A stretch of DNA of 64,000 nucleotides from Candidatus Raymondbacteria bacterium RIFOXYA2_FULL_49_16 (GTDB lineage: Bacteria; Fibrobacterota; OXYB2-FULL-49-7; XYB2-FULL-49-35): contig MFYT01000064.1 in NCBI GenBank assembly GCA_001789205.1, positions 62,001 to 126,000 on the forward strand, given 5' to 3'. The position numbers and the translations under genes were made by a program. How positions within the stretch are numbered: the first letter of the stretch is position 1; each line of letters starts with the position of its first letter. The notes beneath the pieces were generated by a model, which did not search any database, was not told where the DNA came from, and was given only the letters and a program-made list of their open reading frames with translations. Positions 1-64,000 of this stretch are shown here, in pieces.

Positions 1-726
1 CCGGTATCGCCATGCGGCCCGCCAATGACAAAGCGGCCCGTGGGATTAATGTAATATTTAGTTTTCGCGTCGAGATATTTGCCACATACGGGTTTAACCA
101 GCTTTTTGATGATATCGTTACGGATACGCGCGTGCGATGCCTCAGGCGCGTGCTGGGTTGAAACAATGACCGAATCGATGCGTTTGGGCTTGCCGTCCAC
201 ATACTCAACCGTTACCTGCGATTTAGCGTCGGGCCGGAGATAGGTAAGCTTCCTGCTCTTACGGAGACGGGCAAGCTGAAACACCAGTTTCTGGGCAAGC
301 ATGATGGGAAGAGGCATGAGTTCTGGGGTCTCGTTGCAGGCATAGCCGAACATGAGGCCCTGGTCGCCCGCGCCCTGTTCCTTGAACAATCCCTGGCCAG
401 CGGTAACGCCCTGTGAAATATCGGGCGACTGCTTGTGGAGCATGACCATGACCCCACACGCGTCAGCATCAAACCCCATGCCCGCCTGGGTATAGCCGAT
501 CTTCCTGATTGTGGAACGCACAACTTCCTGGATGTCGACATAAGCGGTTGAAGTGACTTCGCCTGAAACAACGACCGTTCCTGTAGTAACCAGGGTTTCG
601 CATGCGACCCGGGAGTTGGGGTCCTGTTGCAACATGCCATCGAGGATGGCGTCGGAAATCTGGTCAGCGACTTTGTCCGGATGACCTTCGGAAACCGATT
701 CAGAGGTAAAAAGCACACGTTCCATA
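1..726 (-). CDS. metK: S-adenosylmethionine synthetase, N-terminal part (cut by window edge)
   Basis: MetK makes S-adenosylmethionine from methionine and ATP in the cytoplasm. The minus-strand frame reads [19 protein letters not shown] near its start, the ATP-binding signature, and later [16 protein letters not shown], the second hallmark of the family. About 238 residues are present before the window edge. The start is odd. The ATG at 726 has a good AAGGAG five bases upstream, but it is one base out of frame and meets a stop after eight codons. The in-frame alternative is GTG at 716, poorly spaced from that ribosome site. Deleting one A from the AAA at 720-722 would restore a normal [10 protein letters not shown] start. 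It lies about 60 bases behind larC on the same strand. Confidence 0.95.
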
Positions 727-787
727 CAAACTCCTTAAAACTTAGGTGAATGATTGGCTCACAGAAGGCATAAAATACTATTTGCCA

Positions 788-1951
788 TCACGCTTTCACA
801 AAACCTTTTACCCGGATGACCTCTTCGTAAATGATGCGCACCGGCACCCCTTTTTCAATGGCCAGTTGTCTGCACGACTCATATTCGGGTGTTATGCGCT
901 CTTCACCAAAAAGATCAATGACTTTTACCTTCACCATACCCCATGCGGTGGCAACTACGCCTGATGATCGCGTCAGGCATATACGTTCCTTTTCAGAAAA
1001 TCGCAGGCCAATGGAACCGGTTTCTTCCAGAAGAATACGGGAAAGTTTCTCGCGTTCCGCGGGCTGACAGAGGACTGTGACCAATACTCCGGGCCGGCCT
1101 TTTTTCATGCCCACGCTAGTGGTAAAAGCGTCGAGTGCGCCGTTTTCCATGAGGCGCTCCATGGTCCTGCCAACAATTTCTCCCGTAGTATCGTCAAGAT
1201 TTGTCTGCATCTCAACTACCCGTAATCCATTGCCCGGCGCTCGGTCTCCCTTGAGTATCCTGAGCACATTGGCCTGACCTGGAATTTCGCGGCTGCCTGC
1301 TCCATAACCAATGGCCGAAATCGTATATTCTCCAAGTTCAGCCGCAGGCCTGCCAAGCGTTGTCGCGATTGCCGCGCCGGTTGGGGTCACCAATTCGGCC
1401 TCCACAGTACTCCTGCGTACAGGAAACCCTCTGGTTAATTCAGCAGTCGCGGGCGCAGGGATGGGCATGACCCCGTGGTCACATTTGATAGTGCCGGTCC
1501 CAAAGCAAAAAGGCGTAAGGAAAAATTCCTCCGCGCCTATAAGCGTATAGACCAGGGAAGCGCCCACTATATCGACAATGGAGTCCACTGCGCCCACTTC
1601 GTGAAAATGGACCTTTTCCACGGCAGTATTGTGCACCTTTGCCTCCGCTTCGGCAAGTCGCAGAAAAATCGCCCTGGCCCGTTCCTTGACAGCAACTGGA
1701 AGACCGCTGCGTAAAATAATATCATTGATATGGGAAAGATGGCGGTGCTGGTGCTGGTGCGGATAATCAACGGAAAAACGGGTGGCGGCAATACCGCCCC
1801 GGTCGACCTTCTCTACGGTTATTTCAAACTTCAGGTCCAATGTGGAGAGTTTTGACCTAAACTCCCGCTCATCAATGCCAAAATCAAGGGCGGCGGCGAC
1901 CGCCATGTCGCCGGAAATACCGCTCTGCATATCAAAGAGAATAAAGGACAT
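788..1951 (-). CDS. larC: Nickel pincer cofactor biosynthesis protein LarC
   Basis: LarC inserts nickel, in a CTP-dependent reaction, into the pyridinium dithiocarboxylate precursor to form the nickel-pincer cofactor of lactate racemase and related enzymes. The 387-residue protein opens with FDMQSGISGDM, the family signature, and carries a His-rich segment HQHQHRHLSHI near residue 65, the usual metal-binding stretch. It is one uninterrupted reading frame of full family length, unlike lactobacilli where larC needs a ribosomal frameshift. No larA, larB or larE lies within the window, so the client enzyme is unknown. metK follows about 60 bases downstream on the same strand, so the two may be co-transcribed. 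Confidence 0.92.
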   Translation of the reverse strand: MSFILFDMQSGISGDMAVAAALDFGIDEREFRSKLSTLDLKFEITVEKVDRGGIAATRFSVDYPHQHQHRHLSHINDIILRSGLPVAVKERARAIFLRLAEAEAKVHNTAVEKVHFHEVGAVDSIVDIVGASLVYTLIGAEEFFLTPFCFGTGTIKCDHGVMPIPAPATAELTRGFPVRRSTVEAELVTPTGAAIATTLGRPAAELGEYTISAIGYGAGSREIPGQANVLRILKGDRAPGNGLRVVEMQTNLDDTTGEIVGRTMERLMENGALDAFTTSVGMKKGRPGVLVTVLCQPAEREKLSRILLEETGSIGLRFSEKERICLTRSSGVVATAWGMVKVKVIDLFGEERITPEYESCRQLAIEKGVPVRIIYEEVIRVKGFVKA

Positions 1952-2068
1952 GGGGACTCCGTTGTTAAGTATATTTAAAGTTATATATTGACAATAATAA
2001 TTTCAATAGGCAATTTTTATACTTATATTATCATAGTCTAATGGGATATTCTCGAGTAAGGAGGAGAA

Positions 2069-4060
2069 ATGACTCGTTTTATTATTATCGCGGGGCTTCT
2101 GATGTTCGCCATAAACGCCTTCACCCAAATTGCGCAAACTGGACAGAAAGGGCTCCTGCGAACACATTCAGCCCAGACGTTGGGTAAAGGCGTGCTCGGT
2201 GTCAACACCGCCGGGTATTTCAGCTTTGACAAAGACTATGTGCTCGATCTCATTGAATTCCAAGAGAAGCCTCTTTCCCCAGGCGACACGCAGGCTGTCC
2301 GCGTTACCAGCGCAATTGATCCCACCTTTGTTTCCACCTATTACAATCTGAGTTACGGTCTCTTTAATTTCTGGGACATTTCACTGGGACTCCCCTTTTA
2401 CATAGACAAGACCAGCGGCGCCAGCGGCAGCGACAACGGTCCGGGCGACATGACCTTTTCCATGAAAATCAATTATCCGCCCTACGAACATTTCCGCGTA
2501 TTCGACATGACCTATTATGGCTGCTTTTTCATTCCCACGGGCCACCAGGACAAAGGTCTTTTTCCACGGCAGCCCTATTATTCAAGCGCCCAGAACATTA
2601 AACCCACCTCGGTGTACTACCGGCCCATGATCACCAATCTGAGCGACTCAACCTATGGTCTCAACACCACTGATGCCGACACACTATACCGGCAACTGAC
2701 AAATGCCATTGACTCCAACAAAATTGCAAAAGAAAATTTTTATTACGGCGCTGGCTACCTCTCATTCCTGGCAAAAATGCTCTGGACCTTTGACGCAAGC
2801 GAGATAAATCCCGACGTCAATCTGAAAATGCACTTTAATTTCGGCGCGCTCTTTACCGGCCGCTCTGACAAAGACAATATTTTTGAACTTGGCTCAGCGA
2901 TCGAATGGTCGCCCCATCCTGTGCTCACCCTGTTCACTGATTTCTACGGCCAGGCGCGTTTCAGCCAGCTCACCTACGGCTTTGACCTGGGTAAAGAGCC
3001 CCTTATCCTGGGTTCGGGCATGTGCATCAACATTCCCGGCGGTGCGCACATCACCGTCGCTCTCGACAAATGCTTCTCTCTGAACAAAAAATACCAGACC
3101 ATTTATTACAATGAATCAAAAAGCCAGATCTATAAAACAAAAATCTATCCTGAATGGGGACTTTCGGTCAGCGCTAACTGGAGCGGTTCCATACTCGGTT
3201 CCGATTCGGACAAAGACGGTATTCCGGACAAGCTCGACCGCTGCCCCGACGAAGCCGAAGATGTGGACAATTTCGATGACCAGGACGGGTGTCCCGACGT
3301 TGATAACGACCGTGACGGCATCCTCGATATCCGCGATAAATGTCCCAACAAGGCCGAGGACATGGATAATTTCGAAGATAATGACGGGTGTCCCGATATC
3401 GATAACGACAAGGACGGCATACCTGACGACAAGGACAAATGCCCCAACGACGCTGAAGACCGCGACGGCTTTGAAGACGCTGACGGCTGTCCCGACCTCG
3501 ACAACGACAAGGACGGCATATTGGACGCGCAGGACAAATGCCCCAGCGATCCCGAGGACGTTGACGGGTTTGAGGACACGGACGGCTGTCCCGATATTGA
3601 CAACGACCAGGACGGCATACCCGACGACAAGGACAAGTGCCCCACCCAGAAGGAAAACATCAACGACTTCCAGGACACTGATGGATGCCCCGATGTCAAG
3701 GCAAAGGCCATTGAGTCGAAAGTGACCCTCTCTGGCGTCAACTTCATGACCGGCAGCGCTGAACTCACCTACGAATCGGGCTCCATTCTCGACGAGGTGG
3801 TCACCTCGCTCAACGCCTATCCGGATGTCTGCATCGAGATCCGCGGTCATACGGACAACGTGGGCTCGCGTGTAAAAAACAAGGATCTCTCACTCAACCG
3901 CGCAAACTCGGTAAAGGCCTATCTCGTAAGCAAAGGTGTCGCCCCCACCCGGGTCAAAACCGACGGTTTTGGTCCCAAGCAGCCCATTGCCTCAAATACC
4001 ACTGAAGACGGCAAGGCGAAGAACCGCCGCATCGAGATGTACCGGATAAACTGCAAATAG
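2069..4060 (+). CDS. OmpA-family outer-membrane protein with thrombospondin type 3 repeats
   Basis: The 663-residue protein has a signal peptide (about residues 1-20) and a beta-rich domain of about 350 residues that probably forms an outer-membrane barrel. Five Asp-rich thrombospondin type 3 repeats follow (about 380-540; pattern DNDxDGIxD...DKCP...DGCPD), typical calcium binders. The C-terminal OmpA domain (about 545-663) shows IRGHTDNVG and NRRIEM, which bind peptidoglycan. The likely role is linking outer membrane and cell wall. A very strong AAGGAGGAG lies just before the ATG, and an AT-rich region with promoter-like hexamers lies upstream. An intrinsic terminator follows the stop by 37 bases, inside the next gene. 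Confidence 0.93.
   Translation: MTRFIIIAGLLMFAINAFTQIAQTGQKGLLRTHSAQTLGKGVLGVNTAGYFSFDKDYVLDLIEFQEKPLSPGDTQAVRVTSAIDPTFVSTYYNLSYGLFNFWDISLGLPFYIDKTSGASGSDNGPGDMTFSMKINYPPYEHFRVFDMTYYGCFFIPTGHQDKGLFPRQPYYSSAQNIKPTSVYYRPMITNLSDSTYGLNTTDADTLYRQLTNAIDSNKIAKENFYYGAGYLSFLAKMLWTFDASEINPDVNLKMHFNFGALFTGRSDKDNIFELGSAIEWSPHPVLTLFTDFYGQARFSQLTYGFDLGKEPLILGSGMCINIPGGAHITVALDKCFSLNKKYQTIYYNESKSQIYKTKIYPEWGLSVSANWSGSILGSDSDKDGIPDKLDRCPDEAEDVDNFDDQDGCPDVDNDRDGILDIRDKCPNKAEDMDNFEDNDGCPDIDNDKDGIPDDKDKCPNDAEDRDGFEDADGCPDLDNDKDGILDAQDKCPSDPEDVDGFEDTDGCPDIDNDQDGIPDDKDKCPTQKENINDFQDTDGCPDVKAKAIESKVTLSGVNFMTGSAELTYESGSILDEVVTSLNAYPDVCIEIRGHTDNVGSRVKNKDLSLNRANSVKAYLVSKGVAPTRVKTDGFGPKQPIASNTTEDGKAKNRRIEMYRINCK
3205..3700 (+). 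repeat. Coding tandem repeat (five TSP3 units, about 37 codons each)
   Basis: This Asp/Cys-rich segment of the OmpA-type gene repeats a unit of roughly 111 bases five times, visible as recurring GACGGCAT...GACAAATGCCCC...GACGGCTGTCCCGA blocks. It encodes calcium-binding thrombospondin type 3 repeats. The same bias makes long open frames on the opposite strand that are not genes. Confidence 0.85.
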
Positions 4061-4066
4061 CGACGC

Positions 4067-5827
4067 ATGGCCGATAAAAAAACTGTTTCGATATTCCGGC
4101 CGGGTTTTCATAACCCGGCCTTTTTTTTAGCCCTGCTTTTTTGCATGGCCTTGGCTTCGGGCCAGGTCGTTTCAAAACGGGCTGAGCGGGCGCTTGCCGC
4201 CATGCCCACAGCCAAAGTCTGGGTCTTTTTCAAGTCCGGGGTGAATCCCGATAGCATGGACACCCTGTTGCGCGGATACGGCTTCAGGAAACGGCTGACA
4301 AGCAGATGGCTGAATGGCACAAGCGGTAGTGCCGCTGCCGGCGCACTCGACCGCATCGCCGGCCTGCCCCAGGTCGCGTCAATTGACATTGTAGAGCGCT
4401 ACGCAAAAAAAAGGCCTGCGCCTCTGCGTAAAGAAACAAATGTCCGGATAACACGCGACCCCTACTACGGCTACTCTTTCGATGAGCTTGCGGCCATGGC
4501 GGTGCCCGAAGCGCTCTCTTATAGCGGCATAGACAGCGCGGGAAAAGGCATTGTCATTGCGGTACTCGACGCCGGCTTTAATCTGGACCACGAAGCGTTC
4601 GCCCATTTTACGCCAACAACAATAGTCGCTGCGCGCGACTATGTGGCGGGTATACTGGATACGGCAATTATGTTTGACACGGTAGTGGCGAACGAACCCG
4701 GCGACACATCAGACCAGGAAGACCACGGTACATCCGTATTGTCGATTATTGCGGCCTGCAAACCCGGAGTCATGATGGGCGTGGCGCCCTTTGCCCGTTT
4801 CATACTCGCCAAAACCGAACTCAACGACACTGTCGACGACAGCGGGAGGTGGCACGAGGCTGAAGTGGTTGGAGAAGAAGACGCCTGGATAGCAGCGGTT
4901 GAATGGGCCGTGGATACTCTGCACGCGGACATTGTCACGTCGTCTCTGGGATATCGGTATGGCTTTACCGATGGCAGGATCGACTATACACTCAATGAAC
5001 TTAACGGTGATTCTCTTCGCATAACCCGCGTTGCCGACAGTGCCGCATCCAGGGGAACTCTTGTCTTTGAAGCGGTTGGTAACGAAGGAAACCAATATCC
5101 CAGCACCCTTTCAGCACCCGCGGACGGTCACAATGTCATCGCCGTGGGCGCGGTTGACGCAAACGGCATAGTCGCCTATTATTCCTCAGTTGGTCCAACA
5201 AGCGACGGAAGGCAAAAACCCGATGTCTGCGCACCCGGTCACATGAGCACCATTGCCGAAACCGGCGGCGGTTACCGCTATGATGCCACGGGAACTTCAT
5301 TCGCAACACCCATGGCCGCAGGCGTGGCCGCGCTTTTTCTGCAATATGCACGAAAAACCGGACTTTCACTTTCCACAACAGCAATAAACGACCGCATCAG
5401 GACCACTGCGGCAAAACTCTACGGAGAACCCGTAGCAGGTGGCAGCGGCATGATAAACGCCTTCAATCTTCTCACCGGCTCCCCGGGTTTGCCTCCCGTG
5501 AAACCGGAACCAAACGCTGTCCTGTTTGCCGCCTTTCCCCAGCCGGTCAAAGGCGGAGAACTCTCGTTCACTCTTACCACCGACAACCAGACGCCTGCCG
5601 ATATGCGGACCGGCCTGCTGTCGATCAGGATCTATTCTCTCCATGGGGAACTGATTTCAGCCCTGGATAAAAAGGAGGCTGAAGTAGGCGCCAATACCCG
5701 CATTGTCTGGAATGCGACCACTAGGTCGGGCGCGCGCGTGCGGCCGGGCATTTATTGCGTACGCGCAACGTTCGATGGCAATGATGGTATTGAATATTGG
5801 GGAAAAAAAATCGCCATTGTCCGGTAG
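4067..5827 (+). CDS. Secreted subtilisin-like serine protease (S8) with T9SS-like C-terminal domain
   Basis: The 586-residue protein has a signal peptide with hydrophobic core AFFLALLFCMALASG. A propeptide-like region (about 35-125) is followed by an S8 domain with the catalytic triad in place: Asp168 in AVLDAGF, His220 in EDHGTSV and Ser411 in GTSFATPMAAG, plus oxyanion Asn339 in AVGNEGN. The last 80 residues (IYSLHGEL... WNATTRSGARVRPGIY) match the sorting-domain fold of type IX secretion cargo. The ATG is seven bases after the OmpA stop with no clear ribosome site. The signal-peptide codons overlap a strong intrinsic terminator. The role is probably extracellular protein breakdown or maturation of surface proteins. 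Confidence 0.92.
   Translation: MADKKTVSIFRPGFHNPAFFLALLFCMALASGQVVSKRAERALAAMPTAKVWVFFKSGVNPDSMDTLLRGYGFRKRLTSRWLNGTSGSAAAGALDRIAGLPQVASIDIVERYAKKRPAPLRKETNVRITRDPYYGYSFDELAAMAVPEALSYSGIDSAGKGIVIAVLDAGFNLDHEAFAHFTPTTIVAARDYVAGILDTAIMFDTVVANEPGDTSDQEDHGTSVLSIIAACKPGVMMGVAPFARFILAKTELNDTVDDSGRWHEAEVVGEEDAWIAAVEWAVDTLHADIVTSSLGYRYGFTDGRIDYTLNELNGDSLRITRVADSAASRGTLVFEAVGNEGNQYPSTLSAPADGHNVIAVGAVDANGIVAYYSSVGPTSDGRQKPDVCAPGHMSTIAETGGGYRYDATGTSFATPMAAGVAALFLQYARKTGLSLSTTAINDRIRTTAAKLYGEPVAGGSGMINAFNLLTGSPGLPPVKPEPNAVLFAAFPQPVKGGELSFTLTTDNQTPADMRTGLLSIRIYSLHGELISALDKKEAEVGANTRIVWNATTRSGARVRPGIYCVRATFDGNDGIEYWGKKIAIVR
4098..4128 (+). terminator. Intrinsic terminator inside the subtilase signal-peptide coding region
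   Basis: A perfect 9-bp stem GGCCGGGTT / AACCCGGCC (4098-4106 with 4112-4120) has a 5-base loop and is followed by eight T residues (4121-4128). It sits 37 bases after the OmpA stop, the normal place for that gene's terminator, but its U-tract encodes Phe-Phe-Leu of the protease signal peptide. Confidence 0.85.
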
Positions 5828-5846
5828 GGGCGTCATTCTGCAATGA

Positions 5847-5912
5847 GGGACGCTGCCTGAGCGAAGCCGAAGGCAGCGTATCCCGTACCCTTCGACTGCG
5901 CTCAGGGTACGG
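5847..5912. repeat. Double-hairpin palindromic element between convergent genes
   Basis: Two adjacent hairpins are visible: CGCTGCC/GGCAGCG (5851-5857 with 5872-5878, flanked by GGGA/TCCC) and CCGTACCCT/AGGGTACGG (5883-5891 with 5904-5912). The segment CCTTCGACTGCGCTCAGG looks like the dispersed REP-type sequences of many bacteria. It lies between two convergent genes and may also act as a bidirectional terminator, though it has no U-tract. Confidence 0.7.
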
Positions 5913-5917
5913 CATCG

Positions 5918-6958
5918 TTAATGGCCAAAAATCCCGTTAAAATCCCACGCCAGCGACATGCGGTGGCAGTTGTTTAGGTCAGCATGGCTTTGAAACGAGT
6001 AGTCCACAAATAGCTTGTTTATACGCACGCCTGCGCCAGCGGTGAACTGGTAGACGCTGTTTGTACCCAGCCTGAAGAAAAGCTTTTCCTTCACCACATA
6101 CTCCAACCCGAGATTACCTCCTAGCACGGTCTGCACAGGGTTTGAAATCAGTCCGGTCTCTTGGGGCAAAGGATCGCCAATATCAAACCATCCCCCCATG
6201 GGCCCGCCTGAAACGCCATTGACGCCCAGAAGTCCCGCTGTCTGACAGAGGAATTGGAGCGTTCCGTAAAGATAGTCAAGATCAAGTTTATACGACCATC
6301 CCAGATAAGCCTCGGGAAGAGCCATTTCATAACCACCTGGTTCGTAGCGATTCGCGGTCGTTGAGGCGTCCTTGATAATAAGTCCCACCGTAGCATGTTT
6401 GAACAGATACTGACCGCCCAGGTCAACACCCGCGCCCAGAATGCTTTTGTCCGCCAGCTGTCTGCGTATAAACTTGAATGTGGCGCCATACCTGAATACC
6501 TGGTACGCTAGGGCCGCGTATGAAAAGCCAAGCGCCCAATCTGTGTTTTCGGTGAAAGAAAGAGCGCCGCTGCTGAATTGCGGCCGTCCATTTACCAGTG
6601 GAAAATTTCGCGTGTCCCAAATACCTTCAATGGCCGAACGGACAAAGTAGAGTGAGAGCGCGTGGCCTTTGTCCACGGGGTAAATAAAGGAACCAAGGTC
6701 GTAAGTGACAAGCCCATTGAAGAGCGAGGCATGGGACGCCAGAATGGATGGTTTCATAATGCCGAGTATGCCCGAAGGATTGTACAGTCCTGCGGTACGG
6801 TCTCCCCTGTCCGCGGCCATGGCTTCGCCCATGGCCACTGCACGCGGACTGGCCCCATTGTCCAAAAAGGCATTGGAATACCGCACGGTCTCAAAATGAT
6901 ATTGTGCGGAGGCCGACAGGACGCACAATGCCACCGCATAACAAATATATCGCATCAT
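5918..6958 (-). CDS. PorV/PorQ-like outer-membrane protein
   Basis: The protein has a signal peptide (MRYICYAVALCVLSASAQ) followed by NGASPRAVAMGEAMAA and GLYNPSGILG, the N-terminal pattern of the PorV/PorQ family. The remainder is beta-rich with alternating aromatic residues, as expected of a 14-strand FadL-like barrel. In type IX secretion, PorV carries cargo from the translocon to the attachment complex. The frame is open further upstream (to 7003), but the paired ATGs at 6958 and 6955 place the signal peptide correctly. It is convergent with the S8 protease, itself a probable type IX cargo. Whether this is a true PorV or a paralogue cannot be told from sequence alone. Confidence 0.8.
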   Translation of the reverse strand: MMRYICYAVALCVLSASAQYHFETVRYSNAFLDNGASPRAVAMGEAMAADRGDRTAGLYNPSGILGIMKPSILASHASLFNGLVTYDLGSFIYPVDKGHALSLYFVRSAIEGIWDTRNFPLVNGRPQFSSGALSFTENTDWALGFSYAALAYQVFRYGATFKFIRRQLADKSILGAGVDLGGQYLFKHATVGLIIKDASTTANRYEPGGYEMALPEAYLGWSYKLDLDYLYGTLQFLCQTAGLLGVNGVSGGPMGGWFDIGDPLPQETGLISNPVQTVLGGNLGLEYVVKEKLFFRLGTNSVYQFTAGAGVRINKLFVDYSFQSHADLNNCHRMSLAWDFNGIFGH

Positions 6959-7006
6959 AATTATATTGTTCAAAAAATAGTAAGAAACTGCGCGTCCTTT
7001 CAATAC

Positions 7007-7036
7007 TTGCAGAGTCTCGGGTCAATAGAGTATTTA
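7007..7036 (+). promoter_or_regulatory. Possible sigma-70 promoter for the reductase gene
   Basis: TTGCAG (7007-7012) and TATTTA (7031-7036) are separated by 18 bases in the short divergent gap ahead of the reductase ATG at 7052. The match is moderate, and the resulting leader would be very short. Confidence 0.3.
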
Positions 7037-7051
7037 TCAGTATCTCTTGTC

Positions 7052-8194
7052 ATGAACAACCACTTTAACGTCATTGTCATTGGCGCAGGCCCCGCAGGCG
7101 CTGCCGCCGCTTGGCGCCTGGTAAAAAATAATCTCTCTGTATGCGTGCTGGAAAAAGAATCCCTGCCGCGCGGTAAACCCTGCGGCGGCGGCATCACCGG
7201 CAGGGCCATGCGGGCAATGCCCTGCGATATGGTCCAATGCGCGGGAAAAGCCTTTACATCTGTATCTATGAACGACATGAGCGCGGGCCTGCGGTTTACC
7301 GTTTCGCGAGCCAAGCCCGTCATTACCACAGTATTGCGGCCAATGTTTGACCATGAACTGGTGCGTCAGGCCATGGATGCGGGCGCTGAACTGCGCGATA
7401 AAACCTTGGTAACAGGACTGCGGTATGGAAACGGTTGTATCGAAGTCCTTTCAGGAGACCAGCGCTTCAGCGCATCATGGGTCATTGGCGCTGACGGTGC
7501 ATTTGGCAAAACCTCCCAATGGGCAGGATGGAAAAAAAGGCCGCGCCTGGCGCCAGCGATCAACGCTGAGATCATGACCCCCGACGCAATACCATTGCAT
7601 CTCGAACAATCGCCCAGGTTTGATTTCGGTGTCATTGACCATGGCTATGCATGGTTCTTTCCAAAACAAGACGGCTGTTCCCTGGGTCTCGTATCACTTG
7701 GTAAGAAAGGCGCCAATCTTTCCGGGAAGTTAAAAACATACATACAAACTCTTGGCTTTGGCAGCGCTGCAAAACCAGTCGTGTCTGGCGCCGCAATCCC
7801 CATTGGCCCGATCCCAGGGGGATTTGTGAAAAAAAGGATTATTCTCACTGGAGACGCAGCAGGATTGGCAGACCCCCTCACCTGTGAAGGCATCTCAAAT
7901 GCCCTGAAAAGCGGAACGCATGCAGCAGAGGCGATTATAGAGGGAAAAGAAAACCAAAGAGTGGTCGAGAAAGCATACCTTACCATGCTTAACGACAGTA
8001 TTATCAGCGATTTGAAGGCAAGTTCGATACTGGCTTTGATTATTTATTTTCACCCGAGGATAAGACAATTTCTCTTTGCGCGGCATGGCCAGCATTTATG
8101 CGAGGCGGTCACCGACATTCTTGCGGGAAACCGTTCATACTCGCGCGAACTGTATTCGTTTTCCAACCTTTTTAGACTTCTAACCAACAGATAA
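7052..8194 (+). CDS. Geranylgeranyl reductase-family FAD-dependent oxidoreductase
   Basis: The 380-residue flavoprotein starts with VIVIGAGPAGAAAAW (FAD-binding GxGxxG fold). It continues with CGGGITGRA, the conserved Cys-containing motif of the geranylgeranyl reductase family, and LTGDAAGLADPLTCEGI, the second FAD motif. Members reduce double bonds of polyprenyl chains of lipids, quinones or chlorophyll, or hydroxylate aromatic rings. The frame extends upstream over 130 codons that overlap the PorV-like gene on the other strand; MNNHFNVIV at 7052 is the natural start. The substrate cannot be read from the sequence. A menaquinone or lipid side chain is a reasonable guess. Confidence 0.85.
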   Translation: MNNHFNVIVIGAGPAGAAAAWRLVKNNLSVCVLEKESLPRGKPCGGGITGRAMRAMPCDMVQCAGKAFTSVSMNDMSAGLRFTVSRAKPVITTVLRPMFDHELVRQAMDAGAELRDKTLVTGLRYGNGCIEVLSGDQRFSASWVIGADGAFGKTSQWAGWKKRPRLAPAINAEIMTPDAIPLHLEQSPRFDFGVIDHGYAWFFPKQDGCSLGLVSLGKKGANLSGKLKTYIQTLGFGSAAKPVVSGAAIPIGPIPGGFVKKRIILTGDAAGLADPLTCEGISNALKSGTHAAEAIIEGKENQRVVEKAYLTMLNDSIISDLKASSILALIIYFHPRIRQFLFARHGQHLCEAVTDILAGNRSYSRELYSFSNLFRLLTNR

Positions 8195-8301
8195 TTAACG
8201 GGTTATGCCCGGTAATTGCCTCGCAAATGTTAACTTTTCGCTTTCAGTATACGCGTGTATTTAATTATATTTTATTGCTCAATTTTTCACAGGGGAAGAA
8301 A

Positions 8302-10887
8302 ATGGTAAAAGGCAAAGACGAACTCTCCATTGCTCTGTTCCAAAGCAGGACCAACCTGTCCAAAGGCAAAGATCCATTCCTGAACCTCAAGGAAAAAGAG
8401 ATCAAAGGCCTTCAGGAGCGGTACAGCATCTTTAAAGATATGGAAGACGCTAATGGGTTTGTTGTCCAGAGCACCCATTATATTCACAACCCCCTGACTC
8501 CCCGGCCCTATTTTCATGCACTCAACAACTTTACGTTTAATGGCGCCGCCTATGGTTCAATCTGGGACCAGACCGGACGCGGATATTCCTATCTTAACAC
8601 AGTCATCGGCGGTGAAATAACCAGTAACACTAGTTCAACGTACAAACCCTTTTTAGCGGATAAACATGACCGTCGTATCATCTATTTACGCGAGGAAACC
8701 CCATCCGGCGCCTATACAGCTCCTGATGGGAAAAAGGTCGATATCTGGCCACTGTTCCCTGTCTGTTCCAATACTGCCCGCGAATATTCGGAGTTTTCCA
8801 GTACTCAGAACCCGACTAATTTAGAAGTATGCGCAACGCGGAACCAGGTGACCGGGCGGCTCACGGTAACCATACCAAGAGGAGCTTCATGCGAGATCAT
8901 GCAGCTGACGCTAAAAAATGAAAGCGCCAAAAAACGCGTATTCAGCCTTTTCTTCAGAATCGACTGGGACCTCAAAGCATACCCTTCCCCGCGCCTTAAG
9001 CGCTGTGAACTCTTTGATATGCAAATTGATAGAAAACTCGACGCTATCATGGCAAAAAACATCGATTGGACCAACAAGAATCCCCGCACCGGTTTCTGCG
9101 CCTGCGACCAAAAGATGGCGGGATTCGAGCTTTCTGGAGAACGGTTCGAGGGGACGCACACCTTCAACTGCATACCGGTTTCGGTCCTTGCGGGTTCGCT
9201 GCAGTCCGGGACATGCGTACCAGTAGCCTCAAGCGTTATTGCAGGCATTCACTGCGAAATCACCCTCCCTCCCAAAAGCGCAAAGACGCTCTACTTCACC
9301 GTGGGCGCGGTCCAGGGCGACTACACGGACGCGAAAAAAACCGTTGAAAAAATCAAACGCCAATACATGACAGACAAGGCCTTTGCCGCAACCGTGAAGA
9401 ATAATGAAGAGGAATGGCTGAAATTCTCGACCGGATTTCTGGTCAATACTCCAGACGCTGAATTCAACCGCTTCTTTAACGTCTGGACCACCTCCCAGCT
9501 GGTAAACACCGCACTCTTCCTCTCGGGCGCTTCAAAATTCGAATTCAGGGAGAAAATGCAGGTACTCAAGGCCCTGGTGCCCTACTGCCCCGAAGTTGTC
9601 AAGAAAGAGCTCAAGGCCACCATCTGCTACCAGCTGCGCGATGGACGCGCCATCAGCCGTTATTCAAAATTCAAGGACCATGCGCCCGATGAGGAAGTGA
9701 CCATGGACAACACCATGTGGATGGTGGACGCCGTGTGCCGGTATGTGAACGATACCGGAGATTTCAGTTTCCTCGAGGAATCAATCGGTTTTTTCGACCC
9801 CAAGATGCAGGTGGTTGACAACACGAAGAACGCCAAAGTGTACGACCATGTGATCCTGGCGGTCAAGTGCCTATTCGATTACCGCGGCCGTTTCGGGTTG
9901 TGCAAGGTAGGCTCTGGCGATATGAACACCGCACTTACCCATATTACCAAACTGGGGGGCGTCAGCGCCGGTCTTTCCATGGTCCTCGTCTATATAGCCA
10001 AGCTCCTCTTCCCCTATGCACGCGAACGGACCATCAAACGTGACATCGGCTACCTGAACACCATTCTTGAAAATATGTACAGCAATCTGGGCAACTATTC
10101 ATGGAACGGCGAATCCTATTCATACGCATACGATGACAATGGCAATACTATTGGCGCAAAGGGCGACAAGGATGGGGCCATCCATCTCTTCACCAACCTC
10201 TGGGCCATCATCTGCGGCGCGGTTGAAGCGTCCGGCAACCTGAAGGCCGTGCTCACGCTTCTCGACCGCATGGACACCCCGTTCGGCTTCAGGTCAATAC
10301 ACCCGCCGTACAGCATTGGATTCTCCGGCAAGGGAGGCATTCCCGATATTCTGCCCGGGACCTTTGAAAACGGCTCAATTGACGCTTACGGTAAGGCGTT
10401 CTCCGCCTTTGCTCTCGCGGAAATCGGGCAGGGACAAAGGGCGTTCAAAGCCATTAAAAAGGCCTTTCCCTCTTGCACGCTTCCCGATATTTCCACGGCA
10501 AATCCTAATCAGGTTTCAGAATTCACCATTGGGCCCGGCCACTGCGATTTCGGGAAAAATGTGTTCGATATCTTCACCCCCGCGATCAGCTGGATAAAAA
10601 TTGCCATGGAACGGATCATCGGCGTTGTGCCAACGTATGAAGGTCTGCTTCTTTCGCCCAGTATTCCTCCGGAATGGAAAGAGTTCAGCGTGGTCCGGAC
10701 CTACCGGGAAAAAGTTTTATCCATCAAGTTCCATAATCCCCACGGCAAAGAAACAGGCGTGGCAAAGGCGACGGTGAACGGCAAGGAGCTGCAGAAGTCG
10801 GCAGACGGCCGGTTCATCATCGACAGCGCCCGGCTCGCCGCGGCAGGTAAGAATAATCCAATTGTCGTCGACGTGTTGATGGGCTAA
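8302..10887 (+). CDS. GH94-like glycoside phosphorylase with altered catalytic motif
   Basis: The 861-residue protein has the layout of GH94 disaccharide phosphorylases: N-terminal beta-sandwich (YGSIWDQTGRGYSY, where relatives have FSPxxxP), a linker, an (alpha/alpha)6 barrel (TMWMVDAVCRYV) and a C-terminal jelly roll (PTYEGLLLSPSIPPEW). Family enzymes split beta-linked disaccharides with phosphate. The barrel motif that is normally GDWND reads G-D-M-N-T at residues 539-543, so the position of the general-acid Asp is Thr543. The start was set at 8302, behind AGGGGAAGAAA, not at the upstream in-frame ATG (8227). It may be a divergent or inactive phosphorylase. It is convergent with the DUF374 gene, two bases apart. 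Confidence 0.8.
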   Translation: MVKGKDELSIALFQSRTNLSKGKDPFLNLKEKEIKGLQERYSIFKDMEDANGFVVQSTHYIHNPLTPRPYFHALNNFTFNGAAYGSIWDQTGRGYSYLNTVIGGEITSNTSSTYKPFLADKHDRRIIYLREETPSGAYTAPDGKKVDIWPLFPVCSNTAREYSEFSSTQNPTNLEVCATRNQVTGRLTVTIPRGASCEIMQLTLKNESAKKRVFSLFFRIDWDLKAYPSPRLKRCELFDMQIDRKLDAIMAKNIDWTNKNPRTGFCACDQKMAGFELSGERFEGTHTFNCIPVSVLAGSLQSGTCVPVASSVIAGIHCEITLPPKSAKTLYFTVGAVQGDYTDAKKTVEKIKRQYMTDKAFAATVKNNEEEWLKFSTGFLVNTPDAEFNRFFNVWTTSQLVNTALFLSGASKFEFREKMQVLKALVPYCPEVVKKELKATICYQLRDGRAISRYSKFKDHAPDEEVTMDNTMWMVDAVCRYVNDTGDFSFLEESIGFFDPKMQVVDNTKNAKVYDHVILAVKCLFDYRGRFGLCKVGSGDMNTALTHITKLGGVSAGLSMVLVYIAKLLFPYARERTIKRDIGYLNTILENMYSNLGNYSWNGESYSYAYDDNGNTIGAKGDKDGAIHLFTNLWAIICGAVEASGNLKAVLTLLDRMDTPFGFRSIHPPYSIGFSGKGGIPDILPGTFENGSIDAYGKAFSAFALAEIGQGQRAFKAIKKAFPSCTLPDISTANPNQVSEFTIGPGHCDFGKNVFDIFTPAISWIKIAMERIIGVVPTYEGLLLSPSIPPEWKEFSVVRTYREKVLSIKFHNPHGKETGVAKATVNGKELQKSADGRFIIDSARLAAAGKNNPIVVDVLMG

Positions 10888-10889
10888 GC

Positions 10890-11522
10890 CTAGCCGGCCG
10901 CAAGGCGATCGGCCATATCGGTCAGTCTATTAATTTCAGTTTCAAGTTCCGGCTCCGAACCCTTCCGGTAGTCAAAGGGTTTTCCCATGACTATCACAAT
11001 CCTGGAAAAAAACAGCGGTATCTGGAACCGGTCCCAGCTGTGCAGGGTTATTTTCCGCGAATACCCGCAGCCAAAAGGGACAATGAGGGCGTTGGTGGAG
11101 GCCGCGATGCGCACCAGGCCTGAATTGACCTTGTGATAGGGGCCGCGCGGGCCATCGGGCGCTATGCCGATGTACGCACCCTGTTTCAGAAGAGTAAGGG
11201 AGGCGCGCGCCACGGCGACCCATCCACGCGACGTGGAGCCCCTGATATGGTTGAATCCCCATTTTGAAAGGACTCGCGCAAGAAATTCGCCGTCCTTGCT
11301 CTGGCTCACGACAGCGTACACTCCCAGGCCGCGGAAGCAGAAGGTACTGAACAGAAGTCTGCCGTGCCAAAAGGCGTAGAGCCGGCCGCGGCCATCTTTC
11401 GGTCCCGCAGGCAGCACCTGGTCCGTACCTTCGCAAAAGATGCGTTTTCTGCAGGTAAGGGAAATTGCCCGCGTGAGAAAGTCTATGATAAGAGGGACTA
11501 TGATACGCGAGAGCTTCCGCAT
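10890..11522 (-). CDS. DUF374 lysophospholipid acyltransferase-like protein
   Basis: The 210-residue protein shows FWHGRL (the catalytic His region of the DUF374/LPLAT family), SQSKDGE, and PDGPRGP, the second conserved block. In Gram-negative bacteria such proteins are thought to transfer acyl groups to lipid A or glycolipid precursors at the inner membrane, the N terminus serving as membrane anchor. The gene is divergent from the SIMPL gene and ends two bases from the GH94-like gene. The acceptor lipid is unknown. Confidence 0.85.
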   Translation of the reverse strand: MRKLSRIIVPLIIDFLTRAISLTCRKRIFCEGTDQVLPAGPKDGRGRLYAFWHGRLLFSTFCFRGLGVYAVVSQSKDGEFLARVLSKWGFNHIRGSTSRGWVAVARASLTLLKQGAYIGIAPDGPRGPYHKVNSGLVRIAASTNALIVPFGCGYSRKITLHSWDRFQIPLFFSRIVIVMGKPFDYRKGSEPELETEINRLTDMADRLAAG

Positions 11523-11540
11523 TTAAAGGAAAAATAGTCT

Positions 11541-11569
11541 TTGACACCAGCCTGCGAGAATAATTTATT
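11541..11569 (+). promoter_or_regulatory. Sigma-70-type promoter for the SIMPL gene
   Basis: A consensus TTGACA (11541-11546) and TTTATT (11564-11569) are separated by 17 bases. They are followed by GGAGG (11586-11590) and the ATG at 11597. Confidence 0.5.
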
Positions 11570-11596
11570 TAATGGAAACTATTCCGGAGGTCATGT

Positions 11597-12289
11597 ATGA
11601 AAATTCTCCTGGCACTCTGTCTTCCTGTCCTGTTTCTCTCCTGCACTGAAAAGAGTGAACGTACCGTATCGGTCATAGGGACCGCTTCAACAACCGTGAC
11701 CCCTGATATCGCGCTGGTCACCATTGGCGCCTCGTTCCTCGACGTCACTGCGGAAGGGGCCGCGGCAAAGGCCGGAAAGGAGATGACGGACCTTTCAGCG
11801 ATCTGCAAGTCCCTGGGCATTAAAAGCGACGACATTCTTTCCCTGGGCCTGGCCATAGACCAGGAATACCGCTGGGAAAACAATACGGAGCGGGTCGCGG
11901 GCATACGCGCCACAGACAATCTTCGGATCACCGTGCGCAACATAGGCACGCTCAAAACCCTGCTCGACGAGGCATTGCGGACAAAAATCAATCGCCTGGG
12001 GGGCATAGCATTCACTCACAGTAAAATCGACAGCCTGCGCAAGACAACATGCCTGCGCGCACTCGACGACGCGCGCCAAAGCGCACTGACCATGTGTTCA
12101 CAAATGGGCGTTTCATTGGGCAAGGTCATGTCCCTTTCCAACACCCCGGAAAATACAAGGCAGTCCCCTGCACCTGCATGGCCCACGACAACGATGGAAC
12201 ATGCTGTGGCAGCGCGCCCAGCCGCAACCGTCATGCCAGGAAAAATGGAGTTGAGTAACTCTGTGTTCGCGGTTTTTGAGATCAAATAA
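11597..12289 (+). CDS. SIMPL-domain (DUF541) lipoprotein
   Basis: The 230-residue protein begins with a lipoprotein signal ending in LFLSC, so it should be lipid-anchored in the cell envelope. The rest matches the SIMPL/DUF541 fold: SVIGTASTTVTPDIALVTIG at the start of the mature part, and a repeated VTVRNIG-type strand in the middle. Relatives are oligomeric periplasmic proteins (BP26, YggE) tied to oxidative stress or of unknown role. GGAGG precedes the ATG at normal spacing. It seems monocistronic, with a promoter upstream and an inverted-repeat terminator downstream. Confidence 0.85.
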   Translation: MKILLALCLPVLFLSCTEKSERTVSVIGTASTTVTPDIALVTIGASFLDVTAEGAAAKAGKEMTDLSAICKSLGIKSDDILSLGLAIDQEYRWENNTERVAGIRATDNLRITVRNIGTLKTLLDEALRTKINRLGGIAFTHSKIDSLRKTTCLRALDDARQSALTMCSQMGVSLGKVMSLSNTPENTRQSPAPAWPTTTMEHAVAARPAATVMPGKMELSNSVFAVFEIK

Positions 12290-12341
12290 CGTACATTGTA
12301 CCATACCGTACATCTGCTCCGTACAAATACGTACGTTTTTT
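12288..12341 (+). terminator. Probable intrinsic terminator rich in GTAC repeats
   Basis: AACGTAC (12288-12294) pairs with GTACGTT (12331-12337), which runs into six T residues ending at 12341. The region between holds three more GTAC copies that extend the stem imperfectly. It begins within the last codons of the SIMPL gene. Confidence 0.5.
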
Positions 12342-12440
12342 ATCCGTGTTAGCGAAAAAAACCCTGTAACTTATTGTTTTTATGCAGCCAATAAAAGGGC
12401 GCGCCATTTGCTATGATCTCTATGAAAAAAGGAGTTTCAA

Positions 12441-14057
12441 ATGAAAACAAATAAAATACTGCTGCTCACAGTACTGGTTCTTGCGCTTTTCCATTTTAGC
12501 ACAAGCGCTGAAACAAGCCGTTCTTCCCAGTCCACTTTGGGCGACCCCATTAAAAACCGGGAAGAGATAACCAGACTTCAGGACGAAGTGACGCGCATTG
12601 AGGCCCTGCTCAACAGGGTGCGTGAAAAAAACAGCGCCTGTCAGCTGCAATATTTTTCCGACCGTCTCAGCCGCATCACCGCGGACATCAACAGGCTCGA
12701 TCCCGCACGCATGGAATTACGCGACATTGCCGCGATAGCGCTGAGGGTCAATGAGCTAAAAACCGAGATGGACAAGGCGTTCAGGGCCGCGGTAAAACTC
12801 GAATCGAGCATGCGGCGCATTGAAAAAAGGATTGAGGAAATAAAACAGGCCATGCAAGACCTGGACGGCAGCGAACTGGAAAAGGCGGAAAACGTGATGC
12901 AGCGCGTTTCCGCGCTGTATGGCAAGGCCCGTGAAAAAATGAATACCTGTGAAGTACCAGCGGCCGCGCGTATTATCCGTGAGATAGAAGCCATTGGCAA
13001 GCGGGTAAATGCTGAAATGAAGCGCGCCACAGGCGATACCCGGCGTGTCGAACAATATATCAAACGCAATGGCGTCATTCTCGACAAAGCGCATGCCATG
13101 GCCGGCAACGACGCCGATGGACTTCTCGCTGTCGCCGATGCGCTGCACCAGCGGGCGCAAGACGCCTTGGCTGCGAAAAATATTGAGCAGGCCAACCGGC
13201 TTGCGGTCAGCTGCCGCGAAAAACTCATTGACCTGGCTGGCGGTCTTCTCTCTGATAATGAAAAATCATCGCTCCGCAAACGGGCGCTCAATTTCATCGC
13301 TGATACTCGCGACCTCCTGGCCAAGGCAAGCGTTGCGGTGGCCCAGGCCGGTAAACCTGAACTCACACGGCTTGTTGACAAAGCCAAGGCCGACTTTGAA
13401 ACAGCTCTGAAGCTGCACGAAGCGGGCAAAGACGCGCGAGCCATGGAACTCATGCGTTCGGCGCACCGCATTGCCCAAAAGATCGCCGCAACAGCGGCGC
13501 CGGAAAACACCATGAGTGCGGCACTTGACCGTCTGAAGAAAAAACTCGACGCGATTTCAGAAATCGCCAAAAAAACCACAGACCCCGAAGCGCGGGCAGC
13601 ATATGACCGCGCCCAGGCAGCCTACGAGGCCGCACGCAAGGCAGTCGAAGCAGGAGACAATGAACAAGCGCTCGCAGAGGCGCGCAACGCAGTGCGGTTA
13701 TTAGGCAAAGCCGTGCACCTCTGCATGCAGAACGATCCCGCTGCCCGGCAAGAGGTGCGAGCTGAAATTGATCGGGTCAAGACAAAAGTCGAAGCGGCTG
13801 TTACCGCAGCGCACGCGTCCAGAGTAGAAGTTGCCCAGGAAAAGGCGCGTCAGGCCCTTCAGTATCTGTCAAAAGCCAAGGCTGCCGCCAACCAGGAAAA
13901 ATTCAAACAAGCCCTAGCCTACCTTTTCAAGGCAGCGGGATTAAGCGACCGGGCCGAGGCCATTGCCCAGGGCTTCGACAATCCTGATCTTGACGAGGAC
14001 GACAGCGACGAGTTCCCGGACGCTGGAGATACGGACCAAGGTCCTGACCGCCCATAA
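12441..14057 (+). CDS. Secreted Ala/Glu/Lys-rich coiled-coil protein of unknown function
   Basis: I do not recognise a family. The 538-residue protein has a signal peptide (MKTNKILLLTVLVLALFHFS) and is then almost all heptad-like helix rich in Ala, Glu, Lys and Arg. Blocks such as AQAAYEAARKAVEAGDNEQALAEAR repeat loosely every 60-80 residues, resembling helical-hairpin or TPR-like repeats. The last 25 residues are strongly acidic (LDEDDSDEFPDAGD). It is probably periplasmic, as a scaffold or spacer. GGAG lies before the ATG and a clear terminator follows. The next genes (TPR protein, barrel protein, two-component pair) run the same way, so it may belong to the same envelope system. Confidence 0.7.
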   Translation: MKTNKILLLTVLVLALFHFSTSAETSRSSQSTLGDPIKNREEITRLQDEVTRIEALLNRVREKNSACQLQYFSDRLSRITADINRLDPARMELRDIAAIALRVNELKTEMDKAFRAAVKLESSMRRIEKRIEEIKQAMQDLDGSELEKAENVMQRVSALYGKAREKMNTCEVPAAARIIREIEAIGKRVNAEMKRATGDTRRVEQYIKRNGVILDKAHAMAGNDADGLLAVADALHQRAQDALAAKNIEQANRLAVSCREKLIDLAGGLLSDNEKSSLRKRALNFIADTRDLLAKASVAVAQAGKPELTRLVDKAKADFETALKLHEAGKDARAMELMRSAHRIAQKIAATAAPENTMSAALDRLKKKLDAISEIAKKTTDPEARAAYDRAQAAYEAARKAVEAGDNEQALAEARNAVRLLGKAVHLCMQNDPAARQEVRAEIDRVKTKVEAAVTAAHASRVEVAQEKARQALQYLSKAKAAANQEKFKQALAYLFKAAGLSDRAEAIAQGFDNPDLDEDDSDEFPDAGDTDQGPDRP

Positions 14058-14079
14058 TGTTGACATGACGACTTCCATG

Positions 14080-14113
14080 CAAGGCGGCCCCTGCGGGGGC
14101 TGCCTTGTTCTTT
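14080..14113 (+). terminator. Intrinsic terminator after the coiled-coil gene
   Basis: CAAGGC-G-GCCCC pairs with GGGGC-T-GCCTTG around a TGCG loop (14080-14107) and is followed by a T-rich tail (TTCTTT). It is 22 bases past the stop codon. Confidence 0.75.
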
Positions 14114-14152
14114 CCTGTTTCAATGATATATTTTAAAAATACGAGGAGCGCC

Positions 14153-14767
14153 ATGGTTCTATCTATCGTTGTCCTGTGCGCGGCGCTCTGCGCAAACGCC
14201 ATGGACCGCGATCTGGTACGCGCGGGCATCGGCAAGGTGTTTGACAGGGAATTCGAGGAAGCGCGCGTCTATATTGAAAAAGGGCTGGAAGACCGGAACG
14301 AGATCCGCGGCTTCATGAAAACCTGGATACTGCTTATGGAAAACCTCGACAAAAAGAACCCCGTCTTCGAAAAGCAATGTTCCAACAGTTGCGGCGCCTA
14401 TGAAAAAGCGTCGCAAGGGTCAAATGCCGACTCCCTGCTCCTGGGCGGCATGTGGCAGGGACTCATGGCCCTCTACCTTACGGGGATCAACGAAACGCTC
14501 GCCGCCTACAGGTACGGCGCCCGAGCCTGCGAAATGCTCAAGAAATCGCTCATGGTGGACCCGGAAAAATACGACGCTTATTACGGCCTGGGCATCTACT
14601 ATAAAATGCGCTTTGAACTGGGCCAGACCCTCTGGTTTGTTCCTTCGTCAAAAAACGACCGGGAGCGTGCGAAAACATATCTTGAAAGAGCGTGGGCAAA
14701 GGGCGAATTCACTCGGGAGCTTTCCGCGCACCAGCTTATCGATATTTCCGCTGTAGGGATGCAATGA
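14153..14767 (+). CDS. Periplasmic TPR-like protein of unknown function
   Basis: The 204-residue protein has a signal peptide (MVLSIVVLCAALCANA) and TPR-like helices, best seen in MLKKSLMVDPEKYDAYYGLG near residue 140. Conserved Cys residues occur around residues 77-81. The start at 14153 is chosen because GAGGAG precedes it by four bases; the frame itself opens earlier. Its stop overlaps the start of the next gene, an outer-membrane barrel, so the two are translationally coupled and probably act together in the envelope. Confidence 0.7.
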   Translation: MVLSIVVLCAALCANAMDRDLVRAGIGKVFDREFEEARVYIEKGLEDRNEIRGFMKTWILLMENLDKKNPVFEKQCSNSCGAYEKASQGSNADSLLLGGMWQGLMALYLTGINETLAAYRYGARACEMLKKSLMVDPEKYDAYYGLGIYYKMRFELGQTLWFVPSSKNDRERAKTYLERAWAKGEFTRELSAHQLIDISAVGMQ

Positions 14768-16377
14768 AAACCAGGGCAATGCTCTTGGTTGCGGCAGCAG
14801 TTTTTGCCGCTGACGACCCTCTCTGTACCATTTACCTGGAGACGCGAACCGAATTCCTCGCTGCCCGCTCAGACACGGGCCTGGCGGCTGCCGTGGCTTC
14901 GGCCGACTCCCTTCAGACGCTGGGACAATGCATGGACGCCGTGGACCTGCTCTACGAATGGGAAGCAGCCCATACCGCCGATATGTCAGGGACTATGGAC
15001 CCTGCGTTGAACAATGACAATGACATTGACATCGGCCTGGACGCGGTAACGCTATCCCTGCCGGTAAAAAAAAGCGGTCGTACCGTCACCCATACCTTTG
15101 TGGCGCGTACTGATTATTACTCCTCGGCAAGTGACGCGGGCGCGGAGGATTCAGCTTATGCCTACATGGTCCTCGATACGCTTATGTACGACACCATACC
15201 GGGCTATCCGGGTTTTGACAGCAATCCATGGAATTTCGGCGCTGAATACCGGTTTTCCACCCGGAACAACAAATCCGCCTTCAGGATGTTTGCAAACAGG
15301 CTTGCGTTGTACAGGGACTATATGTACGATCAGGCGCGTACGACTTTTAAAAAAGACCTTTTCAATGACGCGGCCGCACTGTCGCTGGGTGGAGAGTTTA
15401 CCCTCAACAAAAGCAACGCCAATGATTCAACCAGCTATGCGGACCTGATCGTCTCCCCCGGTGTTGCATTGAGACCTCTTTCATGGTTCTCCGCGGGAAT
15501 CACCGCAACGGTCAACCGGCGGCAATATCAAAACGAACGCGAAGGATATGAAAACCGGCTTGCGCGCATGGCCGGGCTATCAGTCGCGGCGCAGAAAGAA
15601 CTCTTTTCCTTCTCAGCGGGAATCGAAGCCTGGAACAAACGCTATTCAGTGCTGCTGTGGCCTGAAAAAAACAACAAAGACAATCTGTTCACCGTCAATG
15701 CTGATTTCTTTCCCATGGACCGTTTGACAGTCTCCCTGGGTCTCATGCGCGACGCAATCACCTACTACGACAAACCGGAAGGACCCGACAACGAGGTGTC
15801 TAGCGCCCTTGAGGCCGCAATCGCGCTTGCGGAGATCGGCCCGTTTGATTTCTCCCTGAATGGGTTTCGCGAAAGCGTGCGCTATGGCCAGTATGATTCC
15901 CTCTCTTATTTCGATCTCTCTTCAGGCCACGTCATCGACACTGCGGTTTTTACCAGATACCAGACAATAAAAAACAGCCTCTCGCCTGAAATCGAAGTAA
16001 CGCTGGTTTCATGGCTTTCGGCCACTGGAACATTTACGGTTGAGAATCTCAAGGTCTCTCTGCCCAACGGGACCGACACCGGCCTGGTTGTGCCCAACGA
16101 AGACGATTACTTCCTTATTGCATGGTCAGCGGAAATTGAAACCTTCCGCAGCGCCTTTTCCGCGGGATTGGGCACGACGTTCGAAAACATCATGTACCAG
16201 CCGCGCGGCGAACAGGAGTACCGGGTCCGATCTTTGAGGCTGAATGGCAATGCGAATTATTATTTTAGTAAGAAGCTCTTTGCTTCGCTGGTTTTTGACG
16301 TTCCCATGCCCTGGTTTACCGGCGAAAACAACGTAGCGGACAATTCGTTCACGGTTGAATTGGAATACACTCTGTAA
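14764..16377 (+). CDS. Predicted outer-membrane beta-barrel protein
   Basis: No family is recognised. The 537-residue protein starts with a signal peptide (MKTRAMLLVAAAVFAAD) at an ATG overlapping the previous stop. A short helical segment follows (about 20-85), then about 450 residues of alternating hydrophobic and polar strands with many Tyr and Phe (for example SLRLNGNANYYFSKKLFASL), ending in an aromatic-rich strand typical of barrels. It lies 15 bases ahead of a histidine kinase gene in the same direction, so the kinase may sense its state or control its synthesis. Confidence 0.65.
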   Translation: MKTRAMLLVAAAVFAADDPLCTIYLETRTEFLAARSDTGLAAAVASADSLQTLGQCMDAVDLLYEWEAAHTADMSGTMDPALNNDNDIDIGLDAVTLSLPVKKSGRTVTHTFVARTDYYSSASDAGAEDSAYAYMVLDTLMYDTIPGYPGFDSNPWNFGAEYRFSTRNNKSAFRMFANRLALYRDYMYDQARTTFKKDLFNDAAALSLGGEFTLNKSNANDSTSYADLIVSPGVALRPLSWFSAGITATVNRRQYQNEREGYENRLARMAGLSVAAQKELFSFSAGIEAWNKRYSVLLWPEKNNKDNLFTVNADFFPMDRLTVSLGLMRDAITYYDKPEGPDNEVSSALEAAIALAEIGPFDFSLNGFRESVRYGQYDSLSYFDLSSGHVIDTAVFTRYQTIKNSLSPEIEVTLVSWLSATGTFTVENLKVSLPNGTDTGLVVPNEDDYFLIAWSAEIETFRSAFSAGLGTTFENIMYQPRGEQEYRVRSLRLNGNANYYFSKKLFASLVFDVPMPWFTGENNVADNSFTVELEYTL

Positions 16378-16392
16378 CCGAAAGACGCGCGC

Positions 16393-17637
16393 ATGCGCAC
16401 TACCATGATTTTCATACCCGCGATGTTCCTCTATATCGCCATGAGCCTTCTTATTTATTCTTTTTACCGTACCGCTAGTAACGCCCTTGACACAGAACTC
16501 GACGCCCGTTTCTTACTCATGGGCGAATCAGCGGCGCGCCTCTTTGCGTTGGACCGTATTGGCGCACAGCCCTTTGAACCGGGCAACGAGGCGACAACCG
16601 AATTCCTCTTGCACATGGAAGACTCCTTTGGCCTTGAACAAGCAGCACTGGTCGACCTGGTCGGCACTGTGGTAAACAGCACCAACCCCCTGTTCTCCGA
16701 TGGGTTTCCGGGCTGGGAAGTGACCGGTCGGGAAAGGCGGGCCATGGAACGCCAGGACAAGGCCATCATACGCCCCGCGCGCACCATCGCGGGAATCCCC
16801 TTCAAAACTATCGTGGCGCCGGTGCAGGCAAACGGCGAAAAGGGCCTGCTTGTCATGGACGTCAACATGCACTATCTCAAACCCCTTGCCACAGCGAAAA
16901 AACGCTTTCTTTTTGCCGCAGTGGTCACCACGCTGCTTTTTGCCGCGTTCGCGTCCGCGGTCTTTCTGCTCTCGCGCAGGCTCAAGACCGCTCTGGCTGA
17001 AAAAAATCGTCAGGAAAAACTGGCGCTTGTGGGCAAAATGACCGCCTCGGTGGCGCACGAAATAAAAAATCCTCTGGGCATCATTAAAAACACGGCGGAA
17101 CTGATCAATAAAAAATACGGTAAACCGGGTGACGAGCTTTTTTCTTATATTGATGAGGAAATACGCCGCCTTGACAGTACTATCAACGATTTTCTCACTT
17201 TTTCACGCGACTTCCAGGTCCATCCTGAGCCCGTGGACATCGACCGTCTTGTGGAAAAGATCATCGCTCCCCTGACGGATGTGACATTTACCCCTGGCGG
17301 CATTGGCGTGCACCAGTACGATCCCTTCAGATTTACGCAGCTCATCAGGAACCTCGCGCTCAACGGCCAGACCCACGGCCGCGGAAAAGTGGAAATTGTC
17401 ACTATACGGCGCGGATCGGGTGATGCGCTTGAAGTACTCGACCGCGGGCCGGGTTTTCCTCTTTTCCGCGAAGACACGGTCTTTGAGCCCTTTTACACAA
17501 CCTCCTCATCGGGTACAGGCCTTGGCCTGGCAATCTGCAAGGCCATTGTGGAAAAACACAGGGGCGCTATTCGCGCGGCAAACAGGGACGGCGGCGGCGC
17601 GCGCATAATTATTACCTTTTTAAGGGACAATGCATGA
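16393..17637 (+). CDS. Membrane sensor histidine kinase
   Basis: This 414-residue kinase has an N-terminal membrane helix (about 5-25), an extracytoplasmic sensor of roughly 140 residues with no family I can name, and a second helix (about 172-195). Next come the HisKA domain with His222 in [11 protein letters not shown] and a HATPase_c domain with [20 protein letters not shown] (G1/G2 boxes); the N box is shortened to [13 protein letters not shown]. No HAMP domain is obvious. Its stop overlaps the ATG of the response regulator (ATGA), so the pair is made together. In this family the phosphate passes to the partner's Asp. Confidence 0.92.
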
Positions 17638-18977
17638 AAATACTCACGGTAGACGACGAAGTCAAATATACGCGGCTGATCAAAACCGCCCTTGAAATGG
17701 AGGGTCACGAAGTGGTCACAGCCACCACCGGTCGCGAAGCCCTGGAGTGCATTGACCGGGAACAGCCAGCCCTGGTATGCGCGGACATCTCCATGCCAGG
17801 CATGGACGGACTCGCTCTGCTTGACAAAATCGGCAAAATGCCCTCCCCCAAGCCCGATGTAATCATGATCTCCGCGCTTTCGGACACCAAGACCGCTGTG
17901 CAGGCCATGAAACTGGGCGCCTTCGAATATGTGACCAAGCCCTTTGAAATGGACGAATTGTCGCTCCTGGTGCAGAAGGTGGCGGAAAAACGCGACCTGG
18001 TGCGCACCAATGCGGAATTGAAAAAGATACTTTCCAACACCTTTTCCTTTGGCGCAATCGTAGGCGCTTCCCCGGCCATGAAAAGTCTCTTTACCATGCT
18101 CGAGAAGGTGAAAGATCTTGAAACCCTGGTACTCATCCGCGGCAGCAGCGGCACAGGGAAGGAACTGGTGGCCAAAGCCCTCCATTTCCAATCCCTGCGC
18201 AGGGAGCGCCCCTTTGTGGCCATCAACTGCAGCGCAGTGCCGGAAACACTGCTCGAGAGCGAACTTTTCGGCCACAAGAAAGGCGCTTTTACCGGAGCTG
18301 ACCGCGACCGCGAAGGCACCATTGCCGCGGCAGGTTCAGGCACGCTTTTTCTCGATGAAATCGGCGACATTGCCCCTGAAATCCAGGTAAAACTCCTCAG
18401 GGTCATCCAGGAACGGGAATATATCCCCGTGGGCGCGGCAAAAGCGGAAAGCGCTAAAGCGCGCATTATTGCCGCCACCAACAGAGACCTTGAAGAGGCC
18501 GTTGCCGCGGGTGATTTCAGGGAAGACCTCTATCACCGGCTCAATGTCTTTCCCGTGTTCTTACCGTCCCTTTCCGAGCGCAGAGACGACATTCCCGCGC
18601 TTGTAGGCCATTTTCTGAAAAAATGCAAGTATACAGGTCCGGTGCCGGATGGTGCGACCATGGCCGTGCTCATGGACCACACGTGGCCCGGTAATGTACG
18701 CGAACTGGAGAACTGCATTGAGCGGGCCGTCATTCTCGCGGGCAGTGAACCCCTGAGGCCCGGCCATTTCCTGTTGCGCGACTACCGGCCGGGAAAGGAT
18801 ACCGGAACCAGCGGGTTCACCATACCCGACGAAGGTGTTTCCCTGGACCACATTGAAAAGCATTACCTGCTCGAAGCGCTGAAAAAAGCGGGGGGCAACA
18901 AGACAAAGGCCGCTGACTTGCTCTCCATTTCACGCAGGGCGATTTACTCAAAAATGAAGACCCATGGCATTGCGTAA
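17634..18977 (+). CDS. Sigma-54-dependent response regulator (NtrC/AtoC type)
   Basis: Three domains are visible in 447 residues. The receiver has phospho-acceptor Asp51 ([11 protein letters not shown]) and Lys in YVTKPFE. The AAA+ domain has Walker A GSSGTGKE, the sigma-54 contact loop GAFTGA, and [11 protein letters not shown]. The C-terminal Fis-type helix-turn-helix is [20 protein letters not shown]. All key residues are intact, so it should activate sigma-54 promoters when phosphorylated by the kinase encoded just upstream. I found no clear TGGCAC-N5-TTGC site near these genes. Its end overlaps the following lipoprotein gene by 14 bases. Confidence 0.95.
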
Positions 18978-19296
18978 TACCGCGGCTCTGGCAGCCCTCA
19001 TCTCCCTGGCAGCGTTCGGCGCCTCCTGTTCAGGCGCCAAGGACCACCCCATTTCAATTAACCAGTACGCACGCTTTTACGCCCGATATGCGCTTATCAG
19101 CGATACATACAAGGACAACCGGGACAGCCTCCAGGCATGTATCAACGGACTCTACGCTTCCGAAGAACTCACACCGGAACAGATACACCTATTTGTGAGA
19201 AGTCACGAAGAAAACCCGGAAGAATATTCGAAAATTCAAGAAGCGATCGTGGAGGAACTGGAAAGACTCAACCCCCGGAAAGCGCAGGACCGCTAA
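18964..19296 (+). CDS. Small lipoprotein of unknown function
   Basis: The 110-residue protein has a lipoprotein signal ending in AAFGASC. The rest is helical, with a conserved-looking ISINQYARFYARYALISD start and a charged C terminus. It overlaps the response-regulator gene by 14 bases, which ties its translation to the two-component system. Possible roles include an envelope sensor or accessory factor. No family is recognised. Confidence 0.65.
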   Translation: MALRNTAALAALISLAAFGASCSGAKDHPISINQYARFYARYALISDTYKDNRDSLQACINGLYASEELTPEQIHLFVRSHEENPEEYSKIQEAIVEELERLNPRKAQDR

Positions 19297-19343
19297 AGCG
19301 TGCTTGATACGCGGACCGGGAAAATTGTATCTTGAATATTCTT

Positions 19344-19562
19344 ATGAATACCATTTTAAGCAAACGGAACTTAGCGATCCTCGCTGCCGGCGTCGTGACC
19401 ATCCTTGCGGGATATCTCTGTCTGGCAAGCGGCACCGCCGACGGCGTGCTTTCGCTTTCGGTCGCGCCGGTCTTGCTGGTACTGGGGTACTGCGTCATCA
19501 TCCCCGCGGCTTTCCTAGTCAAAAACAAGGACTACGGCGGCAACGGCGAAAACAAGTCCTGA
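19344..19562 (+). CDS. Small two-helix membrane protein (DUF3098-like)
   Basis: The 72-residue protein has two hydrophobic helices (LAILAAGVVTILAGYLCLAS and LSVAPVLLVLGYCVIIPAAF) with a short loop between and a charged tail. This is the pattern of the DUF3098 family of FCB bacteria, whose role is unknown. The ATG at 19344 is preferred over the upstream TTG at 19332. It is followed by efp after about 105 bases. Confidence 0.6.
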   Translation: MNTILSKRNLAILAAGVVTILAGYLCLASGTADGVLSLSVAPVLLVLGYCVIIPAAFLVKNKDYGGNGENKS

Positions 19563-19667
19563 AGAAACGGCGGGCGCCGCTTTCGCTCCCTTCTTTTATG
19601 GCCTTTGTCCCATTGCACCGGCAGGTGAAATCTATTTATTTTTTATTTGTTTAATCAAGGAGACAGC

Positions 19668-20231
19668 ATGGCACTGGTAACGCCAAACAACCTTCGCAAA
19701 AAAAACATGATCCGCTATAACGGCGAGCCCTGCTATGTGCTCGACTGCGTGGTGCGCACACCGCCGAACAACCGCTCCTATGTGCAGATGCAGGTCCGGG
19801 CTATCACAACCAACAGGGTCTACGATGTGCGCTGCGCCAGCAGCGAACAGTTCGAAGTTCTTGAAAACCGGTATCGGAAACTTGAACTTTCATACGAAAA
19901 CCAGGGCGTCTATTACTTCATAGATCCCGTCACCTTTGATCAATTCGAAATAAATGAAGGCCTCATCGAAGACGTGAAGGGATTTCTCGCCGCGGGCCAG
20001 ATCTACGAAGTCATGTTCATCGATGAAAACCCGGTCCTCATCGACCTTCCCTCCACGGTAGTCATGAAGGTCGTCGAAGCGCCCGACGCGGTCAAAGGCA
20101 ATACCGCGAGCAATGTGACAAAAGGCGCCACAATGGAGACTGGTCTCGTTGTGCAAGTACCGCTCTTTATTAAGGTCGGCGAATCCATCAAAGTAAAGAC
20201 GGAGGACAAAAGCTACGTTGGCAGGGCCTGA
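19668..20231 (+). CDS. efp: Elongation factor P-like protein with Asn at the loop tip
   Basis: The 187-residue protein has the three beta-barrel domains of EF-P; the last shows GLVVQVPLFIKVGESIKVKT, a typical C-terminal signature. EF-P enters the ribosomal E site and rescues stalling at polyproline. The loop that contacts the peptidyl-transferase centre reads RTPPNNRSYVQ. Without gaps, Asn34 stands where E. coli has the beta-lysylated Lys34. Arg36 is nearby. Relatives with N-x-R loops exist in some phyla. The ATG at 19668 has AAGGAG upstream; the frame opens earlier. No EF-P-modifying enzyme gene lies in the window. Confidence 0.9.
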   Translation: MALVTPNNLRKKNMIRYNGEPCYVLDCVVRTPPNNRSYVQMQVRAITTNRVYDVRCASSEQFEVLENRYRKLELSYENQGVYYFIDPVTFDQFEINEGLIEDVKGFLAAGQIYEVMFIDENPVLIDLPSTVVMKVVEAPDAVKGNTASNVTKGATMETGLVVQVPLFIKVGESIKVKTEDKSYVGRA

Positions 20232-20259
20232 CCAAGTCCGGACACAGGGGGAACACACC

Positions 20260-21447
20260 ATGAAAAAGAATCCGCAGTACGGCATTTCAACAAACGCGGT
20301 GCACGCTGGCGAGATCCGGTACAACGAATACGGGTCCATCACCACCCCCATTGTCCAGACATCAACATTCATATTTAAAAACACGACCGAGATTCGTCAG
20401 CTCGCCCAAGGCGCCAAAAACCGTTTTGAATACGGCCGCTACGGCCATCCCACTCAGGGAGCGGCCGAACGGAAGCTTGCCGCGCTCGAGGGTGCGGAGG
20501 ACGCGGTGCTCTTTTCCTCCGGAATGAGCGCCCTCACCACCGCGCTCTTCGCCCTGCTCAACGCGGGCGACCACATCATTCTTACCGACGACGCCTATCG
20601 ACGCACGCTCGATTTCTGCAAAACTCGCCTTCCCAAATTTAACATCACCTGTTCCATCGTGAAAATGGGCGACTATGCGGCCATAAAAAAGGCCATACGG
20701 AAAAACACGCGCATTTTTCTTTCCGAGTCGCCGACCAATCCCTACCTGAATATCATGGATCTCGAACGGCTGCGGGCCATATTCAAGGGAACGGACATCA
20801 TTGTCATTTCAGACAGCACCTTTGCCACGCCATTCAACCAGCGGCCCCTGGAGTGGGGCGTCCATCTGGTTGTCCACAGCGCCACAAAATACCTTGGCGG
20901 CCACAACGATCTTCTGGCCGGCGTTGTCCTGGGAAACAAGAAACTCACCGACCCCATCAGGGATTATCTAAAAACCACGGGCGGCGTCATCGACCCGCAT
21001 TCATCCTATCTTCTGATACGGGGCCTCAAAACCTTTGAACTCAGGATGCTGCGCCACAATGAAAACGGCCTTGCCGTGGCGCGCTTTCTCGAATCGCACC
21101 CCGCGGTCAGGCGCGCCTACTATCCCGGCCTCGCCAGCCACCCGCATCACGCCATCGCAAGTGCCCAGATGAACGGCTTCGGCGGCGTAGTCACCTTCGA
21201 GGTAAAAGACGACATCCGGTATGTCCATGCCTTTCTCAGCAAGCTCAAAATAATCAACATCGGCCCAAGTCTGGGCGGCGCGGAATCGCTCATCACCCAT
21301 CCCGCGTCCATAAGCTACTACGACCATTCACGGGCCGAACGAAAAAAACTGGGCATCAAGGACGGTCTCATCCGGCTCGCTGCGGGCATTGAAAACGCGG
21401 ACGATATCATCGCTGACCTGCAGAATGCGTTTCCATCAACACGCTGA
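20260..21447 (+). CDS. Cys/Met-metabolism PLP-dependent enzyme (cystathionine synthase/lyase type)
   Basis: The 395-residue enzyme belongs to the trans-sulfuration family. It shows YGRYGHPTQ, FSSGMSA (phosphate-binding loop), DSTFATPFNQRPLEWG and the PLP-binding Lys in HSATKYLGGHND. Members include cystathionine gamma-synthase, cystathionine beta- and gamma-lyase and O-acylhomoserine sulfhydrylase, which sequence reading alone does not separate well. The start is at MKKNPQYGIST. It lies 28 bases after efp and is probably co-transcribed with it. With metK at the left edge it would serve methionine and SAM supply. Confidence 0.9.
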   Translation: MKKNPQYGISTNAVHAGEIRYNEYGSITTPIVQTSTFIFKNTTEIRQLAQGAKNRFEYGRYGHPTQGAAERKLAALEGAEDAVLFSSGMSALTTALFALLNAGDHIILTDDAYRRTLDFCKTRLPKFNITCSIVKMGDYAAIKKAIRKNTRIFLSESPTNPYLNIMDLERLRAIFKGTDIIVISDSTFATPFNQRPLEWGVHLVVHSATKYLGGHNDLLAGVVLGNKKLTDPIRDYLKTTGGVIDPHSSYLLIRGLKTFELRMLRHNENGLAVARFLESHPAVRRAYYPGLASHPHHAIASAQMNGFGGVVTFEVKDDIRYVHAFLSKLKIINIGPSLGGAESLITHPASISYYDHSRAERKKLGIKDGLIRLAAGIENADDIIADLQNAFPSTR

Positions 21448-21546
21448 TCTGTCACTCTAGCTGGAAAAACAATTTCCCTTCTTCCTGAAAAAAGTTATTT
21501 TATGCTTCACAAGAATTGGGCAGGCGCTGTTCAGGAGGAGGCTATT

Positions 21547-22125
21547 GTGTCGGAACTGATAACCGCGAAAGATTTCATCCCTAAAAAAGTCTTTTTCACC
21601 AAAGGCGTTGGCCTGCACAAAAGCAGGCTTGGCAGTTTTGAGCTGGCGCTCCGTGCGGCAAAAATCGCCCAATTCAACCTCGTGCGTGTTTCCAGCATCT
21701 TTCCGCCCTTCTGCAAAGTGGTGAATCGCGAGGAAGGCCTTTCCCACCTGAATCCCGGGCAAATAGTCTTCTGCGTTCTCAGTGAAGTTTCCACCAACGA
21801 ACCCGAGCGCCGCATTGCCTCCTCCATCGGCGCGGCGCGGCCGGTCGACAAACTGCGGTATGGCTACCTTTCAGAGCATCATTCCTTTGGCGAAACCGCG
21901 CGCCAGGCCGGCGATTTCGCCGAAGACCTTGCCGCGGAAATGCTCGGGTCCACAATGGGTCTCGACATAAACGTGGACAAGGCGTGGGACGCGCGGCGCA
22001 GTATCTACCGTTTTCCACGGAATATCATCAAGGCGCGGAACATGACCGCCACGGCAACGGGCAACCGCGATGGCCTGTGGACCACCTGCATGACCGCCGC
22101 AATCTTCATCCTTGACGACGACTGA
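21547..22125 (+). CDS. Pyruvoyl-dependent arginine decarboxylase
   Basis: The 192-residue protein matches the PvlArgDC family. It has KVFFTKGVGLHKSRLGSFEL near the start and VSSIFPP around residue 50. The chain self-cleaves between the two serines there and the second becomes the pyruvoyl cofactor. The enzyme turns arginine into agmatine, the first step to polyamines. The start is GTG at 21547, supported by GGAGGAGG just upstream; the frame opens at 21502. No agmatine-processing gene is adjacent. A bound lipoprotein-type or membrane segment is absent, so it is cytoplasmic. Confidence 0.9.
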   Translation: MSELITAKDFIPKKVFFTKGVGLHKSRLGSFELALRAAKIAQFNLVRVSSIFPPFCKVVNREEGLSHLNPGQIVFCVLSEVSTNEPERRIASSIGAARPVDKLRYGYLSEHHSFGETARQAGDFAEDLAAEMLGSTMGLDINVDKAWDARRSIYRFPRNIIKARNMTATATGNRDGLWTTCMTAAIFILDDD

Positions 22126-22152
22126 TACCATGGCATCATCCAGCATCTTTTT

Positions 22153-23010
22153 ATGAAAAAGTTCTCCTTCCTCGTGGTGCCCCACAAAGGCGGACCGGTC
22201 AAGGAATTCCGGCTTTCACCGCTTGCCATGGTCCTCCTTATCCTTGTCTTTCTCTTCGGTCTTTTCTCGATTTACCTGGCCTTCAAGGGCATGAGACTCT
22301 ACCGCAAGGAAAAAAACGCGCTGGTCAACCTGTATGCTGAAAACAAAAAGCTTGGGGACCAACTTACCGGCATACGAAGCAAAGTGGCCGTATTAAAAAA
22401 CAAAATAAGCATCCTTTCGAGCAAGGAAATGGAGATCCGCGACCTTGCCGATATCACAAACGACTCTGATCTTATAGGCTACGAGGCGGCCAAGTCCCAA
22501 AATCCGGATCAGGAAGCAGGAACGGAAGGTATTGATTCCAGCCTTGCCGCGCTTGCCACGCTCTCCCAGTTCTATGACAGCCTCGTGGCCCAGTTCGGGA
22601 TCAATCGGATTGCCATCGATTTTACGCCTACCATCAGGCCCATTGCCGCGGACGCCTACATATCAGCGAAATTCGGGCTTAAGAAAGACCCATTTTCCGG
22701 TGAAGTCAAGCCTCATCTGGGGGTCGATTTCTCAAAGGAAACCGGCGCCCCGGTGCTTGCGGCCGCCTCGGGCATTGTCTCTTTCGCGGGAAAGGAGAAG
22801 GGGTTTGGCAGCGTGGTCCGCATTATTCACGGCCAGGACTTTGAGACCATGTACGCCCATCTGAATACCATAGGCGTGGTGCGCGGCCAGGCAGTGCGCA
22901 AAGGCCAGCAGATCGCCACGCTGGGCAATACCGGCCGTTCCATTGGCCCCCATCTCCACTATGAGGTCATTAAAGACGGCAAGCATGTCGATCCTGAACA
23001 ATACTTCTGA
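22153..23010 (+). CDS. M23-family metallopeptidase (LytM/NlpD type), membrane anchored
   Basis: The 285-residue protein has one N-terminal membrane helix (about 23-45), a coiled-coil segment (about 50-100) and a C-terminal LytM domain with the zinc motifs HLGVDFS, YAHL and HLHYE. Enzymes of this kind cut peptidoglycan cross-links or, with lost residues, activate amidases. Here the metal ligands appear complete. The stop overlaps the likely start of mfd by 26 bases. The role is probably cell-wall remodelling during growth or division. Confidence 0.9.
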   Translation: MKKFSFLVVPHKGGPVKEFRLSPLAMVLLILVFLFGLFSIYLAFKGMRLYRKEKNALVNLYAENKKLGDQLTGIRSKVAVLKNKISILSSKEMEIRDLADITNDSDLIGYEAAKSQNPDQEAGTEGIDSSLAALATLSQFYDSLVAQFGINRIAIDFTPTIRPIAADAYISAKFGLKKDPFSGEVKPHLGVDFSKETGAPVLAAASGIVSFAGKEKGFGSVVRIIHGQDFETMYAHLNTIGVVRGQAVRKGQQIATLGNTGRSIGPHLHYEVIKDGKHVDPEQYF

Positions 23011-26000
23011 CGCGGGCCGCGCTGCGCCGTCCCTCCGCGCCTTTGTCGAATCGCTCCCTTCCCCGAATATTGACACATTGCTCATCCGTATGCGCGAGGG
23101 GCACCCCCTGTCGCTTTCAGGCCTTGCCGGGTCGCTCAAGGCCGTTATCGCGGCACGCATCTTCCTTGCGGCGCCGTCGCAGCTGCTTTTCGTCTGTCCG
23201 CAAACCGCCAGTGCAGAAAAAACCGAGGCTGATCTTGCCGCCATTCTGGGCGAAGAAACGGTCTGTTCCTTTCCCGACTACGATACCCTGCCGGGTGGAA
23301 AAGACCCTCCTCACAACCGGATAGTTGAGGACCGTCTACGCGCATACGGCCGTCTGGCATCAGCCGTTCCCTGCGTAGTGGTGACCACCACCCGTTCCCT
23401 TGTACAAAAAACCATCACGCCCGCCCTGTTCGAACGACGCGCCCTCGATATTGCCCAGCAAGAGGCCATGGGCCTCGATTCCCTGGTCGAATGGCTTTTG
23501 GGCAAGGGATTCGAACGGCGGCCCATTATCGAAGACATCGGCCAGTTCAGCGTACGCGGGGGTATTGTCGACATTTTCCCCTTCCTGGCGGACAATCCCC
23601 TGCGCATCGAATTCTGGGGAGATACCATTGAATCTATCCGCGCTTTTGACGTCTTCAGCCAGCGTTCAGTGGAAAAACTGGAAAAGGCGCGCATTGTGCC
23701 CATGACCGAAATTCCGGGCGATGACGAAGCCTCGGTAAGCATCCTTGCGCACCTGAAACCCGGAGCGTGCGTGCTGTTCGATGAAACCGGCCCTCCTGAG
23801 GCGCTCTGCGCAACAGTGGTAACCGCGCTCAAGGAAGCATGGGCCGGGGAGGGCTGCGCCCCCCGCGAAGAGCTGCTCTGCACCGCCGCCGGGATCCAAT
23901 CCCTGCTTGCAGGCCGCCAGCTGATCAACATACACGCATTTGCGCAGGACAACGATTTTTCCTTTAACGCAAAACCCGCGCACGCGGCCCAAGGCGGCAC
24001 GGCCTTTTTCACGGATTTCAGACTGCTGATACAAAACGGGTACACCGTCACTGTCCTGTGCGAAAACAGCGGCCAGCAAAGCAGGTTCAAAGAGCTTGCG
24101 ACCGAAGCGGACGTGAGCGTTGCCACTGTGATCGGCAATGTGGACGAAGGTTTTATTCTACCCAATGATAAGATCGCGGTTTTCACGGAAAACCGGCTCT
24201 TCAACCGATACATGCACCGCCTTAAATTCAGGAAATGGAAAGGCGGGACCACTATCCATCATGTGTCCGCGCTGAAAAAAGGCGACATTGTCGTCCACAT
24301 GGAACACGGCATCGGCCGTTTTATGGGCCTCGAACGGGTGCGGGTGGGCTCGCTCGAAAAGGACTGCGTCAACATCGAATATCAGGATCGCGCCTCTGTT
24401 TCCGTGCCCATCGAAGACCTGAAGAAGGTGCAGAAATACTCCACGGCCGATGACGCGGTTGCGCCGGAACTAAGCACGCTGGGCGGCAAGACATGGGAGC
24501 GGACCAAATCCAAGACCAAGGCCGAACTCAACCGGATTATCCAGGAACTTGTCGAACTCTATGCGACACGCAAGGAAGCAAGCAGACCGGCCTATCCCGC
24601 AGACACGGTCTGGCAAAAAGAGTTTGAGGAGTCGTTTATTTACGAGGACACGCCCGACCAGCAAAAATGTTCGGCGGACATCAAAACCGACCTCCAGCGC
24701 TCCCACCCCATGGAGCGGCTTTTGTGCGGCGACGTGGGCTTCGGCAAGACCGAAGTGGCCATACGCGCGGCCTTCAAAGTTGTCGAAACAGGCAAGCAGG
24801 TGGCGGTGTTGACACCCACTACCATCCTCGCGTTCCAGCACTTCTCCTCGTTCTCGGAGCGGTTCCGCGATTACCCGGTGCGCGTGGGCATGGTAAGCAG
24901 GTTCGTGGGCAGCGAAGAGACGCGAAACACTCTTAAAAAATGCGCTGAGGGAGAAATTGACATCATCATCGGCACCCATCGCCTCCTTTCCAAAGACCTT
25001 GCATACAAGGACCTGGGGCTGCTGATTATTGACGAAGAGCACCGGTTCGGGGTAAAACAGAAAGAAAAAATCAAGGGCCTGCGCACTCAGGTTGACGTGC
25101 TTTCGATGACCGCGACCCCCATACCCCGCACCCTGCAGATGTCGCTCATGGGCATCCGCGATCTGTCGCTCATCACCACCCCGCCTCTCAACCGGCTGCC
25201 AATACATACCCGGGTGATAGAGGCTGATAAAAAAACAATACGCGAGGCCATTATGCGGGAAAAGGCCCGCAACGGCCAGGTCTTTTACGTGCACAACAGA
25301 GTGAATTCCATTGAGCTGGTGGAGCAGTCGCTGCGCGAACTGGTGCCCCATCTCACCATTGCCGTGGCCCATGGCCAGCAGCCCGAAAACGAGCTCTCAG
25401 CGGCCATGCGCTCCTTTATCGAGGGTAAAAGCGACATCCTCGTCTGTTCCGCCATCATCGAATCAGGGCTCGACATTCCCAACGTGAACACGATCATCGT
25501 CGACCGCGCGGACCATTTCGGCCTTTCACAGCTCTACCAGCTCCGCGGCAGGGTTGGCCGTTCCTCTGTCCAGGCCTATGCCTACCTTATGGTCAACGAC
25601 TTCAACCGTATCACTCCCGAAGCGAAACAGCGGCTCAAGGCCCTGGAACAATTCACGGAACTGGGGTCAGGATACCAGATAGCCATGCGCGATTTGGAAA
25701 TCAGGGGTGCAGGCAACCTCCTGGGAACACGGCAGCACGGACTCATCTCCCTGGTCGGTTTCGAGATGTATAATACGCTGCTTAACGAGTCCATTCAGGA
25801 GGTCCGCGAAAAGAAAAAGATCGTGCATTCGGACCCGGTACTGCGCATTGAAGCGCGCGCGTTTATTCCCGATGAATATATTTTGGAGACGGCCCAGCGC
25901 CTTGAAATTTACCACCGGCTGTCGCGCGCCGCATCGGTTGCGGAGATCGAATCCATGGCGCCTGAACTCGAGGACCGTTTCGGACCGCTGCCAGCGACCG

Positions 26001-26266
26001 TGCAAACACTGCTTAACGTCATAGCGGTAAAATTCTGCGCCGCCGCAGTACATGCGGCCGCGGTCTCGGTCACTGCTCGCGAACTCAAACTCGATTTTTC
26101 CCTTTCCGGCGAAACCCAGAAAAGCGCCGCCGAGATCGGCGCGCTTATAAAAAAGTTTCCTGACCAAGCTAGGGTCTGCTATGGCGATCCCCTCTCTATT
26201 GCCCTGCCGCTTGCCGGCGAAGACCCTGTTGCCCAGGCAAAAAATGTCTTGATTCAAATTCTATAA
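22985..26266 (+). CDS. mfd: Transcription-repair coupling factor Mfd
   Basis: The 1093-residue protein has the full Mfd layout: UvrB-like N-terminal domains, the RNA-polymerase-interacting domain (KKGDIVVHMEHGIGRFMGLE), the SF2 translocase with Walker A GDVGFGKTE and DEEHRFG box, QLRGRVGRS (motif VI), and the C-terminal TRCF domain. Mfd removes stalled RNA polymerase at DNA lesions and recruits UvrA. The ATG at 22985 is the best start; the frame opens at 22943. It overlaps the end of the M23 gene. Nothing looks truncated. Confidence 0.95.
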   Translation: MSILNNTSDAGRAAPSLRAFVESLPSPNIDTLLIRMREGHPLSLSGLAGSLKAVIAARIFLAAPSQLLFVCPQTASAEKTEADLAAILGEETVCSFPDYDTLPGGKDPPHNRIVEDRLRAYGRLASAVPCVVVTTTRSLVQKTITPALFERRALDIAQQEAMGLDSLVEWLLGKGFERRPIIEDIGQFSVRGGIVDIFPFLADNPLRIEFWGDTIESIRAFDVFSQRSVEKLEKARIVPMTEIPGDDEASVSILAHLKPGACVLFDETGPPEALCATVVTALKEAWAGEGCAPREELLCTAAGIQSLLAGRQLINIHAFAQDNDFSFNAKPAHAAQGGTAFFTDFRLLIQNGYTVTVLCENSGQQSRFKELATEADVSVATVIGNVDEGFILPNDKIAVFTENRLFNRYMHRLKFRKWKGGTTIHHVSALKKGDIVVHMEHGIGRFMGLERVRVGSLEKDCVNIEYQDRASVSVPIEDLKKVQKYSTADDAVAPELSTLGGKTWERTKSKTKAELNRIIQELVELYATRKEASRPAYPADTVWQKEFEESFIYEDTPDQQKCSADIKTDLQRSHPMERLLCGDVGFGKTEVAIRAAFKVVETGKQVAVLTPTTILAFQHFSSFSERFRDYPVRVGMVSRFVGSEETRNTLKKCAEGEIDIIIGTHRLLSKDLAYKDLGLLIIDEEHRFGVKQKEKIKGLRTQVDVLSMTATPIPRTLQMSLMGIRDLSLITTPPLNRLPIHTRVIEADKKTIREAIMREKARNGQVFYVHNRVNSIELVEQSLRELVPHLTIAVAHGQQPENELSAAMRSFIEGKSDILVCSAIIESGLDIPNVNTIIVDRADHFGLSQLYQLRGRVGRSSVQAYAYLMVNDFNRITPEAKQRLKALEQFTELGSGYQIAMRDLEIRGAGNLLGTRQHGLISLVGFEMYNTLLNESIQEVREKKKIVHSDPVLRIEARAFIPDEYILETAQRLEIYHRLSRAASVAEIESMAPELEDRFGPLPATVQTLLNVIAVKFCAAAVHAAAVSVTARELKLDFSLSGETQKSAAEIGALIKKFPDQARVCYGDPLSIALPLAGEDPVAQAKNVLIQIL

Positions 26267-26296
26267 TTTGCTATCTTAACTTTTACTAAATTTTAT

Positions 26297-27202
26297 ATGT
26301 TAAAAAAGATCATCATCGTCATTGTTGCCCTCGTTCTGCTCGCGGCAGGATCATTTCTGGTGTATGTTGTTAAATTCAAGCCAATTACCCAGCCTGTTCA
26401 GCCGGGAAAATTCGTCGCACGTGTGGGAAACTCAACACTCACAGTTGAGGACATCAACAACCGCATCCCCCCGGAATATTCAGATTTCATCTCCTACGAG
26501 CAGAACGTGGATTATGTCAAACGGTGGATCGATAACGAAATTTTATATCAGGCTGCCGTAAATCGTGAAATCGATAAAGAGCCTGAAATACGCGAACGGC
26601 TCAAGAAAATGCAGAAAGACCTGCTAGTTTCTGAGATGATCAGTCGCCTCTGCACAAAAACGCCCAATGTTTCCGACGAAGCCATTGAAAAATTCTACCG
26701 CGAACATCTCGCCGAATTTACCCGCAACGAGACCGAAATCAAGTATATCCACATGTGCCTGAAAACCCTGGGCGAGGCGTGGAACATACGGCGCCAGGTT
26801 ACCCCGGACAATTTTATCACACTGGCGCGCCAGTATTCCATCGATTCCATAGAAGACATCAACACCCTGCAGTACGTCACCAGCCGTGAAGTCATGCCCG
26901 AACTCACTTCAGTCATCTTTGATATTAAAATCGGCGGCACCACGCCTCCCATCAACACACCGCTGGGGTTTTTCATCGTAAAAATCATGGACAAGCAGAC
27001 GCCGGGCACGGTACGCGAACTAAGGGACGTACGCGATGAAGTCATCAACCGCCTCTCGTCGCAGACCCAGCGGGTACGTCTCGAGGAAATCATCTCCGAC
27101 CTGCGTAAAAAAATGATTGTCGAATACAACGTGAGCCTCATTCCCGGAAAAGTCGAACCGCGCGGTCCGGCTGGCGACATGCAGACCCCGGCCGGCAAAT
27201 AA
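26297..27202 (+). CDS. PpiC-type periplasmic peptidyl-prolyl isomerase, membrane anchored
   Basis: The 301-residue protein has an uncleaved-looking N-terminal helix (MLKKIIIVIVALVLLAAGSF). A SurA-like N-terminal chaperone segment (VEDINNRIPPEY, EPEIRERLKKMQKDL) comes next, then a degenerate parvulin domain ending IKIGGTTPPINTPLGFFIVK. It would assist folding of outer-membrane or secreted proteins in the periplasm. The catalytic residues of the isomerase domain are poorly kept, so it may be mainly a chaperone. A second parvulin gene follows 38 bases downstream. Confidence 0.82.
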   Translation: MLKKIIIVIVALVLLAAGSFLVYVVKFKPITQPVQPGKFVARVGNSTLTVEDINNRIPPEYSDFISYEQNVDYVKRWIDNEILYQAAVNREIDKEPEIRERLKKMQKDLLVSEMISRLCTKTPNVSDEAIEKFYREHLAEFTRNETEIKYIHMCLKTLGEAWNIRRQVTPDNFITLARQYSIDSIEDINTLQYVTSREVMPELTSVIFDIKIGGTTPPINTPLGFFIVKIMDKQTPGTVRELRDVRDEVINRLSSQTQRVRLEEIISDLRKKMIVEYNVSLIPGKVEPRGPAGDMQTPAGK

Positions 27203-27240
27203 ACGACCATGCCCTTCCTTTTTTCACCAAACGGTGCCCT

Positions 27241-28572
27241 ATGAAAACCCTGTACCTTCTCCTGTGCGCTTGTACGCTCGCTTTTGCCGGGCAGACCATT
27301 CCACTCGACCGCGTGGTGGCCGTGGTCGGCGACGACATCATCCTTGAATCAGAGCTGAACGAAGCGCTTATGGGTTTCCTCCAAAATGCGGGCCGGGCCA
27401 TTCCCACGGGAGATGAATTCAAAGCCATGCAGATGAAAGTCCTCGAGAGCATGATCAACGACAAGCTGCTGGTAAAGGAAGCCGAAGTGGAAAGTCTTAC
27501 GGTGACCGACGAGGAGGTATTTACCGCGCGCGACCAACGCATTGAGGCCCTGGTTGGTCAGGTGGGTTCGCGCGAGGCGCTTGAGCGGGAGCTCATGGAC
27601 GGCTACGGCCTTACGGTCACCAAGCTGAAGAAGAACCTCTACCGCCAGATCAAGGAACAGATGCTCTCGGGCAGGCTCACCCAGCAGCTGCGCGATAAAA
27701 ACATCCCCACGCGCAAGGAAATCGAGGAATTTTATACCGAATACCGCGACAGTCTTCCCCTGGAAAAGGAGAGCATCCATCTTGCGCACATCATGCGGAA
27801 AATAGAGCCGTCGGACAGCGTCGTACGGGCCGCGGAACAGCGCATCCGCCGTATCGAGGACGAACTGGCATCGGGAAAACCTTTCGAGGAACTCGCGAAA
27901 AAATATTCAGATGATCCCGCAAGCTCGCAGACCGGCGGTGACTTGGGCTTTTTTCAGAAAGGGCTGCTCGATCCCGCGTTCGAACGAGTCGCGTTCGGGC
28001 TCAATACCGGTGAAATAAGCCCGCCCACACGGTCGCGCTACGGTTTTCACCTGATCAAACTCGAGGAACGGAAAGATAAGTCCATCAGAGTACGCCACAT
28101 CCTTGTGCTGGTACGGCCAGACAAAAACGACTCTCTCCGCGTCATACACCAACTCGACTCCCTGGCGAACGCCGCCACAACCGACTCTCTCTTTGAACAA
28201 TGCGCCCGTGCTGTTTCCGATGACAAACAGACAAAGGACAAGGGAGGAGACCTGGGCTGGGTCTCGTCGGAAAACCTCTCCCCTGCTTTTAAACAAGCCA
28301 TTGCCGGCCTGCAGGCGGGCAAAAACAGCGCGCCGGTCCTCATTGACGACGCATACCACGTCTTCCGCATGCTGGGACGCAAGGACTCACGCGACCTCAC
28401 GCTCGCAAACGACTTCGACGTTATCAAGCAGCTGGCCGCGAACTACCGGCTGCGCAAGGAGATACAAAGCATCTGCAACCGGGTAAAACGCCGGGTGTAC
28501 ATTGAAAACCGATTGGCGGAGGCGGCGGGCGACACAGCCGTGCCGGACCAGAACCTTGATTCAATTTACTAA
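27241..28572 (+). CDS. surA: SurA-like periplasmic chaperone with two parvulin domains
   Basis: The 443-residue protein has a signal peptide (MKTLYLLLCACTLAFAGQ) and a SurA N-terminal domain beginning IPLDRVVAVVGDDIILESEL. Two PpiC domains follow: the first ends GDLGFFQKGLLDPAFERVAF, the second GDLGWVSSENLSPAFKQAI. SurA escorts barrel proteins to the BAM complex. The tandem with the preceding PpiC gene suggests a dedicated pair for the many surface proteins this genome makes. The stop overlaps the TTG start of the FtsE-like ATPase gene. Confidence 0.9.
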   Translation: MKTLYLLLCACTLAFAGQTIPLDRVVAVVGDDIILESELNEALMGFLQNAGRAIPTGDEFKAMQMKVLESMINDKLLVKEAEVESLTVTDEEVFTARDQRIEALVGQVGSREALERELMDGYGLTVTKLKKNLYRQIKEQMLSGRLTQQLRDKNIPTRKEIEEFYTEYRDSLPLEKESIHLAHIMRKIEPSDSVVRAAEQRIRRIEDELASGKPFEELAKKYSDDPASSQTGGDLGFFQKGLLDPAFERVAFGLNTGEISPPTRSRYGFHLIKLEERKDKSIRVRHILVLVRPDKNDSLRVIHQLDSLANAATTDSLFEQCARAVSDDKQTKDKGGDLGWVSSENLSPAFKQAIAGLQAGKNSAPVLIDDAYHVFRMLGRKDSRDLTLANDFDVIKQLAANYRLRKEIQSICNRVKRRVYIENRLAEAAGDTAVPDQNLDSIY

Positions 28573-29224
28573 CGTCACCAAACATTTTAAAAAAAACTGG
28601 GCGGTCTTGGAAAACATCACCTTTTCCATAGACCGCGGCGAATTTGTTTTTGTAACCGGTAAGAGCGGAGCGGGCAAATCGACGCTTCTCAACCACATGT
28701 ACATGAAATTGCTGCCCACTTCGGGAGAAGTGGTGGTCGACTCCTTCAGTTCGTGCCTTGCGCGGAAAAAAGAAATCGCCCTGCTACGGCGCAAAGTGGG
28801 CATGATCTTCCAGGAGTTTCTGTTGCTCAACGACCGCAATGTGTACGAGAACATCGCCCTGCCGCTACGCCTTGCGGGCCTGTCCGAGGACGAAATTAGG
28901 AAACGGACCCTGAAGATCCTCTCCTACACCAGCCTTTCGCACAAAATGCAGGAACAGGTCACCTATCTTTCGAGCGGCGAAAAGCAGCGCATCTGCATTG
29001 CCCGCGCCCTGGTCAACGATCCCCTGCTCATTCTGGCGGACGAACCCACGGGCAACCTCGATAAGGAAAACAGCGACGAAATTATCTCGCTGCTCCAAAA
29101 CATACATGGACAGGGGACCGCAATAGTCATGGCCACCCACAATACGGATCTGGTCGCTTCCCGGCCCTTCCGCCGCATTCACTTGGAAAACGGCCGTATG
29201 CCGGATACCGTGGCCGAACACTGA
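28556..29224 (+). CDS. FtsE-like ABC transporter ATP-binding protein
   Basis: The 222-residue ATPase has Walker A GKSGAGKST, Q-loop FQEFLLL, signature LSSGEKQR, Walker B LLILADEPTGNLD and a switch His. It resembles FtsE/LolD more than importer ATPases. FtsE works with FtsX at the division site to activate cell-wall hydrolases. The start is TTG at 28556 (LIQFTNVTKHF), inside the end of surA; upstream codons are shared with surA in another frame. No permease gene follows. A STAS-domain gene comes next, which is unusual. Confidence 0.85.
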   Translation: MIQFTNVTKHFKKNWAVLENITFSIDRGEFVFVTGKSGAGKSTLLNHMYMKLLPTSGEVVVDSFSSCLARKKEIALLRRKVGMIFQEFLLLNDRNVYENIALPLRLAGLSEDEIRKRTLKILSYTSLSHKMQEQVTYLSSGEKQRICIARALVNDPLLILADEPTGNLDKENSDEIISLLQNIHGQGTAIVMATHNTDLVASRPFRRIHLENGRMPDTVAEH

Positions 29225-29241
29225 ACCAAGGAGTTGTCACA

Positions 29242-29610
29242 ATGTGTTTCACCATCAGGGATGAGCGCGATTATTCAGCGCTTATAGTCAAGGACGCGGT
29301 CTTCATCCGTCACCAGGCGCAGGCCTTCAAAAACTTGGTCCGGGAGTTAGCTGAAAAGGGAAAAAACAACATTATTCTCGACATGTCGGGATGCGAATAC
29401 ATATCGAGTGAAGGCCTAGGCGCGGTCGCCGAAACCTGGCACGGATCACGTGAGAGAGGCGGACTATTCTGCGTTGTATGCCAGAACAAGGCGGAAAACG
29501 AGATTCGTTACCTCTTCGATATCATTGGCTTCTCGGTACTGCTCCAGGGTTTTATCTTCGACACACTTGACGACGCCATTGCCCGCGTCACGAACCGCCC
29601 GCCAGCCTAG
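29242..29610 (+). CDS. STAS-domain protein (anti-sigma factor antagonist type)
   Basis: The 122-residue protein fits the STAS fold, with the conserved segment NIILDMSGCEYISSEGLGAV; Ser residues stand where SpoIIAA-type proteins are phosphorylated. Such proteins bind anti-sigma kinases or, as MlaB, regulate ABC ATPases. It lies 18 bases after the FtsE-like gene, so regulation of that ATPase is a reasonable inference. AAGGAG precedes the ATG. It ends 22 bases inside the convergent glycosyltransferase gene. Confidence 0.85.
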   Translation: MCFTIRDERDYSALIVKDAVFIRHQAQAFKNLVRELAEKGKNNIILDMSGCEYISSEGLGAVAETWHGSRERGGLFCVVCQNKAENEIRYLFDIIGFSVLLQGFIFDTLDDAIARVTNRPPA

Positions 29611-31162
29611 TCCTGAAAATTCTGATATCGGGCCCATTTTCGAACGGGCCCCGTTTAAACTCGGCCACCAGGTCGCACTCTCTTTCTACTGTTTCGTATA
29701 ACGTCCGGAACGATGCCGCTGTCTCGGGATAGTATTTTTTTGTGAGCGCGTTCGTATGAAAACCGGTCATAAAGGAATTGAGAACAACATAACGGCCACC
29801 GTTTTCCAAAAACCAGGAAAAGGGTTTGGCCCGGTCGTGCGCTGGATGAAACTGGTCGAATTCGAGAGGGATTTTCCTGTGCGGAAAATCCATAATCGGG
29901 TTTGACCAGAAATGGCCGGTGAAATAAACGATGGCGCTGTCTGCGGCGTGTTCGCGTAAAAACTTCCCCGCTTCAATGCGCGTATCAGACCCCGTACGCG
30001 ACAGGAATTCCCTGGCTGTCAGGTTCATGGAAAAAAGCAGAACACTGGTCACTGCTAGTGCGGCAATAAAAGGCCGTGTGCGTACAATAAACGCCTCGCA
30101 TGCCAGTACAGCAAGAAGTATCATGAACGGATATGCCGGTAAAGCATAGCGTACAATCTGGGACACACCTGCAAAATAGACGGTTACAGCGATAAAAAGT
30201 ACCGCCGGAATCCAGAAGACCCGGCTCTTGCGCAGTGCAATGACACAACCGGCAAAGGCCAGCAGCAGCATGGGCAACGAAAGCGATTTTGAAAGCGACC
30301 GGTACCCATAGACCTCGTGCACAATCCGCTTGCTGCCAAAAATAAAATCCCAGGACGTTCCTTCACACCCCAGGCTTGGTCCGTATGCGTGGGTCCCTGC
30401 GACGCTGATAGCATTGGCTCCGAATTTTATAAGCGCGCTGAAGAATCCCGGGAATATACTGGTAATAGCCAACAACGAAGCAAGAAAAACTACGATACCC
30501 TGTTTTATTTTTACCTTAACACCAGCGCCCGGATACAAACACAGCAACAAAAAAAGAAAACCATAGAGCGGCAGCGCCAATTTGACGGAAATAGCTGCTC
30601 CGGCAACCAGACCCGCAAAAAGCAGACGTTGCATTGAATCGGGATTCTGTAAGGCCCTAAGAAACGCATAGACCGCTGCAACCATGCCAAGCGCGTTCAT
30701 GGTCTCAGGAACAGCGTATGTTGCGTATTGGAATGGTAAAAAAGAGACCGCGTAGAAAAGCGAGGCCAGCAAGGCAATGCGCCTTCCCATGCCTGCTACC
30801 ATTGCCAGAAGAAAAATGAAATAGACGGTGAGCAGATCGCAGGCAAGGGATACAGCCCTGGCCGCATAGTGGTGCCATGCGCGCGGGAATTCGGGCATAT
30901 GCGGGTGGGTGCGATGGTAATACAACGCCTCGGGCGCATACAGTATCGAAAGTACCCGTTGATACGCCGGAGGATAATCTCCGGAAAAATAATACGCTGG
31001 ATCAGTGAAAACTTTGAGAGCTGCGCTTATATGAAAATCGTCGTCAGGCCCTGCGACCTGCGGTGGTGCGCCCCAGAAAAGACAGGGAAAACGGAGGCAA
31101 AAAGCAAAAACAAGGATAAGGAGAACCGGCCGCTCTTCAAGGATCCGTTTCGCGTACTGCAT
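29588..31162 (-). CDS. Membrane glycosyltransferase of the GT39/ArnT-like (PMT) superfamily
   Basis: The 524-residue integral membrane protein has about ten helices. After the first it carries GPDDDFHISAAL, the acidic loop typical of polyprenyl-phosphate-sugar transferases, then GDYPPAYQRVL. These enzymes move a sugar from a lipid carrier to lipid A or proteins on the periplasmic side. The start at 31162 (MQYAKRILEERPV) is chosen because it leads straight into the first helix; the frame opens at 31219. It overlaps the STAS gene end to end. It may glycosylate the secreted proteins encoded upstream, but that is a guess. Confidence 0.78.
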   Translation of the reverse strand: MQYAKRILEERPVLLILVFAFCLRFPCLFWGAPPQVAGPDDDFHISAALKVFTDPAYYFSGDYPPAYQRVLSILYAPEALYYHRTHPHMPEFPRAWHHYAARAVSLACDLLTVYFIFLLAMVAGMGRRIALLASLFYAVSFLPFQYATYAVPETMNALGMVAAVYAFLRALQNPDSMQRLLFAGLVAGAAISVKLALPLYGFLFLLLCLYPGAGVKVKIKQGIVVFLASLLAITSIFPGFFSALIKFGANAISVAGTHAYGPSLGCEGTSWDFIFGSKRIVHEVYGYRSLSKSLSLPMLLLAFAGCVIALRKSRVFWIPAVLFIAVTVYFAGVSQIVRYALPAYPFMILLAVLACEAFIVRTRPFIAALAVTSVLLFSMNLTAREFLSRTGSDTRIEAGKFLREHAADSAIVYFTGHFWSNPIMDFPHRKIPLEFDQFHPAHDRAKPFSWFLENGGRYVVLNSFMTGFHTNALTKKYYPETAASFRTLYETVERECDLVAEFKRGPFENGPDIRIFRTRLAGGS

Positions 31163-31240
31163 AGCTGTAGATAATATAGTATAAAACTCATATTTCCTGC
31201 AGGATAATAGGTCATACATGACTCTTCTTTTGTCGTTTTT

Positions 31241-32362
31241 TCATCTCAATAATACCGCTTTCCGGGAGATGGTGTTGCGTCCAACGGTCAAACAGATATG
31301 GTAAATACCGCTTGCCATAGTATCCGCATCCCATATCAACGAGCCCATGCCATGAACCTTGGCAGAATACACAAGAGATCCTGAATGGGAAAAAACATCC
31401 AGCGAACCATGGTTTGAATGATTTCCCGCAGCATAAAATATCACTGTGTTTCCATTAAACGGGTTTGGTGCGTTGCTGCATGATAATTTTAAATTGCCGG
31501 AAGCGCCATCACGTCTTTCGGCCTTGTCTGTTCTAGCAATGTCCCCATAAAGGACCAGATGAACGGTGTTGCCGTCGCTGGTCCACGGGGAATCAGAGCC
31601 GTTTATACACGCTCCTCCGCATGGCTGGTATTGCCAGGAACATGTCTCATCACCGTAGAGGCATGCCATGCCATAATTATTGGCACCAACCTTGACCAGA
31701 AAGACTATACCGAAATTTCCCCGATTCGAAAGGATATACCGTACCTGGTTTGTGACTTCTATTCTCCGGAACCTCTTGTCGAGTACAGATGGCAAAGGAT
31801 AACCCTGCAACCGTCCATTTTGTCCAAAAATGGTATCAAGCGTTGTTGTCCCGTTTATAAGGCATGGGGAATCATAATACAGACCATCAGCCGACATATT
31901 GATCCAGAGTGCGTTTTCGGGGATATTTTCCGCGCCACGGTATCGTCGAATCCCCCCGGAAACATCCGCCACGCCGATCTGCATGGCGATCTGGCCCGCC
32001 GTATTCCACGCGTTGCCCGCCATCCATCCGTCGGTCACTTCACCGCAGAGAAACGCCGAATCAACAGAGCCATTCAAAGTGGAATCATCAAGGTTTATGG
32101 ACCAAAATCCAGCGCTGAATCCATGCCAGGCGCCAGGCCCGCCGCCGACCATGAAACCCGCGTCGTTGTACTGCACTGATTCCGAATGAAAACTGGTGAC
32201 TATTTTCCCTTCGTGGACAATTGTGCCTTGAGGAAGTGAGGGCCCTGGATTGGAGGTGAGATCATACCCGTTTGTGAGAGCTTTATACCAAAAGACATGA
32301 ACGCCCTGAACTGCACAACAATAAGAGAAAACGCAAAATATCGCGGCGGTTATTTTTATCAT
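31241..32362 (-). CDS. Secreted protein with C-terminal sorting domain, paralogue A
   Basis: The 373-residue protein has a signal peptide, a beta-rich core starting HVFWYKALTNGYDL, and a C-terminal domain with SNAPNPFNGNTVI that matches T9SS-like sorting domains. The core contains VTNQVRYILSNRGNFGIVFL, reminiscent of DNRLRE-type beta-sandwich modules of extracellular polymer-associated proteins, but I cannot name a family firmly. It is a tandem duplicate of the next gene upstream, sharing PHVFWYKAL, the VDSAF..GEV.DGW block and the PWT.DGNTVH.V.YGD block. Function is unknown; surface adhesion or polymer binding is plausible. Confidence 0.75.
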   Translation of the reverse strand: MIKITAAIFCVFSYCCAVQGVHVFWYKALTNGYDLTSNPGPSLPQGTIVHEGKIVTSFHSESVQYNDAGFMVGGGPGAWHGFSAGFWSINLDDSTLNGSVDSAFLCGEVTDGWMAGNAWNTAGQIAMQIGVADVSGGIRRYRGAENIPENALWINMSADGLYYDSPCLINGTTTLDTIFGQNGRLQGYPLPSVLDKRFRRIEVTNQVRYILSNRGNFGIVFLVKVGANNYGMACLYGDETCSWQYQPCGGACINGSDSPWTSDGNTVHLVLYGDIARTDKAERRDGASGNLKLSCSNAPNPFNGNTVIFYAAGNHSNHGSLDVFSHSGSLVYSAKVHGMGSLIWDADTMASGIYHICLTVGRNTISRKAVLLR

Positions 32363-32400
32363 GTCATCCCCAATATTTTGAATAGTGTTTAGCTGCTATT

Positions 32401-33537
32401 TTATTTTTGAAGGAAGACTCTCTTTGACAACGTTTTATTCCCAACATGCGTACAAATCACATATACTCCGCCCGGCAGGTTTGCAGCTTTCCATAGAAAG
32501 CCATCCGCAACTTTTGAAAGAGGCGTGTCAAATGCGTGGACGCACATCCCTTTGATGTCATAAATCCTGAATATGACATTCCTGATGTTCCCACCCTTTC
32601 GCACGTTTTCCAAGGAAATAGTCGTCGATGGATTGAATGGATTTGGTGCGATATTGAGATGTATGTCCTCGTTCGCTCCAGGGACCTTTTTCTGAACAGC
32701 AACTCCGTTGGTAAGGTCTCCATACGCCACCACATGCACCGTATTGCCGTCCTCGGTCCATGGATTATCGGAGCCGTTAACGTTAATCAATGTTTTTTCA
32801 TAGGTAAAATTGCGGTCTTCGTCAGCATAAAGGTTGAATTTTCCCGTGCTTCCCTGGTTCGAAGGAACAAGGAATACTATTGCAAATTCACCACTGTTCG
32901 CCAGGATATAATTTACCTGTTTCGTAATAGTGAGCCTAAGAAACTGCCCGTCAAGCGATGATGGCATATTGACGGAAAGTCTTCCATTCAGACCATCAAC
33001 GGACAACATCGTATCGGTCCCCGGAATAGTAGGAAGAGTGTAATTCAAAGTACCAAAACTTATATCTTTCCATTCCGTATTTTCAGGAATTTCATTGCGG
33101 CCCCACATAGATATCCCAAAGGAAACATCAACAACGCCGCATTTGATATGTATCGGACCTGTATTATTATAGCTGTCCTCTGTCCATCCGTCCCGCACTT
33201 CACCAACAGCAAACGCCGAATCAACCCTTCCGGTCATTGCGGAGTCATTGAGGTCTTTTGACCATATGGCGGCACTCCATGCCTGCCAGTCGCCCGTGGC
33301 CGACCCAACGACAAAATGCGGCAAATCATAGCCATGGCCATTGGAATACGTTGCCGACACGATCATGCCCTCGTGCACGATTGCGTCTGAAGGAATACCG
33401 GGTCCAGGGTTGTTTTCAGCCAGCGCATATCCACTCAACAGCGCCTTGTACCAAAAAACATGGGGTTCCTGCGCTTCTGATACTATGGCGATGAACGCCG
33501 CCACGCTAAAAATGACGATTACGTGTTTTTTTAACAT
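32401..33537 (-). CDS. Secreted protein with C-terminal sorting domain, paralogue B
   Basis: The 378-residue protein is the tandem partner of the downstream gene. It has a signal peptide, HVFWYKALLSGYAL at the start of the mature part, VDSAFAVGEVRDGW, LTITKQVNYILANSGEFAIV, and a sorting domain with NIAPNPFNPSTTISLENV. A strong AAAAGGAG precedes the ATG. The spacing of 38 bases to paralogue A suggests one transcript. No catalytic motif is visible, so it looks like a binding or structural surface protein. Confidence 0.75.
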   Translation of the reverse strand: MLKKHVIVIFSVAAFIAIVSEAQEPHVFWYKALLSGYALAENNPGPGIPSDAIVHEGMIVSATYSNGHGYDLPHFVVGSATGDWQAWSAAIWSKDLNDSAMTGRVDSAFAVGEVRDGWTEDSYNNTGPIHIKCGVVDVSFGISMWGRNEIPENTEWKDISFGTLNYTLPTIPGTDTMLSVDGLNGRLSVNMPSSLDGQFLRLTITKQVNYILANSGEFAIVFLVPSNQGSTGKFNLYADEDRNFTYEKTLINVNGSDNPWTEDGNTVHVVAYGDLTNGVAVQKKVPGANEDIHLNIAPNPFNPSTTISLENVRKGGNIRNVIFRIYDIKGMCVHAFDTPLSKVADGFLWKAANLPGGVYVICTHVGNKTLSKRVFLQK

Positions 33538-33593
33538 CCTTTTTTCTCCTTTTTATACTTTTATAGTAAGTCCCATATCTTAAAACCGGTCGC

Positions 33594-35120
33594 TCACTTA
33601 ATCAGCAGCAGACTTTTCTCATATATTACTTTTTGCTCCTTGACACGCAACAGATATAATCCGCTCGCAAGGTCTCGTGCGTTCCAGACAAAGCCAGCGG
33701 TGCGCTGGGAGAAACCAGCGATAAATTGCTGGATCAATTTGCCGCGAGTGTTATATACGCCAAGCTCTATGTCAGGGTCGTTAACGTCTAATCCTTGTAT
33801 TTTTATCACAGTTAACGGATTAAACGGGTTTGGAAAAGCGGTAATAGAAATGCTACGCGTATTATTATCATTCCTTTTCTCGCTCAATGCTGGATCCATG
33901 ATGCTAAACACATGTACGATCGGTTTTTTATTGTCCCAACCGTCATTGCTTTTTCCTTCCAAAATATATACCAGTCCGCGTTCACGGTCATACGAACCGC
34001 CGTCAATGGGGCTTTGGAAACATATAGCATCGGGATTTGTGAACAAAAAATCCCGTACATCCCATATCGCGTAAGGAGCCAGATTAGGCGCTTTCTCCTT
34101 TTTTGCCACAGATGCGAGATCCTCAGGACTGTAAAAGAGGATCTCGGTCTTGCACCTCCTGCCCTGCGGACCTTGGGTGCGACCACATTCCGGATCTGTT
34201 CCATACCATGTTGAATCACAATTACCTCCGGCTATTATGACCGCTGTTTTATGGCCCGCCGTAAGCCACTCGGCCATGGACCAGCCTGCTGATATGCCGG
34301 AATAACTTGGCCATGCATTGGATTCTGGATAGTGAAGCAGTTCCACCGCCGGCACATCAGCGTCGAACGAGGGGGGATTTCCCCATGCCCATGGCGCACA
34401 TGCGTATAAATTTGGACCGCGCGAGTCGCTTCCTTGTCCCCACCGATAACGTCCTGTGGCAAGGTTCATTCCCTGTACATTGCTATCAGCCCAGTCTGAC
34501 GGGATTTCGCACATATAGCCCGCGGTCCTCGTGTTTGGAAAATTGGCGATGTTCCACAAGGACGTTGGAGCAGGGTTCGAAAGATCAAGGTCAAACCATC
34601 CGTGCGAAGGTCCATCATTATACTCCCAGTATTTCGGCCAGGTAATGTGCATTTTAGCCTTGTTCTGTGAACCCTGCGCTGGAAGATAGCAGACATCACC
34701 AACACGTTCCTGGTCCGTTGGCGTATATCCCGGGGGTAAGATATTAACTGGAAGCGCAGTAACGCTTGCCACAGGAAGAGAGTCAAAACATTTAGTGGCG
34801 GAAATAACAGGCGCTGGGATACTTACTTCGCCAACCGCATACTGTTGATAGAGGTATAAAGATCCCGGATACCCATCGTTAGGGCCGTTTGAGTCTCCTT
34901 TGGGACAATACCCAACAGCGCCGATTCGCAATGCTGCCCATAAACGCGGCATCCGGAAAGCGCCTTTATATACTAGGTCTCTTGGATACAATAGTTCAGC
35001 ATGAATGGAAACAACGCCAATGGTCATGCAAAGAAACCATGGTAAAACAAAACAAACAAGCAGTATTTTGTGCAGAGGCGTCTTTTTTTCAGGACAATCC
35101 AACGTATAATACAACCGCAT
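33594..35120 (-). CDS. Large secreted protein of unknown family with T9SS-like sorting domain
   Basis: The 508-residue protein starts at 35120, fixed by GGAGGAGG seven bases upstream; the frame opens at 35171. The hydrophobic stretch ILLVCFVLPWFLCMTIGVVS serves as signal peptide after a charged n-region. The mature part begins LLYPRDLVYKGAFRMP and has many Trp and Tyr residues and scattered Cys. Segments such as GSYDRERGLVYILEG suggest a beta-propeller. The end carries TAFPNPFNPLTVIKIQG, a sorting domain. I recognise no enzyme family. It sits between the CBM9-like gene and the paralogue pair. Confidence 0.7.
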   Translation of the reverse strand: MRLYYTLDCPEKKTPLHKILLVCFVLPWFLCMTIGVVSIHAELLYPRDLVYKGAFRMPRLWAALRIGAVGYCPKGDSNGPNDGYPGSLYLYQQYAVGEVSIPAPVISATKCFDSLPVASVTALPVNILPPGYTPTDQERVGDVCYLPAQGSQNKAKMHITWPKYWEYNDGPSHGWFDLDLSNPAPTSLWNIANFPNTRTAGYMCEIPSDWADSNVQGMNLATGRYRWGQGSDSRGPNLYACAPWAWGNPPSFDADVPAVELLHYPESNAWPSYSGISAGWSMAEWLTAGHKTAVIIAGGNCDSTWYGTDPECGRTQGPQGRRCKTEILFYSPEDLASVAKKEKAPNLAPYAIWDVRDFLFTNPDAICFQSPIDGGSYDRERGLVYILEGKSNDGWDNKKPIVHVFSIMDPALSEKRNDNNTRSISITAFPNPFNPLTVIKIQGLDVNDPDIELGVYNTRGKLIQQFIAGFSQRTAGFVWNARDLASGLYLLRVKEQKVIYEKSLLLIK

Positions 35121-35184
35121 AAGACGCCTCCTCCATGAATAATACCATATATAGAAATCCCTTGAGACCATTATTCTGGAACGC

Positions 35185-36435
35185 TCATTTTAAAAACAAC
35201 ATCTTTCCCGTCATTCTTTTCACATTATCATCAATGGTATACATATATATTCCGCCTGCAACGGAATTCCCCGCTTTATCCGCGCCATTCCATAACGCTT
35301 TTGAATTATTGGCCTTTAATGTCTTAATGACATTTCCTCTAACATCATAGATGGAAATATCAGCGTTTCTTTTCAGGCCAGAATAACAAATGGTTGTTGC
35401 CGGATTAAATGGGTTGGGCTGCACAATAGCCGAAAAGGGCGACGGTTCATCGGTCCTTATGTCATCAGTGGAGATTGGCGATTCCATGAGCTTGAATGAA
35501 GGGTAAAAATATGACTCCGTGGAATGGTAATGATCCGTTTCCGCGAATCCATAATAATCTTTATGCCACCTGCAATCCGGAGACTCGGCCGTACTCGCAT
35601 ATGCGCCTTGCTGCCATAAGGTGCTGCTTCTGATATCTCTGTCCGTGGTAATCGTTCCCATGCCGAAAACCGCTCCGCTGTTGAAAGCATGGGGGCATGC
35701 ACCCGAACGCATCGCATCATTAAAAAAAGCAAAGGGTACGAACACCTCCAGGCCAAATTCTTTTTTACTCGTATCCATCGCGGTAATCGCGAACGCAATA
35801 TTATCGATTGACCTCGAACCGCTCGGATAGCTTTCCACACATGACTCGGGGCCGCCGCCGATAAAACCACTTACTTTAAAAACACACGCCTTAAATTTCT
35901 CCGGGCAGAAATTCAGCATTATTTTATAGACAAATCCCCCATTGTACGGGTTCTTTTCAAGGTTGCATGGGTCGAAACAGAATTCAATGCCTTCGTAGCC
36001 CCAAAAATTCTCCCATGCGGTGCATGCCTTGATGGTATAATATGAATCGTCATACCGTTTCGCCGCAATGTAGAGGCCCCGGCCTGTTTTCCAAAGCATG
36101 GCAACATCGGCCTGCTGGTCATTTGTGCCGGTATAATTATATGTACCCCCATTCTCTATGATGTTTGACGGATCTGTAATGTCCCATTTACAGAAATCAA
36201 ACCACGTTACACCCTTGTTCAAAGGATTAAACACGGAAACCCACGACGGCTCATTCAATATGCCATCAACGACAATATCTTCATTGGGTTGAAAGACTTC
36301 ATATGCCCTAAAATCTGGACTTGCCGTATCCCATCTGGCCCGCCATTCTTCAATGTATTCTACCGGAGGGCATACAAAACCAAATGACGCGCAATAAAAA
36401 ATAAATTTGAACAGTATGGCGAATAGCGGTCTCAT
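35185..36435 (-). CDS. Secreted CBM9-like carbohydrate-binding protein with sorting domain
   Basis: The 416-residue protein has a signal peptide and then IVVDGILNEPSWVSV, the opening strand of family 9 carbohydrate-binding (DOMON-like) modules. DVAMLWKTGRGLYIAAKRYD and GIEFCFDPCN, further marks of that fold, follow. The C terminus reads IVQPNPFNPATTICYSG, a sorting domain. CBM9 modules bind ends of plant polysaccharides such as xylan or cellulose. The likely role is to hold a polymer at the cell surface. It follows a short secreted ORF and a tandem operator-like box. Confidence 0.82.
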   Translation of the reverse strand: MRPLFAILFKFIFYCASFGFVCPPVEYIEEWRARWDTASPDFRAYEVFQPNEDIVVDGILNEPSWVSVFNPLNKGVTWFDFCKWDITDPSNIIENGGTYNYTGTNDQQADVAMLWKTGRGLYIAAKRYDDSYYTIKACTAWENFWGYEGIEFCFDPCNLEKNPYNGGFVYKIMLNFCPEKFKACVFKVSGFIGGGPESCVESYPSGSRSIDNIAFAITAMDTSKKEFGLEVFVPFAFFNDAMRSGACPHAFNSGAVFGMGTITTDRDIRSSTLWQQGAYASTAESPDCRWHKDYYGFAETDHYHSTESYFYPSFKLMESPISTDDIRTDEPSPFSAIVQPNPFNPATTICYSGLKRNADISIYDVRGNVIKTLKANNSKALWNGADKAGNSVAGGIYMYTIDDNVKRMTGKMLFLK

Positions 36436-36486
36436 AACAACTTCCTTTTTAAATCATGACCCGCATTGACAGAAACAACAGCGCTA

Positions 36487-36648
36487 TTACCATACTTCGG
36501 CTACGATTTCGTGTGAAAGGTCGCGCAGGACCTTTCCATGAGCGCCGGCTGTTACTGTTATCGAGAAGGTCTGTCCGTTGACTGCCACAACAAAGGTAAA
36601 AATGCACGCAATTGTTGTTCCAATCAAAAAATTGAATGGTTTTTCCAT
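36487..36648 (-). CDS. Short secreted peptide, probably a truncated remnant
   Basis: The 53-residue frame has a good signal peptide (FNFLIGTTIACIFTFVVAV), then QTFSITVTAGAHGKV, which resembles the start of a bacterial repeat module common in large surface proteins, and stops after 28 more residues. It is the first ORF behind the tandem GCATTTCTGGAAA box. It could be the stump of a decayed surface-protein gene or a real small secreted peptide. The frame also allows a start at 36669. Confidence 0.35.
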   Translation of the reverse strand: MEKPFNFLIGTTIACIFTFVVAVNGQTFSITVTAGAHGKVLRDLSHEIVAEVW

Positions 36649-36727
36649 TGTAGTCCCCATTTCTCCCATATTTTAAAAATAATTGGAAAAAGAAGCGCAT
36701 CAATCCCATTTCGGATTTATATATATC

Positions 36728-36780
36728 ACCAATCAGGAAATAACACCCGCATTTCTGGAAACTGCTGGCATTTCTGGAAA
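36728..36780. promoter_or_regulatory. Tandem operator-like box, copy 1 (upstream of the surface-protein operon)
   Basis: GCATTTCTGGAAA occurs at 36749-36761 and again at 36768-36780 (19-base period). A weaker copy, ACCAATCAGGAAA (8 of 13), lies 21 bases before the first. The linker TAACACC is shared with copy 2 near 39100 (there AAACACC). The box lies 80-130 bases upstream of the minus-strand run that begins with the short peptide and the CBM9-like gene. Confidence 0.7.
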
Positions 36781-36854
36781 ATGCATCAAAATAAGATGGT
36801 TTTACTCAAAATTTCCGGTGAACATAGTATCATTGATCTAGCAAAAACATGATA

Positions 36855-39011
36855 CTACTTAACCAATGAGGCGTATTTAATGATTTTCCCATTTCTATTT
36901 CTGGCGACAATGACATAAATACCGCTTGCATATTTCGATGCATTCCAATCATATTCCGTAAAATCGTGTGCGATTGTTCTTGTTGCTTCCAGTTTTTCAA
37001 CGAGATTCCCTTTAATATCATGTATTTGCACCGTGCCATAGTGCTGATTGATGAATTCGTTTGCCGGGCAGCGGTCCGAACCTCGGCTTTTAATAGTTAT
37101 TACAGTATGAGGATTGAACGGATTTGGATTAATGTCCATGTCAAACATTTCTATTATAGCGCCTCGTTTTTGGGTTTTAATTATCCCTGAATCAGTGACA
37201 ATGATTCCCAGTTCATTGCCCTGGGGTGATACGCTGAACCCCTCTATTGTAAAAAGACCATCTTCATCGGCTTCCACCGTGCCTGATTGGATAGGGATGG
37301 CTTCTCCAATGGCCGTGTTTTTCCAATAAAATTGCGTGTGTGGAAAATGCAAAAGGCGCTGCAACCGTCTTGGAGTAATGTCCACCGTAACTGTTTGAGG
37401 CCCTGCATAATCGGGAATATCGCTTCGAGAACCAGTGTCGAGTTTCAAGGTTGTGCTCAATAAAAGCGCGCTGTCCACTGGGGCGCTCACAACAGGATTT
37501 TCCATCGTTGACCATAGTATGCGGGCGTTGCATTGCCCCGTATCATGGCACAGCGCATTTATACATGCGGCGGAAAGCGTATCGTCGCTTGCGGCGTTTT
37601 TTAAGGCGAGGACAAAATGATTTCTGCCTACTTTTCCGCACGGATTGTGCCCCATATACACCGGTTCGTGCCCATTGTCGGACCAGCCGCCGGCATAGGG
37701 CATGCCATATCGGGCAAAGCTATTGCTCCCGTGATCGGACCAAATGGGGGCGCCTTGTTCTGTCCAACTCACAATGCCGTCCTGCGTCCCATTGGAAAAA
37801 TGATAAAAAGGTACTGTGTCGTTTTTAAATATCCGGGGGATAATACTGTCCCTGACATTGGCCCATGAGTTCGAACGAAGGTCCACTGCTTTATTGCCAA
37901 TAAGCCTGCTATTGTCTATTAGATCTCTGCATTCCAGGCTTTGATCGATCCCCCACATGATGCCATCGGAATTCATTATTGATTGATTGCCGTTTGTCAC
38001 ACTGGCAACCGCTTCGATGTATGCGAAAATATCCGGATGGTGCGCTGCGAAGGTAAATGACCCGCTGCCTCCCATGGAACCTCCTTTGAGACACACCCAG
38101 TTGTCATCGGCGATCCAAGGGGCATTCCCTGAACATAACCATCTGATTGCGCACCAATTGCGGTATTCGGTGTAATTGAACACGATGCTATGCGAACCAG
38201 GCCTTCTTCTGTTTGTGAGCGAATCGGCATATCCAAAATGCCAACTGAGATAAGGGTCGTCAAAATAGATCCGCAGATTGCTTTTTTTGACTTCTTCTGA
38301 TCCAATGGCGTCGGAGTTCTTTATGCTAGCTGCCGCACCGTCTATCCAGGCGCTGAAATAATCACCTCTGCCGTGCAGATCGCAGAACAGCCTTTTTTTT
38401 ACGCCTTTCCATTCCTTTTTTGCGGCAATGTATATAGGATACGCGTATCCTTCCAGTTGTTTGTTCCATTTATCAAACGGCATCCAGAACATGAATACAT
38501 GGCCGGAGCTGTCTTCGGAACACGCCTGTTCCACCGGACTGACCATCAGGCATTCTTGTTCGCTGACCGGGCCAACGGTATTCATGGTGTTCAGTATGGT
38601 ATCTTCGCGGCCGTCCGTGACCGCGGTTATTGCGTAATAAAAATCCCCGCCGCCACTGTCCTGGCATGTCCAAACGAGCAGTTCTTGTTCCCGTGCAAGG
38701 GGAACGCCCAGATATTGAATCCTGAAAAAACCGGTTCCAAGCGCCGCTTTTAGCTTACCGTTGTTCAAATCAGCGAAATGTTTTATATACGTGGAACCTG
38801 AGTCTATCTGCGCTATTCTTTTTGCTTCAATAAGGTCTGAAGTGGTGACAGGGGTAAATGAACGGTAGATGCGATATTGCGACGCGGACGCAATGTCATT
38901 CCATGTTAAAAAAGTCTGCCCGTTTTTATGTTCGGCTTCTACATCTGCGTGTGCAGTGCCATAAAGAACAATCATATATGCTAACATGCAAAAGACCACT
39001 ATCTTTCTCAT
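36855..39011 (-). CDS. Secreted alpha/beta hydrolase (esterase-like) with Fn3-like start and sorting domain
   Basis: The 718-residue protein has a signal peptide. A fibronectin III-like module follows (about 25-150; TFLTWNDIASASQYRIYRS), then a large alpha/beta-hydrolase region with nucleophile motif GGSMGGSGSF and candidate His residues in DNGHEPVYMGH. The C-terminal sorting domain has DINPNPFNPHTVITI. It resembles secreted carbohydrate esterases or peptidases of the prolyl-oligopeptidase clan; the substrate is unknown. The second ATG (39011) is preferred because the first overlaps the AAGGA ribosome site. A tandem operator-like box lies 75-130 bases upstream. Confidence 0.78.
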   Translation of the reverse strand: MRKIVVFCMLAYMIVLYGTAHADVEAEHKNGQTFLTWNDIASASQYRIYRSFTPVTTSDLIEAKRIAQIDSGSTYIKHFADLNNGKLKAALGTGFFRIQYLGVPLAREQELLVWTCQDSGGGDFYYAITAVTDGREDTILNTMNTVGPVSEQECLMVSPVEQACSEDSSGHVFMFWMPFDKWNKQLEGYAYPIYIAAKKEWKGVKKRLFCDLHGRGDYFSAWIDGAAASIKNSDAIGSEEVKKSNLRIYFDDPYLSWHFGYADSLTNRRRPGSHSIVFNYTEYRNWCAIRWLCSGNAPWIADDNWVCLKGGSMGGSGSFTFAAHHPDIFAYIEAVASVTNGNQSIMNSDGIMWGIDQSLECRDLIDNSRLIGNKAVDLRSNSWANVRDSIIPRIFKNDTVPFYHFSNGTQDGIVSWTEQGAPIWSDHGSNSFARYGMPYAGGWSDNGHEPVYMGHNPCGKVGRNHFVLALKNAASDDTLSAACINALCHDTGQCNARILWSTMENPVVSAPVDSALLLSTTLKLDTGSRSDIPDYAGPQTVTVDITPRRLQRLLHFPHTQFYWKNTAIGEAIPIQSGTVEADEDGLFTIEGFSVSPQGNELGIIVTDSGIIKTQKRGAIIEMFDMDINPNPFNPHTVITIKSRGSDRCPANEFINQHYGTVQIHDIKGNLVEKLEATRTIAHDFTEYDWNASKYASGIYVIVARNRNGKIIKYASLVK

Positions 39012-39085
39012 ATGCATCCTTTCTTTATTAATGAATATAGTCCCAAACTACGCAATAACAATTGCATAAAAAACGATAAATAGGC

Positions 39086-39138
39086 GCTTTTTTGGAAAAA
39101 ACACCGGCATTTCTGGAAATCAACAGCATTTTTAGAAA
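39086..39138. promoter_or_regulatory. Tandem operator-like box, copy 2 (upstream of the secreted hydrolase)
   Basis: Three related half-sites are visible: GCTTTTTTGGAAA (39086-39098, 11 of 13), GCATTTCTGGAAA (39107-39119) and GCATTTTTAGAAA (39126-39138), with periods of 21 and 19 bases. The same spacing is seen in copy 1 near 36750. The array lies between the membrane AraC gene and the hydrolase gene, in the hydrolase promoter region. Confidence 0.72.
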
Positions 39139-39198
39139 AATAGTACTAGAGAAGGATCAGAACCGGCTGCTGAGCGTTGTATCGTCTGCCGGATGGGT

Positions 39199-41166
39199 TT
39201 AGGGCCTATGTTCCTTGCGATATTCGCCAGGGGTTATACCGGTCGCTTTTTTAAATACTCGATGGAAATTATTGAATCCATCAATGCCGACGGCATACGC
39301 TATTTCATTTACGCTTTTTGACGTGCTTTTTAGCAGTTCCATGGCTTTTTGAAGGCGTATATTATGCAGATGCTGTATCGGCGACAGACCGTTGACAGCC
39401 TGATATATCGAATAGAGCCTTCGTTCGCTCATATAGGCTTGTTCCGCGATTTTGTACCGGTCAAGATCCTGTTCCGCGTAATGGTCAAACAGGTATTGTT
39501 CAATCGTTTCCGCGATCTTCTTCCATTGTTCCGGAATCTTTTCCATTAAGGGCCGGCGCATAACGCGTTGCCGTATCAATAGCGCCCCCAGTGCGGCGAT
39601 GATAGCGCAAAGGACGGCCGCGTACAAAAGGCCTCGTTTTTTTTGCAGGAAAAAGAAAAGGGTCGGCAAGGCATATATTTTGCCTTTTGTATCATTGACT
39701 ATATACCCATTTACGATCCACAAGCCCTGTTCCAAATAGCCGGGCAGCCTGAATGCAAACCGCGCTTTTCCGGTCCGGGTGTTGAATGCATATTGGTCGA
39801 TAACGATAAAATCGTTGGGGTATTCGCGTGACTGGCCGTTGGGCGGGACGAGTTTCCATTCCTTTGTCGCTTCGAGACCGCTATAATATACCGAAGATCC
39901 TGAAGACAGACTGAAAATGTGGTTCATGGACCTTTTTGCGGTCCCAAAGCGGTCTGAACGTAAAAGAGGGTGTCTGGCGAATTGCACGTTTAAATCAACA
40001 TAGGTGGTTGAGTCCGATGCGATGCCGGATATTTCTATAATAACCGTATCGCCGTAAAAATAGTGGTTGGTCACCCTTTCCGAAGAAAAAGCCATGGTGG
40101 CGCCAATTGAGTTTTCTTCTATTGAATCCGTCCGTTTTGGGCTTATCATGAAAGTTCTTTGCTCCGACCATAGGGAATCGCCGGGAATTTTAACCATGTA
40201 CGAGTACATACCTCCCGGTGAAAAATCCTTGCCAAACCGCAATGTCTGGCCTGGCATGAAAACGCTGTCGCGGACTAGACGCAAAGCGGAATCGATGCGT
40301 ACGCGAACCGATGTCGTATTATCACGGCCATGGACAGTGAATGCCGGCGCCGCCGGAAACACATATTCATACTGAGCGGGAGAGAACGGTTCGACATGCG
40401 TGTCAGCGGATCCCGCTCTTTTATTTCCAATGCAAATATCATCCATGTCGCAGGATAGGAATGGCGCGTTGTTCTTATGGGTAAAACCAAAGCTTATGTT
40501 ATGATAGAAACCCAAAGTGTGCACGAGAGCGCGGCTTTTCGCTCCGGCAAGCGTACCATCGATAAAAAGCGAGTCAGTCAGTATACCGTCTCTGATCCTG
40601 AGAAAAATGCATACAGTGCACCATGTATTAAATGCAAGATGCTGCGAAAGGATCTGAAGAGGGATGTCTTCGATTGAGGACCGTATCAGAAGCTTAAGCT
40701 GTACCCGTCCGCTGTCATCGTAGGCGGCAATAAGGGCTGGATTGCAGTAATAGCCGGCTGCCGGGGGTTTCATGATCATTTCCAGAATACTGCAATACCC
40801 AGACTGAAAAGGTGTCCGCTGTTCGGACCGGTTGTTCAGCCTGATTGAGAACTGGATATAAAGCCCTCCCGCTACACTCTTTTCTTCGAGAGGCCATCGA
40901 ACAGAGCGTTGGATAAACGCCTCATTTGTATCAGCGTACAGCCGCAACCCGTTCTTTCCCCTGTGGGCCGCTTCAGGGGTAATGGAAACATTGGATTTGG
41001 AAAGGCCCCACATTTTAAGTGAAGCGGTATCTTCAAAATCATTCTTCAGAATACATTCGGGAAAGACCGGGACGGAGAACAATAAAATCACGAACAATTG
41101 GCTGATCCAGCGAGGGTTTTTCAGTATACAAAGCATAGCAAACCTAATTGAAGAGAAAATAATCAT
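39199..41166 (-). CDS. Membrane-anchored AraC-family regulator with lectin-like extracytoplasmic domain
   Basis: The 655-residue protein has an N-terminal signal or anchor. A concanavalin/LamG-like beta-sandwich follows (about 45-235; AAHRGKNGLRLYAD, MDDICIGNKR), then beta-rich modules to about 505. A membrane helix RGLLYAAVLCAIIAALGALLI (about 510-532) leads to a C-terminal AraC helix-turn-helix pair (about 560-655; LQKAMELLKSTSKSVNEIAYAVG, HRVFKKATGITPGEYRK). It would detect a ligand outside the cytoplasm and bind DNA while membrane bound. It stands directly upstream of the hydrolase gene. The nearby direct-repeat boxes are candidate targets. The ATG at 41136 is an alternative start. Confidence 0.85.
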   Translation of the reverse strand: MIIFSSIRFAMLCILKNPRWISQLFVILLFSVPVFPECILKNDFEDTASLKMWGLSKSNVSITPEAAHRGKNGLRLYADTNEAFIQRSVRWPLEEKSVAGGLYIQFSIRLNNRSEQRTPFQSGYCSILEMIMKPPAAGYYCNPALIAAYDDSGRVQLKLLIRSSIEDIPLQILSQHLAFNTWCTVCIFLRIRDGILTDSLFIDGTLAGAKSRALVHTLGFYHNISFGFTHKNNAPFLSCDMDDICIGNKRAGSADTHVEPFSPAQYEYVFPAAPAFTVHGRDNTTSVRVRIDSALRLVRDSVFMPGQTLRFGKDFSPGGMYSYMVKIPGDSLWSEQRTFMISPKRTDSIEENSIGATMAFSSERVTNHYFYGDTVIIEISGIASDSTTYVDLNVQFARHPLLRSDRFGTAKRSMNHIFSLSSGSSVYYSGLEATKEWKLVPPNGQSREYPNDFIVIDQYAFNTRTGKARFAFRLPGYLEQGLWIVNGYIVNDTKGKIYALPTLFFFLQKKRGLLYAAVLCAIIAALGALLIRQRVMRRPLMEKIPEQWKKIAETIEQYLFDHYAEQDLDRYKIAEQAYMSERRLYSIYQAVNGLSPIQHLHNIRLQKAMELLKSTSKSVNEIAYAVGIDGFNNFHRVFKKATGITPGEYRKEHRP

Positions 41167-41223
41167 TACTGTCTGGAAAAAGAAATCAGTATGGCGGACT
41201 CAGAAAATCTTGAAAATAAAACG

Positions 41224-42699
41224 CTATTCATCAACCCCTTTTTCATACCCTTTAATCCCCGTATATCTTTTTCTCATTTTTTCAGCTATCTCCTGTCTAT
41301 TGATAGACTGATAATATATTATATATTCCGGCAGATTTCCTCGTGTATGAAAGGGACCGCCTTCCTCAATCACTTTCCGCATAGGATCCTCGTGTTCCTT
41401 TGACGAAGCAAGCTGCTCCCGCTCCCAATCATTTAAAATTGAACGTCCTTTATCAATAAATTCCGGTTTTTGATCGACCAGATTATTTAGTTCATGCGGA
41501 TCTTTCTTCCAGTTGAAAAGCATATACTCGGGAAGCTCTTTCAATCCGTCCATATAGGTTCTAATAAGGATATGATCACCAAAGAGAACCGATCGTTGAC
41601 AGCTCCAGGGAGCATGGCTTAAGATGAGGAACTCTCTTCCATTTTCTGAGGATCTGAGAAAAGCATCTTTAAAACTTTTTCCGTCCCATTTGCCTGGAAC
41701 AACTAAGCCTGCAAGCCCGAGAATTGTTGCGGAAATATCAAATTGATAATGAAAAGCTGAATTTCTTCCAGGTTCAACTCCGGGCCATTTTATAATCATG
41801 GGGACACGGTTTGTGATAAGATCAGCTGTATGGTGATCGCCGTATATATTCAGTTCTCCCTGATTTTCTCCATGATCAGATGTAATAATTATTGCGGTTT
41901 CTTCATAAATCCCCAGATCTTTTAATTTTTGGACCATTTTCCCGACATGAGCATCCGCATAGCGAATACCAACATCATATCCATCAATCCATGTTTTATA
42001 ATCATCCAGGTTTTTGATCTCTTTCACTTCCCGGTGGGTTGGTTTATCCAACCATGGGGCGTCAAGCGGTGCATTGGCTGAATGAGGGCCAAAGCTCTGC
42101 TGATGTTTATCTATCATCTCCTGTGTCACCCAGGTAGCAATCGGTTCATCTTTAAAGGGATTCTCAACATACTTCGGTGTTCTATAGGGTCTATGCGGGT
42201 CCCAGATATTATAGTGCAGGAACCAGTTTTCTTTTTTATTACTATTGTCTAGCATTTCTAAAGCTTTGGGTGTGACTTCATCAGCTGTTTCGTGTCCATC
42301 CTTTCCGCAATTATATATTTCATTGAATCCGGCATAGAACCACCAAGCCGAATGCCTGTCCGCAAAGGAAGTGACACTGGCCGTATAGTAGCCATTTCTA
42401 CGCAGAACCTCTACAAACTGCCGGTTCTCTTCAGAGGTATGAAATTTCCTGGTTATGCCCTCTTTATACTTGTCCGCGTAGGCGCCGCCATGATTGATGG
42501 CCCCATTATGAAAACCAAACCGCCCGGAATGGAATGCGGCACGGGAAGGCAGACAGGGCGTATCGGAAGCAAAACACTGCGTGAACCGTACACTGTCTTT
42601 ACAGATACTGTCGATATGAGAGGATGTGTTTCTATGGTATCCATAACACCCCAGATGATCGGGACGCAGTGTATCAATATCGATGAGAAGGATTTTCAT
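41224..42699 (-). CDS. Sulfatase (S1 family, Cys-type)
   Basis: The 491-residue enzyme has the alkaline-phosphatase-fold sulfatase core. DIDTLRPDHLGCYGY supplies the metal-binding Asp residues, and the signature C-L-P-S-R begins at Cys49, the residue converted to formylglycine. IITSDHGEN gives further metal ligands. No signal peptide is visible, so it seems cytoplasmic and would act on small sulfated sugars after uptake. The formylglycine-generating enzyme is not in the window. AAGGAACG precedes the ATG. It is 23 bases behind the IclR gene and almost certainly controlled by it. Confidence 0.92.
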   Translation of the reverse strand: MKILLIDIDTLRPDHLGCYGYHRNTSSHIDSICKDSVRFTQCFASDTPCLPSRAAFHSGRFGFHNGAINHGGAYADKYKEGITRKFHTSEENRQFVEVLRRNGYYTASVTSFADRHSAWWFYAGFNEIYNCGKDGHETADEVTPKALEMLDNSNKKENWFLHYNIWDPHRPYRTPKYVENPFKDEPIATWVTQEMIDKHQQSFGPHSANAPLDAPWLDKPTHREVKEIKNLDDYKTWIDGYDVGIRYADAHVGKMVQKLKDLGIYEETAIIITSDHGENQGELNIYGDHHTADLITNRVPMIIKWPGVEPGRNSAFHYQFDISATILGLAGLVVPGKWDGKSFKDAFLRSSENGREFLILSHAPWSCQRSVLFGDHILIRTYMDGLKELPEYMLFNWKKDPHELNNLVDQKPEFIDKGRSILNDWEREQLASSKEHEDPMRKVIEEGGPFHTRGNLPEYIIYYQSINRQEIAEKMRKRYTGIKGYEKGVDE

Positions 42700-42722
42700 A
42701 TCACGTTCCTTTTATTCAGACC

Positions 42723-43466
42723 TTATTTTAAGATATTTTGCAGCATCCGCTGCATTGATGAGATTATTTTTTTAGCATCATCAGTTTCTATTGGAGAGAT
42801 GGATTTAGCCAAAACAAAAATCCCTTTAAGCTGGCTTCTCTCTCGCACAGGAAAAGCAATCCGTTTAACACCATTAATATTGTAATAAAGATCCTGTGCA
42901 TACCCGTTTGTTTTAATTTCCTGTATTGCGGAATGTATTTGAGCGGTTGAATGGTTTTTTCGTCTGGTCTGTGCATCGTACTGCCATATCTTCAGCGGAA
43001 TTTGTTGATCCCCAAATGCATACCCCACCCCGGAAACAGCCTCCAGTTCATCATCCCACTTCCTGATGAATCCGATCTGTGCCAGCACTTTCACTTCCTT
43101 ATCGGAAGGGTCTTTCCGGTCCACGAGTATTGGCCCCATCTTGGAAGGGATATACCATTCAGCGGTATATCCGGTCTTCTCTGCGGCCTGCAAAAGTAAC
43201 TGATTAATTTTTTCTTTAAATTGATCAGCTGCTGGAATAGCAGGTATCAGTTTCTGTAGTGCATAATAATGACCGGTTCTCTCATTTCTGGAGACAATAT
43301 CTAAAGAAATCATTTCGTCTAGAATCCGTAACAATGAAGATTTTGGGATCTTTAATACATTTGTCATCTCGTGAAGAGAACTATTATCGTTTTTAGATAA
43401 AAACTGAAGGATTTGGATTCCTCGTGTTAAAGCTGGAGCTGCAGATTTACAAATAATAGATTCCAT
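42723..43466 (-). CDS. IclR-family transcriptional regulator
   Basis: The 247-residue protein has an N-terminal winged helix (RGIQILQFLSKNDNSSLHEM, IPKSSLLRILDEM) and a C-terminal effector-binding domain, the IclR layout. The start at 43466 is chosen because the upstream extension (to 43610) is low-complexity and crosses the palindromic operator. A 24-bp perfect palindrome directly abuts the ATG, fitting autoregulation. The sulfatase gene follows by 23 bases, so a sulfated-sugar derivative is the likely effector. Confidence 0.85.
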   Translation of the reverse strand: MESIICKSAAPALTRGIQILQFLSKNDNSSLHEMTNVLKIPKSSLLRILDEMISLDIVSRNERTGHYYALQKLIPAIPAADQFKEKINQLLLQAAEKTGYTAEWYIPSKMGPILVDRKDPSDKEVKVLAQIGFIRKWDDELEAVSGVGYAFGDQQIPLKIWQYDAQTRRKNHSTAQIHSAIQEIKTNGYAQDLYYNINGVKRIAFPVRERSQLKGIFVLAKSISPIETDDAKKIISSMQRMLQNILK

Positions 43467-43488
43467 ATTTAGAATATATTCTAAATAT
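43465..43488. promoter_or_regulatory. 24-bp perfect palindrome at the iclR start: probable operator
   Basis: The half-site ATATTTAGAATA is followed immediately by its reverse complement TATTCTAAATAT, centred between 43476 and 43477. It overlaps the first two bases of the iclR start codon, where bound repressor would block initiation. Confidence 0.75.
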
Positions 43489-43684
43489 AGTATCACCGTA
43501 TCTATAAACTCAACTCTTATTTTCACACATAGTGTCGAACACACTTTAAGTTCCACCAAAGGTGGGTGGTCTCTGGAAGGACCCGCTTCGCTCTCATGAA
43601 AACAAGGCAAAGCGGGTATTCGAACAAGAAGGGGAATAGGAAAAGGTTGCGTCAGCCGAGGAACAGAATTTTCAACGGAAGCTA

Positions 43685-45073
43685 CTAACTAATTCCCTGT
43701 TTTTCCAACACATCACGAATAATGCGCTCCAAAGCGTGCAGGGAAAAGTTCTCTCTCGCAATGGCATAATTTTTTTCCACAACCTGGGTCCGCCTTTTAC
43801 CGTCCCGCAACAAAGCGATAACTTCACCGGCGGCCCGGCGTACAATGGACGGCTCCACGGTAACCAAGTTTCGCTTGTCTGTTCCAGAAACTTGATTTCC
43901 AAGGGACACCACGTCAAAACCGCATTGGGCCAAATCACTGGTCCAAACAGGGTATTCAAATAAACAAACCGGCAATTTGGTAAAGACCGCTTCAATGAAT
44001 TGATTGCCCCACCCCTCCCAAACAGAGGGATAAGTCACAAAATCAGCATGCGCATAACTGTCCCAAAGCGAGTAGATTTTTCTTCCTTCTTCCGCGCCCC
44101 GGCTATGTTTGACAATAGTGGCGCACCAAACCACCTCAACGCCCATTTCAGCGGCTTTGGTTTTGAGCGCCTCTGGATAAGTTCCCGTCAATCCAATGCC
44201 CTCCACATAGCCTGCGCAAACCAGTACAATGCGATCACGCTTTCCAAAACTTCGGCCATGATACAATGGCCCGGCCTCCAAACGAACGCGGTTTTCCGGC
44301 TTTTGCAATTCAGCAATCAGATCAATGGCCAATTCCACGCCTTTGCGGTCCAAAATACGCGTCGCTTGCAGAAAAACAAGATCCGTTTCACGGACACCAA
44401 TGGCGTTACGAAAATCGGCGTTGTACGCATCAAGGGTCCATGCGGGACGATCAAAATCAAAAACATTGGGAACAACGCGGGCCTCTTGCCCTGTTCGCCG
44501 CTTCAGTTCAGCTTGGGCAATGCGGTTGATGACCATATGATGGATATACGGGCGGATAGGCGGGGCGTATTTTCGATAATGCGCCGCCACTTCAGCGCAT
44601 GTTGGTTCCACTTCGCCCGAATCTTCCCACCAAAAATCATGGTTGTGACACGTAACACGCAACCCCCGTTCCGCATGCAACTCGTCCACTGCCTCCACAA
44701 GGGCCTGCATACCAGGCAGGTTGTAGCCCACGGAAACCAGGTTGTTTGGGAAAAGTAATTCAACCTTGAGATCACGCAGATGCTTTAGGAACTGTGGTTT
44801 GATGCGAGCAGCCTGCGCCTCCACCTCAGCCATTAGTTCCAAGGAAGAGTTGTAATCAGAGAGCTTCCGGGTGCCATTTTTGATCACCTTTTGCGTTATA
44901 GGATGAAACGGGTAGAGTTCGGGTATGCAATGCCCACCCGGGACATCCTCGTTACCTGAAATATAATGGACCGTATGGCCCATACGCTCAAGAATAACCC
45001 TCCATTTATCCACTTCCAAAGACACGCCGTCAGTGCGTCCCAAACGATGTTGTGTGAATGCGATGACCGCCAT
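43685..45073 (-). CDS. GT4-family glycosyltransferase
   Basis: The 462-residue protein shows the two Rossmann domains of GT-B enzymes. The N-terminal part reads AFTQHRLGRTDGVSLEVDKW and HNHDFWWED; the C-terminal part has VFLQATRILDRKGVELAIDL and VTYPSVWEGWGNQFIEAV, with the Glu-containing EX7E-type region. It would add sugars from a nucleotide donor to an unknown acceptor in the cytoplasm. The start at 45073 has AAAGGAAAT upstream. The 218-base gap to iclR holds small hairpins but no gene. It resembles proteins that act on soluble sugars more than O-antigen enzymes; this is uncertain. Confidence 0.82.
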   Translation of the reverse strand: MAVIAFTQHRLGRTDGVSLEVDKWRVILERMGHTVHYISGNEDVPGGHCIPELYPFHPITQKVIKNGTRKLSDYNSSLELMAEVEAQAARIKPQFLKHLRDLKVELLFPNNLVSVGYNLPGMQALVEAVDELHAERGLRVTCHNHDFWWEDSGEVEPTCAEVAAHYRKYAPPIRPYIHHMVINRIAQAELKRRTGQEARVVPNVFDFDRPAWTLDAYNADFRNAIGVRETDLVFLQATRILDRKGVELAIDLIAELQKPENRVRLEAGPLYHGRSFGKRDRIVLVCAGYVEGIGLTGTYPEALKTKAAEMGVEVVWCATIVKHSRGAEEGRKIYSLWDSYAHADFVTYPSVWEGWGNQFIEAVFTKLPVCLFEYPVWTSDLAQCGFDVVSLGNQVSGTDKRNLVTVEPSIVRRAAGEVIALLRDGKRRTQVVEKNYAIARENFSLHALERIIRDVLEKQGIS

Positions 45074-45119
45074 AATATTTCCTTTATTCAACTACCCGAA
45101 CCATACCCGGAGAACATAT

Positions 45120-46421
45120 TCAGACACTAAATACCGCATACAACGGCAACGATGTGAAACGCGCCTCCTCCCTGTACGGCGCAGCGCAAAAACGGACACC
45201 TCGCACGGTGAGCGCATATTTTTCAAGGAACAGGTGCATACTTTTCATGCGTCCGGGCGCGCCCGATTTCACCTCGATCGGGAGCGCTTTTCCCTCTTTC
45301 TGTACGATATAATCAATTTCCGCTCTGCTGTTGTATTCTTCACGTCCCCAGTAGAATAGCTCTGGCTGCCTGAAGGGAGTTGCATACGCCACAAGTTCCT
45401 GGCCAACAAACTGTTCAGCGGCCACTCCATTCCACGCGGAAAGCAGGTCTGAAGAGCGTAACACCTCTCCCCCGATGCCGATCTGCGTGGTCATAAGTCC
45501 AATATCAAGAGCAAGCACTTTGAAATGATTTTCCTTCATGCCAGCGGCAAGGGGCAGTTGCCCTACGGAGGTCCGGAACACCTGACGCACTACTCCCGCC
45601 CGGACCAGAAGCCCTAGCGCAGCTTTGAGTTCCCGGGCATTGCTCTCAGGCTCAACGCGCTTGTACTGAAATTTGTTGCCCGCAAGCCTGGGCGCAGCGC
45701 TGAAAACTGTTTCAAGATGCCTATGGCTTGAGAGTCGCGCGTATTTCCCGAAATCATCTCGAAATGTCTGAATAATTGTCTCGTGCACACGGGCCACGCG
45801 AGCTAAATCGCCGGTTTCCGTATATGTCTGCACCGCTTCCGGCATTCCGCCTACCACAAAATAGCTGCGCACAAGCCTGTTGAGCTCCTCGTGCACAGCC
45901 GGTTGCCCAGACCGGAATGCTGAATTTTCTACATGGTCAGCCAGGGAATCTTTCCCCAATGCGCGTAAAAATTCCAGGAATGACATTGGATGCAGAAAAA
46001 GGGATTCCACCCGTCCAACAGGAAAAGAGAAATTCTGGGCCTCAAGCGCGAATTCAAGAAGCGAACCTGCGGCAATGACATGAAGCTCGGGAAACTGTTC
46101 ATAGAAATAACGGAGCGCCATAATGGCCTTGGGGCTCTTTTGTATTTCATCGATGAAGAGAAGAGTTTTACCCGGTTCCAATGGCTGGTTGTAGAGCAGG
46201 CCTAATTGGCTGATAATTTGTTTTGGATCAAGAGAATTGAAAGCAGCTGAAATTTCCGGTTTCTGCTCAAGATCAACAGTGACAATAGAACTAAAATTTT
46301 TCTTTGCGAAATCCTGGACCACGTATGATTTGCCAACCTGTCGGGCACCACGGATTAATAGCGGCTTTCTTCTTACATCATTCTTCCATGAGTTGAGATA
46401 ATTTAAAACGTATCTTTTCAT
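45120..46421 (-). CDS. AAA-type ATPase with DUF4143 domain
   Basis: The 433-residue protein has Walker A RGARQVGKSYVV, Walker B TLLFIDEIQKSP and the Archaeoglobus-type sensor GSLLEFAL. Its DUF4143 C terminus has FYWGREEYNSRAEIDYIV and LPIEVKSG, a nuclease-like D-E-K fold. The family is common, patchy and mobile across bacteria and archaea, with no agreed function; a toxin-antitoxin or DNA-related role has been suggested. It stands alone between unrelated genes, consistent with horizontal transfer. Confidence 0.9.
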   Translation of the reverse strand: MKRYVLNYLNSWKNDVRRKPLLIRGARQVGKSYVVQDFAKKNFSSIVTVDLEQKPEISAAFNSLDPKQIISQLGLLYNQPLEPGKTLLFIDEIQKSPKAIMALRYFYEQFPELHVIAAGSLLEFALEAQNFSFPVGRVESLFLHPMSFLEFLRALGKDSLADHVENSAFRSGQPAVHEELNRLVRSYFVVGGMPEAVQTYTETGDLARVARVHETIIQTFRDDFGKYARLSSHRHLETVFSAAPRLAGNKFQYKRVEPESNARELKAALGLLVRAGVVRQVFRTSVGQLPLAAGMKENHFKVLALDIGLMTTQIGIGGEVLRSSDLLSAWNGVAAEQFVGQELVAYATPFRQPELFYWGREEYNSRAEIDYIVQKEGKALPIEVKSGAPGRMKSMHLFLEKYALTVRGVRFCAAPYREEARFTSLPLYAVFSV

Positions 46422-46502
46422 ACCATATAATATACATATACTGCATATTAAACACAGCTGTTTTATGCAATAGTTGTGATCAAAGCATCAAATTCGCAAC
46501 TA

Positions 46503-46988
46503 TCACCGCAATCCGGGAAAACGTTTTCTGTTTTTTACCAGCAGCAGATAGACCATTCCAAAGACAATAACCGCAGCAAGGGCTCCCACAACAAAGGAAC
46601 CTGCGAATAGTGGGGCAACCAAGTGAAGCGTGGCCCAGGAAAATGAATCGAGATTCAGGTTGCGAAGATGCTGGATCAGTTCAGTCACACCAGGCTGTTC
46701 ACCTTGCCGGGCCAAAAGATGGAATCCCACCCAGTAATTAAATCCGTAGATTGGAATAAACGTGGCAGGATTCAGCACAAGGGAAAAGAGCAGGGCAGAC
46801 GCCTTGTTCATGTGCAAAAGCGCGGCCAGAGCGACAATAAGAAAGGTCTGCACACCCATGATAGGCAGAAAACTCACAAAAATACCCAGAGCAGCGCCCC
46901 CGGCAAGGCGCGGAACAGTGAAATCCGCTTTCATTGCCTCGATAACAAGATGAGCTATCTTCTGCTTTACAGTCTCGTGGCTGGCCAT
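46503..46988 (-). CDS. DUF2062 membrane protein
   Basis: The 161-residue protein shows the DUF2062 pattern: GGAALGIFVSFLPIMGVQTF, LLHMNKASALLFSLVLNPAT and two to three membrane helices, with a last helix FVVGALAAVIVFGMVYLLLV. The family is widespread in Gram-negative bacteria and of unknown function, often near glycosyltransferases or envelope genes. It is divergent from the radical SAM gene, with about 55-80 bases between starts. Confidence 0.88.
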   Translation of the reverse strand: MASHETVKQKIAHLVIEAMKADFTVPRLAGGAALGIFVSFLPIMGVQTFLIVALAALLHMNKASALLFSLVLNPATFIPIYGFNYWVGFHLLARQGEQPGVTELIQHLRNLNLDSFSWATLHLVAPLFAGSFVVGALAAVIVFGMVYLLLVKNRKRFPGLR

Positions 46989-47069
46989 TTTTCATCCATG
47001 CTTGTGTGAAGGGAAAAAAACCGGGGAAAAACATACCCCCGGGTGCTGTGTAGAAAATATTTTCTCTCC

Positions 47070-47975
47070 GTGGCCCCCTACAACAAATACAGTGACTTCC
47101 TCAAAAAAAGATTCGGCGTGCCTGTACGCAAAATAATGGTTGATGCTGGTTTCACCTGCCCCAACAGGGACGATACCGCAGGCACTGGCGGGTGCGTCTT
47201 CTGCAACAACGAGTCCTTCTCTCCTGCTGTTGGACGAAGCATACTCCCGGTTCGCGAACAGGTGCTGCGGGCAATTGCATGCAGGCAAAAAAAGGAAACC
47301 AGTGAGAAATACATCGTGTATTTCCAGCCCTATTCCAACACCTACAAACCCACTCAGGAATTGGACCGCCTGTATCGGGAAGCGCTCTGCCATCCGGACA
47401 TAGCGGGTATTGCCGTAGGAACACGGCCCGACTGCGTCGACAGGGACAAAATCAGCGTACTTGCGGCCTTGGCACGCGAAACGTATGTTTCGATAGAGTA
47501 CGGGGTCCAGACCATTCACGACACTACCCTGCATGCTATAAACAGGGGCCACGACTTTGCCAGCCTTTTACAGGCTATGAAGATTACCCGCAACCAAGGG
47601 CTGGATATCTGTTTTCATGTGATTCTGGGACTGCCTGGCGAAACGCGTGAGCAGATGCGCCAAACTGCCACGACCCTGGGAACCCTAGGATATAACTCGC
47701 TCAAGATCCATAACCTGCACGTGGTAAAAAACACCTCGCTCGAAGCGGAGTTTAAAAAAGGCACCCTTGTATTGCCCACCCTGGAAGAGCACGCAAGTCT
47801 GGCCGTTGACTTTTTAGAACGAACACCGCGATCAGTGGTGATACAGCGGTTGTGCGGCGATGCTCCACGCGATTTTTTTATCGCACCCTTATGGTGTCTT
47901 GAAAAACAAGCCCTGGTAAAAGAGGTTGAAATGGAATTCAAAAAGCGTCAGACCGAACAGGGCAGTCTCAGTTAA
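47070..47975 (+). CDS. TIGR01212-family radical SAM protein (YhcC-like)
   Basis: The protein, 301 residues from this start, has the cluster motif CPNRDDTAGTGGCVFC near residue 25 and SIEYGVQTIHDTTLHAINRG, both typical of the YhcC family. FQPYSNTYKP is also conserved. These radical SAM enzymes are related to Elp3-like proteins; their reaction is not settled. The GTG at 47070 (VAPYNKYSDFLKKRFG) fits family N termini; an upstream GTG at 47043 is the alternative. Neither has a clear ribosome site. Confidence 0.88.
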   Translation: MAPYNKYSDFLKKRFGVPVRKIMVDAGFTCPNRDDTAGTGGCVFCNNESFSPAVGRSILPVREQVLRAIACRQKKETSEKYIVYFQPYSNTYKPTQELDRLYREALCHPDIAGIAVGTRPDCVDRDKISVLAALARETYVSIEYGVQTIHDTTLHAINRGHDFASLLQAMKITRNQGLDICFHVILGLPGETREQMRQTATTLGTLGYNSLKIHNLHVVKNTSLEAEFKKGTLVLPTLEEHASLAVDFLERTPRSVVIQRLCGDAPRDFFIAPLWCLEKQALVKEVEMEFKKRQTEQGSLS

Positions 47976-48080
47976 CATTTTCAACATGCTGATTAAACGC
48001 TATTTAATCGATTAAAACATTAAAACTATTGAGATAAAATGAAATAAGCCAATTTTTATTTAAAATATGTCAGATTTTTC

Positions 48081-48109
48081 TTGCCTTTTCTTAAATAAAC
48101 GCGTATATT
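48081..48109 (+). promoter_or_regulatory. Sigma-70-type promoter ahead of the candidate small RNA
   Basis: TTGCCT (48081-48086) and TATATT (48104-48109) are separated by exactly 17 bases in an AT-rich stretch. No plus-strand gene follows for more than 1.2 kb, so the promoter would serve the short structured transcript described next. Confidence 0.5.
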
Positions 48110-48115
48110 ATTAAC

Positions 48116-48178
48116 CCCAAGAGGCTTCACAGCCTCACCCCCCCAACACAGAGGCGAAACGCAAGTTTCGCCTTTTTT
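48116..48178 (+). ncRNA. Candidate small RNA: two hairpins with a C-rich single strand
   Basis: The predicted transcript of about 63 nucleotides has a first hairpin GAGGC-TTCACA-GCCTC (48121-48136). An unpaired stretch with seven consecutive C residues (48138-48144) follows. The intrinsic terminator hairpin GGCGAAAC-GCAA-GTTTCGCC with a GNRA tetraloop and six T residues ends it. This is the usual build of trans-acting bacterial small RNAs that target ribosome-binding sites. No ORF is present. It lies between the yhcC-like gene and the end of the mannose guanylyltransferase gene on the other strand. It could instead be the 3' UTR of the yhcC-like gene. Confidence 0.5.
48153..48178 (+). terminator. 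Intrinsic terminator of the candidate small RNA
   Basis: A perfect 8-bp stem GGCGAAAC/GTTTCGCC with GCAA loop (48153-48172) is followed by six T residues. It is oriented for the plus strand; on the minus strand no T-tract follows. Confidence 0.85.
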
Positions 48179-48184
48179 ATTTGG

Positions 48185-49249
48185 TTATTTCTTCTCGCGG
48201 ATGCAGGCAACAAGCTGTTTTATATCACCAAGCCGGTCGCCGCTGATAACAAGCACCATGTCGTCCTGTTTGACCACAACCATATTTGACAGGCCGCAGG
48301 TAGCTACAAGACCGCTATCGCATACTGCCATGGTATTGCGCGAGCCAAGGTCTACGCACGGGCCCTTGAAGACATTTTTATTGGAATCCTTCTGCAGCAG
48401 ATCGTAAAAAGCGTCCCACGACCCCACGTCGTTCCAGTAAATATGCGTTTTAACAACAGCGATCTCCCTGGATTTTTCCCATACGCCATAATCGATGGAT
48501 TCCTTGCGCACCTTATGGTAAAAGGTTTCTATCGCCTTTTCAAACTGTTTTTCCGAAGAGGCCTTGAGTGCTGACGCCAGCAGCGCATACAAGTCGGGCA
48601 TGTGTTTTTTGAAAGCAGCGAGAATGGCGCCTGCGCCAAAGGCAAAAATACCGCAATTCCAGAGATACTGCCTGCTCTCCACAAAAGCCGTGGCTGCCGC
48701 AAGTCCGGGTTTTTCAACAAAACGGCGCACATGAAAGGCGCCAATAACCCGCGCGCCAGCAGGTTGCCCCAATTCAATATATCCCAGGCCCGTATGGGGA
48801 CGATTGGGTACAACGCCAAAAAGGACCAGTTTACCCTCTTCGGCAAGGGCAAGGCCCTTCTTCAGCGTCTTGATGAATGCCGGAAGCGGCTTTATGATAT
48901 GGTCAGCTGGAAAGACCAGAAGCAGACCCTTGCTGTTTTTTCGGTACACTGCCGCGGCAGCGGCTGCGATTGCAGGCGCGGTATTCTTGCCCACTGGTTC
49001 GCCGATAACACGGACTCCCCTCCGGCCTTTGAGCACCTTCCGGGTAGCGGCCGTATAAGCGCTGTTAGTAACAATGATAAGGTTCTCGTCAGCCACAAAA
49101 CCTTTCAGCCGCTTTACCGTGGTAAGGAGCATGGGCTCACCGGTAAAAAGCGCAGAAAACTGCTTGGGATGTTCAGTGCGTGACACTGGCCAGAACCGTT
49201 CGCCAACGCCGCCGGCCATCACTACGGCATAAATATTTTTCTTGTCCAT
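48185..49249 (-). CDS. manC: Mannose-1-phosphate guanylyltransferase
   Basis: The 354-residue enzyme starts with YAVVMAGGVGERFWPVSRTE followed by HPKQF, the nucleotidyltransferase signature, and has RFVEKP (the metal and sugar-phosphate site) and YWNDVGSWDA. It makes GDP-mannose from mannose-1-phosphate and GTP for surface polysaccharides. It lacks the C-terminal isomerase domain of bifunctional ManC/AlgA, so it is the short form. The start at 49249 was preferred over the upstream ATG (49279) because it leads directly into the signature. Confidence 0.92.
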   Translation of the reverse strand: MDKKNIYAVVMAGGVGERFWPVSRTEHPKQFSALFTGEPMLLTTVKRLKGFVADENLIIVTNSAYTAATRKVLKGRRGVRVIGEPVGKNTAPAIAAAAAAVYRKNSKGLLLVFPADHIIKPLPAFIKTLKKGLALAEEGKLVLFGVVPNRPHTGLGYIELGQPAGARVIGAFHVRRFVEKPGLAAATAFVESRQYLWNCGIFAFGAGAILAAFKKHMPDLYALLASALKASSEKQFEKAIETFYHKVRKESIDYGVWEKSREIAVVKTHIYWNDVGSWDAFYDLLQKDSNKNVFKGPCVDLGSRNTMAVCDSGLVATCGLSNMVVVKQDDMVLVISGDRLGDIKQLVACIREKK

Positions 49250-49336
49250 AGAAAGAATATATAATTTTTCCCATCCCAATATTCAGTAGCAAGTTTATAT
49301 TTGCAATAGTTTTCTGAAGTTGGATATTTTTACACT

Positions 49337-51838
49337 ATGCACGCCGCCCTACCGCTCGAAGAGATGATCATCGGCACTTGCCTGCTGCTGCTCTTCGCGT
49401 CGATATTACTCACGCTTGCCAACAAAATACACATACCCTTTACCATTCTGCTGGTGCTCTTTGGCGTTGGCCTCTCATGGCTGGGCACCAGATTTCCTGA
49501 CATACTCGGGCCAGTGCACCAACTGCGCATTTCGCCGGACATCATCCTCTTCCTCTTGTTGCCAACACTCATCTTTGAATCAGCCTACAGTCTCAATGGC
49601 CGCCTCCTGGCCAAAAACCTAGGGCCTGTACTCATGCTCGCCATTCCAGGAGTGCTTGTCTCCACCTTCATCATCGGCGCCATCCTTACCCTGGCCACGC
49701 CATTGCCCATTGTGCCGGCACTGCTCCTGGGCGCCATCCTGAGCGCCACAGACCCGGTCTCGGTCATTGCCCTGTTCAAACAGCTGGGCGCGCCAGCCCG
49801 CCTTACCATGCTGGTCGAAGGCGAGAGTTTGCTCAACGACGCTTCGTCCATTGTGGTGGCCCGCATCCTCATGGGGCTCATAGTGGCGGGCAGTATCACG
49901 TTCCAGAGCGTGGGCAAAGGCGCGGTTGATTTGGTTGTCATCTTTGCCGCGGGATTTGCCGCGGGCTGGGTGCTGGGCATGTGCGTTGCCTGGGTCTTTG
50001 GAAAAACAAAACTCGACTCCTTTGTCCAGATAACTATCACCACCATCCTTGCCTACGGCTCCTACATCTTTGCGGAAAAAGTGCTGCACGCAAGCGGTAT
50101 TATGGCCACCATGGCGGCCGGTCTGGCAATGGGCGGATGGGGAAAGGAAAAAGTGACCCCGTCCATACAGGAATACCTCGAGCACTTCTGGGGCTATATG
50201 GCGTTTGTCGCAAACGCCCTTCTTTTCCTCCTGGTGGGCATGCGCGTAAACCTTGGTGAATTGAGCGGCGCAGTGGGGTCGCTGGTCTGGGTGTATATAG
50301 CCATGCTGGTTTCACGCGCTTTGGTGGTATACGGCCTGATACCTCTGGTTTCGCGCAAAGAAAAAGTCGACCTGCGCTACCAGACAATTATATTCTGGGG
50401 CGGTTTGCGCGGCGGCATTGCCATTGCCCTTGCGCTGAGCCTTCCGGCCTTTGAACATACGGAGAATTTCCTCGCCCTGGTCATGGGCGCGGTGCTCTGC
50501 ACACTCGTGTTTCATGGTCTGACTATTGAACCGCTTCTCAAGTTCTTCAAACTTGATGTGCCACCCCTTGCCGACCGTTTTACCGGCATCCAGGGCAGGC
50601 TGAGCGCGTTAAAACACGCCGCCCGTCATATGACCGACTTGGTGAGCGGCGGCCTCTTCTCGGGCTCCCTTACCGAAAAGATGCGGAAAGAATCGGAAAC
50701 TGAAATCGCGCGGCTGCACCTGGACCTGACCAGTCTCAGAAAGACCGAAATAGGTCCGGGCGATGAATGCTCCATGCTCTTCCTGGCGGCCTTTGCCGAG
50801 GAAAAGGCCCTGTTCATCGACATGCTCCACAAAGGCCATATTACTGAACCAACATTCCGGGAGCATTCGCAGCTTCTTACCTTGAACACTGACGCGGTGC
50901 GTTACAACAGGGAATTGGAAGGAAACGCCCAGGTTACGTTCCAGAAAAAAAGACGGGGCAGACTGGCGCGCATTGTAGTGAAAGTCCCTCTCCTTTCACG
51001 CTATGCTGAACAGATGCGCATGCAGGGTATTTCAACCGACTATGAAAAGACCTGGGCGCGATACAAAAGTACCAGCCAGGTACTAGGTCACCTCGACCAC
51101 CTGGCTGATCTCAACGCCATTTCAGACAATGTGGTTGAGAACGTGCGCCACCGCTACCTGCAATGGAACGAGGCGGCGAAAAAAGAACTTGACGAGGTTG
51201 CCGGCCTTTTTCCCGAATTTGTAGTCGATATGCAGGAACGGTTCGGCCGCAGACTGCTCCTTATCGCCGAGGCCGAATCCATTGAACAGCAACAGGTGCA
51301 GGGACTCATGCCCAAGGGTATTGCGGAAAAAATAAAGGAAAGCATTGAGCACCGTCTCGATTCGCTTAAAGGACAATCGGTCCAAAAGCTGGTCATAGAT
51401 CCTTCCGAGCTTCTACGAAAAGTGCCTTTTTTCAGAGATATCCCGCAAGCGGAATTCACGGCGATCAGCGCGCACATGCGCCCCTATTCCGCGCCTGAAA
51501 ACGAGACGATCATTCGCCAGGGCGCCCCGGGAGATTCGCTCTTCCTTATTGCCCGGGGCGTTGTCCGTATTTCACACAAAGACAAGGACGGCGAACGCGA
51601 TATCGCCTCGCTGGTCGCTGGCGATTTCTTTGGCGAAATGGCGCTTTTGCTCCATGAACCGCGCAATGCCACGGCCCGAGCCATTACCCCCAGCGCCTTG
51701 TACGAACTGAAACGCGCTGACCTCGACACTGTGTGCGCGGCCTATCCGGTAATCCATGAAGCGCTCAAGACCGTAAGCGACCGCCGGAAAATAGAAATAG
51801 ACAAGGCCCAGGCCGCCAGTGATGGGGAAACACGATGA
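49337..51838 (+). CDS. CPA1-type Na+(K+)/H+ antiporter with cyclic-nucleotide-binding tail
   Basis: The 833-residue protein has about twelve membrane helices (1-415) with the antiporter motifs LSATDPVSVIAL and VEGESLLNDASS. A long helical cytoplasmic region (about 420-690) follows, then a cNMP-binding domain (about 690-820) with FGEMALLLHEPRNATARA, in which the phosphate-binding Glu and Arg are kept. It would exchange Na+ or K+ for protons under control of cAMP or another cyclic nucleotide. Its stop overlaps the next gene (ATGA), giving coupled translation. Confidence 0.92.
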   Translation: MHAALPLEEMIIGTCLLLLFASILLTLANKIHIPFTILLVLFGVGLSWLGTRFPDILGPVHQLRISPDIILFLLLPTLIFESAYSLNGRLLAKNLGPVLMLAIPGVLVSTFIIGAILTLATPLPIVPALLLGAILSATDPVSVIALFKQLGAPARLTMLVEGESLLNDASSIVVARILMGLIVAGSITFQSVGKGAVDLVVIFAAGFAAGWVLGMCVAWVFGKTKLDSFVQITITTILAYGSYIFAEKVLHASGIMATMAAGLAMGGWGKEKVTPSIQEYLEHFWGYMAFVANALLFLLVGMRVNLGELSGAVGSLVWVYIAMLVSRALVVYGLIPLVSRKEKVDLRYQTIIFWGGLRGGIAIALALSLPAFEHTENFLALVMGAVLCTLVFHGLTIEPLLKFFKLDVPPLADRFTGIQGRLSALKHAARHMTDLVSGGLFSGSLTEKMRKESETEIARLHLDLTSLRKTEIGPGDECSMLFLAAFAEEKALFIDMLHKGHITEPTFREHSQLLTLNTDAVRYNRELEGNAQVTFQKKRRGRLARIVVKVPLLSRYAEQMRMQGISTDYEKTWARYKSTSQVLGHLDHLADLNAISDNVVENVRHRYLQWNEAAKKELDEVAGLFPEFVVDMQERFGRRLLLIAEAESIEQQQVQGLMPKGIAEKIKESIEHRLDSLKGQSVQKLVIDPSELLRKVPFFRDIPQAEFTAISAHMRPYSAPENETIIRQGAPGDSLFLIARGVVRISHKDKDGERDIASLVAGDFFGEMALLLHEPRNATARAITPSALYELKRADLDTVCAAYPVIHEALKTVSDRRKIEIDKAQAASDGETR

Positions 51839-52425
51839 ACGGACAATCAATCGTTGTGGAACTTCTGAACAGCGTTCTTGCCATGGACCTCCCGGGTTTC
51901 ATTGCGTCGCGGCCTGCTGACCAGTGCGGTTCCCTGGAAAAGATGGCCGCCCTGGCCCGCCTGAACAGCGGCAACACGCATTTTCATGAGAACTTCAGGA
52001 ATGCTTCAAGGACCCTTGCCGATGCCGCGTCCCATCTCCTGAAGAACCAGTCTGGCCTTGACACCGAATATCTATCCCTGGTCCATAAATTGCTTTCCGT
52101 CTACTCCGCGCTTCTTCAGGGAGACACGGGGAAAATGGATGAAGCGGGCGTGCTGGCGCAAAAAATAAAGCTCTTTCACGACCTTCTGGACGGTAAAATT
52201 CATTCACTCCAGACAAACCCGCCCAAGACAAAATTCCTCGGCGAATACCTGGTTGAGCTCAGCTTTGTAACACGGGAGCAGCTGGACAACGCCCTGCAGG
52301 CGCAAAGATCGGGAAACTATCCGGGAAAGCGGGTGGGAGATATTCTTCAGGACACGGGTATAATCACGCGCGCCCAACTGGATCAGGCCATTGAACTGCA
52401 AATGCTTGACAACTACGCTGAATGA
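51835..52425 (+). CDS. MshEN/GspE-N-like domain protein coupled to the antiporter
   Basis: The 196-residue protein has a helical N-terminal half of no known family. The C-terminal segment holds two copies of the type II secretion ATPase N-domain motif: LGEYLVELSFVTREQLDNAL and VGDILQDTGIITRAQLDQAI. In MshE-type ATPases this repeat binds c-di-GMP. There is no ATPase domain. The ATG overlaps the antiporter stop by four bases, so it is probably a partner or regulator of that transporter. Confidence 0.75.
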   Translation: MNGQSIVVELLNSVLAMDLPGFIASRPADQCGSLEKMAALARLNSGNTHFHENFRNASRTLADAASHLLKNQSGLDTEYLSLVHKLLSVYSALLQGDTGKMDEAGVLAQKIKLFHDLLDGKIHSLQTNPPKTKFLGEYLVELSFVTREQLDNALQAQRSGNYPGKRVGDILQDTGIITRAQLDQAIELQMLDNYAE

Positions 52426-52430
52426 CCACG

Positions 52431-53948
52431 CTATTTTACCGCCTTCTTTAACACCGGCCGTTTCCCCGCACTGATCCAGACCGAATCAAGAGTAATAGTG
52501 CCAAAACTCCAGTCTGCAGTCACATCGCCAATTGAATAGTACATCTGGTCAAAATACCAGTCGTAGAAATACCGGTCGCCGGTATTGAACGATCCGCCGA
52601 TATCCTCGTCGTTCCACAGGTACATATAGTACATGTCATTGACACCATCATACGGAAGGCCGTCAAACGTGGCAAGGTCTTGAAGCGACGGGAAATTGGG
52701 AATAGAAACAGCGCCCGACTTGAAACAATAATAATATCCCAGGAAAATAATGGGCTCTGCCGCGCTGTAGTTGTACCAATAGAGCTCCACGATGTTCTCA
52801 CTCGAAACGCCGCCAGTCATGGTGCCAGACACGGTATGGCCATTGGGAAACATTTCCGGGTTGAAATGCAGTTGCAGCACTAAAGATGTTCTATTGCTAT
52901 CAAGACTCCAGGAGCCATATCCCCGTTTGAACGCTGTTCCCCAATTATCCATATAATCGAGATTACAATTTGCATACACCCAGTAGACCCCGGAATCGAG
53001 AAGACCGAAGTCAAAGATATCGTTTGGAGTCACGGTATCGCCAAAAGTGATGGTATTGAGGGCCGGACCCGCGGGCGGGACAGAGGGAATGCTCCCTGCA
53101 CCCGCATGATACAGTTTAACGCTTGTCATACCAGGGACATGACCGTACAACCAGCCGCTGAAATGAAATTTGGACACTTGGCCGTTGCACGGTTGGAGAC
53201 CCGTGGGCTGGAACTCCTCATAATCAGAATATGGGCCATAAACATAGTCTGGTCCATTATAATCATAATACATTCTCAGATAAACCCTGTAAAGAGTATC
53301 GGGACTTAGGGTTGAATCGCTAATAACACACTCATATTCACCAGTTTCCGTATTGTAGGTAACAAGGTCCTCATCAGCATAGATATCATAATATTCGTGC
53401 GAATACCAATTATTCAATGACGAGTCAAAATATTCAACCTGAAAATACCAGTTGTCCGCAAGGCCGCAAGAAGGCCAGGACACTTTGTACTTGGTATCAC
53501 ACAGCATGTTCACCGATAAAACAGGTTGCTGGGGCGCCTCTGGTTTCATGTCGATTACCGGAGAGACGGTTTCATCGCCCGCAACCTCAACTGTTCCCGA
53601 ACCTGAAAAAAGTGGAATACCTTCGATATCGTGGACCGAAACGCTGACCAATGCCATGCCCTGGGCCACATCGTTGACCACGCACCGGTGTTCGGAAAAC
53701 CCGGCATACTCTTCAAGCACACTGCCGTCAGCGTCGGTCACCACAACTCTGACATGGTTGGCCAAAAAAGCGACTTCAGCCGGAAAATCAAATGATCCGG
53801 CCATGTTTTTCGCTGTTTTAAATAGAAGTTTTGGAGAAATAGAAGCCTTTGGCTTTTGTACATCAGCCGGATTCTCCAGCGAACAGCTTGAAAAGATTGC
53901 CAGGCACGCGGCAAGAGCGGCTGGAATAATCGCGTTTCTGGTCACCAT
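52431..53948 (-). CDS. Large lipoprotein of unknown function
   Basis: The 505-residue protein starts at 53948, fixed by GGAGG four bases upstream, and has a lipobox ending IFSSC. The N-terminal part (about 30-160) resembles a beta-sandwich, and a fibronectin III-like segment (NWYFQVEYFDSSLNNWYS) follows. The remainder is Tyr/Asp-rich without a family I know. The start overlaps the stop of the CsgG-like gene by seven bases, so the two are coupled. It is probably exposed on the outer membrane. Confidence 0.7.
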   Translation of the reverse strand: MVTRNAIIPAALAACLAIFSSCSLENPADVQKPKASISPKLLFKTAKNMAGSFDFPAEVAFLANHVRVVVTDADGSVLEEYAGFSEHRCVVNDVAQGMALVSVSVHDIEGIPLFSGSGTVEVAGDETVSPVIDMKPEAPQQPVLSVNMLCDTKYKVSWPSCGLADNWYFQVEYFDSSLNNWYSHEYYDIYADEDLVTYNTETGEYECVISDSTLSPDTLYRVYLRMYYDYNGPDYVYGPYSDYEEFQPTGLQPCNGQVSKFHFSGWLYGHVPGMTSVKLYHAGAGSIPSVPPAGPALNTITFGDTVTPNDIFDFGLLDSGVYWVYANCNLDYMDNWGTAFKRGYGSWSLDSNRTSLVLQLHFNPEMFPNGHTVSGTMTGGVSSENIVELYWYNYSAAEPIIFLGYYYCFKSGAVSIPNFPSLQDLATFDGLPYDGVNDMYYMYLWNDEDIGGSFNTGDRYFYDWYFDQMYYSIGDVTADWSFGTITLDSVWISAGKRPVLKKAVK

Positions 53949-54652
53949 GTCACCTCCACGGTCCCCGGGATTTCCTCGTCCTGCGCGGGTTTTGCAACAA
54001 GAAAATAGTAGGCCGCAACACCAGCGCCCGCAAGCACCACGCCGCCAACGATCCACGGTATGGCTGAACCGCCGCTCTTTTTCTCTTTTACCACCTCGGG
54101 CGCTTTTTCCTGCACGGGTTTGGGTTGCGGTTGAGACGCAGGCTGCTGGACCACGGCCTGGTTGAGCGACGCGGACTGGGACCCGCCCTCACGTGCGAAC
54201 TCATCGGCAACTGTGGGGATTATTTGAGTGAGCAATCCGTCTATCTCACCTTTGTAGAATTTGTTGACCGTGCGATTGATTTCACCCGTGCGTATGCTGA
54301 TCATGCGCACATTGACCGAGTAGGTGCCGCCCACCTTGCCAATGCTGCCGGTGATCATATATTCGACGCCGAGCAGTTGGCCCATTTCAACAAGGCACGC
54401 CTGGTCCGTACAGGCGCCCGACGACTGGAAACCCTGTTCCTTGAGCACCTCGTCCATTTTGCCCCGTTCCATGACCCTGAAGGAGCCGGTGTTGATGAGG
54501 TAACTGCGCAGCGCATCGGTAAGCGTGCCCGCTTCCCCGGCGCCAAGCCCCCTGCCCTCTAGTTCGCTGACAGCCACGGGAAGCTTCGCCGTCTGTCCAA
54601 ACAGGGCCACAGCCAGGGCAAGCATGCAGAAAAACGAATATAATGTTCTCAT
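53942..54652 (-). CDS. CsgG/HfaB-like outer-membrane protein with a C-terminal membrane helix
   Basis: The 236-residue protein has a signal peptide. A domain with DALRSYLINTGSFRVMERGKM and GVEYMITGSIGKVGGTYSVN follows, the pattern of the CsgG/curli-assembly and DUF2380-like families that bind or assemble at the outer membrane. A Gln/Pro-rich linker and one membrane helix (IPWIVGGVVLAGAGVAAYYF) come next. Such genes are common ahead of lipoproteins in FCB genomes. The start at 54652 leads into the signal peptide; the frame opens at 54694. Its exact role here is unknown. Confidence 0.75.
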   Translation of the reverse strand: MRTLYSFFCMLALAVALFGQTAKLPVAVSELEGRGLGAGEAGTLTDALRSYLINTGSFRVMERGKMDEVLKEQGFQSSGACTDQACLVEMGQLLGVEYMITGSIGKVGGTYSVNVRMISIRTGEINRTVNKFYKGEIDGLLTQIIPTVADEFAREGGSQSASLNQAVVQQPASQPQPKPVQEKAPEVVKEKKSGGSAIPWIVGGVVLAGAGVAAYYFLVAKPAQDEEIPGTVEVTW

Positions 54653-54697
54653 AATAGTTCTAATATAAATAAATTTTATGAAAAAGAGGAACAATAT

Positions 54698-55954
54698 CTA
54701 GGCGAGCGAAACCCGGGGATGCGGTTCGTACTCGATGCGCGCCTCTTTGCCGCTGTTTAGGATAGAAAGCCGCCCTGCTTCCATGACCAGTTCGTTGTAC
54801 GCGCTGTTTTTCGGTGTGGCCAGAATGCCCTCCTGGTCTATGGCGAAGAGCAGCTCCCTGCGCTTGTCCAGCGCTTCTGCGCTGCTGCAGCCGGCTGTGG
54901 CGCTGTTGATCCTGTGTATTGCATGAAGGATCTGCTCAATAGAGCGATACCCATAGCCTGTTGGCCGCATGGCGCCCCCGCTTGCAGGAACATACTGGAA
55001 AAAATCCGGATTGACTTCGTTGTAGACCTTGGCGCTTCCCGCGGCCAGACCGTGTTTTACTCCTCTGAATGAATCGATATGTTCCAGATACCCGCCGTCC
55101 TTGCCGCCGTTCATAAACATCATGAGTCCTTGGGAATTGCCGCCCGGCGCTGTATCAGGATACCCAAAGCCGTTTTGCACATTGAGGCATGCGCCATTGT
55201 TCCAAACCACCCTGCCGTCGGTCCATAAGAAACCCTTTTTGCCATTGGGCCATGGCTCTTCAATCCCATATACTGAAACCGCGACTGGCAGAAGTCCGGT
55301 GATAAAATGGACCAAATCAATATAATGGCACCCCACGTACGAAAAGGCGTCTGAATTCTCTGATGTGCACCAGTTTTGAAAGTTCGAATGCCGGTAATAA
55401 TATGGTTCAATAAGGCGCGCCTGTCCCAGCCTGAAGTCGCCAAACTGGCCCGCCCGGTACTTTGCGCGGGCAATGAGCGAACGGTCGTCAAAGCGTTTGT
55501 GGTATTCAACGGCAACGAGCAGCCCTTTCTCTCTCGCGATATTGCCGATTTCAACGGCCTGGTCGTGTTTGAGCACAAGGGGTTTGACGCACAATACATG
55601 ATGGCCGCGCGCAAGCGCCTCTTTTACCGCGCCATAGTGGAGCTGGTCGGGCAGGGCCACAATGACCGCGCTTTGCGGAGGTAAAGAGGAGAGCGCTTCT
55701 TTGAACAGGTCAGGAAAACATTTTTCCGTGCCGTGTTTCTTATAATCAGGATATGGGGTAAAAACAGACTCGGGAAAGGCCGCGGTAATGCTCTGGCTCT
55801 CGGCCAGGGCCTTGAGCGGGCCGCCATTGAGCGCTGATACGCCCACCTGGTTGACAATGCCCATGCGCTGAAGCTGATACACGGCCGGTAAAATAAGATC
55901 GTTGGTGATCATGCCACCGCCGACGATGAGAACATTAATACTGGAATGAGTCAT
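54698..55954 (-). CDS. Gfo/Idh/MocA-family NAD(P)-dependent oxidoreductase
   Basis: The 418-residue protein has the Rossmann start VLIVGGGMITNDLILPAVYQ, then PDQLHYGAVKEALARGHHVLCVKPLVL (with the EKP-like CVKP) and an alpha/beta C-terminal domain with YHKRFDDRSL. Family members oxidise or reduce sugars, inositols and sugar acids. CVKP replaces the usual EKP while the Lys is kept. It is the last gene of the minus-strand catabolic run, with a palindromic repeat between it and the aminotransferase gene. Confidence 0.88.
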   Translation of the reverse strand: MTHSSINVLIVGGGMITNDLILPAVYQLQRMGIVNQVGVSALNGGPLKALAESQSITAAFPESVFTPYPDYKKHGTEKCFPDLFKEALSSLPPQSAVIVALPDQLHYGAVKEALARGHHVLCVKPLVLKHDQAVEIGNIAREKGLLVAVEYHKRFDDRSLIARAKYRAGQFGDFRLGQARLIEPYYYRHSNFQNWCTSENSDAFSYVGCHYIDLVHFITGLLPVAVSVYGIEEPWPNGKKGFLWTDGRVVWNNGACLNVQNGFGYPDTAPGGNSQGLMMFMNGGKDGGYLEHIDSFRGVKHGLAAGSAKVYNEVNPDFFQYVPASGGAMRPTGYGYRSIEQILHAIHRINSATAGCSSAEALDKRRELLFAIDQEGILATPKNSAYNELVMEAGRLSILNSGKEARIEYEPHPRVSLA

Positions 55955-55980
55955 AAAAACCTCGTTGGAGATATAATGTC

Positions 55981-56081
55981 AGGATCGAGGAACGAGGCAT
56001 GAGACCAGAGGCCATTTGATGGCTGAAAGCCCAGTAAGACCTTTTACCAGTCTCGTTCCTCGCGCCTCGATCCTCGTTCCT
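55981..56081. repeat. Imperfect inverted repeat (AGGATCGAGG family) between two genes
   Basis: AGGATCGAGG (55981-55990) is answered by CCTCGATCCT (56065-56074). GAACGAG next to the first arm matches CTCGTTC inside the second. A T7 run follows the right arm. The sequence looks like a dispersed repeat, and it could also end transcripts on the plus strand. Confidence 0.65.
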
Positions 56082-56085
56082 TTTT

Positions 56086-57465
56086 TTATTTCTTCCCGCA
56101 AACCTTATCAAACCCTTCTTCCAGAACACCAAGCCCCTCTTCGAGCTGCTCGCGCGTGATGCAGAGAGGCGGACAGATCTTCACTGTGCCGCCACCATTG
56201 CCCACAGGCCCAAAAAGCATGAGCCCGTGTTCAACGCAGTATTTGACAATGGCAAAAGCCGTGTCGTGGTCAGGGATGGTGGTTCCCGGCGCAGTGACCA
56301 TTTGGAGCGCGCCAACAAGGCCCACGCTCTCGCCCCATCCAATGCGGTCTGGATATTTTTTCCAGAGTTTTTTCACTGTTTTTGCAAGGACAATTCCCTG
56401 CTTTGCCGAATTCTGCACCAACTTCTTGGATTTGATTACCTTTAGGTTGGCGAGCGCGGCAGCGCAAATAATGGGATTACCTGTGTGCGTTGAGGTCATT
56501 GATCCAGGAGGAAAAATATTCATCCAATCCGACTTGCCAATAACAGTGGACAACGGCAGGCCAGAGGTAATGCCCTTGCCGCAGCAGATAAGGTCAGCAC
56601 GCACGCCATAGTGTTCAAAAGTGAACATTTTGCCACTACGGCCAATACATGCCTGCACTTCGTCAAAAATAAGGAGCGCTTTGTGTTTGTCAAGAAAGGT
56701 TCTGAGTTTTTTCATGTATTCAACAGGCAGGCGTATTGCACTGCCGCCCTGAAAACTCTCCATAATGACACCGGCAATATTCTTGGGATCAATGTTCTTT
56801 TCCCTGAGCGTGCGCAGGAAAAGATTAAAACTCTGGTCCTTGCCCCTGAACCCGTCCGGACACGGCACATTGATCATGTTGGGGTCGTGGTTAACGATCC
56901 AGTCTTTGAGCGCAGGGCTACCGCCTGCCATCTGCGACCCCATGGTGCGGCCGTGAAAATCAGATTCAAAGGAGATAATAACGTCCTTTTTCCTGCCATT
57001 GTTTTTATGACCATAGGCCCTGCAGATTTTAAGCGCGCATTCCACTGCCTCAGAACCCGTGGTAAGCAGAAAAACCTTGTCGAGATATTTGGGCGCAATC
57101 TGCTTGACTATGAATTCGACCAAGGCCGCGCGTTCGGCATTGGGAAAACAGTAGCTGTGATGCATGGGTTTTTTCGCGGTCGCCACTATGGCCTTCTCAA
57201 TCTCGGGCGCTGCATGGCCGGCATTGGTCACCAGTACGCCTGAGCTGAAATCGAGCCACTTGTTGCCCCATCTGTCGAACACGTGCACCCCGCGCGCCCT
57301 ATCCCAGATGATCAGGGGCTGGCCAGCCATTGAGATTGGCTCGTACTTGCGCAGCATTTCAACAATAGGCTTGGACGCAGGCACTGGTATGGGTGTTTTT
57401 ATCACCCGGTTCTTTGTCTTGATTGATTTTACTTTGACTGGTTCGAACAGAAATTCTTTTCCCAT
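56086..57465 (-). CDS. Class III PLP-dependent aminotransferase
   Basis: The 459-residue enzyme shows the class III fold: WLDFSSGVLVTNAGHAAPEI, LTTGSEAVECALKICRAYG, DFHGRTMGSQM, LLIFDEVQACIGRSGKMF (with the PLP-ring Asp) and the Schiff-base Lys in CCGKGITSGLPL. Family members act on omega-amino groups such as 4-aminobutyrate or on alpha-amino sugars. It lies in a run with KDG kinase and KDPG aldolase genes, so an amino-sugar acid substrate is plausible. GAGGAG precedes the ATG. Confidence 0.9.
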   Translation of the reverse strand: MGKEFLFEPVKVKSIKTKNRVIKTPIPVPASKPIVEMLRKYEPISMAGQPLIIWDRARGVHVFDRWGNKWLDFSSGVLVTNAGHAAPEIEKAIVATAKKPMHHSYCFPNAERAALVEFIVKQIAPKYLDKVFLLTTGSEAVECALKICRAYGHKNNGRKKDVIISFESDFHGRTMGSQMAGGSPALKDWIVNHDPNMINVPCPDGFRGKDQSFNLFLRTLREKNIDPKNIAGVIMESFQGGSAIRLPVEYMKKLRTFLDKHKALLIFDEVQACIGRSGKMFTFEHYGVRADLICCGKGITSGLPLSTVIGKSDWMNIFPPGSMTSTHTGNPIICAAALANLKVIKSKKLVQNSAKQGIVLAKTVKKLWKKYPDRIGWGESVGLVGALQMVTAPGTTIPDHDTAFAIVKYCVEHGLMLFGPVGNGGGTVKICPPLCITREQLEEGLGVLEEGFDKVCGKK

Positions 57466-57502
57466 TAGTTTCTCCTCAACTCTTTTGTTTCTTCTGAACT
57501 CT

Positions 57503-57561
57503 CCCCCTCCCTTCGAAAAGGGAGGGGGCAGGGCCCGCCTCGACTCGCTCAGCGAGGCGGG
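57503..57561. repeat. Pair of perfect GC-rich hairpins (dispersed palindromic element)
   Basis: An 11-bp stem CCCCCTCCCTT/AAGGGAGGGGG with CGAA loop (57503-57528) is followed by CCCGCCTCG/CGAGGCGGG (57534-57542 with 57553-57561). It fills the 103-base gap between the KDG kinase and aminotransferase genes, and could reduce read-through or stabilise the upstream mRNA end. Confidence 0.75.
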
Positions 57562-57568
57562 GGTGGGA

Positions 57569-58669
57569 TCACCTCTCCACTCTGGCGCCGCCGCCTTTCA
57601 TTGCTTTTTCAACATCCTTTACATTGACCGTTGTGGTGTCGCCGGGCGTGGTCATGGCAAGAGCGCCATGCGCCGCGCCGTAGTTCACCGCTTCTTCCGG
57701 GGTTTTGCCTTCCATGATACCATAGATGAGGCCCGAGGCGAACGAGTCGCCACCGCCAACGCGGTCGTAGATCTCGAGATTGGGACGCTGTATGGCATCG
57801 TAGAACTGGCCATTAGCGTACAAGATGGCGCCCCAATCGTTGACTGACGCTGTTTTTGCATTTCGCAGCGTTGTCGCGACACATTTAAAATTCGGGAATG
57901 TCTTAACAGCCTCGCTGATCATTTTCTTGAAATTCGTGGCATCTAGCTTTGAAATGTTCTTATCAAGTCCCTCAACCTTGAAACCAAACGCGGCTGTAAA
58001 ATCCTCCTCATTGCCTATCATGACATCAACATATTTAGCAATCTCGCGGTTCACCTCCTGGGCCTTTGCCTCGCCGCCAATGTCTTTCCAGAGCGACGGT
58101 CTGAAATTCAGGTCGTAGGAAATGATGGTCCCGTGCTTTTTTGCGGCAATGCAGGCTTCGATAATGACATCGCGCGTTGTTTCTGACAGGCCCGCGAAAA
58201 TACCGCCCGTATGCATCCAGCGCACGCCGTCTTTGCCGAAGATTTTTTCCCAGTCAATGTCGCCCTTTTTCAGCTGCGAGGCAGCGCTGTGGCCGCGGTC
58301 TGAACAGCCCACTGCACCGCGCATGCCAAAACCGCGTTCAGTGAAATTGAGGCCAACGCGCACCTTGCGGCCAATGCCGTCGTAGGGCATCCATTTGACA
58401 TAATCGAGCGCTACGCCGCCCTGCAGAAGAAGGTCTTCGAGCAAACGGCCCACAGGATTGTCGGCAATAGCGGTGACGACCGCTGCTGATTTGCCAAAAC
58501 AACGGCGCAGGCCGCGCGCTACATTGTATTCGCCACCGCCTTCCCACACCTGAAAGGTACGGGTGGTATGTATCCGGTTGTTGCCCGGATCGAGTCTGAG
58601 CATGATCTCGCCCAGACTGAGTATGTCCCACTTGCACTGGTCTTTTGATTTTACATTGAGGATCGCCAT
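57569..58669 (-). CDS. kdgK: 2-dehydro-3-deoxygluconokinase-like PfkB carbohydrate kinase
   Basis: The 366-residue kinase belongs to the ribokinase/PfkB family: EGGGEYNVARGL near residue 45 and the catalytic RVGGGDSFASGLIYG near residue 310 (the usual DTAGAGD-type motif with its base Asp). KDG kinase phosphorylates 2-keto-3-deoxygluconate to KDPG. The assignment to KDG is supported by the adjacent KDPG aldolase gene 27 bases upstream, not by the sequence alone. Protein length fits. Confidence 0.85.
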   Translation of the reverse strand: MAILNVKSKDQCKWDILSLGEIMLRLDPGNNRIHTTRTFQVWEGGGEYNVARGLRRCFGKSAAVVTAIADNPVGRLLEDLLLQGGVALDYVKWMPYDGIGRKVRVGLNFTERGFGMRGAVGCSDRGHSAASQLKKGDIDWEKIFGKDGVRWMHTGGIFAGLSETTRDVIIEACIAAKKHGTIISYDLNFRPSLWKDIGGEAKAQEVNREIAKYVDVMIGNEEDFTAAFGFKVEGLDKNISKLDATNFKKMISEAVKTFPNFKCVATTLRNAKTASVNDWGAILYANGQFYDAIQRPNLEIYDRVGGGDSFASGLIYGIMEGKTPEEAVNYGAAHGALAMTTPGDTTTVNVKDVEKAMKGGGARVER

Positions 58670-58696
58670 TGGTATCTCTCCTTACGTGAGGTCGGG

Positions 58697-59377
58697 TTAC
58701 TTTTTATTCGCTTTTGCTTCTTTTACCAGGGCAAGGGTGTTGCGCACATTTTCCTCTATGCCCTTCCAATCCTTTTTCGAGAGCAATTCCTTGGTCACCA
58801 GTTCGGAACCCATGCCCATGGCAGCCACGCCCGCATTGATCCATTCGCCTATGGATTCCTTTGTGGATTTGACCCCGCCTGTGGGCATGATCTTTGTCCA
58901 CGGCATGGGGCCAATGACTGCTTTCACAAACTTGGGGCCCCCGACCTGTTCGCCGGGAAAGACCTTGCAGATTTCCACGCCCAGTTCCTGCGCGTTTGCG
59001 ATCTCGGTCGCGCTGCCGCATCCGGGAGAATACGGCACCATGCGTCGGTTGCAGATCTTCGCCACTTCGGCGTTGAGCATGGGGCCCACGATGAAATTCG
59101 CGCCGCAATTGAGGAACATGGCCGCCGTGTAGGGATCGCTGATTGAACCGGCACCCAGAATCATGGAGGGGTCTTCCTTTGCCATAATGCGTTCGAGCTC
59201 TGAAAAGACCTCGTACCCATGGTCGCCCCTGTTCACAAATTCAAGCAGCTTGCAGCCACCGCGCGAAACCGCGCACGCCACATTCTTTGCCACATCAATA
59301 TCAGGGCTGAAAAAAACCGGTACCAGACTGATGTCGTACATGGCGCCAAGCACCTGCATGCGTGAAAACCGTGCCAT
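58697..59377 (-). CDS. eda: KDPG/KHG aldolase-like enzyme
   Basis: The 226-residue enzyme fits the class I KDPG aldolase family: Glu in LEFVNRGDHG, GAGSISDPYTA, the Schiff-base Lys in EICKVFPGEQVGG, and PTGGVKSTKE. It cleaves KDPG to pyruvate and glyceraldehyde-3-phosphate, the last step of the Entner-Doudoroff route. It differs from the E. coli type in several spots (for example FVNRGDHG, where E. coli has VTLRTE), so the true substrate may be a related keto-deoxy acid. Confidence 0.88.
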   Translation of the reverse strand: MARFSRMQVLGAMYDISLVPVFFSPDIDVAKNVACAVSRGGCKLLEFVNRGDHGYEVFSELERIMAKEDPSMILGAGSISDPYTAAMFLNCGANFIVGPMLNAEVAKICNRRMVPYSPGCGSATEIANAQELGVEICKVFPGEQVGGPKFVKAVIGPMPWTKIMPTGGVKSTKESIGEWINAGVAAMGMGSELVTKELLSKKDWKGIEENVRNTLALVKEAKANKK

Positions 59378-59405
59378 TGTGTCTCTTCCTTTCTTTTGGA
59401 GTATG

Positions 59406-60377
59406 TTATTTGGTTAAAACCTCTTTATTGACCACGCTTTTTGGCATTTTTCCCTGAAGCACATCAACGACCGCCTGCGCCGCTTTTGTCTGCAGTTCAA
59501 TCTGGGATTCCTCAGAATACCAGCCTGCATGATCCGATAAAATAACATTATCCAACTGAAAAAGTGAATAGTCCTTTGGCACTGGCTCCTGCTCGTGAAC
59601 ATCGAGTCCGGCGCAGTTTATCACCTTGTTTTTCAATGCGTTGAACAGCGCGGCCGTATCAACCAGGCCGCCGCGCGACGTATTGATGAATATGGCTGTT
59701 TTCTTCATTTTGGCAAAGGCCTGGGCGTTGAAAAGATGGCGCGTTTTGTCGTTGAGCGGCACATGGCACGAGATGAAATCCGATTCTTTTACCAGTGTGT
59801 CAAAATCCACTGGCTCAGCCCCTGTCTGTTTCACTGCGTCAACGGGTACAAAGGGATCGAAAACAAGGACCCGGCCAAGGTTAAACCCCTTGAGTTTTCG
59901 ATGGAGCGTCCTGGGGATGTTGCCGTATCCAGCAAGACCGAATGTTTTGCCTTTTATCCGGTACATTGGATCTTGGCGGCCAATGTTCCACATGCCCGCG
60001 CGTACCTGCCTGTCGCGCAAAGCGACCTTGCGCACGCAGCCCATGAAAAGCGCGAATGCCTGGTCTGACACATCTTCCATGCAATAGTCGGGTACATTGA
60101 CCAGTCTGATGCCTTTTTTGGTGCAGGCAGCGGCATCCACGCTGTCAAATCCCACGCCATAGCGGGCAATGACTTTGCACTTGTCCAATCCCTGGATGAT
60201 CTCGGCTGTCAGGGGAGCTAAATTGACGGTAATGCCGTCAGCGTCTTTGCACAGCTTGAGTATTTCCTCCTTGCCGGAGACGCCGCCCGCTTCAACCACT
60301 TCCGCGTCCAGCTTTGCAAACACGCTCTTTTCCGGATCATGATTCGCGTACCTGTCTTCGAGAATGACTACTTTCAT
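59406..60377 (-). CDS. D-2-hydroxyacid dehydrogenase (C-terminal-binding-protein type)
   Basis: The 323-residue enzyme shows KTFGLAGYGNIPRTLHRKL (NAD-binding motif), ARYGVGFDSVDAAACTKKGI, INTSRGGLVDTAAL and the catalytic His in LSDHAGWYSEES, with Arg and Glu elsewhere. It reduces 2-keto acids or oxidises D-2-hydroxy acids. It has 28 bases to the KDPG aldolase gene, so it probably acts on the same sugar-acid route. Confidence 0.9.
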   Translation of the reverse strand: MKVVILEDRYANHDPEKSVFAKLDAEVVEAGGVSGKEEILKLCKDADGITVNLAPLTAEIIQGLDKCKVIARYGVGFDSVDAAACTKKGIRLVNVPDYCMEDVSDQAFALFMGCVRKVALRDRQVRAGMWNIGRQDPMYRIKGKTFGLAGYGNIPRTLHRKLKGFNLGRVLVFDPFVPVDAVKQTGAEPVDFDTLVKESDFISCHVPLNDKTRHLFNAQAFAKMKKTAIFINTSRGGLVDTAALFNALKNKVINCAGLDVHEQEPVPKDYSLFQLDNVILSDHAGWYSEESQIELQTKAAQAVVDVLQGKMPKSVVNKEVLTK

Positions 60378-60388
60378 ACGTTGACTCC

Positions 60389-63040
60389 TTAAATAGGTTT
60401 CTCCGATGTCTTCACCATTTCAATGTTCTGATTGGGACAGCGCCACACGCACATGCCGCAGGCAACACAGTCGTCCTCGCGCAGGGAAACGCGCGTACCT
60501 TCAATGTCCCAGGCGAATTTTTTACAGATGTCAAAGCAAATCTGGCAGCCCACGCCGCAACCGCACCGGTAGCACCGCTGCGCCTCTGCCATTGCCTGCT
60601 TTTGGGTCAGTACTGGCGCATAGGGTTTGAAGTCCTTTGACCGCTTGGACGCTGCAACAAGGTCCAGGGGCACGCGCCACACACGGCCATCGGCCCCCTT
60701 GCGCTTAAGCACGGATTCAATATCGATTTTGGCGGTCTTTTCAAGCGGTTTTAGCAGAGACGATGCGCCATTAGACAATTTCTGATCAATGGCCCAGGCA
60801 GCCTGCTTTGCCGTGGCAACAGCTTCAATGACGCTGCTTGCACCCAATACCGCGTCACCGCCCGCAAACACTTTGTCAGACCCGGTGAATCCATTGGCAT
60901 CCGCGGCTATGGTCCCCCACTTTGACGTTTTGACGCGTTCGGCAGTGGGAAGCTCCACTGCCTGGCCCACTGCGTAGATGACCGTATCAACAGGCAGGGT
61001 GAATTCAGCCGGCACAACAGGTTCGGGCCTGCGGCGGTTGGATTTGTCCGCTTCGCCAAGCACGCAATTTGTCATGGTAATGCCCGACACCCGCTTCTTT
61101 TTTGAAACAATCTCCTTTGGGGTGACCAGGTACATTACTTTGACGCCCTCTTCCTCTGCCTCGCGCACTTCTTCGACAGTCGCGGGCATCTCGTCCTTTG
61201 TGCGGCGATAGAGAATGTACACCTCCTTAGCGCCAAGACGCACTGCGGCGCGCGCTGAATCGACCGCGGTAAAACCGCCGCCAATAACAGCGACCTTTTT
61301 GCCCATGCCGGTCTTTTTACCCAATGAAACATTTTTCAGGAAATCGAGCGCCGTAATAACGCCCTGCGCTTTTTCACCCTTGATCATTGAAGTCTGGCCC
61401 TTTTGTGCACCAATGGCAAGATAGATTGCGTCGTATTCTTTCTTCAATTCTTCAAGTTTGATCTCCTTGCCCAATGCCTTGCCATAGACGAATTTCACAC
61501 CCATGCTCTCGATCATCTCGATTTCATCGTTCAGCACCTGTTCAGGCAGCCTGAAGAGCGGAATGGCGTAGCGCAGCATGCCGCCGGCCTTTTCCTCTTT
61601 CTCAAAGAGCGTGACGCCATACCCAGCTCCTGCCAGCAGATGCGCAGCCGTAAGCCCGGATGGACCAGATCCAATAACAGCGACCTTTTTTCCATTTGAT
61701 TTGAAATTCGTAATTCGTAATTTGTAATTTCTCTTTTTCCCTGTCTCAAGCACAAACCGTTTCAATTCCTTGATCTGGATTGCCTCGTCCTTTTCACTGC
61801 GCGTGCATTCTTTTTCGCATGGATGGTTGCAAATATACCCGCAGATGGACTGGAGCGGCGCGGCTGAAGTAATGATCTGAAAAGCCTCTTCGATTTCACC
61901 GTCAGCGATTTTACTGATATACGCCTGGGCCGGAACATGGGCAGGGCATGCGTCCACGCACGGCGCGGAAAGACACTGGTTTTTGAGCCGCGCATTACCC
62001 GCGTAGATCGTCACATTGCTGGCCGCAGTGATATGCGGGGGAATCACATTGCGCAGATCAGCGGTTGAGGAATACCCCTTCTCTTTGAGCCACTTTTTTA
62101 GGTCCACAACCGCGCCCGTCACCCAGCCAAAACCGGAAATGAGGGTCTCAGCACAAACGCACAAAAGATTCGCCCCGCATAAAAGCGCCTGCGCACCGCT
62201 CTTCCAGTCGCGGATGCCGCCCGCACCAGTGATTATCACGCCTTCGCCGTTGAGTTTGCGGATTTCGTAGATGTCCCGAAGGCCCAATGGATGGACCCAT
62301 TCGCTGCACATGCACTGCATGGAGATTTCGTCCTGCAGGGCAATGGGCGATCTGATTGGATTGTCCAGGTCTACATGGTGGATAGCAAGCCGGTTCGCAG
62401 TGCCGCCCACTGCGTCAGCGCCGGCTTCATAGCACGCCTTTGCCACCTGGGCAATGCCGCCCCCTTCGGGCGTAAGTTTTACAAAAAGCGGGATTTTGGT
62501 CGCTTTCCTGATCTCGCTCACAATGCCCGTGAGCATGTTTGCGTTCTTGCCCATGCTGGCGCCGGTTTTTGGCCCGCCGGTATCGCCATCGGAAACTTCC
62601 ACGTTGTACGACATATTGGGACAGCACATGTTCAGTTCATTGGCGTGCGCACCCGCTTCCTCGAACTTTTTGGCCATGTTCACCCAGCCCTCAACACCCG
62701 CTTCGCCCGAATAGGTAATATTGGAAAAAAGGATAATGTCTTTTGTCTCCTTGCGTCCCTTTTCCATGAGGCGCAATCCTTCGTCAAGAGTCAACCGACG
62801 CTCAGTAGTAAAAGAGAGTATCCCGTTTTCGGGCCAATAGCCGTAGCGCGGATAGCGGTTGATATAGGGCGGCGGATCAATGGTGAGTTTGAGCGACGCT
62901 CCCCCCCATCCGGTTTCCTCGATCTTTTTCAGCTGTTCAATGGTCATGGTCGTGGGACCAGAGCCCACGTAAAAGGGATTGCGGAACTTGAGTCCTGCCA
63001 CTTCAACAGGAAGCAGGATGTCGGATTCTGTATGTTTCAT
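60389..63040 (-). CDS. PreA-PreT-ferredoxin fusion (dihydropyrimidine dehydrogenase-like)
   Basis: The 883-residue fusion has, in order, a TIM-barrel dihydroorotate/dihydropyrimidine dehydrogenase-like domain (1-320; LKFRNPFYVGSGP, ANELNMCCPN, ITGAGGIRDWKSG) and a GltD/PreT-type Fe-S and FAD/NAD(P) part. The latter has CVDACPAHVPAQAYI, ICNHPCEKEC, AVIGSGPSGLTAAHLL near 455 and AVIGGGFTAVDSARA. A C-terminal ferredoxin part (about 830-880) has CVACGMCVWRCP. Eukaryotic-type enzyme has the GltD part first; here the order is inverted. Residues about 437-447 (RNYKLRITNFK) come from an inserted repeat. The substrate may not be a pyrimidine, given its neighbours. Confidence 0.85.
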   Translation of the reverse strand: MKHTESDILLPVEVAGLKFRNPFYVGSGPTTMTIEQLKKIEETGWGGASLKLTIDPPPYINRYPRYGYWPENGILSFTTERRLTLDEGLRLMEKGRKETKDIILFSNITYSGEAGVEGWVNMAKKFEEAGAHANELNMCCPNMSYNVEVSDGDTGGPKTGASMGKNANMLTGIVSEIRKATKIPLFVKLTPEGGGIAQVAKACYEAGADAVGGTANRLAIHHVDLDNPIRSPIALQDEISMQCMCSEWVHPLGLRDIYEIRKLNGEGVIITGAGGIRDWKSGAQALLCGANLLCVCAETLISGFGWVTGAVVDLKKWLKEKGYSSTADLRNVIPPHITAASNVTIYAGNARLKNQCLSAPCVDACPAHVPAQAYISKIADGEIEEAFQIITSAAPLQSICGYICNHPCEKECTRSEKDEAIQIKELKRFVLETGKKRNYKLRITNFKSNGKKVAVIGSGPSGLTAAHLLAGAGYGVTLFEKEEKAGGMLRYAIPLFRLPEQVLNDEIEMIESMGVKFVYGKALGKEIKLEELKKEYDAIYLAIGAQKGQTSMIKGEKAQGVITALDFLKNVSLGKKTGMGKKVAVIGGGFTAVDSARAAVRLGAKEVYILYRRTKDEMPATVEEVREAEEEGVKVMYLVTPKEIVSKKKRVSGITMTNCVLGEADKSNRRRPEPVVPAEFTLPVDTVIYAVGQAVELPTAERVKTSKWGTIAADANGFTGSDKVFAGGDAVLGASSVIEAVATAKQAAWAIDQKLSNGASSLLKPLEKTAKIDIESVLKRKGADGRVWRVPLDLVAASKRSKDFKPYAPVLTQKQAMAEAQRCYRCGCGVGCQICFDICKKFAWDIEGTRVSLREDDCVACGMCVWRCPNQNIEMVKTSEKPI
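61701..61730. repeat. Repeat of AATTCGTAATT type inserted in frame in a coding region
   Basis: The stretch GAAATTCGTAATTCGTAA and its T-rich continuation has the look of dispersed AT-rich repeats found between genes. Here it lies inside the PreA-PreT fusion, in the linker between the Fe-S and the FAD/NAD parts, and is translated as RNYKLRITNFK without breaking the frame. Confidence 0.6.
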
Positions 63041-63070
63041 GGAATTCTCCTAATGTGTATAGTTAATGAA

Positions 63071-63145
63071 AGCTCAGGAGCAAAAAAGCTGAGAAGCAAA
63101 GAAGTCAGATAATGTCTGCCTTCTTTGCTTTTTCGCTCCTGAGCT
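63071..63145. repeat. Long imperfect inverted repeat between the fusion gene and the GNAT gene
   Basis: AGCTCAGGAGC (63071-63081) pairs with GCTCCTGAGCT (63135-63145), and AAGCAAAGAAG (63094-63104) pairs with CTTCTTTGCTT (63120-63130). The whole forms a 75-base cruciform-like element in the gap between two minus-strand genes. Confidence 0.75.
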
Positions 63146-63155
63146 TCTTCGCTCC

Positions 63156-64000
63156 TCATCCTTTCTCCGGCCCGGTAATGCCCCAGAACTTACCCTGCAA
63201 GACGTTTCTCTCATATTCGAGAAACGCGATTGTCTCTGAATAATTCATGACCGACTTGTACATGGTCTCGCTGAACTCTTTGACGCGCGGGTTTTTTCTG
63301 TCCAGTTTTTCCTTTGCAGCAAAATCAGTGATGAGTTCCTCTGCGCGCTTGTAATCAGCCACCTGATACATGCGCGTAAAATCGCGCACGCAATTGATCT
63401 GCGGAATAATCTTGTGGCCTGTTGGTTTTTTCACCTGGTCAAAGACGCCCTTCACATATTCGCCCGGATCGGCAAATTTGCTCTCGGGCGTGTCGATAAA
63501 CGCGTCTACAAAACCCGCCTTTGCAATTGTCTGGGAAGCTGCGATAAGCAGATTGCGGGCACTATCGTCAGTATCGGCGATAAACGGGCCAACAAAGGGA
63601 CGGATGCGTCCGGGTCGCGTGAGCACATAGCCCTGTATTTCGCCATTGTCGTTTCTGCATACAAACGCCTCGCCCTTTGCATCGGCAAACAAGCCGCGCA
63701 TAATCTCCTCGCGCTCAATAAAACACGAGGCATCGTATCTGATAACCTCATCGAGGTCTTTCTTTTCCATGCGCGTGACATGGTTTGCGTCAAAACGCTC
63801 GTTTGCAAACTGACCCACCGGATAAACCGAGCGCCAGATCCGGTAGGAATCAATATAGCCCACAGCGCCGTACACCGTGTTTCCCATGGGCGTTGCATCG
63901 AGGCCATTGATCACCTTGCCGCTGTCTATGGCGTATTTTACCCCTGCCTGCATCATGGCGTTTGCAATGCCCTGGCGCCGCAGTTCAGGATGCACAAGGA
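63156..64000 (-). CDS. GNAT-family N-acetyltransferase (cut by window edge)
   Basis: About 281 C-terminal residues are visible. The start of the visible part, HPELRRQGIANAMMQAG, is the acetyl-CoA-binding motif A of GNAT enzymes, followed by a second half with a DUF1248-like domain. It transfers an acetyl group to an amine, perhaps an amino sugar or amino acid made by the downstream pathway. The N terminus lies beyond the window. It is the first visible gene of the minus-strand catabolic run. Confidence 0.8.
   Translation of the reverse strand, partial: LVHPELRRQGIANAMMQAGVKYAIDSGKVINGLDATPMGNTVYGAVGYIDSYRIWRSVYPVGQFANERFDANHVTRMEKKDLDEVIRYDASCFIEREEIMRGLFADAKGEAFVCRNDNGEIQGYVLTRPGRIRPFVGPFIADTDDSARNLLIAASQTIAKAGFVDAFIDTPESKFADPGEYVKGVFDQVKKPTGHKIIPQINCVRDFTRMYQVADYKRAEELITDFAAKEKLDRKNPRVKEFSETMYKSVMNYSETIAFLEYERNVLQGKFWGITGPEKG

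Follow-up and report, generated by a model that had tools for sequence, protein, structure and literature searches.

Two arrays of direct half-sites, A and B, were found beside a membrane-bound AraC-type regulator gene in the window (the whole 64,000-nucleotide stretch analysed here). With a probability of about 0.7, they are the operators of this regulator, which would activate two promoters from the membrane, with an exported esterase and a group of surface proteins as its probable targets. Paralogues that have arrays of their own beside them lend support to the assignment to the adjacent AraC protein. The operator array is real and private to this locus, and three-box arrays are a family trait of the loci of these membrane AraC regulators. 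The array elements and the regulator gene are as follows.

39126-39138 (minus strand), array A, distal half-site, TTTCTAAAAATGC
39107-39119 (minus strand), array A, middle half-site, TTTCCAGAAATGC
39086-39098 (minus strand), array A, proximal half-site, TTTCCAAAAAAGC
39034-39061 (minus strand), array A, promoter-like TTGTTA-16-TATATT, a consensus match only, at a distance common to eight arrays
36768-36780 (minus strand), array B, distal half-site, TTTCCAGAAATGC
36749-36761 (minus strand), array B, middle half-site, TTTCCAGAAATGC
36728-36740 (minus strand), array B, proximal half-site, degenerate, TTTCCTGATTGGT
36676-36681 (minus strand), array B, -10-like TATTTT, at offset 59 bp from the proximal half-site start
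39199-41166 (minus strand), membrane-bound AraC-type regulator, 655 aa, assigned from the HTH_18 match (E = 1.3e-21), hydropathy, the AlphaFold2 model and Foldseek

Array A is situated between the AraC-type gene and the esterase gene, ahead of the latter. Array B follows at a distance of 2.36 kb, behind the esterase gene and ahead of the 53-aa frame and 416-aa gene listed below; all genes of the block are read on the minus strand. Read in the direction of the genes, the three direct half-sites of each array start 19 and then 21 bp apart, and the linker AACACC is common to both, just as a previous sequence-only reading had stated for the two intergenic regions. Against dinucleotide shuffles, the three-box self-similarity of the two arrays resulted in z values of 6.6 and 4.3. 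The search with the tandem GCATTTCTGGAAA-N6-GCATTTCTGGAAA, up to 3 mismatches being allowed, gave 2 matches in the 5.43 Mb genome, namely arrays A and B, and none with the reversed control; the uniqueness of the tandem holds for this draft of 112 contigs. Single boxes with no more than 1 mismatch were detected 31 times genome-wide compared to 16 times for the control. Among 12 single copies inspected outside the locus, 11 were inside a long reading frame and none had a tandem partner. The genome-wide regulon with this exact motif, which the sequence-only reading had anticipated, was rejected on these counts.

The regulator has an N-terminal hydrophobic segment at residues 21-39 and a membrane helix at 513-531, both determined from hydropathy. 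The outer region between them (residues ~40-512, about 470 residues) comprises a concanavalin A-like domain and further beta domains. The C-terminal domain (PF12833, residues 573-651) contains the two helix-turn-helix motifs by which AraC/XylS proteins are recognised, and Foldseek superimposed it on AraC-type DNA-binding domains with an rmsd of 1-2 Å. The hydropathy peak at 513-531 is kept in the paralogues, with the sensor and the DNA-binding domain on either side of it in one chain. Histidine kinase and receiver domains were absent from the regulator in the Pfam and NCBIfam scans.

The AlphaFold2 model, built from the paralogues, had a mean pLDDT of 80. The outer domain is predicted to be a concanavalin A-like jelly roll located at the start of the outer region, and its modelled fold was matched by Foldseek to legume lectins, calreticulin and alginate lyase, a polysaccharide lyase. 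Toxin receptor-binding domains were at the top of the Foldseek list; the rmsd over the common jelly roll was 16-18 Å and no relation to them is claimed. The outer region belongs to no Pfam family. A glycan would be a plausible ligand, as judged from the fold alone, which also serves non-carbohydrate ligands. Three earlier claims on this gene agreed with these results: it is the only AraC-type gene here, being the sole HTH_18 match on the 129-kb contig; it has the topology of a membrane sensor; and its outer domain is lectin-like, which holds at the level of the predicted fold.

A sulfatase-family gene with no obvious signal peptide (41224-42699, minus strand) precedes the AraC gene by 57 nt on this strand, and an IclR-type regulator gene (42723-43610) lies upstream of it. 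The gene at 43685-45091 (minus strand) is close to mannosylglucosylglycerate synthase (NF041101, E = 7.7e-103, which is nevertheless below the curated cut-off), suggesting that its product may take part in compatible-solute synthesis.

The putative target genes, from mechanical gene calls, are the following.

36855-39017 (minus strand), exported esterase-like alpha/beta hydrolase, 720 aa, with a C-terminal tail of the T9SS type; PF00756 just above the cut-off, Por_Secre_tail just below
36487-36648 (minus strand), short reading frame of 53 aa with a signal-peptide-like start, the first frame behind array B
35185-36435 (minus strand), exported protein of 416 aa with a T9SS-type tail, the first long gene behind array B
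33594-35171 (minus strand), exported protein of 525 aa with a T9SS-type tail and relatives in four other AraC-type regulator clusters
32401-33537 (minus strand), exported protein of 378 aa with a T9SS-type tail, paralogue of the 373-aa protein
31241-32362 (minus strand), exported protein of 373 aa with a T9SS-type tail

The Por_Secre_tail matches of all five long target genes were just below the Pfam cut-off, and three of the five exceeded the cut-off of NCBIfam TIGR04183. The presence of an exported esterase and T9SS-tailed proteins behind the arrays is in line with the earlier proposal that surface proteins and a hydrolase are the targets. The 53-aa frame, separated from the 416-aa gene by about 50 nt, may encode a small exported protein or be what is left of a truncated gene; the fetched paralogue loci contained no relative of it. 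The 373- and 378-aa proteins (31241-33537) are paralogues at ~40% identity, a third member being encoded in the L066 cluster, and the relatives of the 525-aa protein are situated in the L074, L076, L060 and L073 clusters. The single-sequence structure prediction of the 416-aa protein reached a mean pLDDT of only 32.

The genome has 54 HTH_18 matches and about 14 full-length relatives of the window regulator. In the intergenic regions that directly follow the membrane AraC genes, an excess of self-similarity was detected at lags 19-22 and 40-43, even when the window was left out. Since control intergenic regions also had an excess at lag 20, weaker and accompanied by several other lags, the three boxes were compared directly. 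The mean three-box z was 2.56 in 10 close-paralogue regions and 0.58 in 48 controls (Mann-Whitney p = 0.0008); z was above 2.2 in seven of the 10 regions and above 2 in five of the 48 controls. Clear three-box arrays of variant sequence were found at L058, L059, L060, L063, L064, L068 and L076, the L058 region, which is not directly behind the AraC gene, having been included because an array had already been seen there. By the three-box score, the close-paralogue regions of L061, L065 and L067 had no significant array. The recurrence of the 19/21-bp spacing here and in the paralogue arrays is consistent with the earlier view that these direct repeats have the form of AraC-type sites. With the degenerate tandem TTTCNNNAAAA-N8-TTTCNNNAAAA, nine distinct places were obtained in the genome, four of which are arrays beside membrane AraC regulators. 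A fifth is situated between two divergent exported-protein genes (L097, G000:C64:30807-30837), on the window's contig ~31 kb before the window start, and the contig has no AraC-type gene that would belong to it.

From the start of the proximal half-site of array A to the start of its -10 hexamer (39034-39039), the distance is 59 bp. In the eight arrays compared, a -10-like hexamer was present near offset 58-60 bp from the proximal box start (exact offsets 57-62) more commonly than after random rotation of each profile, and the corresponding p value of 0.0012 is somewhat optimistic because the arrays were picked for clear boxes and the anchors were set by eye. Such a near-constant distance is as expected for an activator site. 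With this geometry, the proximal box would span about -71 to -59, and a further box could fit next to the -35, an arrangement which would match the placement of araI1/araI2 in the arabinose promoter. Of a putative fourth half-site touching the -35 region there is only a hint, a weak peak at +20 to +24 that is no higher than an A/T-rich peak at the -10 region, the two being of similar height.

The similarity of the HTH domains was compared with that of the arrays in seven paralogues. The register-free array similarity gave r = 0.75 with an exhaustive permutation p of 0.004. The fixed-register version, in which one array was in the wrong register, resulted in p = 0.10 and the rank correlation in p = 0.055, and because of these two values the comparison lends moderate support to array similarity following HTH similarity. 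Shared recent ancestry of whole cassettes could be another source of the correlation. The mean identity of boxes was 0.76 within an array and 0.56 between arrays, and the identity of the regulators has fallen to about 25-30%.

The closest esterase relatives of the window esterase are those of the L058 and L059 clusters, with 45% and 44% identity, respectively. Because these nearest relatives sit in paralogue clusters, the sensor, operator and esterase look like a cassette that was duplicated together. Among the genes behind regulators of the paralogue clusters are esterases, a GDSL lipase, a GH30 glycosidase, a Sde182-type cellulose-binding protein and a calcineurin-type phosphoesterase, a content which fits a role in polysaccharide breakdown and does not prove it. 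Among 168 genomes of the phylum, the outer-region profile at E ≤ 1e-6 had members in this genome only, and the search of contigs of other genomes gave one weak match to the regulator, restricted to the HTH. In the sister-order genome, membrane AraC proteins were detected whose outer domain matches less well, and an intergenic region there, behind a membrane AraC gene (L105, G001:C843, 5614-5729; the only genome placed in the same order), has two TTTC boxes spaced by 20 bp, a pair which alone is not significant. A close relative of the HTH part, only 166 aa long and with a membrane helix, is encoded beside an in-frame stop (L069:9060-9560, G000:C109) and is probably the remnant of a broken regulator gene. 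A wider reading, with slightly less than even odds, is that lineage-restricted membrane AraC sensors have spread as cassettes of a sensor, a three-box operator and a secreted enzyme, esterases included, and that each copy has drifted towards a private operator matched by its own HTH domain, which would result in many parallel glycan-response circuits without crosstalk. Under this reading, the sensors and their operators would amount to a natural experiment on how AraC proteins achieve DNA specificity.

In the proposed mechanism, the outer region would meet its periplasmic ligand, for which a carbohydrate fragment freed outside the cell is the likeliest candidate, and the signal would cross the single membrane helix to the cytoplasmic HTH domains. 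These would bind as dimers to the direct half-sites upstream of two promoters and activate transcription, of the esterase gene from one and of the 53-aa frame and the T9SS-tailed surface proteins of 416, 525, 378 and 373 aa from the other. We infer the AraC protein as the binder of the arrays, its dimeric state, activation, the glycan ligand and the transcription of the last four genes as one operon.

The direction of control is not readable from the sequence, and three boxes centred well upstream of the -35 would suit looping too, so that the AraC protein might bind the arrays and repress or merely shape the promoters. This is unlikely, as the position of the arrays upstream of the promoter at a near-constant distance and the weak fourth box near the -35 resemble activator sites of the AraC family such as araI1/araI2. 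It is rather improbable that another regulator, for instance the IclR-type protein (42723-43610), binds the arrays and that the AraC neighbour is incidental. Its gene and the AraC gene share a strand, with the IclR-type gene 1.6 kb upstream, and the TGGAAA half-sites resemble IclR-type boxes; however, the TTTCC..GGAAA arms face the opposite way to the usual IclR palindrome, and direct repeats at two helical turns are the AraC form. Moreover, the paralogous arrays adjoin membrane AraC genes, whereas none of the eight IclR HTH matches of the genome is in the fetched paralogue clusters.

A further explanation is that the repeats act behind the upstream gene as transcription terminators or RNA structures, which would suit the near self-complementarity of the boxes and one terminator-like hairpin that extends into the proximal box of array A. 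This explanation was mostly rejected and is very improbable: when the eight arrays were folded as RNA against shuffles, only L058 was clearly more stable (z = -2.5), with array A at -1.6 and the other six between -1.0 and +0.7, and no Rfam match was found in the window. Terminators would also leave the 19/21 spacing and the fixed distance to the -10-like hexamer unexplained. The chance is just as slight that the paralogous arrays are leftovers of copied cassettes with boxes under no selection. Regulators, esterases and surface proteins were clearly duplicated together, but unselected intergenic DNA would not keep the difference in box identity within and between arrays given above while the regulators diverged as far as they have.

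If these readings are true, AraC domains with their matching operators, graded in similarity within one genome, could give recognition rules for a very large regulator family. The system would also add a simple one-component sensor logic, comparable to that of Bacteroides polysaccharide-utilisation loci, in a poorly studied lineage which exports enzymes via a T9SS-like route.

The regulator HTH matches E. coli AraC by sequence and fold. Classical AraC, whose direct half-sites are about 21 bp apart, is soluble with an arabinose-binding cupin, whereas the window regulator is membrane-bound with a lectin-like outer domain. ToxR, CadC and TcpP exert one-component control of promoters from the membrane through an N-terminal winged-helix domain, in contrast to the C-terminal AraC-type domain here. 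As in the Bacteroides HTCS, a periplasmic sensor, a membrane helix and an AraC-type HTH are combined in one protein beside glycan-use genes; however, HTCS carry histidine kinase and receiver domains, and because both are absent, the window regulator is not an HTCS. No report on membrane-bound AraC regulators in this phylum was found in the literature. In its way of working, the system resembles that of Saccharophagus degradans 2-40, in which 16 of the 31 AraC-type regulators are membrane-bound one-component proteins and 13 of these 16 are paralogues (PMC2386152). Several adjoin cellulase or xylanase genes, and they were proposed as sensors of extracellular polysaccharides (PMC2386152). The regulators listed there have 2 or 6-7 membrane segments, and operator arrays are not described in the parts of that report consulted (PMC2386152). 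By comparison, the window system has an outer region without a Pfam family, T9SS-tailed targets and visible operators. Saccharophagus thus already provides membrane AraC one-component regulators that adjoin polysaccharide genes, and the present sensor family with its paired private operators is a lineage-specific variant; what is new is the sensor family itself and the visible set of private three-box operators.
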